Positions 1 through 34,830 of a stretch of 34,830 nucleotides of DNA are shown piece by piece. The stretch's first letter is position 1. Each line of letters opens with the position of its first letter. This DNA is from Herpetosiphonaceae bacterium (lineage in GTDB: Bacteria > Chloroflexota > Chloroflexia > Chloroflexales > Herpetosiphonaceae), in assembly GCA_013538855.1 (NCBI GenBank), contig JABXJS010000284.1, forward strand, positions 1 through 34,830, given 5' to 3'. The translations under genes and the position numbers were made by a program. Under the pieces are notes generated by a model, which saw only the letters and a list, made by a program, of their open reading frames with translations, made no database searches and was not told where the DNA came from.

Positions 1-245
1 GCCCGTGCGCGATGGCGTGGCCTGGCGCATGCCGCACCGACCACCTGCGTCAACCACGGCGCGCTGCATCCAACACCCACGCTGGCGCGCTCACACGCCG
101 ACCAGCGGTCTGTCGAACCACTGCGCTGTGCTCTTTCCGCAGCCCGTGCCGCTCCCTCCGGCGCTGCGCCGCCACGCCCGTGCGCGATGGCGCGGCCTGG
201 CGCATGCCGCACCGACCACCTGCGTCAACCACGGCGCGCTGCATC
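1..245. repeat. 70-bp direct repeat, period 175, in noncoding DNA
   Basis: Bases 1-70 recur at 176-245 with a single visible difference (T18 versus C193). The first copy is cut by the window edge, so the repeat may extend further left. The spacer at 71-175 contains a stretch near 66-90 that resembles part of the 139-bp unit at 15872-16419 (a GCAT.CA.CAC..CCACGCTGGCGC pattern). Open frames across this stretch exist in several frames at once and show no protein-like features. The block sits just past the 3' end of the MalT-like gene. No function is known. Confidence 0.8.
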
Positions 246-259
246 AGCAAACACCGCAG

Positions 260-2938
260 CTACTGGAGCAGGTTTAGCTCGCGGGCGCGGGCGACGGCCT
301 CGGTGCGGCTGTGGGCGTCGAGCTTGCCGTAGATGTTGATCACGTGGCGCTTGACCGTGCCCAAGCTGATGATCAACTGCTCGGCGATCGCCTGGTTGGA
401 AAGACCGGCGGCTACCAAGCGCAGCACCTCCAGCTCGCGCTCGCTCAGCGGCTCGGCGAGCGCCTGCGCCATGCGCGACTCAGCGCCACCGCTCTCGATC
501 CACACAGCGAGAATCTGGCTGATATAGCCAGCGTACTCCGACTCGACAACTGCCTGCTGGAGCAGTGGGATCAGCGCCGGGCCAGCGTCGATGAACACCC
601 GAATGTAGCCCTCTGGCTGGGCCAGCGCCAGCGCCTGCTCCAGCGCTACCAGGGCCAGCCGCGGCTGCTGGAGCTGCACAATCAGCGTGCGGCTCACAGC
701 CAGCTCGATGCGCTGGGTGATGCGCTCGCCGAGCACGGCCTCGAGGCGGTCGGCGAGCTTGCTGGCGCTCGCAACATCGCGCTGCGTGATCAGCAGGCGC
801 AGCATCACGCTATAGACGAGGGCGCGCTCAGGGTCGAGCGGCTGATCGAGATCAAGATCGATCTTGCGGGCGTGGTAGGTGGCCTGGGCGATGTTGGACT
901 GCGCCAGCGCGACCAGCACCTGGTAGGCGACCACACGCTCGATGAAGCGGCTCACATTGTTGCGGTAGGCGGTCTGCGCAGCGCGCTCAAGGATCTGCTG
1001 GGCGGCCTCGATGTGATTTTGCGCCAGCAGCACGCGCGCCTCAGCCAGCAGCCCATCGGTCGCCAGATCGAGATAGCCGGCAGCGAGCGCCACCTGCGTG
1101 CCCTGGCGCATGTGCTCAGCGGCGGCAGCGAGATTGTTCCACTGGTACAGCACCTCGCCAAGGCCAACGTGGATAGTCGCGAGGGCGGGCACACGCTGCC
1201 AGTTATGCTGCTCGGCCAGCCGCAGGCCGCGCTGAAAGGTCTGCTCGGCGGCGTGCAGGCGGCCGCTCAAGCTCTGCAAAATGCCTAGATCGCCGATGGC
1301 GAGCAATGCTGCGAAGGTGTTGCCGCCAGCCAAGTTGGCCTGCACCGCCTCGGCGGCCGCCTCGCTTGCGCCGCTCAGGTTGCCGACAATCGTCTGCACG
1401 ACAGCCAAGTTGCCCGCCAAGATACCGCGCAGCACCACATCATCGGCGGCGATCTGCGGCAGCGCCAGCAGCGACAGCTCAATCGAGCGCACCACATCGT
1501 CCTGAAAGCGCGGCATAATCGCGCGGATCGTCAGGACCTCATCGTGCACGCGGCGCTGCTCCGGCGCCGGCAGCTGACTGAGCGTCTGCTCGGCCCAGCG
1601 CAGCCGCTGCTCAATCTCGGCTGGCTCAATCGTGACGAGCCGCGCCCAGGCATCGCAAATCGCCAGATGTGCCGACTGACGAATCGCCGCAGACGGCAGC
1701 TGCCGCAGCCAGTTGAGCACAGTCAGGGCCTCGCCGCGCATCAATAGTGTGCGGCCGTGCTGCGCGATCAGGGCGGTGGCCAGGGGCACATCGTTGGCCG
1801 CCAAGGCGTGCTGGATGGCCGCATCGAGCATACCAGCCGCAGCCAGCCATGTGCTAGCGCGACGATGCAGCTCGGGCACAACCGCCGGATACAGCTCGCT
1901 CAGGCGGTAGCGCAGCAGCTCGGCGAACAGGTGATGGTAGCGAAACCAGCGCCGCTCGTGATCGAGCGCCACTACAAACATATTGGCGCGCTCAAGCTCA
2001 TCGAGGATCAGCTGGGCCGAGGGCACGCTCGGATCATCAACGAGGGCGGCGCACAACGGCGCGCACATCCGCTCCAAAATGGCGGTAGCGAGCAGAAACT
2101 GCTGCACCGTCTCGGACTGCTGGCGCAGCACCTCCTCGACCAGATAGTCGAGCACATAGCGATGGCTGCCGGTGAAGTCAGCGACGAAGCGTGTCAGATC
2201 AGGCTGATTTTGGGCCGAGAGCGCGGCCAGGTGCAGCCCGGCCACCCAGCCCTCGGTGCGCGTCTCCAGCGCTGCCAGGGCAGCCGGCGGGAGCGGCACC
2301 TGATAGGCGGCGAAAAAATCGGCCATCTCAGCGGCGGTGAAGCGCAGGTCGGCCACCCGCAGCTCGCTAAGGCGCTGACGCACACGCCAGCGGCCCAGCG
2401 GCAAGTTCGGCTCGCTGCGACTGGCCAAAACCAGGCGCACGGTCGGCGGCAGATGATCAATCAGTGTGGTGACAGCGGCGAGGACCGGCGCGGCCTCGAT
2501 CAGATTGAAGTCATCGAGCACCAGCGTCAGCGGCACAGCTGGTGCGCCCTCCTGCCACACCGCCAGCTCATTGAGCAGCCGTGTCAGCACCACCTCGGGA
2601 TCAGGCGGCTGCGGGGCGTGCAGCGAGGCCAGAGCCGCTGTGCCAAACTGCGGATCGACACGCTGGCACGCGGCGATGCAGTAGCTCAAAAAGCGCACCA
2701 CATCGTTGTCGCCAGCATCAAGCGCGAGCCAGCCAACCGGCTGCGGCTGACGCGCAATCCACTGCTGCAGCAGCGTTGTCTTGCCCCAGCCTGGCCCAGC
2801 AACAAGCAGCGTGACCGGGTGCTCGACGGCGGCCTGCAGCTGATCGAGCAAGCGCTCGCGCAGAATCATGCTGCTTGGCCCAGCGGGCACAAACAGCTTG
2901 GTTGTGAGCAGCATATCAGGGTCATCAGTGTGGGTCAT
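260..2938 (-). CDS. MalT-like LuxR-family ATP-dependent transcriptional regulator
   Basis: This is a large (892 aa) STAND-type transcription activator of the MalT/LAL class. Near residue 47-56 it has a P-loop (GPGWGKTT). A Walker B-like hydrophobic strand with LVLDD follows about 100 residues later, then a winged-helix region and a long alpha-helical, TPR-like sensor region. The last 60 residues are a LuxR/GerE helix-turn-helix ([19 protein letters not shown] ... GTVKRHV). Such proteins typically bind ATP and an inducer, oligomerise and activate promoters; the inducer here cannot be told. The start at 2938 (MTHTDD) is chosen because GGGAG lies six bases upstream; an ATG nine codons earlier lacks a site. 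It is divergent from the small membrane protein at 3059, which is a possible but unproven target. Confidence 0.9.
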
Positions 2939-3058
2939 AGATTGCTCCCAACAGCGGCAATACACCGCTATGATACACCATTCGGTACAGGTGCAGGCCG
3001 CCTGTGGGCACTACAATAAAGCGAGTTCCCCTAGAGCATACACACAGCGGAGGTCGTT

Positions 3059-3346
3059 ATGAATCACCCAACCATCCACAAAGATAGCGCCGCATGGATC
3101 ATGTTTGTCTGGATTAGCTTCATCATCTCGATAGCGATGGGCGTCTACGGCATCTATCGCGCGCCCGTTGACGGCTGGGTGCGCGGCTATCTGGCCATCG
3201 CCTTTCTCTTCGCCATCGGCTCCGCCTTCTCGCTGGCGAAGACGCTGCGCGACAACAGCGAGGCCGACAAGATGATCAATCGTGTTGTCGATGCGCGCAC
3301 CGAGCAGATACTCAGCGAGTACGAGCTACGCCGCGCCGCCGCCTAA
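3059..3346 (+). CDS. YiaA/YiaB-type two-helix inner membrane protein
   Basis: This 95-residue protein has two clear hydrophobic helices (about residues 12-32 and 43-61) joined by a short charged loop, followed by a soluble, charged C-terminal helix of about 35 residues. The pattern WIMFVWISFIISI ... GYLAIAFLFAIGSAFSLAKTLRDN matches the yiaA/B two-helix domain family, whose function is unknown. GGAGG lies five bases before the ATG. It is a single-gene unit ending at a strong hairpin (3363-3402). Confidence 0.8.
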   Translation: MNHPTIHKDSAAWIMFVWISFIISIAMGVYGIYRAPVDGWVRGYLAIAFLFAIGSAFSLAKTLRDNSEADKMINRVVDARTEQILSEYELRRAAA

Positions 3347-3362
3347 GCCTAGCGCGCCAGAG

Positions 3363-3402
3363 GCCAAGGCCGGACGATCGAAGATGATCGTTCGGCCTTG
3401 GC
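3363..3402. terminator. Bidirectional hairpin terminator between convergent genes
   Basis: A 17-bp stem (3363-3379 with 3386-3402, one G-T type mismatch) has a six-base loop and is followed by ATTTTAG on the + strand. It lies between the stop of the small membrane protein and the stop of rfbC (convergent), so it probably ends both transcripts. Confidence 0.85.
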
Positions 3403-3405
3403 ATT

Positions 3406-3966
3406 TTAGTAGCGAAAGGCTGGGTTTTGCAGATACTGCTCCAGCGACTGCGCGGCCAGATCGCGCTTCGATAGCGTTGGCGCGCTGACCGGCCACTCGA
3501 TGCCGATGGCCGGATCATTCCACAGCACCGCACCCTCGGCCTCTGGCGTGTAGAGGCCCGTGCACTTATACTGCACCTCGGCAACCTCCGAGAGCACCAC
3601 AAAGCCATGGCCAAAGCCACTGGGGATGAGCAGCTGGCGAAAGTTATCGGCGCTTAGCTCCACCGCCACCCAGCGCCCAAACGACGGCGCGCCGACGCGC
3701 AGATCGACGGCAACATCAAGGATGCCCCCAAGCGTACAGCGCACCAGCTTGGCCATTGGCGCGCGCTCGTCCTGATAGTGCAGCCCGCGCAGCACGCCGT
3801 ACATCGACCGCGAGTGATTGTCTTGGACGAAATCCGTCGGTAGACCCAAGGCGGCAAACTTGCTCTGATGGTATGTTTCAAGAAAGAAGCCGCGCTCATC
3901 GGCAAAGACCGGCGGCTCAACAATAACGACTCCATCCAGCTCGGTTGGAGTAACCTGAAAGCTCAT
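3406..3966 (-). CDS. rfbC: dTDP-4-dehydrorhamnose 3,5-epimerase
   Basis: This cupin-fold epimerase (186 aa, normal length) converts dTDP-4-keto-6-deoxyglucose to dTDP-4-keto-rhamnose in dTDP-L-rhamnose synthesis. Visible family signatures are FADERGFFLETY, FVQDNHSRS, the catalytic-histidine segment GVLRGLHYQ, and GFGHGFVVLSE followed by VQYKCTGLYTPEAEGAVLWNDP. The start at 3966 (MSFQV) has AAGGAG at a good distance; the frame stays open upstream but would run into the divergent gene's leader. No rfbA, rfbB or rfbD is nearby, so it stands alone here. Confidence 0.95.
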   Translation of the reverse strand: MSFQVTPTELDGVVIVEPPVFADERGFFLETYHQSKFAALGLPTDFVQDNHSRSMYGVLRGLHYQDERAPMAKLVRCTLGGILDVAVDLRVGAPSFGRWVAVELSADNFRQLLIPSGFGHGFVVLSEVAEVQYKCTGLYTPEAEGAVLWNDPAIGIEWPVSAPTLSKRDLAAQSLEQYLQNPAFRY

Positions 3967-4068
3967 GTCGTGCTCCTTAAACGGTGTCATAACGCCACCA
4001 TTATAAAACGCCTTGGCTGCACTCTGCGCCACCACAGGTCGGAGCACATTCTTGAAAGCGAGGACACC

Positions 4069-5601
4069 ATGCAGATACCTGCGCGCTTCCAGCCAGCGCT
4101 CACGCTGCTTGCCGCCCAGCTCGCCGAGCGCCGCCAGCGCGCCTGGATCGTCGGCGGCACCGTGCGCGACGCGCTCAACCAGCGCGAGATCCACGATGTC
4201 GATGTTGTGCTAAGCGCTGCTAGCCTGCGCACTGCCCGTGAGCTAGCCGATCAGCTCAATGCGGCCTATGTGGAGCTAGACAGCGCCCGCGAGATCGCCC
4301 GCGTGGTGCTCGATCCGGAGCACTACCTTGATCTAGCCCTGCTGCGTGGCGACGATATCGCCGCCGACCTCGCCGCCCGCGACTTTACCGTCAACGCACT
4401 GGCCGTGCCGCTGGAGCACAACGGGCAGCTTGGCGCGCTGCTCGACCCGCTCGATGGCGCGGCGGATATCGCTCAGGGCCAGCTACGCGCCTGCGCGCCC
4501 ACCAGCATCGCCGCCGATCCGCTGCGCATGCTGCGGGCGCTGCGCATCGCAGCGAGCTATGGCTGGAACATCACCAGCGCGCTCGACGCCCAGATTCGCC
4601 AGCACGCCACCCAGATCGCCAGCGTGGCGGCCGAGCGCTGCAGCGAGGAGCTGCTGAAGATTCTCAACACCAGCTGGAGCGCGCCGACGCTGCGCTATCT
4701 GGAGCGCAGCGGGGTGCTGCTGACGCTCATCCCCGAGCTACGACCAACGCTTGGCCACTCGCAGCCCAATATTCACTTTCTTGACGTGTGGGAGCACCTG
4801 CTAGAGTCAGTCTGCGCTGGCGAGTGGATGCTCCACCAGCTGAGTGGAGCACGCGCTGCGCCGCCGCCACAGCTGCCCAGCGACGGCGACGACCAGTACC
4901 CGCCAGCATTCTTCAACCAGCCTGTTGCGGTGCGGCTGCACCCAGAGCTAGCGCTCGCGCTTGAGTGGCGCGAGCGTGTGCGCGCGCACATGCAGCAGCC
5001 AGTGGGCACGCTCGCCCGCCCTGGCCTGTGGAAGCTGGCACTGCTGCTGCACGATATCGCTAAGCCAAGCACCCGCGCGGACTGGGACAACGGCCGCGTG
5101 TCATTCTATGGCCATGAGGACATTGGGGCCGCGCAGGCGCTGAGCATCGCCGGTCGGCTACGCCTAAGCCGTCAGGCCAGCGGCTACATCGAGCGCGTGA
5201 TCGCTGGCCATATGCGGCCGGGCCAGCTCAACTCCCAAGCGAGCACCTCGACGCGCGCGGCCTATCGCTTTTTCAACGACCTCGGCGATGCGGCGGTGGA
5301 CACACTGCTACACTCGCTGGCCGATCATCTGGCCGTGCGCGGGCCAAGCGTCAATCTGCACGGATGGGCGCAGCACCTGGCGTGGACGGATGCCATGTTA
5401 GGATTTCACTGGGATCAGCAGACAGAGGCAAAAAAGCGCCCGCTCGTTGATGGCCGAACGCTGATCACAGCGCTCGGCATTGAGCCAGGACCGCTGGTGG
5501 GCAAGCTGCTTGCCGCAGTTCGCGAGGCCCAGGCGATTGGTCGCATCAGCACCCAAGAGGAGGCGCTAGCGCTGGCGCGTCGGCTTCAGGCGGACCTTTG
5601 A
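4069..5601 (+). CDS. CCA tRNA nucleotidyltransferase / poly(A) polymerase family protein with HD domain
   Basis: This 510-aa class II nucleotidyltransferase has the head motif IVGGTVRDAL and the metal-binding DVDVV of the palm (about residues 26-48), then RDFTVNALAVP and DPLRMLRALRIA of the neck. A C-terminal HD phosphohydrolase-like region contains LLLHDIAKPS. The likely role is adding or repairing the tRNA 3' CCA end. A proline- and aspartate-rich insert (about residues 262-285, before the HD part) is unusual. Start 4069 (MQIPARF) is chosen because GAGG lies just upstream and the nucleotidyltransferase domain begins soon after. Its last 36 bases overlap, tail to tail, the small membrane gene on the other strand. 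CCA-adding, A-adding and poly(A) activities cannot be separated by eye. Confidence 0.88.
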   Translation: MQIPARFQPALTLLAAQLAERRQRAWIVGGTVRDALNQREIHDVDVVLSAASLRTARELADQLNAAYVELDSAREIARVVLDPEHYLDLALLRGDDIAADLAARDFTVNALAVPLEHNGQLGALLDPLDGAADIAQGQLRACAPTSIAADPLRMLRALRIAASYGWNITSALDAQIRQHATQIASVAAERCSEELLKILNTSWSAPTLRYLERSGVLLTLIPELRPTLGHSQPNIHFLDVWEHLLESVCAGEWMLHQLSGARAAPPPQLPSDGDDQYPPAFFNQPVAVRLHPELALALEWRERVRAHMQQPVGTLARPGLWKLALLLHDIAKPSTRADWDNGRVSFYGHEDIGAAQALSIAGRLRLSRQASGYIERVIAGHMRPGQLNSQASTSTRAAYRFFNDLGDAAVDTLLHSLADHLAVRGPSVNLHGWAQHLAWTDAMLGFHWDQQTEAKKRPLVDGRTLITALGIEPGPLVGKLLAAVREAQAIGRISTQEEALALARRLQADL

Positions 5602-5706
5602 CGGCTCCTCGCCATCTTCCTCGTCGAGGACCGGGCGCGGACGATCATAGGGCAGCAGCACCAAAACAAAGAGCACCAGAACAATAGCAAGCAGTGCAGG
5701 CAGCAT
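5566..5706 (-). CDS. Small single-pass membrane protein (46 aa)
   Basis: This is a 46-residue open frame with a near-perfect ribosome site, AAGGAGG six bases before the ATG. The N-terminus is one hydrophobic helix (LPALLAIVLVLFVLVLLPYD), followed by a charged tail with an EEDGEE run and a basic end (KVRLKPTRQR). It overlaps the 3' end of the CCA-adding gene by 36 bases on the opposite strand. No family is recognised. The strong site and membrane-plus-charged-tail design support a real gene. Confidence 0.6.
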   Translation of the reverse strand: MLPALLAIVLVLFVLVLLPYDRPRPVLDEEDGEEPSKVRLKPTRQR

Positions 5707-5880
5707 TGAGAACCTCCTTGAGCAATGGTGTGCACCGACATCAGCGCGCCGCGCCGAAGCGCAGGCAGGCACACCATATGCGCATTGTGGTTGATAGATG
5801 GCAAAGAGCGAATGAAACGGTGCTGAAAAATAACTGAAGGTCAGCTTGAAAATGTCGGCCACAATCGTGCTTAACACAAA

Positions 5881-5902
5881 CGGCACCCACAAATGGGTGC
5901 CG
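5881..5902 (-). terminator. Hairpin terminator after the 52-aa membrane protein
   Basis: A perfect 9-bp stem (5881-5889 with 5894-5902) with a four-base loop is followed on the minus strand by TTTGTGTT. It lies 31 bases after the stop of the small gene at 5933-6091. Confidence 0.75.
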
Positions 5903-5932
5903 TGTGAACGGAAGTATCGTTGGAAACGCCGT

Positions 5933-6091
5933 TTAGGCCGTCTGCTTCTGCAGCTCAGCCAGCTGGCGGTCCAAGCGCGATGAGATATCGCGATACATAT
6001 CACCCCGAGAGCGGGCAGCATCCAACTTTCGTTGAAGATCAATAATGCGAACTGCAGCAACAATCGCCACAATTACAAACAACCAGCGCAT
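5933..6091 (-). CDS. Small membrane protein with coiled-coil-like tail (52 aa)
   Basis: This is a 52-residue frame, MRWLFVIVAIVAAVRIIDLQ and onward. Residues 3-17 form a hydrophobic helix. Residues 18-50 are amphipathic and charged with leucine/isoleucine spacing suggestive of a coiled coil (LDRQLAELQKQ). GAGGAGG lies six to seven bases upstream of the ATG at 6091; a second in-frame ATG at 6097 abuts the ribosome site and is less likely. It is followed by a clean terminator at 5881-5902. The family is unknown. Confidence 0.65.
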   Translation of the reverse strand: MRWLFVIVAIVAAVRIIDLQRKLDAARSRGDMYRDISSRLDRQLAELQKQTA

Positions 6092-6224
6092 GAGCATCCT
6101 CCTCGCTAGACTTTGCTTCGTGCAATTGGTTCATTCTATCATATCTTGTTGCTGCGTGGCCGCCTATCCTACACAAGTGTGGTACCATATCCCCGCTCTG
6201 AGGGAAAATCGAAATGGAGGCGCT

Positions 6225-6500
6225 ATGCAATGCCCAAAGTGTACAAATCCCATGGTGACATCAGCGCTGGTAACGCCGCTTGGCGGTGAAATCATGGTTG
6301 CGGGAACACTCGCAACCGGTCCGCGGCCGCTGTCGGCGCAGGTGTGCTCGGCGTGTGGCTATACGGAGCTGTATGCCGCGCAGTATACCGAAGATATGCG
6401 CCAGGCCCAGCAGGCCCAGGCCGCCGAGCAGCCACAGCTCGAGGTCGAGCCAGAGGCTCCTGGTATCCCCGCGCCAGGGATGGAACAATCAGGAGCATAG
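6225..6500 (+). CDS. Small zinc-ribbon protein
   Basis: This 91-aa protein starts MQCPKC and carries two CxxC pairs (CPKC at residues 3-6 and CSAC about 45 residues later) that would hold one zinc ion. An alanine/glutamine/glutamate-rich, probably unstructured tail follows. GGAGG lies five bases before the ATG. Its stop (6498-6500) is two bases before the GTG of pabB, and the pabB ribosome site lies inside its last codons, so the two are probably cotranslated. Function is unknown; similar ribbon proteins bind nucleic acid or act as metal-dependent adaptors. Confidence 0.7.
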   Translation: MQCPKCTNPMVTSALVTPLGGEIMVAGTLATGPRPLSAQVCSACGYTELYAAQYTEDMRQAQQAQAAEQPQLEVEPEAPGIPAPGMEQSGA

Positions 6501-6502
6501 CG

Positions 6503-7870
6503 GTGCAGCTGCCACGACCCAGCGTTGTTGCTTGTGCGCTGCCAGAGCTGCATGCTGCGCGCATGCAGCAGCCGTACACCATGCTGCTGCACAGCGCGCC
6601 AACCCATCCGCTTGGGCGCTGGACGCTGCTTGCCGAGCAGCCCTGGCAGGTCGCCGTGATCTACGGCTCCACGGTGCATGTGCACACAGCCACCAGCAAC
6701 ACCACGCTCAGCGGCGATCCATGGGCGATTATGGCGCAGCTCTGCGCCCCCTACCGGCAGCAGACGCATCCTGAACACCCCTGCCCTGGCGGCGTGCTTG
6801 GCTATCTCGGCTACGATCTTGGGCGGCTGAAAGTTCGCCTGCCAGCGCAGCCAGATCTGGTCGGACTGCCTGATGCGGTCTTTGGCTGGTATCGTCAGGT
6901 GATCGCCTGGCGCAGCGATGCCACCAGCGCGCTGCTTGGCTGCGCCGAGCACGCGCCAACCAGCACGGTGGCCCCAGCGCTGCCCCTGGCCCCAAGCGCG
7001 CCAGCGCTGAGCGCCACGCTTGAGCGCAGCGCCTACCTCGCGTGCGTGCGCCAGATCAAAGCCTACATCGAGGCCGGCGATATCTATCAGGCCAACATGA
7101 CCATGCAGATGCAGGCGTGCGCCAGCGACGTGCCATGGAGCGTCTACCAGCGGCTCCAGGCGCGCACAGCCGCACCGTTTGGGGCCTGGATCGCGCTGCC
7201 AGAAGCGACGGTGCTCAGCGCCTCGCCGGAGCGCTTTCTGTGGTGCTCAGCCAGCGGCTATGTTGAAACGCGCCCGATCAAGGGCACGCGCCCGCGCGGC
7301 CAAACCCCAGCGGCCGACGCAGCCCAGGCCAACGATCTCTACACCAGCCCCAAGGAGCGCGCCGAAAACTTAATGATCACCGATCTGCTGCGCAACGACA
7401 TCGGCCAAGTCTGCCAGATCGGCTCGGTGCACGTGCCGGCGCTCTGGCAGGTCGAGACGCTGCCGACCGTGCATCACCTCGTCTCAACAATCAGCGGTCA
7501 GCTTGACCCCCGCTACAGCGCCTGGGATCTGCTGCGCGCATGCTGGCCGGGCGGGTCGATTACCGGCGCGCCAAAGCGGCGGGCGATGGAGATCATCGCC
7601 GCGCTAGAGCCAGTGCGCCGCGGCATCTACTGCGGCTCCATCGGCTACTGGGGCTTTGATGGCAGCATGGACACCAGCATCGTCATCCGCACGCTGGTCG
7701 AGCATGCTGGCCGCTACACCTGGGGCATCGGCGGCGGCATTGTGGCCGACAGCGACCCCGAGGCCGAGTACGCCGAGGCGCTGCTCAAGGGCGCGGCGCT
7801 TGAGGCTGCCCTGCACACAGAATCAGCTCAGCCAGCGCTCAGGTTGTCAAGCACTGAAAACAGGCTATAA
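6503..7870 (+). CDS. pabB: Aminodeoxychorismate synthase component I
   Basis: This 455-aa chorismate-utilising enzyme converts chorismate plus ammonia to 4-amino-4-deoxychorismate in folate synthesis. PIKGT at residues 258-262 carries the lysine typical of PabB, where anthranilate synthases have alanine; this argues for pabB over trpE. Other signatures are GDIYQANMT, SPERFL, SPKERAENLMITDLLRND, GGSITGAPK and GGGIVADSDPEAEY. The GTG at 6503 is chosen because AGGAG sits eight bases upstream, inside the end of the zinc-ribbon gene; the frame is open further up but overlaps that gene. No pabA or pabC lies nearby. The glmS promoter overlaps its stop codon. Confidence 0.9.
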   Translation: MQLPRPSVVACALPELHAARMQQPYTMLLHSAPTHPLGRWTLLAEQPWQVAVIYGSTVHVHTATSNTTLSGDPWAIMAQLCAPYRQQTHPEHPCPGGVLGYLGYDLGRLKVRLPAQPDLVGLPDAVFGWYRQVIAWRSDATSALLGCAEHAPTSTVAPALPLAPSAPALSATLERSAYLACVRQIKAYIEAGDIYQANMTMQMQACASDVPWSVYQRLQARTAAPFGAWIALPEATVLSASPERFLWCSASGYVETRPIKGTRPRGQTPAADAAQANDLYTSPKERAENLMITDLLRNDIGQVCQIGSVHVPALWQVETLPTVHHLVSTISGQLDPRYSAWDLLRACWPGGSITGAPKRRAMEIIAALEPVRRGIYCGSIGYWGFDGSMDTSIVIRTLVEHAGRYTWGIGGGIVADSDPEAEYAEALLKGAALEAALHTESAQPALRLSSTENRL

Positions 7871-7871
7871 T
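7844..7871 (+). promoter_or_regulatory. Sigma-70-like promoter for the glmS transcript
   Basis: TTGTCA (7844-7849), a 16-base spacer and a perfect TATAAT (7866-7871) overlap the pabB stop. Transcription would start near 7878, about 100 bases upstream of the ribozyme cleavage site. The leader also has a 7-bp hairpin (GGCTGTG/CACAGCC) between about 7880 and 7907. Confidence 0.7.
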
Positions 7872-7980
7872 GCACTGATGGCTGTGTATGGTGATGATCA
7901 CAGCCGTGGTTAATCATACGTATTACTAGCAGCAATCCGCAGCTTTTAGACAGCCAAAGGAGGCGCAGCCACCCAATCGT

Positions 7981-8221
7981 AGCGCTTGGCCTGAGCACGC
8001 TCAGGAAACGAGGTAGAGGTTCCCCACCGCGAGGTGGGTGCTAACTGGATCAGCCGCGCGGCGGGCGCGCTAGCGGGACGGAATGGCCTTCCACCGCTAG
8101 GCGCGCAGCACCGCAGGCGACGGCCCCAGGAACAGCGAATAATCAGCGGATGCCTCTCAGGTGCACCACCACCTGCAAGCACAGCGGCAAAACCTGGCGG
8201 CGACGTCGGGCACAAACGCTG
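7981..8221 (+). ncRNA. glmS ribozyme (glucosamine-6-phosphate-activated) with a large insertion
   Basis: This leader of glmS matches the glmS ribozyme core. The cleavage site would be A7981/G7982 (A|GCGCTTGG). P1 is 7990-7995/8000-8005. The conserved ACGAGG is at 8008-8013. P2.1 is AGAGG 8015-8019 with CCTCT 8153-8157. P2.2 is CGCT 7983-7986 with AGCG 8145-8148, a compensated change from CGCC/GGCG in Bacillus. GCGGATG is at 8146-8152. P3 is 8158-8163/8170-8175, followed by GCAAG. P4 is CAGCG 8182-8186 with CGCTG 8217-8221. P4.1 is 8193-8199/8204-8210 with a GCGA loop. Known glmS ribozymes self-cleave when glucosamine-6-phosphate binds, lowering glmS mRNA. An extra domain (8020-8132) is inserted in the P2 region. 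The AUCGA-type segment of the usual core is not clearly identifiable. The RNA ends about 265 bases before the glmS ATG. Confidence 0.85.
8020..8132 (+). other. Structured insertion domain inside the glmS ribozyme
   Basis: This 113-base segment is closed by TTCC (8020-8023) pairing with GGAA (8129-8132). It holds a hairpin CCACC-GCGA-GGTGG (a GNRA tetraloop, about 8024-8037). A GTGCT/AGCAC stem (8038-8042 with 8107-8111) encloses a long hairpin whose arms are 8065-8076 and 8094-8106, 12 bp with one bulged G, topped by GGAA/TTCC. The nested pairing suggests a folded domain and not random filler. Confidence 0.6.
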
Positions 8222-8486
8222 AGCAGTGGCGAGTTCGATAGCAGCAGACTTGGCAAGCGGGCACTGGTGCCGCGTGGCTTGGTCTGGCTGCTGTTTGTTT
8301 TAACCCGGTTTTTATGCTGCTGCAGCAGCAAGCAAGCGCCAGCTCACAGCCAGCCAGCGCCACAGCGAGTGCACAGGGTGGCGGCACAACATCGCCGCTG
8401 CATACGCACAGCAGGCCGCGCTGCCCCAATACCAGCGCGGTGCTGGCGGCAAAGTGACTGGAGCTAGCGTTATAAGGAGCACACCT
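8222..8486 (+). other. Long glmS 5' leader between ribozyme and start codon
   Basis: This is about 265 bases of noncoding leader. It contains a self-complementary GCTGCTGCAGCAGC near 8318 and GC-rich imperfect repeats. No second promoter or protein-like frame is convincing. After ribozyme cleavage this would be the 5'-hydroxyl end of the glmS message. Confidence 0.5.
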
Positions 8487-10331
<1,845 letters not shown>

Positions 10332-10372
10332 CGGCCCACAGCATCGAGCAGATGTGCTAGTCCCGGCGCTGC

Positions 10373-10406
10373 AAGCGGCCCGCAGGTGTATGCCTGCGGG
10401 CCGCTT
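10373..10406 (+). terminator. Hairpin terminator of glmS
   Basis: A perfect 14-bp GC-rich stem (10373-10386 with 10393-10406) with a six-base loop lies 41 bases after the glmS stop, followed by GATCTATTT. Confidence 0.8.
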
Positions 10407-10626
10407 GATCTATTTCACGGGGAGCGCTAGCACGTTCCAACAGCTGAGCTGTGGATTTTTTGCACTGGTTGATCCAGCCCACATACTCGATCAACTAGGC
10501 GCTGCTGGAGCGCGGAAAATGCACAACCACAGCCGCAGCTCAGCAGCACAGGTCGAGCATCCCCTCATTGACAGCTTAATGGTTCGCGATAGCCGCCGGA
10601 GAGAACAGCAGGAGCCCTGCTAGCTC
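10407..10626. other. Noncoding interval with one inverted repeat
   Basis: No convincing gene is seen between the glmS terminator and the tnpB-like relic. A 7-bp inverted repeat, GTTGATC/GATCAAC (10468-10474 and 10489-10495), has a 14-base spacer. GCCCT/AGGGC near 10614-10633 may belong to the end of the decayed element. Confidence 0.4.
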
Positions 10627-10767
10627 CTAGGGCGCGTACAGCGCAGGTGTGAATCCTCCCCGCCCACACGGGGCTTCTGCCTTCAGCGGCACGCGCCAGC
10701 ATTTCGCCGGTCTTACCGCACCTCCAGCAGCATTGTATGTCTCCGTCATTCCTGCGGCGACGATTCT
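10627..10767 (-). pseudogene. C-terminal relic of an IS200/IS605-type TnpB (OrfB)
   Basis: The minus-strand translation here reads RIVAAGMTETYNAAGGAVRP and continues to a PLKAEAPCGRGG ending. This resembles the variable tail that follows the catalytic zinc-ribbon/RuvC part of many TnpB proteins (an N-I-L-A-x-G start, a G-x-x-V-R-P middle, and a K-x-E-A end). None of the catalytic domain is present upstream, so it would be a short remnant. The GC-rich CCCCGCCCACACGGGG near 10659-10674 could be the old element end. Recognition rests on pattern memory only. Confidence 0.4.
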
Positions 10768-10832
10768 CAGTCCTCCAAAGATGCGGCTGTTGCAGCGAGC
10801 AGCGGCGTGCAGTGCGCCAAACACCCAGATCG

Positions 10833-12194
10833 CTATACGATTTTGCCAGGGTTGAGCAGGTTATCTGGGTCGAACAGGGCCTTGATCTGGCGCATCCAGT
10901 CGAGCGCCGCGCCGTGCTCGGCGTGCATGTACTTGCGCTTGAGCAGGCCGATGCCATGCTCGCCAGTCACCGTGCCGCCGAGCGCTAAGGCGCGCTGGTT
11001 GAGGTATTCGACGTAGCGCTGGGCACGGTCATCGCCGGGCTGCATGGCGATGATCGTGTGAAAATTGCCATCGCCCACGTGGCCGAGAATACTGCCAGCG
11101 AGATCAAGCTCCTGCAGCATGCGCTGCGCCGCGTCGATCAGCGCTGGAAACTGGGCTAGCGGAACGGCAGTGTCGGTGGTGGTGTAGATATGGTTGGGAT
11201 GCGCGTTGACCAGCGCCCAGTAGACGTGGTGGCGCGCCTCCCACTGCGCCGTGCGCTCGGCCTGCGATTGCGCACACGCAATGTCAACTGCGCCAGCGTC
11301 GCGCGCCAGCTCCTCGGCCAAAGCGACCTCGGCGTTGATGGCGGCGGCTGTTGAGGAGTGAAACTCAACGAACAGCGCCGGAGCCTCAGGGTAGCTTCGA
11401 CCAAGATAGCGGTTGATGCTGCGGATTGCGTACTCGTCGAGCAGCTCTAGACGCGCAACCGGCAGCGCACTGCTCATGATCAGGTACGCCGCAGCGGCTG
11501 CCGCCTGCACCGTTGGAAAGACGACGCGCAGCGTGTGGATGTGCTCGGCAACAGGATGCAGCCGCACCCACAGCTTGCTGATCACGCCCAGCGTGCCTGA
11601 CGAGCCAATAAACACATCTTTGAGGTCGTAGCCGCTGCTGGTTTTGCGCACCGGCCGCCCGAGCTGCAGCACGTCGCCGTTTGCCAGCACCACCTCAAGC
11701 GCCAGCGTGTTCTGGCGCATGCCGCCGTAGCGCACTGTCGTCGTGCCGCTCGCATTGGTGGCGGCCATGCCGCCGAGCGACGCATCCGCGCCAGGGTCAA
11801 CAGGAAAGAACAGGCCGGTGTGGCGCAGCGCCGTGTTCAGCGCCGTGCGCGTGACGCCAGGCTCCACCAGCGCTACGAAGTTCTCCGGCTCGATGCTAAG
11901 GACAGCGCTCATGCGCGACAGATCCAGGCTGAGCACGGCAACGTCAGGATCGTAGGGCACCAGCGCGCCCTCTAGGCTGCTGCCAGCGCCGAAGGGAATC
12001 ACCGGTATCTGATGCTCACGACACCAGGCCAGCACAGCCACGATGTCGTCGCGGCGCTCGGCATAGGCCACCGCGCACGGCGGACGGACGTCAGGAAAGT
12101 TCTCATCACGGCCATGGGCTGCGAGCACCGACGGGCTGGTGCTGACCTTGTCGGCACCGAGCAGCGCACGCAGCTGTTCGATAGGGACGGGCAT
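10833..12194 (-). CDS. FAD-linked oxidase, glycolate oxidase GlcD / D-lactate dehydrogenase family
   Basis: This 453-aa flavoprotein of the VAO/PCMH type oxidises a 2-hydroxy acid such as D-lactate or glycolate. The FAD-binding N-terminal part shows IPFGAGSSLEG, VEPGVTRTALN and a PGADASLGGMAATNASG stretch. The C-terminal cap has HVGDGNFH, GTVTGEHGIGLLKRKYM and a closing FDPDNLLNPGKIV. The length fits single-subunit D-lactate dehydrogenases. There is no iron-sulfur GlcF partner in view. GAGGAG lies upstream of the ATG, and the upstream hydrolase gene ends only 27 bases earlier, so the two are probably one transcript. The substrate cannot be fixed by eye. Confidence 0.9.
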   Translation of the reverse strand: MPVPIEQLRALLGADKVSTSPSVLAAHGRDENFPDVRPPCAVAYAERRDDIVAVLAWCREHQIPVIPFGAGSSLEGALVPYDPDVAVLSLDLSRMSAVLSIEPENFVALVEPGVTRTALNTALRHTGLFFPVDPGADASLGGMAATNASGTTTVRYGGMRQNTLALEVVLANGDVLQLGRPVRKTSSGYDLKDVFIGSSGTLGVISKLWVRLHPVAEHIHTLRVVFPTVQAAAAAAYLIMSSALPVARLELLDEYAIRSINRYLGRSYPEAPALFVEFHSSTAAAINAEVALAEELARDAGAVDIACAQSQAERTAQWEARHHVYWALVNAHPNHIYTTTDTAVPLAQFPALIDAAQRMLQELDLAGSILGHVGDGNFHTIIAMQPGDDRAQRYVEYLNQRALALGGTVTGEHGIGLLKRKYMHAEHGAALDWMRQIKALFDPDNLLNPGKIV

Positions 12195-12221
12195 AGCTCA
12201 GCTCCTCGCGTAGGACGACAC

Positions 12222-13862
12222 TTATTGCTTGACCGGCAGCATGATCGCCGACTGATGCGCTGGATCGTGGTAGACCGCATGCTCAGCAGCGAGCAGCGTT
12301 GTTGCGGTCGCCAGTGGCTCGCCGCTGCCAGGATTGCGGGCATAGCGCGGATGCGACCCGCCAGCAACCTGCACGCGAATGCGATGGCCACGCTTGAAGC
12401 AGTGCGCGGTGGCCCACAGCTCCACCTGCACCCGCCAGACGCCGTCGGTGCCGATCGCTAGACGCTCTGGCGTGAGCCGCACCAGCCCATCGCTGATGTT
12501 GATCGAGCGGCCGTCGGGATCAACGTCGCACAGGCGCACAAACACATCGGTGTACTTGAGGCTGGAGGTGAAGTACAGCTCGGCGCTGACCGGGCCGATA
12601 ACCTCAACATCCTGCTCAAGCGTGGCGCTGGTGTAGACGAGCACATCCGCGCGCGCTTCCACAGCATTGTTCGCCTGCGGGCCTGAGTTCTGGCTCAGGC
12701 TTGAGCCACCAACGGCCGGGGTTGGATCTGCCGGATCGTAGCGGTAGCGATCAGGTGCCGCTGCGCGCGTCGGGGGCGTGGGCGCAAGACCGTATGCCGA
12801 TTGCAGGAACCAGGGCTGGGGCGCGTAGCCAGGCGGCGGCCAATCGGGGAAATCGACCCACTCATTGCGGCCCATCACGAACAGCCGCACCGGTGCGCTG
12901 CGCAGCAGGCGCGCATCGCCAAGCAGCTGCATCCGCAGCCAGGCCAGCGTCTCGCGAATCAGCGGGACAAAGATCGACGGCGACGTATGCGCCCAGGGGC
13001 CGATGGTCAGAAATGGCTGCTGGCCAGCTTGGCGCAGCCGCGCGTAGTCGGCCAGCTGGGAGGGCAAAAAGATATCGTACCAGCCGCCGACAAGCAGCGC
13101 CGGAGCCGTGAGCGTGTCCGCTGTATCTTGGAAGTTGACTGGCTGCCACCAGGGATCGGCGGGGTCATCGTGCGCCAGCCAATCGCGGTAGAAGGGCACC
13201 GGCGCACCAGCTGCCAACATATCGGCATCGTGCAGCGGCAGGTGCAGCGCAGCCGCCTGGATCGCTCGCACACGCTGGGGCATGCTGAGCAGCGTGCGCC
13301 ACAGCGGCTCTTCCTGATGGTGCACCTGCTGAATCCAGGTGAGCGCCGTATCTAGGCCGAAGGACTCGCCGGGGTACACCAGCGCGCGGATATTCGCGCC
13401 GGTGATGAGCAGGCACAGCGCCTTGAGTTGATCGCCAGCATCGGCGGCCATCGCCCACTGAACATAGCCCAAGTAGCTGGGGCCAACCATCGCAAACGCG
13501 CCGGAGAACCAGGGCTGCTGGCGCATCCAGGCGAGGGTGTCAAGGCCATCGTTGTGCTCGTGGCGAAAGGCATCGAACGTGCCGCCAGAGCCAAACGTGC
13601 CCCGGCAGCTCTGAATCAGCACCTGAAAGCCACGCTCGGCAAAGGGGCGGGCAAACAGCGCAGCAAACAGGTGGCCGCGGCCGTAGGGCGAGCGTAGGAA
13701 AATTATTGGGGCGTGGCGATTATCGTGCGCCGCATAGCGGTCGGCCAGCAGCACGGTGCCATCGCGCATCGGCACCTGGAGATTGCGCTCAACAGCAACG
13801 GCATATGTTTCGGCCGGCGGCAGAGCGAGCACTCGGTTGATCAAGCGGCTGAGGATAGTCAT
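12222..13862 (-). CDS. CocE/NonD family serine hydrolase
   Basis: This 546-aa alpha/beta hydrolase belongs to the X-Pro dipeptidyl-peptidase/cocaine esterase superfamily. Seen: PMRDGTVLLADRY near residue 31, the oxyanion-region tyrosine in RSPYGRG (about 58-63), SCRGTFGSGG, and the nucleophile serine S129 in GPSYLGY. Asp and His of the triad should lie near ALLVGGWYDIF and GPWAHTSP. The C-terminal third is the jelly-roll domain (DVFVRLCDVDPDGRSINISDGLVRL). GGGAG precedes the ATG. It is the first gene of a likely operon with the FAD oxidase. These enzymes hydrolyse esters or amides; the substrate is unknown. Confidence 0.9.
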   Translation of the reverse strand: MTILSRLINRVLALPPAETYAVAVERNLQVPMRDGTVLLADRYAAHDNRHAPIIFLRSPYGRGHLFAALFARPFAERGFQVLIQSCRGTFGSGGTFDAFRHEHNDGLDTLAWMRQQPWFSGAFAMVGPSYLGYVQWAMAADAGDQLKALCLLITGANIRALVYPGESFGLDTALTWIQQVHHQEEPLWRTLLSMPQRVRAIQAAALHLPLHDADMLAAGAPVPFYRDWLAHDDPADPWWQPVNFQDTADTLTAPALLVGGWYDIFLPSQLADYARLRQAGQQPFLTIGPWAHTSPSIFVPLIRETLAWLRMQLLGDARLLRSAPVRLFVMGRNEWVDFPDWPPPGYAPQPWFLQSAYGLAPTPPTRAAAPDRYRYDPADPTPAVGGSSLSQNSGPQANNAVEARADVLVYTSATLEQDVEVIGPVSAELYFTSSLKYTDVFVRLCDVDPDGRSINISDGLVRLTPERLAIGTDGVWRVQVELWATAHCFKRGHRIRVQVAGGSHPRYARNPGSGEPLATATTLLAAEHAVYHDPAHQSAIMLPVKQ

Positions 13863-14203
13863 CGGCGGTACTCCCTAACAGTTTGATCACAGCAGTTGTG
13901 TGGGTTGTTCGTCTAGTATACACCCATGGATGCGCTGGCTCAGCGCTGCTGGACCAGCGTAAGCTGTGCCGCAGAAGCTGTTTATGGTGGTGCTGGCCAG
14001 CAAGGACAGAGTAACGTTCTGTTGGTGGAAGGCAACACCACTGTCGCCCATACAGTAGCCAGCTCTGTGTTTGCTGATCCACGCCGCGAGCGCTGATAAA
14101 GGCCCGTGTGCTAGGGCCACGCTGATCACCAGCGCGCCTTTTACTGCTAGCCTCAGCCCATGGTCAGAGCAGCAGCTGAGCTGACGGCGTGCGCTGCTGG
14201 GTG
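13863..14203. other. Noncoding interval upstream of the CocE operon
   Basis: No well-supported gene is seen. A 56-codon plus-strand frame (13926-14096) lacks a ribosome site. It is followed by CGCTG-ATCAC-CAGCG (about 14121-14135) and CGCCTTTT, a weak terminator-like hairpin on the plus strand. The interval must hold the promoter of the CocE operon. Confidence 0.4.
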
Positions 14204-14869
14204 CTACGGCACTGCCGGCCCAGCGATGCCGCAGATGGCGAGGAAGCGGTCGATGGCGCTGTGGTCGCCGTCGATGTGCAGGTCGCCGCTGGCGCTGGCG
14301 TCCGCAGGCAGGGTTTGCCCCTGCAGCAGGGCGAGATAGGTGGGCATGGTGGTAGTGAAGGTGGCGATGGGATCGTGCGGCTGGCCCTGCTGCACCACCA
14401 GGGTCCCATGGCTGATGTGCACGTGCAGCACCTCGCCGTCGATGTGCAGAGCGTAGGTCTCATCAAGGTCCTGGGCCAGCTGTGGGCGAAAGAAGGTCTT
14501 GAGGGTTAGCGCGTAGGAGCCGACGGGCAGCACGGCGTCGTGGTGCTCAACAGCCGGAATAAATTGGCTGCCCCACTTGCCTAGCTCGATCAGCGTCGGC
14601 TCGAGCGCTTGGCCAACGGCGGTGAGCGCATACACAGTGGAGCCAGCAGGCGGTGGCAGCACGCGCCGCTCGATCAGGCCATGCTGCTCTAGGTTTTTCA
14701 GGCGCTCGGTCAGCAGGTTGGTGCTGATGCCGGGCAGGCCGACCAGCAGGTCGGTGTAGCGGCGTGGGCCGACGATCAACTCGCGGATGAGCAGCAGCGT
14801 CCAGCGCTCGCCGACGAGATCAAGGGCGTAGGCGATGCCGCAGTATTGGTTGTAGCTTCGATTGTTCAC
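14204..14869 (-). CDS. HxlR-family winged-helix regulator fused to an SCP2-like domain
   Basis: This 221-aa protein has two parts. Residues 1-95 are an HxlR-type winged helix: the CGIAYALDLVGERWTLLLI start, RRYTDLLVGLPGISTNLLTERL recognition region and YALTAVGQAL wing. Residues 110-221 resemble an SCP2 sterol-carrier-like lipid-binding fold, probably the effector sensor. It starts at GTG (14869) with AAAGG eight bases upstream. It is divergent from the DHFR-like reductase, the usual layout when an HxlR protein controls its neighbour. The ligand is unknown. Confidence 0.85.
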   Translation of the reverse strand: MNNRSYNQYCGIAYALDLVGERWTLLLIRELIVGPRRYTDLLVGLPGISTNLLTERLKNLEQHGLIERRVLPPPAGSTVYALTAVGQALEPTLIELGKWGSQFIPAVEHHDAVLPVGSYALTLKTFFRPQLAQDLDETYALHIDGEVLHVHISHGTLVVQQGQPHDPIATFTTTMPTYLALLQGQTLPADASASGDLHIDGDHSAIDRFLAICGIAGPAVP

Positions 14870-15079
14870 GTGTTTCTGCCTTTAGGCACTTGCGCTCCAA
14901 ATGCACGCGCCTGCTGCTTGGCTCTGTAGCCCAGCCGCCCCAAGCTGATCGCCCGCGGTTCCGCCGCATACACTACGCACATTGGCTGCGCGCAGCGTGC
15001 GCAGGGTTGAAGCGGAGCCACCCTCGATTGGTCGCCGCACCGCCGAGCGTGCCGCTGCCGTACAGTGCAGATGAGCCAG

Positions 15080-15173
15080 CGTATGTTCACTCTATAGCGT
15101 TAGTATACTCTTTTTTTGAAATAGATGCTTGACTTTTTGAAGTGCGATCGTTATACTACAAATAGAACATACG
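15080..15173. promoter_or_regulatory. Inverted pair of 9-bp sites, candidate HxlR operators
   Basis: CGTATGTTC at 15080-15088 and its exact reverse complement GAACATACG at 15165-15173 flank the AT-rich promoter region between the HxlR-SCP2 gene and the reductase. The second lies just past the -10 box, where a bound repressor would block transcription, and continues into GTTCG, giving an imperfect palindrome (AACATACGTT). That the neighbouring HxlR protein binds them is inference. Confidence 0.45.
15129..15157 (+). promoter_or_regulatory. Sigma-70-like promoter of the DHFR-like reductase
   Basis: TTGACT (15129-15134), a 17-base spacer and TATACT (15152-15157) lie about 140 bases before the reductase start, in a clearly AT-rich stretch compared with its surroundings. 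Confidence 0.75.
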
Positions 15174-15294
15174 TTCGTTTGCTACTTTGACCACCTTGGA
15201 CAGCGTACTTAGCGCGAAGGGCGCGGAGCAGCGCTTCACGCGAGCTGTATTCTCCGCCCATGCGCGGCATCCAAGGCTACAACAGGAGATTGGT

Positions 15295-15861
15295 ATGGGA
15301 ACCTTGCAGGCCAACTTTTTCATCTCACTCGATGGTGTGGTCGAAGGGCCGGGCGCTGGCGACGATTTTGCGCTCGCAGGCTGGACCGGGCCATACTGGA
15401 GCGACGAGATCGGCCAGGTCATCGGCACCGGCATGATGCAGAGCGAGGCCATGCTGCTCGGTCGCAAAACCTATACCAGCTTCAAGGATGGCTTTGCCAA
15501 CACCCCACCTGCACACCCGATGCATCAGATTCGCAAGTATGTGGTCTCGCGCACGCTGCACGCAGCCGACTGGGGCAACGCCAGCGTGATCAGCGGCGAC
15601 ATCACCGCCGAGGTGGCGCGCCTTAAGCAGGAGCTGCGCGGCCCGCTCATTGTTAGCGGCAGCACGGCCCTGGTGCACAGCCTGTTTGATGCAGGGCTGG
15701 TCGATGAGATCAATCTGCTGGTCTACCCGGTCGTGCTAGGCCAAGGCCAGCGGCTCTTCAAGGATGGCAGCAGCGCCAAGCTCACGCTCACCCACCAGCA
15801 GACCCTCGCGCATGGTGTGGTCCACCTCACCTATGCCGTCGAAGCGCCTGCGGCCGCCTAG
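15295..15861 (+). CDS. Dihydrofolate reductase / RibD C-terminal-like reductase
   Basis: This 188-aa protein of the DHFR-like/RibD C-terminal family (COG0262 type) probably reduces a pteridine- or pyrimidine-like substrate with NADPH; true dihydrofolate reduction is uncertain. Seen: MGTLQANFFISLDGVVEGPG at the N-terminus, AMLLGRKTYTSF, VSRTL, LIVSGSTALVHSLFDAGLVDE and VYPVVLGQGQRLF. AGGAG lies seven bases before the ATG at 15295. It is divergent from, and probably controlled by, the HxlR-SCP2 regulator. A 139-bp tandem array starts ten bases after its stop. Confidence 0.88.
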   Translation: MGTLQANFFISLDGVVEGPGAGDDFALAGWTGPYWSDEIGQVIGTGMMQSEAMLLGRKTYTSFKDGFANTPPAHPMHQIRKYVVSRTLHAADWGNASVISGDITAEVARLKQELRGPLIVSGSTALVHSLFDAGLVDEINLLVYPVVLGQGQRLFKDGSSAKLTLTHQQTLAHGVVHLTYAVEAPAAA

Positions 15862-15871
15862 GAAGCGCGCA

Positions 15872-16419
15872 GCGCTAGCTGAGCGGCGCTCGTTATCAGC
15901 GCGGCGCACGCAGCACACGCGCCCGCTCCCGCCGAGCATGCAGCACTCTACGCTGGTGCACACCGACCAACCGGAATCAGCGGTGTACACCTTCACCGAA
16001 CAGGGCATGAGCGCTTGCTCAGCGGCGCTCGTTATCAGCGCGGCGCACGCAGCACACGCGCCTGCTCCCGCCGAGCATGCAGCACTCCACGCTGGCGCAC
16101 ACCGACCAACCAGAATCAGCGGTGTACACCTTCACCGAACAGAGCATGAGCGCTTGCTCAGCGGCGCTCATCATCAGCGGGCGGCACGCAGCACACGCGC
16201 CCGCTCCCGCCGAGCATGCAGCACTCCACGCTGGCGCACACCGACCAACTGGAATCAGCGGTGTACACCTTCACCGAACAGGGCATGAGCGCTTGCTGAG
16301 CGGCGCTCGTCATCAGCGCGGCGCACGCAGCACACGCGCCCGCTCCCGCCGAGCATGCAGCACTCCACGCTGGCGCACACCGACCAACCAGAATCAGCGG
16401 TGTACACCTTCACCGAACA
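15872..16419. repeat. 139-bp tandem repeat array, about 3.9 units
   Basis: Four copies of a 139-base unit follow head to tail. The block AGCGGCGCT starts at 15882, 16021, 16160 and 16299, exactly 139 apart. Copies differ at only a few positions each. The array begins ten bases after the reductase stop and ends at 16419, about 66 bases before the next ATG. Each unit contains the perfect palindrome GGTGTACACC and can form a small hairpin (ACACCG/CGGTGT). Since 139 is not a multiple of three, open frames crossing the array shift frame at each unit and are not genes. Confidence 0.95.
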
Positions 16420-16485
16420 CCGCTCCCGACCACACACTCCAGCGTTTCTACACATAGGCATAATTTTTTACGCACAAGGAGATCA

Positions 16486-16917
16486 ATGATGAATGAGACG
16501 ATGCCAACACCGCACCCACTGATCCAGCAGTTCGAGCGCCTTGTGGGCACGTGGAATCTCCACGACCCAACTGGCAGCAGCGAGACCGACGGGCAGGTGC
16601 GGTTCGAGTGGCTCGACGGCGGCTTTTTCCTGATCCAGCACGCCGATCTCAACCACAATGGGAACGTGATCAAAGGGCTAGAGATCATCGGCTACGCCGA
16701 GGACAAGCAGCACTGTATCTCACACTCGTATGGCAGCGATGGCGCGTTGATAGAGTACGCCTGGGAGATCGACGGCGACACGCTGCGCATCTGGTGCGGC
16801 GAGCGAGGGTCGGCGGCCAAGTTTGAGGGCGTGTTCAGCGCCGACGACAACGTGGTGACCGGCGGCTGGGAGTGGCCGGGCGGCGGCTATGCGTCAACGA
16901 TGACCAGAGTGCAGTAG
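16486..16917 (+). CDS. Lipocalin-like DUF1579-type protein
   Basis: This 143-aa soluble protein opens with HPLIQQFERLVGTWNL, a pattern shared by small lipocalin-like/DUF1579 proteins. It continues with beta-strand-rich segments (GQVRFEWLDGGFFLIQHAD, GLEIIGYAEDKQHCISHSYGSDG, EIDGDTLRIWCGER) and ends in GGYASTMTRV. Such proteins probably bind a small ligand; none has been shown for this one. AAGGAG lies upstream; ATG 16486 and ATG 16489 are both possible starts. The next gene's ribosome site overlaps its stop, so they form an operon. Confidence 0.7.
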   Translation: MMNETMPTPHPLIQQFERLVGTWNLHDPTGSSETDGQVRFEWLDGGFFLIQHADLNHNGNVIKGLEIIGYAEDKQHCISHSYGSDGALIEYAWEIDGDTLRIWCGERGSAAKFEGVFSADDNVVTGGWEWPGGGYASTMTRVQ

Positions 16918-16926
16918 GAGCAGCCA

Positions 16927-17199
16927 ATGTGTCGCAGCATCAAGCCCCTGTTTAACTTTGACCCGCCAGCAAGCGACGCCGAGATTCACGCCGCCGCGCT
17001 CCAGTTTGTGCGCAAGATCAGCGGGTTTAATCAGCCGTCGCAGGCCAACGCCGCCGCCTTCGAGGCCGCTGTAGCGGCGATCAGCGCCAGCGCGCGCACG
17101 CTGCTCGACACGCTGCAGACCAACGCTGCGCCAAAAGATCGCGCGGAGGAGGCCGCCAAGGCACGGGCGCGCTCGGCGCAGCGCTTTGGGCGCGAGTAG
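16927..17199 (+). CDS. DUF2277 family protein
   Basis: This 90-aa protein starts MCRSIKPLFNFDPPASDAE and has the ALQFVRKISGFNQPSQANAAAF core that defines DUF2277. The rest is a helical, alanine- and arginine-rich tail. The function of the family is unknown. Its ribosome site (TAGGAG) overlaps the preceding stop codon, so it is translated with the lipocalin-like protein. Confidence 0.88.
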   Translation: MCRSIKPLFNFDPPASDAEIHAAALQFVRKISGFNQPSQANAAAFEAAVAAISASARTLLDTLQTNAAPKDRAEEAAKARARSAQRFGRE

Positions 17200-17253
17200 C
17201 GCGCTCACTGTGCGCTGTGGCGCGGTATGCACAAGCAGAGCGCCGTGGATAAA

Positions 17254-17293
17254 GCCAAGCGGCCGCCAACATCTCTGTTGGCGACCGCTTGGC
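17254..17293. terminator. Hairpin terminator between convergent transcripts
   Basis: A long stem of 9 bp plus 7 bp (GCCAAGCGG and CGCCAAC with their complements), one internal mismatch and a six-base loop, lies between the DUF2277 stop and the A2M stop. It is followed on the minus strand by TTTATCC, so it mainly serves the A2M transcript. Confidence 0.75.
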
Positions 17294-17316
17294 TTGCCAG
17301 ACAACCTATCACAGAA

Positions 17317-20300
17317 CTACGGCTCTCGGACCGCGAAGAGCGTGCCAGCACTGCGGCCGAAGACCTCAGGCTGGTACATCTCGGCGGCGACGGCGGGCAG
17401 CGTCTGGAACGTGCCGGGCGTGGCGGCGCGGGCCAGATAGGTGTAGGTGTAGGTGCCGCGCGGCAGCTCGGTGGCAAACAGCGCCACGCGATTGTCGTGG
17501 ATGGACGTGCGGTTGAAGTACCACCAGTAGGGCCGCTGATCGGCGCTGGCAAACTCAGGCGCAGCGGCGGCGGACGTGACCGTCTTGAGGCTGGTGTCGA
17601 GCGCCTCCAGGCCAGCGGGCAGCATATCCTCGACCATGAGGTACTGCACATCCTCGGGCACCTGGAGCGTCAGGCGCACCTGCACCACATCGCCGAGGTT
17701 GGCCTGCGTGATCAGCTGGCCTGTCGGGCTGAGCGTCGCCGAGTCGACCGCGCTGTACTCGCGCTGGATAATCAGGCCCTGGTCTAGCGGCTGCACCGCG
17801 GCGGCATCCTGGTAGTAGCGCATGCGCAGCGTGTAGTAGAGGCGGCCTGCACCGGTGGCGTTGTTGCTCTGGCGCTCAAGCGTGAGCTGGCTGCCGTCGA
17901 GCTTGACCTTGGCCAGATCGAACACAACGCTGATCGGCTCGTCCAGGTTGGTGCGGTTGACCTGGCCTGCGCTCAGCTCAGCGCCGTCGAGCGCGGCACG
18001 ATACGTGTAGTCGGCCTTCAGCTCGCCGCTCTGCGCCAGGTACTCGGACAGGGCCATCAGCGTGAGCGCGGACTCCTGGGTCGTGCGCCAGTGGCCGCTC
18101 TCGCGCAGGCTCATCAGATAGCGCACCGCATTGGGGATGAGGAAGTTGTTGGGATCGACGCGCACCAGCGCCTGCAGCGCCAGCGCCGTCGTGCGAGCGG
18201 TGCTGCTCATCGTCCAGCTATCGACGCTGGCATCCTCCCAGTGGGCGGTGGTGGGGCTAAGCAGCGCGCTGCTCATCAGATCGGCGGTGAGCGTCTTGAC
18301 GCGCTCGTCGTTCTGGCCAAGCTGCTGCAGCGTCATCAGCAGGTAGGCGCGGCCATAGATGTTCAGCTGCGTGCGCTGCTCGTAGAGCTTGACCGTGCGG
18401 CCGCGATCGGGCTGGCCGACCTCGGCGAGCACAAACAGGACATAGGCGCGCGCATTGGCGCGCCAGCTGGCGACTGCGCCATCTAGCTCCGCGCCGTTGA
18501 GGGCGCTCTGAAGATACTGCAGGGCCTTATCCAGCACGCTCGCATCGACGCCGTAGCCAGCGCGCTGCGCCTCGTGGAGCGCCTGGACGACATAGGCGGT
18601 CAGGTAGGGCGCGCTCTTGTCGTTGGCCCACCAGCCCCAGCCGCCGTCGAGCTGCTGGGTGGCGTAGAGGCGCTGCAGGCCCGCGCTAAGATTCTGGTCG
18701 AGCTGCGCCTTCAGCTCGGCGTCCTCCAGCCCAAGCTGGTTGAACAGACGGTAGGTGACGATGTTGGGCAGGAAGCGGCTGACCGTCTGCTCGGTGCAGT
18801 CGTAGGGATAGGCGGTGAGGTAGTCGAGGCTGCTCTGGATGCCAGCGGCCAGCGACGGCACCAGCTCCAGCGTGGCCTCGCCCTGGGCTGCGCCGCCGAC
18901 CTGTGCCGCCGTAGGCAGCATCAGCGTCTCGACGACCGGCTGGCCGAGCACCTGCCCGGCGGTCGCGACGACCTCGGGCGTGGTGAAGCGCTGCACAGGC
19001 AGCGTCTGCTCGACGGCATCCTGCAAGCCAGCGCCGGAGACCACAAACAGCAGCGTGGTTGATCCAGCCTGCGGCACATCCACCGTCCAGCGCACAACCG
19101 TGCGGTCGTTGGCCGGAACCGAGATCTGCTGCTGCGCAGGCGTGTTCAGCTTGAGCGTGCCTGCATCCAGCTTAACATTGGCCGCGATGGCCTGACTGGT
19201 GGTGTTCTGGACCACGGCCTGCAGCACCGCCTGGTCGCCGACGGTCAGGAAGCGCGGCAGCGTTGGGCGGATGAGCAGCGGGCGCGCGGCCACAATCTCG
19301 CTGGTGCCGCTGCCAACTTTGGTGTCCTTGGTGATCGCGCTGGCGGTCATACGCCAGGTGGTCAGGTTGTCTGGCAGGGTCACGCTGACCTGCGCGGTGC
19401 CGTCGGCGCTGGTGACAAGCAGCGGATTCCAGTAGGCGGTATCGGGCATATTCTGGCGAATCAGCAGGTCGGCGCTTTGTGCGAGGCCACCGCCGCCGCC
19501 CTTGATGCTGGCCTGATAGCGCAGCGTCACGCGCTCGCTCAGTGTGGTCAGCGAGCTAGCGGTAAACGTTGACAGCGGGCGCTTGCTGTAGAACGCAGCG
19601 GCGAGCGAGGGATTCGGCGAGTCGGCCAGGGCCAGCACGGCCTTATCGACCAGCGCCAGCTGCACCGCGCTGCTCACGCCGCGGCCCTGGTAGTCGGTGG
19701 TCTTGATGGTGTAGGTAACCTTATCACGCGGGCCGACCTCGGTTTGATCGGGCGTAACCGTCACCGTGAGCTGCTGCTGCGCCATCGAGACCGGCAGATT
19801 AACCGCGCCGAAGCGCAGGTCCGGCACCGGATCGTCGGCGGTCATCGGCTTGACCAGCGTGATGCTGACATAGACGTTGGGCGCGTAGTCGGCGGTGAGC
19901 GGCACATCAAGCAGCGCGGTGGTATCGTCGATGGTGAAGACGCGCTGCTCCAGCACCGCGCCACGCTCGATGGTCATCAGCGCTGTCATGCCCTTGTAGG
20001 GCGCGGGCACCAGCACTTTCGCCGTATCGCCAGGCTGATAGGCCGACTGATCGGCGATGATGTCGATGCTGTTCGACGAAGACATGCCCCAGAACACATC
20101 GCCGCCATAGACCCAGACGAACGCGCTCGATGTAATGGTGTGGCCCTGAGCGTCCTTGGCGCTGGCGCGGATGCGATAGGAGCCGCCAGCGGCGGGCGTG
20201 AAGGCCACCTCGGCGCGACCCTGAGCGTCGGTGGTGGCGGGCAGCGTCTGCACCAGCGTATCGGTGTAGCGCGAGGTCCAGTAGAGCTGGCCATCGGAGC

Positions 20301-23300
20301 CGCGCTCGCGGACGCTGAACCACTCGTGCTGGTAGATTTTCACCTCAAGCGCCTGGTCAGCGAGCGGCTGATCAGCAGGCGTCAGCGCGATCAGCGCCAC
20401 CGACTGCTCGTCGCCGACCTTCGTGACATAGCCGTTGGGACGCAGGCCCACATAGAACGCGCCAGCGTGCACCGTGACCACGGCCTCGCCGGCGATCACC
20501 TGGCCGTCAACATCGGTGATCTCGACGCTGAAGATGAGGCGCTGGCTCCGATCCACCGGGCCGAGATCGCGCGGCAGCGGCAGGCTCAGGTGGCCCTGCG
20601 CATCGGTGCTCGCCGTGCCCTCGGCCAGCAGCTCCTGGCCGCTGTTGTCGCTGCCATCCCAGCGATAGTAGGCATAGGGATCGTCCAAATCCTGGAAGGT
20701 AAATCCAGGCGCGAACTCGCTGGTAAAAGCGAACGGGCGGCTCAGCAAGCGCCAGCGCACCGGGGCATTGGCGACCGCGCCGCCGGAGAAGTACTGGGCG
20801 GCCACATCCATGGCGATCGCTTCACCGCGCACAACCTCGGGAGCCGAGGGTGTCACGCTGACATCGAAGGCGGGCTTGCGGTACTCGGCCACCGTAAACC
20901 AGCCGACGATCAGATCGTCCCTGGCGGCGGACAGGCTGGCAATCATGCGGTAGTCGCCAACCTTGGCGTTGCTATCGAGCGTGAGCGTGGTGCTGAACGT
21001 GCCGAACTCGCTCAGCGGCAGGTCGACATCGAGCAGCTTCGTGTCCTCTGGATCGGCGACCACAACGTGCACAGCCGACTGGGCGGGCAGGCGGTACTGC
21101 TCGTTCTCCAGCTGCCGCAGCACACCCTGCATGTTGACCACATGGCCCGGCCGATAGAGCGGACGATCGGTGCTCACGCTGCCAACCAGCTGATTGAGCT
21201 TGGACTGCGAGGGCAGGTTGAAATCCCACGGGCTAATGCCATCGCGCCAGTCGGTGGAGGCGAAGCTAAAGCCGCCGTCCTGCGTCGACCAGAGCGCGAT
21301 GTACTCGTAGGCGTTAGGTGCATCGAACGGCACGTGCAGGATGCCATCTTGATCGGTGCGTCCGAGCGTCTGCGGCGTCTCCTGCGAGTAGCTCATGGCC
21401 TGGATGGGCAGGTTGGCGACCGGCGCGCCGCTCTGCAGATCGACAGCCCAGACGAACAGTTCGCGCTCGGAGCGCTTGACCGTCAGGGCGTAGGGGCTGA
21501 CGACCATCAGCCGCCGATCAGCGGCGTCGGTGCCAGCGCTGCCCAGCGTGACGTAGTAGATGCCCGGATCGAGCGTGCCGACATCGACCGCCACGAGCTG
21601 CTCCTGATTGCGTGTGCCGCTGACGGGGATGGTGCCCTCGGCGAGCGGTGCAGTGGGCGCGTAGCTGTTCCACTGCTCATAGTCATTGAGCAGGCGCACA
21701 GCCTGCTGCGCATCAAGCGCATAGAGCGCATAGCTGATTGAGGCCAAATTCACCTGGCGCACCGCAAGCTGGGTCGGCACATAGGCGTTGTAGGCGGCGA
21801 TCTGGCGGCTGCCAAGCAGGAACAGGTACGGGTCGAGCGGGGCCGTGCGGTAGCTGAGCACCTGATCGGCCCCCAGCGTCACGCCGTAGGGATCGCTGGC
21901 GTCGCCGCCGATGGTCACGCGGTACTCCGTCTCCGGCTCGGCGTCGAAGCTGAGCGAGAAGTTTGTGCTGTAGGTATAGGTGTAGACCTCGCTCGGGGCA
22001 GGCTCGATCTTCAGATTACGCTCGACCGAGGCCCAGTCCATCGCGGTGCTGAACTCCAGCTCCACCGAGCCGCCGTAGCGGGTGGTCACACCAGCGGCTG
22101 GCGAGGAGCTGACGAGGGCGGGCAGCGGCGCGGCGCGGAAGGCCAGCAGGTACGGGCTGCTCAGTGTGTCGGGGCTAGCGGCGGCGCGCGCAGAGGGCTG
22201 GATGGTCAATTGATAGTCGTGACCGCGCTCCAGCGGCGCACTAGGCTGGAAGATGGCCACGGCGTCGTTGATCGTCAGCGTACCAGCAACCGCCGCGCCG
22301 CTGGTGACATCCTGCAGGGCGAGGGCGCTGCGCAGGCTCTCCAGCTGCATCGGCTGATTAAACGTGATGCTGATCGCCGCTGTCGGGGCCACATCCTGCT
22401 CACCGCTGGCGGGAAGACCGCCGAGCACCGCCGGGCGAATGCTGGTGAACGACCAGGTGTAGGCATCCTTGAGCGTGCCGCCGGTCTGGTCCTGCAGGCC
22501 AGGCTGGATGCTGACGCGATAGGTCGTGGCTGGCTGGATGCTGCTGGTCGGCGAGTAGACATAGGTGCGTGTGTCGATCCAGCGGCCAGTGCCAGGCAGC
22601 GCCGGCGTGATGCTGAGCGGCTGCGGCAGCGTCGCCTGGGCGTCGATCGTGGTCAGCGCCACAACCGGGTGGTTGAAGCGCACGCTGATGCGGCGGGTGG
22701 TTGTCAGCACCTCGACAGCATCGGGCAGCGGCTCGACCTGCTCAACAGCCAGATCGCCGATCACATCGAAGCGCCAGGTCAGCGGCTGCGCGTTGATCGC
22801 GGTGCCAGCCACCGTGGTGATGCCGGGCTGGAGCTGGGCCTCATAGCTCACGCCGCGCTCAAGCGCCACGGCGGGCATAAAGCGGAAGCCGCCATCGAAC
22901 GCCTCAACCTTGCCAGTGATCGGCGCGCCGCCAGCGACGGACTGCAGCACAAAGTGCGCGCTGGCCGACTGCACATCGACATCCTCGGCCAGCCGCACCT
23001 CGATGGGAGCCTGCGCGGGAACCTCGGTGGCTCCATCGAACGGCCGGGCCTCGCGCAGCACAACGGCGGAGGTGGTAAAGGCCCAGACCGTGGGCTGCTT
23101 CAGGCGCACGCTGCCATCGCCAGAGATATCGCTGCGCACCATCACGCTGTAGTCCGTTCCCGCCTGGAGGCGTGGCTCGGGATAGAAGCCGAACATGGTC
23201 GGCGAGAGCCAGCGGCCCACGCCAGGGGTTTCCGGCGTGAGCGCCAGCGGCTGTGGCAGGCTATCGGCGAGCGCAGGCTGCTCGGCGGCGGCGGCGATGC

Positions 23301-23802
23301 TGTCGGCGGAGACGACCGGACGGTCAAACTCGACCGTGATCGGCGTGTTCAGCGCAATATCGTGCGTAGCGGCGGTTGGCGCAACATGTACCACCGTCAC
23401 GTAGGGCACTGTGCTAAAAGCGATCGTCTGCGCCTGCGCGCTGGAGCGGCCAAGAATATTTTTGACGCCTGCGTTGATCGTCAGGCGATAGTTTGTGCCG
23501 TAGGCTAGCTCGGCGGTTGGCTGGATGAGCACCGCCTTGCCATCGGAGCGCACACTAAACGCAGCGGGCGGATCGAGCGTCACCGCCGCTGCGACTGAGT
23601 CGGCACGCACCCACTGGTCAAACTCAATGCGGATGCTGCTCTGCGGATTAAATGCCTGACTCGCGTTGGCCGGCGTGATCTGCACCACCGTTGGGCCAGC
23701 CAGCAGCAGCGGACCAAACACCACGGCGAGGCCCAGCACAAGCAGGCCCAGCACGGCGGCGACGAGCAAACGCGGACGGAGATAAAAAGGCTTGCGTTGC
23801 AT
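17317..23802 (-). CDS. Bacterial alpha-2-macroglobulin with thioester and N-terminal Ig-like repeats
   Basis: This 2161-aa envelope protein is a protease trap. Residues about 10-33 form a hydrophobic signal-anchor without a lipobox cysteine. About six SbsA/Big_5-like Ig modules follow, each with a P-x-x-x-A start and a (I/V)x(I/V)xF(D/N/S)xxx strand. Macroglobulin domains come next, with TDRPLYRPG near residue 880, and an A2M domain with DTAYWNPLLVTSADG. The thioester motif CTEQ is at 1669-1672, so a covalent trap is expected. A helical thioester domain (GGWGWWANDKSAPYLTAYV) and a C-terminal macroglobulin-type domain (YWWYFNRTSIHDNRVALFA) complete it. Start 23802 is chosen for AAGGAGAGG upstream and the membrane segment. 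It begins 16 bases after pbpC, the pairing known for bacterial A2M (yfhM/pbpC in E. coli). It is longer than the E. coli protein (about 1650 aa), mostly through the Ig part. Confidence 0.95.
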   Translation of the reverse strand: MQRKPFYLRPRLLVAAVLGLLVLGLAVVFGPLLLAGPTVVQITPANASQAFNPQSSIRIEFDQWVRADSVAAAVTLDPPAAFSVRSDGKAVLIQPTAELAYGTNYRLTINAGVKNILGRSSAQAQTIAFSTVPYVTVVHVAPTAATHDIALNTPITVEFDRPVVSADSIAAAAEQPALADSLPQPLALTPETPGVGRWLSPTMFGFYPEPRLQAGTDYSVMVRSDISGDGSVRLKQPTVWAFTTSAVVLREARPFDGATEVPAQAPIEVRLAEDVDVQSASAHFVLQSVAGGAPITGKVEAFDGGFRFMPAVALERGVSYEAQLQPGITTVAGTAINAQPLTWRFDVIGDLAVEQVEPLPDAVEVLTTTRRISVRFNHPVVALTTIDAQATLPQPLSITPALPGTGRWIDTRTYVYSPTSSIQPATTYRVSIQPGLQDQTGGTLKDAYTWSFTSIRPAVLGGLPASGEQDVAPTAAISITFNQPMQLESLRSALALQDVTSGAAVAGTLTINDAVAIFQPSAPLERGHDYQLTIQPSARAAASPDTLSSPYLLAFRAAPLPALVSSSPAAGVTTRYGGSVELEFSTAMDWASVERNLKIEPAPSEVYTYTYSTNFSLSFDAEPETEYRVTIGGDASDPYGVTLGADQVLSYRTAPLDPYLFLLGSRQIAAYNAYVPTQLAVRQVNLASISYALYALDAQQAVRLLNDYEQWNSYAPTAPLAEGTIPVSGTRNQEQLVAVDVGTLDPGIYYVTLGSAGTDAADRRLMVVSPYALTVKRSERELFVWAVDLQSGAPVANLPIQAMSYSQETPQTLGRTDQDGILHVPFDAPNAYEYIALWSTQDGGFSFASTDWRDGISPWDFNLPSQSKLNQLVGSVSTDRPLYRPGHVVNMQGVLRQLENEQYRLPAQSAVHVVVADPEDTKLLDVDLPLSEFGTFSTTLTLDSNAKVGDYRMIASLSAARDDLIVGWFTVAEYRKPAFDVSVTPSAPEVVRGEAIAMDVAAQYFSGGAVANAPVRWRLLSRPFAFTSEFAPGFTFQDLDDPYAYYRWDGSDNSGQELLAEGTASTDAQGHLSLPLPRDLGPVDRSQRLIFSVEITDVDGQVIAGEAVVTVHAGAFYVGLRPNGYVTKVGDEQSVALIALTPADQPLADQALEVKIYQHEWFSVRERGSDGQLYWTSRYTDTLVQTLPATTDAQGRAEVAFTPAAGGSYRIRASAKDAQGHTITSSAFVWVYGGDVFWGMSSSNSIDIIADQSAYQPGDTAKVLVPAPYKGMTALMTIERGAVLEQRVFTIDDTTALLDVPLTADYAPNVYVSITLVKPMTADDPVPDLRFGAVNLPVSMAQQQLTVTVTPDQTEVGPRDKVTYTIKTTDYQGRGVSSAVQLALVDKAVLALADSPNPSLAAAFYSKRPLSTFTASSLTTLSERVTLRYQASIKGGGGGLAQSADLLIRQNMPDTAYWNPLLVTSADGTAQVSVTLPDNLTTWRMTASAITKDTKVGSGTSEIVAARPLLIRPTLPRFLTVGDQAVLQAVVQNTTSQAIAANVKLDAGTLKLNTPAQQQISVPANDRTVVRWTVDVPQAGSTTLLFVVSGAGLQDAVEQTLPVQRFTTPEVVATAGQVLGQPVVETLMLPTAAQVGGAAQGEATLELVPSLAAGIQSSLDYLTAYPYDCTEQTVSRFLPNIVTYRLFNQLGLEDAELKAQLDQNLSAGLQRLYATQQLDGGWGWWANDKSAPYLTAYVVQALHEAQRAGYGVDASVLDKALQYLQSALNGAELDGAVASWRANARAYVLFVLAEVGQPDRGRTVKLYEQRTQLNIYGRAYLLMTLQQLGQNDERVKTLTADLMSSALLSPTTAHWEDASVDSWTMSSTARTTALALQALVRVDPNNFLIPNAVRYLMSLRESGHWRTTQESALTLMALSEYLAQSGELKADYTYRAALDGAELSAGQVNRTNLDEPISVVFDLAKVKLDGSQLTLERQSNNATGAGRLYYTLRMRYYQDAAAVQPLDQGLIIQREYSAVDSATLSPTGQLITQANLGDVVQVRLTLQVPEDVQYLMVEDMLPAGLEALDTSLKTVTSAAAAPEFASADQRPYWWYFNRTSIHDNRVALFATELPRGTYTYTYLARAATPGTFQTLPAVAAEMYQPEVFGRSAGTLFAVREP

Positions 23803-23818
23803 CTTCTGACCTCTCCTT

Positions 23819-26356
23819 TTATTGACTAGCAACCCAGATGCGGATTGGACGGCTGGTTTGAGGTTGATTTTGGGCATCGTGGGCAACAACGGTGAACTCA
23901 TGTGCGCCTGGCTCCAAGCGCCAGAATGTGCGATAGGGCGGCGCGCTCAGCGTGGCCAGCGGCTCGCCATCCACAAACAGTGTCAGCGCACGCACATTGG
24001 CCGGAGCCTGCGCCTCGACCACGATTTGCTGGCGCTCGGCGGGCACCGCGCGGCTGAGCGCATACTCGCTGCCAGCGCTCGGCTGCACCACGGCGAGCGC
24101 GGCCGGGCTGTGCTGCGGCGGCGGAGCAGCCTGCGCCGGATCGGCGGCCACCGCAGACTCGCAGTAGACGCGCGGCGGGCGCGGCAGGCCGCTGGCAAGC
24201 GCCCAGGACTCCGCCTCTGCTGGCAGCAGGCGATAGGTGCGCTCGACGCCGAGGGCGGCGGGAGCCTGCGGCGGGATGCGGCAGTTGTGCAGCGGATCGA
24301 CGCGCATCAGCACATGGGTGTCGTCGATCCTGGTTGGCTGTGTGCCAGCGACAAAGCGCTCCAGACGCGTGGCGGGGCAGCTTGGGCCAGGCAGCATGCC
24401 GCCCTCGACGCAGATCGTCTGTTCGACGATGCCTGGCGGGCGAGCGAACGGCTGCGGCGGCAGGCCACGGTGGGCGGCAAGCATCACGGCGTGCCAGACG
24501 GGGCCAGCGCCGGTGATGCCGCTGATCGCCTCCATCGGTGTGCCATCGGCATTGCCAACCCACACGCCGACCACACGATCCGGCGTGTAGCCGACGGTCC
24601 AGTTATCGCGCCAGTTGGTGGTGGTGCCGGTCTTGACGGCGGCAGGCCGATCCACATCCAGCACGCTTGAGAGACCAAAGGCGCGGCTGCGCGCGTAGCG
24701 ATCGGACAAGATATCGCTGATCAGATAGGCGATCTCGGGCGCGACGACCGGCTGCGGTGACTGGAGCGGCGCGAGGCTCGGATCGAGCGCAATCGGCTGG
24801 CCGCTGGCGTCGCTAAGCGCGATCAGGGCGGTTGGGCGATGGTAGGTGCCAGCGCTGGCGAAGGTCGCAAACGCCCCAGTCAGCTCTAGCAGCGTCACCT
24901 CGCCGCCGCCGAGGGTCAGTGCGAGGCCATAGCGGCCAGGCGAGCGGCCAAGCGTTGAGATGCCCAGGCGCTCGGCCATCTCCAGCAGCGCTGGCAGGCC
25001 GATGGCATCGAGTGTGCGCACAGCGGCGACGTTGGAGGAGGTGGCCAGCGCCTCGCGCAGCGCCAGCGGCCCGTGAAACGAGCGATCATAGTTTTGCGGC
25101 TCGTAGGGCGGGCCATCGCCAGCGCTGAAGCTCGAAGGAATGTCGAGGATGCTGGTGGCAGGCGTCCAGCCGCGCTCCAGCGCTGCGGCATAGGTGAGCG
25201 GCTTGATCGCCGAGCCAGGCTGGCGCAGGGCCACAGCCGCGTTGACCTGGCCCTGATAGCGCGCATCGCCAAAGTTGGGGCTGCCCACCATCGTCAGGAT
25301 CGCGCCGGTGTGGGCATCGAGCACCACCACTGCGCCGTTGTGCACCGCGTGGCTGGGGCCGAAGCCGTGCGGCGTCGAGAGCCAGTCGATCTGCTGGCGC
25401 AAGCTCTGCTCGGCGTCGGCCTGGAGGCCAGCATCGAGCGTTGTGGTGATCGTCAGGCCGCCGCGAAAAACGGTGTCCGCGCCGAGCACCGGCACCAGCT
25501 GATCGAGCACATAGTTCACAAAGTGCGGCGCGCGCATCGGCGCAGCAGCGGCGGCAAACTGCAGCGGCTCGGCCTGCGCCTGCACCGCCTGATCGGCGCT
25601 GATCAAGCCGAGCTCGACCATGGCCGCCAGCACATCGGCCTGGCGCGCCTTAGCTGCATCTAGGTTGGTGAATGGATTGTAGTCGGCGGGGGCCTGCGGC
25701 AGGCCCGCCAGCAGCGCGCACTCGGCCAGATCCAGCTCGCGCACCGGCTTGCCAAAAAAGTACTGCGCAGCGGCCTCGACGCCATAGCTCGTGCCGCCGT
25801 AGTAGATCTGGTTCAGATAGAGCGCCAGAATCTCATCTTTGGAGTAGGTGTTGGTGAGCTTGAGCGCCAGCGTGGCCTCGCGCAGCTTGCGGGGGAGCGA
25901 GCGCTCCTGCGCCTGACTGGGATCAAGCAAGAAGTTGCGCGCCAACTGCTGCGTGATCGTCGAGCCGCCGCCGACCACCGCGCCGCTGCGCAGGTTAGTC
26001 CAGGCGGCGCGCGTGATGCCGCGCAGGTCGATGCCGCTGTTGGCATAGAAGGAGCGATCCTCAATGGCGATGGTCGCCTGGCGCAGTGCCAGCGGAATCT
26101 CGGCCAGCGCCACTGGCTGCTGATAGCCGGTCAGCGGATCGGCCAGCGCATACAGCAGGGTGCCATGGCGATCAAGGATGCGCGTATTGCCGATAGCCGC
26201 GTGCGCACGCAGCTGCGCAGCCGAGGGCAGCGGCGTCGTCGCCCACAAGTAGCCGCCGACCAGTAGACCGAGCAGCAGCAGCAATGCCAAGCCGCGCAAG
26301 CTCCAGCGCAGCGTGAAGCGCAGCCATGGCCGCAAGCGGCGCACACCAGCACGCAT
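23819..26356 (-). CDS. pbpC: Penicillin-binding protein 1C (bifunctional)
   Basis: This 845-aa class A penicillin-binding protein polymerises and crosslinks peptidoglycan. A membrane anchor spans about 19-40. The GT51 glycosyltransferase domain has catalytic E99 in IAIEDRSFY and GGSTITQQLAR at 130-140. The transpeptidase has S382-x-x-K385 (SAIK), S440-S-N442 and K575-TGT. The C-terminal 80 residues form the Ig-like BiPBP_C domain typical of PBP1C (LFVDGEPLATL). AGGAGG lies six bases before the ATG. It is cotranscribed with the A2M gene, suggesting coupled wall repair and protease defence. Two 38-bp repeats lie upstream. Confidence 0.96.
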   Translation of the reverse strand: MRAGVRRLRPWLRFTLRWSLRGLALLLLLGLLVGGYLWATTPLPSAAQLRAHAAIGNTRILDRHGTLLYALADPLTGYQQPVALAEIPLALRQATIAIEDRSFYANSGIDLRGITRAAWTNLRSGAVVGGGSTITQQLARNFLLDPSQAQERSLPRKLREATLALKLTNTYSKDEILALYLNQIYYGGTSYGVEAAAQYFFGKPVRELDLAECALLAGLPQAPADYNPFTNLDAAKARQADVLAAMVELGLISADQAVQAQAEPLQFAAAAAPMRAPHFVNYVLDQLVPVLGADTVFRGGLTITTTLDAGLQADAEQSLRQQIDWLSTPHGFGPSHAVHNGAVVVLDAHTGAILTMVGSPNFGDARYQGQVNAAVALRQPGSAIKPLTYAAALERGWTPATSILDIPSSFSAGDGPPYEPQNYDRSFHGPLALREALATSSNVAAVRTLDAIGLPALLEMAERLGISTLGRSPGRYGLALTLGGGEVTLLELTGAFATFASAGTYHRPTALIALSDASGQPIALDPSLAPLQSPQPVVAPEIAYLISDILSDRYARSRAFGLSSVLDVDRPAAVKTGTTTNWRDNWTVGYTPDRVVGVWVGNADGTPMEAISGITGAGPVWHAVMLAAHRGLPPQPFARPPGIVEQTICVEGGMLPGPSCPATRLERFVAGTQPTRIDDTHVLMRVDPLHNCRIPPQAPAALGVERTYRLLPAEAESWALASGLPRPPRVYCESAVAADPAQAAPPPQHSPAALAVVQPSAGSEYALSRAVPAERQQIVVEAQAPANVRALTLFVDGEPLATLSAPPYRTFWRLEPGAHEFTVVAHDAQNQPQTSRPIRIWVASQ

Positions 26357-26407
26357 GAGTAGCCTCCTAAAAATGATCGCACTATCAGGATCAACGCTGA
26401 CGGATCG

Positions 26408-26519
26408 GTTACAGTTCCGTGGGATATGCCTTCACTATAAGGAACCGCCACCTGGCTGACCCAGAGCGGATCGAGATGCGCGTTACAGTTCCGTGGGATA
26501 TGCCTTCACTATAAGGAAC
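26408..26519. repeat. Pair of perfect 38-bp direct repeats upstream of pbpC-A2M
   Basis: Bases 26408-26445 and 26482-26519 are identical over 38 bp, 74 bp apart (close to seven helical turns). Each copy carries a GTTCC ... GGAAC inverted pair separated by 22 bases. They lie 52-163 bases upstream of the pbpC ATG. No other copy is seen in the window. They could be tandem operators or a duplicated promoter element. Confidence 0.85.
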
Positions 26520-26597
26520 GGCCCCCAGAAACAAAATGAAGGCAATATCATGAAAAACTGATAGCAACCCGCACCAATGCTGATACTGCTGAAACCA

Positions 26598-26632
26598 ACG
26601 AGCCGCCAAACCAGGCTGATTTGGCGGCTCGT
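26598..26632 (-). terminator. Hairpin terminator after the 133-aa membrane protein
   Basis: A perfect 13-bp stem (26598-26610 with 26620-26632) with a nine-base loop lies 48 bases after the membrane-protein stop. It is followed on the minus strand by TTGGTTTC. Confidence 0.8.
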
Positions 26633-26679
26633 CAGGTTGATGCGGCTACACACCACCACTGTTTGATTGCTAGCACGAT

Positions 26680-27081
26680 CTAGGATGGATGGGCGGCATG
26701 CTCGCGCCGCAGCTCAAACCCACGCACGATCACATAGGCGACCAGCGCAATCAGGAAGAAGACCAGCAGCATCCAAGCGATGCTCTGCAGCGTCTGGATG
26801 ATGGTGCGATACACCTCGAGCGCCCAGCGGTCCACCGTCAGCTCTAGCTGCGCCTGGTACGGCTCAGGCGAGATGTACTTCTCTAGCTCCCAGATGCGCA
26901 CGCCGCCGGAGATGCCGACCACATAGATCGCAAACTTGAGGTAGCGCAGCCACGCCGCGCTCAGCTCAGCGCTCACCAAGCGCGCCAGGATCAGACCAAG
27001 CGAGCGATCAAAGAAGCGCGCGACCACAAACGAGCAAAGCAGGGCAATTGCGAATGTCACAATCATCAAAGCCAAGAACAT
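26680..27081 (-). CDS. Small integral membrane protein, unknown function
   Basis: This 133-aa protein has a hydrophobic helix at about 2-20, a second weaker one around 48-62 (LKFAIYVVGISGG), and a third at about 103-122 (SIAWMLLVFFLIALVAYVIV). Charged segments lie between them and the tail is basic (ELRREHAAH). The start at 27081 (MFLALM) has AAGGAGG five bases upstream; an ATG eight codons earlier does not. No family is recognised. It is followed by a strong terminator. Confidence 0.7.
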   Translation of the reverse strand: MFLALMIVTFAIALLCSFVVARFFDRSLGLILARLVSAELSAAWLRYLKFAIYVVGISGGVRIWELEKYISPEPYQAQLELTVDRWALEVYRTIIQTLQSIAWMLLVFFLIALVAYVIVRGFELRREHAAHPS

Positions 27082-27210
27082 ACCGCCTCCTTGCGAGTGG
27101 AGCAAGCTCCAGCTAGTTGTCGATCAGCTCCGCTCCTTCAGCATAGATCAGCCCAGGCCAGCGGCGGGCGTGCAGTTGATAACCGCACGTTGCAATCTAG
27201 CCACCAGCAG

Positions 27211-28200
27211 CTACGGGGCCACAATCTGCACCACAACTGCGCCCTGGACGCTTCCGCGCAGCGCTGCCAGCGCCTCGTTAGCGTCGGCGAGCGGAAAGAC
27301 GGTCACGTGGGTGCGGACAGGCACCTTGGGGGCAAGATTCAGAAACTCGAGACCGTCGCTGCGGGTCAGATTGGCCACCGAGCGCAGCACGCGCTCGCCC
27401 CACAGCAGCGCGTATGGCAGCGCTGGAATATCGCTCATATGGATGCCAGCACACACCACGCTGCCGCCCTTCGCGACCGTGCGCAGCGCCAGCGGCACGA
27501 GCGACCCAACCGCAGCAAAGATCAGCGCAGCGTCCAACGGCTCTGGCGGCATGACGGTGGAGTCGCCAGCCCAGGCGGCACCAAGCTCGCGTGCAAACTG
27601 TTGCGCTGCATGATCGCCAGGCCGCGTGAAGGCATACAGCGTGTAGCCACGCTGGACCGCCACCTGAGCGATGATATGTGCTGCCGCGCCAAACCCATAG
27701 ATGCCAAGGCGCTGCGGCGAGCCAGCCAGCCGCAGCGCACGATAGCCGATCAGCCCAGCGCACAGCAGCGGCGCAGCCTGCAGATCAGGATAGTCGGCGG
27801 GCAGTGGTAAGCAAAAGTGCGCATCGGCGACGGTATACTCGGCCAGCCCGCCAGCGCGTGTATAGCCTGTAAACTCCGCGTGATCGCACAAGTTCTCGCG
27901 CCCGCTGCGGCAGTAGGCGCACTGCTGGCATGTCGAGCCAAGCCAGGGGATACCAACCCGCTGCCCAAGCGTCAGGTCCGTCACCGCCGCGCCGCAGGCC
28001 ACAACTGTCCCAACGATCTGATGGCCGAGAATCAGCGGCAGCCTCGGTGCATCTAGCTCGCCATCGATAATGTGCAGATCGGTGCGGCATAGCCCGCAGG
28101 CATGGACGCGCACCAGCACTTCGCCAGCAGCAGGCTGCGGCACTGCCACATCGACAAGCCGCAGCGGCTGGTGCGCCTGCTCGAGAATCATCGCCTGCAT
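27211..28200 (-). CDS. Zinc-dependent medium-chain alcohol dehydrogenase
   Basis: This 329-aa MDR-family oxidoreductase has catalytic-zinc ligands C38 (CGLCRTD), H60 and C147, and structural-zinc cysteines C91, C94, C97 and C105. The Rossmann part shows GIYGFGAAAH. The usual GHE after the histidine is GHQ (Q61); this variant occurs in one branch of the family. It probably oxidises alcohols or reduces aldehydes with NAD(P). The second ATG (28200) is chosen because the GAGAGG site is eight bases away from it but almost abuts the first ATG (28206). It lies 36 bases after the small hypothetical gene and is probably in an operon with it and the universal stress protein. Confidence 0.9.
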   Translation of the reverse strand: MQAMILEQAHQPLRLVDVAVPQPAAGEVLVRVHACGLCRTDLHIIDGELDAPRLPLILGHQIVGTVVACGAAVTDLTLGQRVGIPWLGSTCQQCAYCRSGRENLCDHAEFTGYTRAGGLAEYTVADAHFCLPLPADYPDLQAAPLLCAGLIGYRALRLAGSPQRLGIYGFGAAAHIIAQVAVQRGYTLYAFTRPGDHAAQQFARELGAAWAGDSTVMPPEPLDAALIFAAVGSLVPLALRTVAKGGSVVCAGIHMSDIPALPYALLWGERVLRSVANLTRSDGLEFLNLAPKVPVRTHVTVFPLADANEALAALRGSVQGAVVVQIVAP

Positions 28201-28236
28201 GAGCATATCCTCTCACGAGTCCAAGCAGAGCGTGCG

Positions 28237-28497
28237 CTAGGCTAGCCCAACGACAAACTCTTCTAGCTCAACATCGGCATCAACAGGCTGCGTGAGCGGC
28301 CAGCCTGCACTCAGCGCGGTCACGGCACCGTGCACATCGACCAGCACGCACACAGGGGCCAGCAGCTGCTCGGAGCACAGCTCGATCAGCCATGTTCTGC
28401 CGCTGTGGGCGCGCACCTGCGCTGTCGTCGGCCCCGCGATCTGCGCCTGAACGTGCAGCCAGCGGATAGCGAGATCAATTGCCGTTTGCATGTTCAT
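28237..28497 (-). CDS. Small hypothetical protein
   Basis: This 86-aa soluble protein starts MNMQTAIDLAIRWL. An amphipathic N-terminal helix is followed by alternating hydrophobic segments (WLIELCSEQLLAPVCVLVDV) and an acidic C-terminus (DADVELEEFVV). GGAAGGA lies upstream of the ATG. It lies between the universal stress gene (59-base gap) and the alcohol dehydrogenase (36-base gap), so it is probably cotranscribed. No family is recognised. Confidence 0.6.
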   Translation of the reverse strand: MNMQTAIDLAIRWLHVQAQIAGPTTAQVRAHSGRTWLIELCSEQLLAPVCVLVDVHGAVTALSAGWPLTQPVDADVELEEFVVGLA

Positions 28498-28556
28498 CGT
28501 TCGTTCCTTCCACACTAGGGCGAGTCAGCCACAGCCCGACCGTGGATGCGCATGGC

Positions 28557-29441
28557 CTACGCGGGATGCGCCTGCGGGCGATAGACCATCACGGCCCGAT
28601 CGGCCTCCTGCACCACAGCATTGCTAACGCTGCCAAACAGCAGCTGGCTTAGACCGCCGCGCCCGTGCGTCGAAACAACAATCAGGTCAATGTTGTGCTC
28701 GTGGGCGTAGTCGGCAATCGCCTCGGCAGGATCATCGTGGAAGATCAGCGCCGTTTGCACAGTCCCGTCAGCATCGGCAAACTGCTTGGCGCTGGCGTCG
28801 AGGTACTGCTGCGCGGCGCTGCGCTGCGAGCCAGACTCGTGCGGCGCAACAACGTGGAGCAGCGTGTACTCGGCATGCAGCGGCGCACCAAGCGCCTGCG
28901 TGATCGGGAAGACCTGCTCCGACAGCGGCGAGCCATCCAGCGCCACCAAGATGCTGCGGAACGGCGGCACCGGCAGATCGGGGATGCTATCGGGCTGGAC
29001 ATGCACCAGCAGCACTGGTGTGTTCGAGTGGCGGATCAGCACGCTGGCGAGGTCGCCCAGCAGCATGCGGTTGAGACCGCGACGGGCATGGGTGCTCATC
29101 ACAATCAGATCGGTGTGCAACTCAACGGCGGCAGTTGCTAGCGCCTGATCGATAACACCGGTCAGCAGATGGGTCTCGACCGCTATGCCCGCAGCGTGGA
29201 GCTGTCCGGCGAGCTGCGCAAGATAGTCGGTCTCATCGGCGCGGCACTGCGCATCAAGCGCGGTGTTGACTGTAGGTATTTCGCCAACGACCAGATCATT
29301 CGCATAGACCTGCATGATTGGCTGGTGCACGTGGACGAGCTGGAGGGTGGCGTGGAGTTCTTGTGCCAGCATCATCGCTGTCGGCAGGGCATCCTCACCA
29401 ACAGGCGAGCCATCAAGTGGCAGTAAGATTGAGGTTAACAT
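28557..29441 (-). CDS. Universal stress protein, tandem UspA domains
   Basis: This 294-aa cytosolic protein has two UspA domains: ILLPLDGSPVGEDAL at the start and SILVALDGSPLSEQVF near residue 155. The second domain ends with the nucleotide-binding pattern STHGRGGLSQLLFGS, matching the usual G-x9-G(S/T) part; the first has STHARRGLNRMLLGD, where the key glycine is alanine, so only the second may bind ATP. AAGGAG lies six bases before the ATG. It heads a probable three-gene unit, with a 17-bp palindrome 37 bases upstream. Confidence 0.92.
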   Translation of the reverse strand: MLTSILLPLDGSPVGEDALPTAMMLAQELHATLQLVHVHQPIMQVYANDLVVGEIPTVNTALDAQCRADETDYLAQLAGQLHAAGIAVETHLLTGVIDQALATAAVELHTDLIVMSTHARRGLNRMLLGDLASVLIRHSNTPVLLVHVQPDSIPDLPVPPFRSILVALDGSPLSEQVFPITQALGAPLHAEYTLLHVVAPHESGSQRSAAQQYLDASAKQFADADGTVQTALIFHDDPAEAIADYAHEHNIDLIVVSTHGRGGLSQLLFGSVSNAVVQEADRAVMVYRPQAHPA

Positions 29442-29477
29442 ATCGCGCTCCTTCCTGTGCGAAAGCCACGGATTGCA

Positions 29478-29494
29478 CGATACTTTAAGTATCG
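29478..29494. promoter_or_regulatory. 17-bp perfect palindrome upstream of the universal stress gene
   Basis: CGATACTT-T-AAGTATCG is an exact 8+8 inverted repeat with a one-base centre, 37 bases upstream of the universal stress start. Size and placement fit an operator for a dimeric regulator. No regulator gene lies beside it. Confidence 0.5.
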
Positions 29495-29569
29495 GCGTAG
29501 GCGGTCGCGATCACGTTACACTTTGATCAACCCATGTTGTCGTTCCTTCACCTCCGTGTGCCGCCAGCC

Positions 29570-31840
29570 CTAGCTGAGCGCCAGCTTCACCTGGTTGCGC
29601 CCCGCCCGCTTGGCCCGATACAGCGCAGCATCGGCGAGCTGCAGCAGCATGTCGGGGTCGCGGCTGTGCTGCGGGAAGCTGGCCACGCCAATCGATACCG
29701 TGATCGACGGCACGCCGACCAACCCGGTCGACAGATCGGCGCACAGCTGCTCGGCGCGCGCCAGCACCACGGCCTGCGCTGTGCTGGGCATAATCACGGT
29801 GAACTCCTCACCACCGTAGCGGCACACGATATCGCTTGGCCGCACCTGCTGCTGAATAAACTGTGCCAGCATGCGCAGGATCTGGTCGCCAAAGCGGTGG
29901 CCATAGGTGTCGTTGATGCGCTTGAAGTGGTCGATGTCGATCATCAGCACGCCAACCTCGGCCTGCTCGCGCTCGGCTCGCTGTAGCTCACGGGACAGCG
30001 TCTCTTGCAGATAGCGGCGATTAAAGATGCCAGTCAGCGGGTCACGGATGGCCTGCTGCTGGAGCATGCGCTGCAGCCGCAGCTGGGTCAGTGTCGCGCC
30101 AAGATGCTCCAGCACCATCATCGCCACGGGGATCACGCTCTCGTGCCACGGCTCTGGCTCCAGCAGCGAGAACTCCGGCACCAGCTCCTTCTGCAGCGCC
30201 AGCAGACCGCGAATCTCGCCGTGGAAGATCAGCGGCACACACACCGAGTGCAGCGCCGTGGCATACAGCGTCTGCGTATGCGCGCAGAGCGAGGTTGCTA
30301 GCTCGCTGGTGCCGTGGTGCGCCTTGCCCGAGCGCAGCGCCCAGCATTGATCGGCCGTAAACTCGCTGACCAGCTCCGCCGGATCGCCGAGCGCCAGCCC
30401 GACACGTCTGAAGCTGTTGTCGGACTTTTTCAGATACAGCGCGCCGCTCTGCTGCGGGAAGAGCCGCGGCAGCACGCGCGTGGTTATGTTGATGGCATCG
30501 GTGGCACGCCGACAGCGCTGCAGCGCCTCGGCCAGCTCGTTGAGAATCACCATCTCATGATGACGCCGCTCCAGCAGCGCCAGCGACAGCGCTAGATGCT
30601 GGTTGGCCTGGCGCAGTGCCAGCTCGGCCTCTTTGCGCGCTGTGATGTCCTGCACCTGCGAGATGAAGTAGTCCGGCTTGCCCTCCACCGTGCGCATCAT
30701 CGAGCCGCTGAGCAGAATCCACACCAGATGGCCATCTTTGTGCACGTAGCGCTTTTCAAGCTGATAGGAGGGAATTGCGCCGCTAAGCAGCTGCTGCATA
30801 TAGGCCAGGTCGATGTCCAGATCAGGCGGGTAGGTGATATCTTGGAAGGTTTTCGTCGCCAGCTCCTCTGGGCTGTAGCCCACAATCTGGCACAGCGCCT
30901 GGTTAACCTGCCGCCAGTGGCCATCAAGGTCAACCAGCGCCATGCCAATGGCAGCGTTGGAGAAGGCCAGACGGAAGCGCTCTTCGCTCTCACGCAGCGC
31001 CTGCTCGAACTGCTTGCGCTTGGTGATATCGCGCGATGAGGCGTGGATCTCGCGCACTGTACCGCTCGCATCGCGCACCGAGCGCGAGGTGGTCTCGAAC
31101 CAGATATAGGAGTCATCCTTGCGCCGGATGCGATACTCGACCGTGTAGCTCACCGGTTGGTCAACCACCGTGGTGTGGCTACGCCGAATCGCCGCCAGAT
31201 CATCGGGGTGAAAAAACTCGTAGGCCGAGCGGCCCAGCAGCTCCTCCGGCGCATAGCCCAGCAGCGTGCGCGCGGCTGGTGACGCATACAGATAGATGCC
31301 CTCGGGGCTATGGCGCGAGATCAGGTCGATTGAGGTCTCGGTAAGCAGGCGGAAGTAGGCCTCGGTGAGCCAGTCGGGGTCGTCCAGGTTGCGCGGCCGA
31401 TCACGCAGCACCACCATCTGGATGGTGCCGTCGGAGAGGCGCGTCGTGCGCAGGTTCGCCGCCTGTAGCTGGCCCGTCTTGGTGTACATTGTGACCATGG
31501 TGTCCAGGCTCGGTGTGTTCTCAAGCGAGCTAAGCTGCTCGAGCAGACAGCGGCTGTTGGTATCGGCCATAAACGTATGCGCATTGCGGCCGATCAGCTC
31601 CGCGCGCGTGTAGCCTAACAGCACGCAGCCAACGCTGTTCACATCAAGGCAGATACCGTAGGCATCGAACAAGAATACTGCGTCGGCAAGTTGCTCAAGC
31701 AGTACCCTTAAGCGCTCGGTTGGGGTGGCAGAAGGTGCGGGGAGCATCGACAGCGGCTGGGACGCCACCGGGCGCTGTTTCCAAGGTGATCGGCGCTGGA
31801 GCCGCCGACCATCGCAGCAGAGACCAGACCGGGATTGCAC
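29570..31840 (-). CDS. Diguanylate cyclase with three PAS and one GAF domain
   Basis: This 756-aa signalling protein makes cyclic di-GMP. Three PAS domains (about 40-150, 165-285 and 290-410) include DAVFLFDAYGICLDVN, YRIRRKDDSYIWFETTSRSVRD with a PAC-like end, and AFSNAAIGMALVDLDGHWRQVN. A GAF-like domain spans about 430-580. The C-terminal GGDEF domain has DPLTGIFNRRYL, the intact active site GGEEF (nt 29815-29801) and an inhibitory RxxD site (RPSD) five residues before it. There is no EAL domain or membrane helix, so it is probably cytosolic. The start at GTG 31840 is chosen for AAGGAGG six bases upstream. A -10-like TACAAT lies at 31934-31929. Confidence 0.93.
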   Translation of the reverse strand: MQSRSGLCCDGRRLQRRSPWKQRPVASQPLSMLPAPSATPTERLRVLLEQLADAVFLFDAYGICLDVNSVGCVLLGYTRAELIGRNAHTFMADTNSRCLLEQLSSLENTPSLDTMVTMYTKTGQLQAANLRTTRLSDGTIQMVVLRDRPRNLDDPDWLTEAYFRLLTETSIDLISRHSPEGIYLYASPAARTLLGYAPEELLGRSAYEFFHPDDLAAIRRSHTTVVDQPVSYTVEYRIRRKDDSYIWFETTSRSVRDASGTVREIHASSRDITKRKQFEQALRESEERFRLAFSNAAIGMALVDLDGHWRQVNQALCQIVGYSPEELATKTFQDITYPPDLDIDLAYMQQLLSGAIPSYQLEKRYVHKDGHLVWILLSGSMMRTVEGKPDYFISQVQDITARKEAELALRQANQHLALSLALLERRHHEMVILNELAEALQRCRRATDAINITTRVLPRLFPQQSGALYLKKSDNSFRRVGLALGDPAELVSEFTADQCWALRSGKAHHGTSELATSLCAHTQTLYATALHSVCVPLIFHGEIRGLLALQKELVPEFSLLEPEPWHESVIPVAMMVLEHLGATLTQLRLQRMLQQQAIRDPLTGIFNRRYLQETLSRELQRAEREQAEVGVLMIDIDHFKRINDTYGHRFGDQILRMLAQFIQQQVRPSDIVCRYGGEEFTVIMPSTAQAVVLARAEQLCADLSTGLVGVPSITVSIGVASFPQHSRDPDMLLQLADAALYRAKRAGRNQVKLALS

Positions 31841-31997
31841 TGTTTGCCTCCTTGAGATAACGGAGACGTGGCCTGGATCGGGTGCCACGGGACAAGCGCA
31901 GCACCACACTTAATCTTCGATTAATTAAATTGTACTCGCCCTGGCTTCCCCGCGCAATCTCGCCACTGATGATCACGTTCAGCCTGCGTTTAAACAC

Positions 31998-32036
31998 CAA
32001 CTCCCCACGCCAAGAGTATGGGGCAATGGGGAGTTG
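31998..32036 (-). terminator. Hairpin terminator of hsp20
   Basis: A perfect 10-bp stem (31998-32007 with 32027-32036) with a 19-base loop lies 41 bases after the Hsp20 stop. It is followed on the minus strand by GTGTTT. Confidence 0.7.
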
Positions 32037-32076
32037 TTAGGCTTGCCACCATGGGCACGGCTACGAGTTTACACGG

Positions 32077-32541
32077 TTATCCAGCTGTTTTCTCCTTCAG
32101 CACCGGTTTAACATCGATCTTGGCCGTGGGCAGCTCTTGCAGCTTCTTGGCCTGAATCTCCAGCACGCCGTTGTGCAGCGTCGCCTGGATGCTCTTGGTG
32201 TCGATGTCGTCGGGCAGCAGCAGCGAGCGATACAGCGTTCCAACGCGCATCTCACGCTGATAGTAGGTTTTCTCTTTGACCTCCTCGGTCAGCTTGTGCT
32301 CAGCCTTGATCGTCAGCGTCCGATTGGTCAGACCAACTTCGATCTCCTCAAGCTTGAAGCCAGGCACTTGGGCCTCGACTACAAACTTGTCATCAAGCTC
32401 GTACACATCGACGGCCGGCCCCTCGACCATATCGGCGAGCCACATGCTGCTCGGGCGCACAATCGCGTCCTCAAACATGTGATTGATCCGCTCGCGAAGG
32501 GTCTGAATTTCGCGGAAGGGTTCCCAACGAGTGATTGCCAT
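32077..32541 (-). CDS. Hsp20 / alpha-crystallin small heat-shock protein
   Basis: This 154-aa ATP-independent holdase chaperone has an alpha-crystallin domain at about 42-135: PAVDVYELDDKFVVEAQVPGF, LTIKAEHK, TLYRSLLLPDDID and the signature NGVLEIQAKK. A short C-terminal extension ends in lysines. MAITRWEPFREI is a common start for this family. ATG 32541 is preceded by GAAGGAGG. It is a single-gene unit with its own terminator; no heat-shock operator such as CIRCE is seen. Confidence 0.95.
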   Translation of the reverse strand: MAITRWEPFREIQTLRERINHMFEDAIVRPSSMWLADMVEGPAVDVYELDDKFVVEAQVPGFKLEEIEVGLTNRTLTIKAEHKLTEEVKEKTYYQREMRVGTLYRSLLLPDDIDTKSIQATLHNGVLEIQAKKLQELPTAKIDVKPVLKEKTAG

Positions 32542-32927
32542 ACGATCCTCCTTCAAACCATTGGCTTGTGTCCCGCTAAGCATCGTTGCTGCGTAGGAAG
32601 TGCGGACCGTTCACACCCACAGTAACACTCTACCAGCGCCGCCTCGTAAAGCTCTCGCTACCAGCAGTTGTTAAACCTTCACCAAGCCCCAGTCGCCGAT
32701 CCAGCCGCAGAACAAGCGTCGCCCGCGCTACACCATCGTCAGTGGATGCTCCCTCACAGTGCCGGGCCAGCGCGGCCGGGGTGTAGGGTGTCCCAACCGC
32801 CACACTGTGCGCCCCTGTCGGCTAGCCATTAATGGAACATGGAAACACATAAAGAATGCATTAATAATCATTAACTACACTAGCCCTATTCCACGAATGT
32901 TCTTGTGTAGAAAGGTTTGGATCGCGT
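32542..32927. other. Divergent intergenic region between hsp20 and the M23 gene
   Basis: This is about 386 bases without a gene. Bases 32825-32880 are markedly AT-rich, with a palindrome CCATTAATGG and ATTAATAATCATTAAC, and probably hold the promoter of the M23 gene. No terminator or RNA fold stands out. Confidence 0.5.
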
Positions 32928-33878
32928 ATGCTCAAACGCTCCGTAGGTACCATGGGCAAGCTACTGCTGATTATGACGCTGATGGGCACATTTATGCTAG
33001 CGAGTGCACGGCCAGCAGCCGCGCTCGCCAGCTGGCCGCTAGTCAAGATCGGCCAGAACGGCTCCAATGTTGTCACTGTGCAATATCTGCTGCGCCATCG
33101 CGGCTACACCATCACGGTTGATGGAGCCTTCGGGCCAGGCACCGAGTCGGTCGTGAAGCAGTTCCAGAGCGCCAACGGCCTCTCTGCCGACGGCGTTGTT
33201 GGGGCCAACACGTGGTCGAAGCTGGTCGTAACACTCGATGCCGGAGCCAACAACAACGCTGTCCGCGCACTCCAAACCCAGCTCAACAAGCACGGCTACT
33301 CGCTCACCGTCGATGGTGTCTGGGGATCGCAGACCACCAGCGCCATCAGTGACTTCAAGGCCGATCACTACCTCGGCGGCGGCACCACCGTTGGCCCGAC
33401 CACCTGGCAGGAGCTAACCGGCACTGGCAATGGCGATAGCGGCAGCGGCGGCATCTACAGCCTACCGGTCGCCCGCAGCCTGCTACCGCGCAGCGAGTAC
33501 GATGATCCGCACCACGACTACCCAGCCATCGACCTGCCTGTCGGCACCGGCACGCCGGTCTACGCGGTGCGCGGCGGCACCGTCACCCGCGTCAACGACA
33601 GCCTGTGCGGCCTCGGCTACTCGGTCGCCGGCACCGACGGGGCCTCCTACGCCTACTGCCACTTCAGCAGCTACTCGGCGGCCAACGGCGCAAGCGTCAA
33701 CGCTGGCCAGTTGCTCGGCTACTCCGGCAACACTGGCCACTCGACCGGCCCGCACCTGCACTTTGGCGTCAAGTATGGCGGCGTGCGCCGCTGCCCGCAG
33801 TCGATGCTGCTCGCCATCTACGACGGTACCAGCGTGCCCTCGGCCGCATCGCTGCCATCGAGCGGCTGTTCGTACTAG
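32928..33878 (+). CDS. Secreted M23 peptidoglycan endopeptidase with two peptidoglycan-binding domains
   Basis: This 316-aa secreted protein starts with a signal peptide (about 1-36, ending in AAALA). Two PG_binding_1 repeats follow (about 40-100 and 107-166: VQYLLRHRGYTITVDGAFGPGT, LQTQLNKHGYSLTVDGVWG). After a glycine/serine linker comes a LytM/M23 metallopeptidase with HDYPAIDLPVGTGTPVYAV (zinc His and Asp) and HSTGPHLHFGV (HxH). It likely cleaves peptide crosslinks in the wall. AAAGG is a rather distant ribosome site; ATG 32952 is an alternative start that still keeps the signal peptide. Confidence 0.93.
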   Translation: MLKRSVGTMGKLLLIMTLMGTFMLASARPAAALASWPLVKIGQNGSNVVTVQYLLRHRGYTITVDGAFGPGTESVVKQFQSANGLSADGVVGANTWSKLVVTLDAGANNNAVRALQTQLNKHGYSLTVDGVWGSQTTSAISDFKADHYLGGGTTVGPTTWQELTGTGNGDSGSGGIYSLPVARSLLPRSEYDDPHHDYPAIDLPVGTGTPVYAVRGGTVTRVNDSLCGLGYSVAGTDGASYAYCHFSSYSAANGASVNAGQLLGYSGNTGHSTGPHLHFGVKYGGVRRCPQSMLLAIYDGTSVPSAASLPSSGCSY

Positions 33879-33905
33879 CGCATCCCAATAAGCCTCGCAA
33901 CCTCG

Positions 33906-33952
33906 CAGCCGCAGGGGCTGGCGCAGACAATCTGTGCCAGCCCCTGCGGCTG
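33906..33952 (+). terminator. Long hairpin after the M23 gene
   Basis: A 22-bp stem (33906-33927 with 33931-33952, one G-T type mismatch) with a three-base loop starts 28 bases after the M23 stop. There is no clear U-run after it, so it may terminate weakly or stabilise the message end. A second hairpin (GTAGCGCT/AGCGCTAC, 34000-34019) lies between it and the next gene. Confidence 0.6.
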
Positions 33953-34064
33953 TGCAGCGTAGTCAAACCTTCACCTGCCGATAGCGAATCTTTTTGCCTG
34001 TAGCGCTGCACAGCGCTACGCTCAAGGTAGCGGTACTCACTAGATCGTGTGAAAGAGGTGGGTT

Positions 34065-34598
34065 ATGGTGACGCGATCACCTGACGAGCTTAATCGCCCG
34101 CCACACATTAATCGAGATCGTCGTGCTGGTGGCTTCGTCCTGATTGGGATTGGCTTCTGGATTCTGCTTGCGCAGTTCACGGACTCGGCCCTGCTTGGTC
34201 AGCTGGTGCTGCCGCTGCTAGGCGCTGGCTTCATCGCCTGGGCGCTTAGCGGGCACCGCTTCGGCCTGCTCATCCCTGGCTGCATTCTGCTGAGCATCGG
34301 CATCGCCACCATGCTGCTGGCCGGCCCGCTGCAGGAGTTCTCTGGCAACGCGCAGGGTGGCGTGTTCTTCCTGGTCTTCGCCGCTGGCTGGGGCTTGATC
34401 ACGCTGCTGTCGCCGCTCGTTGACAACAAAGTGCAGCGCTGGCCGCTGATTCCAGCGGTGATCATGGCAGGTTTCGGCACGCTGCTGGTCATCGGCACCG
34501 CCGCCGAGCCGCTGCTCAGCGCGCTCAACTACGTCTGGCCGGTCGGCCTCATCGTGCTCGGCATCTACCTGATGCTCCGCCGCACTCCGCAGCCGTAG
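34065..34598 (+). CDS. Multi-pass membrane protein, unknown function
   Basis: This 177-aa protein has a short polar N-terminus (to about residue 21) and about five to six hydrophobic helices: GGFVLIGIGFWILLAQF, LVLPLLGAGFIAWAL, LLIPGCILLSIGIATMLL, GVFFLVFAAGWGLITLL, IPAVIMAGFGTLLVIG and VGLIVLGIYLML. It ends in a basic RRTPQP tail. It resembles small bacterial membrane proteins related to LiaF/DUF5668 N-terminal regions, but this is weak. AGAGGTGG precedes the ATG. Confidence 0.75.
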   Translation: MVTRSPDELNRPPHINRDRRAGGFVLIGIGFWILLAQFTDSALLGQLVLPLLGAGFIAWALSGHRFGLLIPGCILLSIGIATMLLAGPLQEFSGNAQGGVFFLVFAAGWGLITLLSPLVDNKVQRWPLIPAVIMAGFGTLLVIGTAAEPLLSALNYVWPVGLIVLGIYLMLRRTPQP

Positions 34599-34613
34599 CA
34601 GTCTGTTCGTCGC

Positions 34614-34640
34614 GCCGTGCAGCCCTGGTTGCTGCACGGC
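34614..34640 (+). terminator. Hairpin terminator of the 177-aa membrane protein
   Basis: A perfect 10-bp stem (34614-34623 with 34631-34640) with a seven-base loop is followed by GTTCGTTTGTTC, 15 bases after the stop codon. Confidence 0.85.
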
Positions 34641-34651
34641 GTTCGTTTGTT

Positions 34652-34830
34652 CGGATGCCTAGCCCGCTTTTTTGCGCCAGCCATCCTGCTGCCCACCGCG
34701 CCTGCCGCCCATCCACGCCCAGCGCCGCCCACTTGCCCGCCGCACTCCGCTGATCACCTGCGCCGCCTGCTGCTGCCGACCACCGCTGCTCAGCGCGGAT
34801 GCCTAGCCCGCTTTTTTGCGCCAGCCATCC
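34652..34830. repeat. 35-bp direct repeat, period 144, running off the window
   Basis: Bases 34652-34686 recur exactly at 34796-34830, where the window ends, so the repeat is at least 35 bp and probably longer. Each copy has near-complementary ends (GGATG ... CATCC) around a run of six T, like a hairpin with a T-rich loop. The spacer is rich in GCCGCC-type motifs and shows no gene. Confidence 0.8.

Follow-up and report, generated by a model that had tools for sequence, protein, structure and literature searches.

An additional folded domain at the P2/P2.1 joint of a glmS ribozyme from Herpetosiphonaceae and its conservation in Chloroflexota

The stretch of DNA analysed here (the window, 34,830 nt from a Herpetosiphonaceae genome of 6.3 Mb) carries a glmS gene whose product is 78-81% identical, over its full length, to its counterparts in 7 genomes from this family. 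The ATG of this gene, at 8487, lies ~250 nt downstream of the end of a match to the Rfam glmS ribozyme model (RF00234), which spans positions 7970-8234 of the forward strand with 50.0 bits, above the gathering score of 37 (E 7e-9, cmscan), aligns all 167 model positions and leaves 121 nt extra in the loop that follows P2. In a scan with all Rfam families, RF00234 was the only one to exceed its own cut-off in the window. Further upstream, a promoter-like site agrees with 11/12 consensus positions (0.3 such sites were expected in shuffled sequences, and the agreement is with the consensus only) and overlaps the end of a chorismate-binding gene. Given the model match, the glmS gene downstream and the promoter-like site, the observation of an earlier note, made from the letters of the sequence, that the glmS leader holds a glmS ribozyme is real and rightly placed; the element is a member of the known glmS ribozyme class, of which the extra domain makes it a variant. 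The gap between ribozyme and glmS (8241-8301) contains a strong hairpin followed by TGTTTGTTTT, a terminator-like arrangement that, if active, could halt transcription upstream of glmS. Elsewhere in the window, the gene of a bacterial alpha-2-macroglobulin of 2194 aa (17317-23901, reverse strand) adjoins that of a penicillin-binding protein whose C-terminal domain is of the PBP1C type (23819-26356, reverse strand), which is a known pairing. A search for a second ribozyme in the window genome gave 11 places at which TCRGCGGANGCC occurs, one of them being the window ribozyme; the two further exact TCAGCGGATGCC sites that were inspected had no ribozyme context.

Table 1. Features of the glmS leader and gene in the window
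Feature	Position	Strand	Basis and remarks
Promoter-like site TTGTCA-16-TATAAT	7844-7871	+	Consensus match
Predicted cleavage site, between A and G	7981-7982	+	Rfam alignment
P2.2 5' strand, CGCU	7983-7986	+	Pairs with AGCG 8145-8148; four Watson-Crick pairs
P1 hairpin	7990-7995/8000-8005	+	Sequence and Rfam alignment
ACGAGG	8008-8013	+	C8009 G8010 A8011, P2.1 5' strand; G8013, conserved active-site G
P2, AGAGG/CCUCU	8015-8019/8153-8157	+	Rfam alignment
Inserted domain, 113 nt (UU, hairpin A, linker, hairpin B, GAA)	8020-8132	+	Alignment, folding, relatives
UUC	8020-8022	+	Possible junction stem of 2-3 bp with GAA 8130-8132
Hairpin A, CCCACC-GCGA-GGUGGG	8023-8038	+	GNRA loop 8029-8032; 6/6 pairs changed on both sides in relatives
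Conserved linker UGCUAA	8039-8044	+	Alignments
Hairpin B	8045-8129	+	Basal stem CUGG/CCAG (8045-8048/8126-8129) with long imperfect extension; varies among relatives
AGCGA, counterpart of AUCGA	8134-8138	+	Alignment with relatives
AGCGGAUG, P2.2 3' strand and joining segment	8145-8152	+	Sequence, Rfam alignment
P3 hairpin	8158-8163/8170-8175	+	Rfam alignment
P4, with A-rich internal loop AAAAC/ACAAA	8182-8186/8217-8221	+	Rfam alignment
P4.1	8193-8199/8204-8210	+	GCGA loop (GNRA) 8200-8203; Rfam alignment
Shine-Dalgarno-like AAGGAG	8474-8479	+	Sequence
glmS, glutamine--fructose-6-phosphate aminotransferase, 614 aa	8487-10331	+	Pfam SIS and glutamine amidotransferase domains

The core elements that had been named from the sequence were all recovered at their places by sequence and Rfam alignment (Table 1), including the cleavage strand A/GCG at 7981-7984 (the slash marks the cut), with the active-site and P2.1 roles within ACGAGG assigned from homologous residues (PMC11602151). 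P2 is paired in 99.6% of cells among the sequences aligned to the model, with double changes in 3/5 pairs. In its predicted cleavage site, P1, P2, P2.2 and putative P2.1 of the double pseudoknot, P3, A-rich P4 loop, P4.1 GNRA loop and location before glmS, the window element is like the ribozymes of Bacillus subtilis and Thermoanaerobacter tengcongensis; it differs from them in having AGCGA instead of AUCGA, CGCU/AGCG instead of CGCC/GGCG and a folded domain of 113 nt in the P2/P2.1 joint, where ordinary copies have a few nucleotides. The P3.1 pseudoknot is not known from all glmS ribozymes.

The insert starts right after the P2 5' strand and stops just ahead of AGCGA, and since it is flanked by these two elements it belongs to the P2/P2.1 joining segment, that is, between the P2 5' strand and the P2.1 3' strand, and not between the P2.1 and P2.2 strands where it had been placed before. 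In B. subtilis, the CGA within ACGAGG pairs with the UCG within AUCGA to give P2.1, while P2.2 joins the cleavage strand to GGCG (PMC11602151, PMC7125110). Folding of the inserted stretch beats that of 196/200 shuffled sequences (z -2.8). Among relatives, the consensus order is P2, UU(C), hairpin A, (N)GCUAA, hairpin B, GAA and (C/A)AUCGA, in which hairpin A has 5-7 bp and a tetraloop that is mostly GCGA or GCAA. Constraint falls on the length of hairpin A, on its loop and on the junction letters, about ten unpaired letters of the three-way junction being nearly invariant, whereas hairpin B is unconstrained and ranges from a few to ~100 nt, being much shorter in Chloroflexus and Roseiflexus than in the window's family. 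The loop of hairpin A is of the GNRA type in ~85/122 rows and different in ~30% of copies, which means that a tetraloop contact would not be universal, nor was a receptor for this hairpin identified. Hairpin B loops seem to resemble one another in the window (8059-8115) and in the copies L033, L036 and L086, with UGGCC or UAGCC between GGAA-like and UUCC-like arms, and a loop contact of this similar long hairpin B loop in the window's family is possible. That the insert is a mobile or repeated element was rejected, as the window genome has one full copy; the second match there covers 27 nt within a low-complexity stretch that looks unrelated.

The two hairpins are supported by strong covariation. 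In an alignment of thirty copies, changes on both sides of the helix were seen in 6/6 pairs of hairpin A and in 6/6 pairs of hairpin B, and the covariation score was 0.520, against 0.203 in shuffled alignments and at most 0.136 with slid partners. A covariance model spanning ACGAGG to P2 (R1) was built only from relatives, leaving the window out, and found the window domain with 64.8 bits (E 4.6e-12). For 54 sequences the score rose to 0.735 (0.220 shuffled, at most 0.176 slid), in an alignment that was made with the model and is hence biased to its structure. Shuffles, covariation and model thus bear out the folded domain of about 113 nt that the earlier note had described. Its proposal that the domain is closed by a four-pair TTCC/GGAA helix did not survive: in the 54 sequences this helix scored 0.128, below the 0.163 of a one-column slide, and it was rejected for want of covariation above the slid controls, the C's and G's that follow UU/AA being part of hairpins A and B. 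What remains is a possible short junction stem, with nearly invariant UU/AA and a third pair that is broken in 10/54 sequences; because the UU/AA pairs hardly vary, they are uninformative for or against it. Conservation of pairing in the leaders of relatives, which had been proposed as a check, is strongly borne out for hairpins A and B and is not supported for the four-pair closing helix.

The insertion is found at the same place, with 44-141 nt, in every glmS ribozyme detected within Chloroflexales, including those of Roseiflexus, Chloroflexus and Oscillochloris, and in each of the nine genomes from the window's family; some Chloroflexales genera have a glmS without a recognised upstream ribozyme. 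Ten copies inspected from other orders of the window's class had no insertion at the P2/P2.1 joint, and R1 matched nothing in those orders; in the sister-order copies L002-L008 the joint is no longer than a few nucleotides (GGCUCGAUCGA in L002, GGCUUAUCGA in L006). One sister-order ribozyme (L010, match 1501-1681) has no insert at this joint and instead shows an additional hairpin at another site, after AUCGA and before UCGGCGG. Across the phylum, R1 matched 71/400 of the genomes drawn, many of them in other classes, and in a second Chloroflexota class, probably Anaerolineae, the domain was present in 209/396 genomes. A search of 84,980 species with a DNA pattern, too narrow to pick up the second-class copies, returned 20 true copies, all from Chloroflexales or unplaced Chloroflexota. 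Five other pattern matches (Maribacter, Paucilactobacillus and three more) were set aside as chance, and R1 does not match them. The extra domain is a conserved, clade-wide trait in many Chloroflexota and not an oddity of one genome, contrary to the earlier implication that it was peculiar to the window sequence. Five glmS copies of the second class (L148, L150, L153, L155 and L160) have the domain and no P4/P4.1 visible by eye; a full-length Rfam alignment was still obtained for those that were scanned.

It could be argued that the insert is a neutral, functionless variable insertion, because at some positions riboswitches often accommodate long stem-loops that are not conserved (PMC2258182), and both the variable length of hairpin B and the sister-order ribozymes that do without the domain would suit this reading. 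We consider it unlikely, since the length and pairing of hairpin A have been kept despite numerous double changes and the junction letters hardly vary across two classes, where neutral sequence would drift. Slightly less probable still is that the insert is a second sensor, an aptamer gating the ribozyme by another ligand. The conserved three-way junction with its nearly invariant unpaired letters would fit a sensor, as would the position of the insert beside P2.1, a helix that contributes to the cofactor pocket (PMC7125110), but the conserved letters are few and junction-like, and a comparison of the insert with Rfam gave no credible other family and no aptamer match. Moreover, the same domain precedes glmS, glnA, glutamate synthase and aminotransferase genes; serving such varied genes, it offers no distinct target pathway that would hint at a second ligand, though glutamine is common to most of them.

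The segment ahead of P2.2 bears on whether the window ribozyme may be active at all. The AUCGA segment, earlier called not clearly identifiable, is present as AGCGA and stands in register with the AUCGA of relatives in the alignments; G8135 C8136 G8137 would form the P2.1 3' strand, with two pairs intact and A.G as the third instead of A-U. P2.1 residues matter in catalysis (PMC7125110), so the activity of the window ribozyme could be lowered by this pair. The same AGCGA recurs in the other large genomes of the window's family, from its sister genera, in two genomes of another family (f2) and in a single copy of the second class, and such recurrence makes it a maintained variant. As for P2.2, its change from CGCC/GGCG had been read as compensatory, and the relatives bear this out in a stronger form: among 101 copies unlinked to glnA, C at position 5 of the cleavage strand goes with G at the partner position in 17 and non-C with non-G in 84, with no off-diagonal case. 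Where the partner is A, the cleavage strand is mostly AGCGCAUG (63 copies), in which U6 is able to pair with A and A5 is bulged, and in the window strand, AGCGCUUG, either U5 or U6 could pair. An earlier survey found no covariation in P2.1 or P2.2 (PMC2258182), and the Chloroflexota relatives now supply it for the outer end of P2.2. That the element is a decayed, non-cleaving relative surviving merely as an untranslated spacer, as the A.G pair and an unusually long leader with a terminator-like hairpin might suggest, is very improbable, because the remaining core helices and signature loops are all intact, AGCGA is maintained among relatives and P2.2 has a compensated U-A pair.

We therefore regard the window element as, most probably, a glucosamine-6-phosphate (GlcN6P)-dependent glmS ribozyme of a Chloroflexota sub-type that bears a conserved extra domain, probably a structural arm, between P2 and P2.1. 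By analogy with the family, plentiful GlcN6P would lead to self-cleavage between A7981 and G7982, and cleavage would cause the glmS message to be lost. The domain would turn P2 into a three-way junction, in which hairpin A, of fixed length and usually GNRA-capped, would act as a rigid arm alongside the double pseudoknot and be kept in place by the conserved junction letters UU, GCUAA and GAA; hairpin B would be a tolerant, variable outer arm. Since the length, loop and junction letters of hairpin A are conserved and hairpin B is variable, the domain most likely braces the P2/P2.1 junction and may aid folding of the pseudoknot. For the core of the B. subtilis ribozyme to fold correctly, peripheral contacts to P2.1 and a contact of a GNRA loop with P1 are required (PMC11602151). 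Of the two roles envisaged in the earlier note, stabilisation of the fold is thus the one that we favour on this pattern of conservation, and a second sensor is without positive evidence.

Genes other than glmS are also preceded by the domain. R1 matches twice in many genomes of the second class, with one match upstream of glmS, and in 17 cases the nearest recognised downstream gene, of glmS and glnA, is glnA. Seven of these 17 copies lie 140-408 nt upstream of it (L147, L149, L151, L152:432-515, L154, L156 and L164). The other ten lie 2.2-2.7 kb upstream with intervening genes, which, where read, encode an Ada-like regulator/methyltransferase and a transporter, and for these ten, control of glnA is a less certain reading. 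The further copies listed are L141, L143, L158, L179, L213, L216, L217, L219, L222, L223, L224 and L225, among which L143 and L158 have the gene order of those ten on contigs that end ahead of glnA. Pfam confirmed glutamine synthetase in the one glnA tested. When ten non-glmS loci were scanned, two glnA-linked copies passed the Rfam glmS cut-off (L151, 47.7 bits; L154, 46.6 bits), two were just under it and the more divergent ones scored low or went undetected. Position 4 of the cleavage strand is a purine in 19/19 glnA-linked copies (AGCG[GA]CUG) and C in 100/101 of the others. We define the glnA-associated sub-type by this purine together with a downstream glnA; the window, having C at position 4 and glmS downstream, falls outside it. 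All 19 variants permit the pairs C2-G, G3-C, C5-G, U6-A and G7-C with the purine bulged. In the T. tengcongensis core, the C4G change is highly detrimental in the usual register, and rescue experiments found that bulges shifted inward raise activity (PMC7125110), an inward-bulge shape that the natural glnA variants all allow.

Copies with an ordinary core and the insert stand upstream of glutamate synthase (L145 and L229), of a DegT/DnrJ/EryC1 aminotransferase (L162, L193 and L197) and of an FAD-linked oxidase fusion (L227). GlcN6P is a classical cumulative feedback inhibitor of E. coli glutamine synthetase, and regulation of glnA by GlcN6P is reasonable for that reason. Whether an unrecognised Chloroflexota sub-type with this three-way-junction domain has been recruited to nitrogen assimilation, with the bulge-4 variant on glnA and ordinary-core copies on glutamate synthase and DegT, appears to us evenly balanced. 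If it has, GlcN6P or another end product would feed back on the supply of glutamine through RNA cleavage.

A literature search, which did not reach the 2011 survey by McCown, Roth and Breaker, found neither the inserted domain nor the glnA association described, and an earlier description is possible. That survey reportedly includes glmS variants of Deinococcus-Thermus that, like the window ribozyme, have additional stems in the core, and it is said to have located nearly all glmS ribozymes before glmS. Although the glmS ribozyme is regarded as very uniform, Chloroflexota possess a phylum-level sub-type of it in which an extra domain lies beside the active site. Several insert-bearing copies score under the Rfam cut-off, and a covariance model of the domain could complement the present Rfam model. 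The sub-type is natural material on how peripheral domains tune a ribozyme, and the relatives of the window also show repeated association of the ribozyme with glutamine synthetase.
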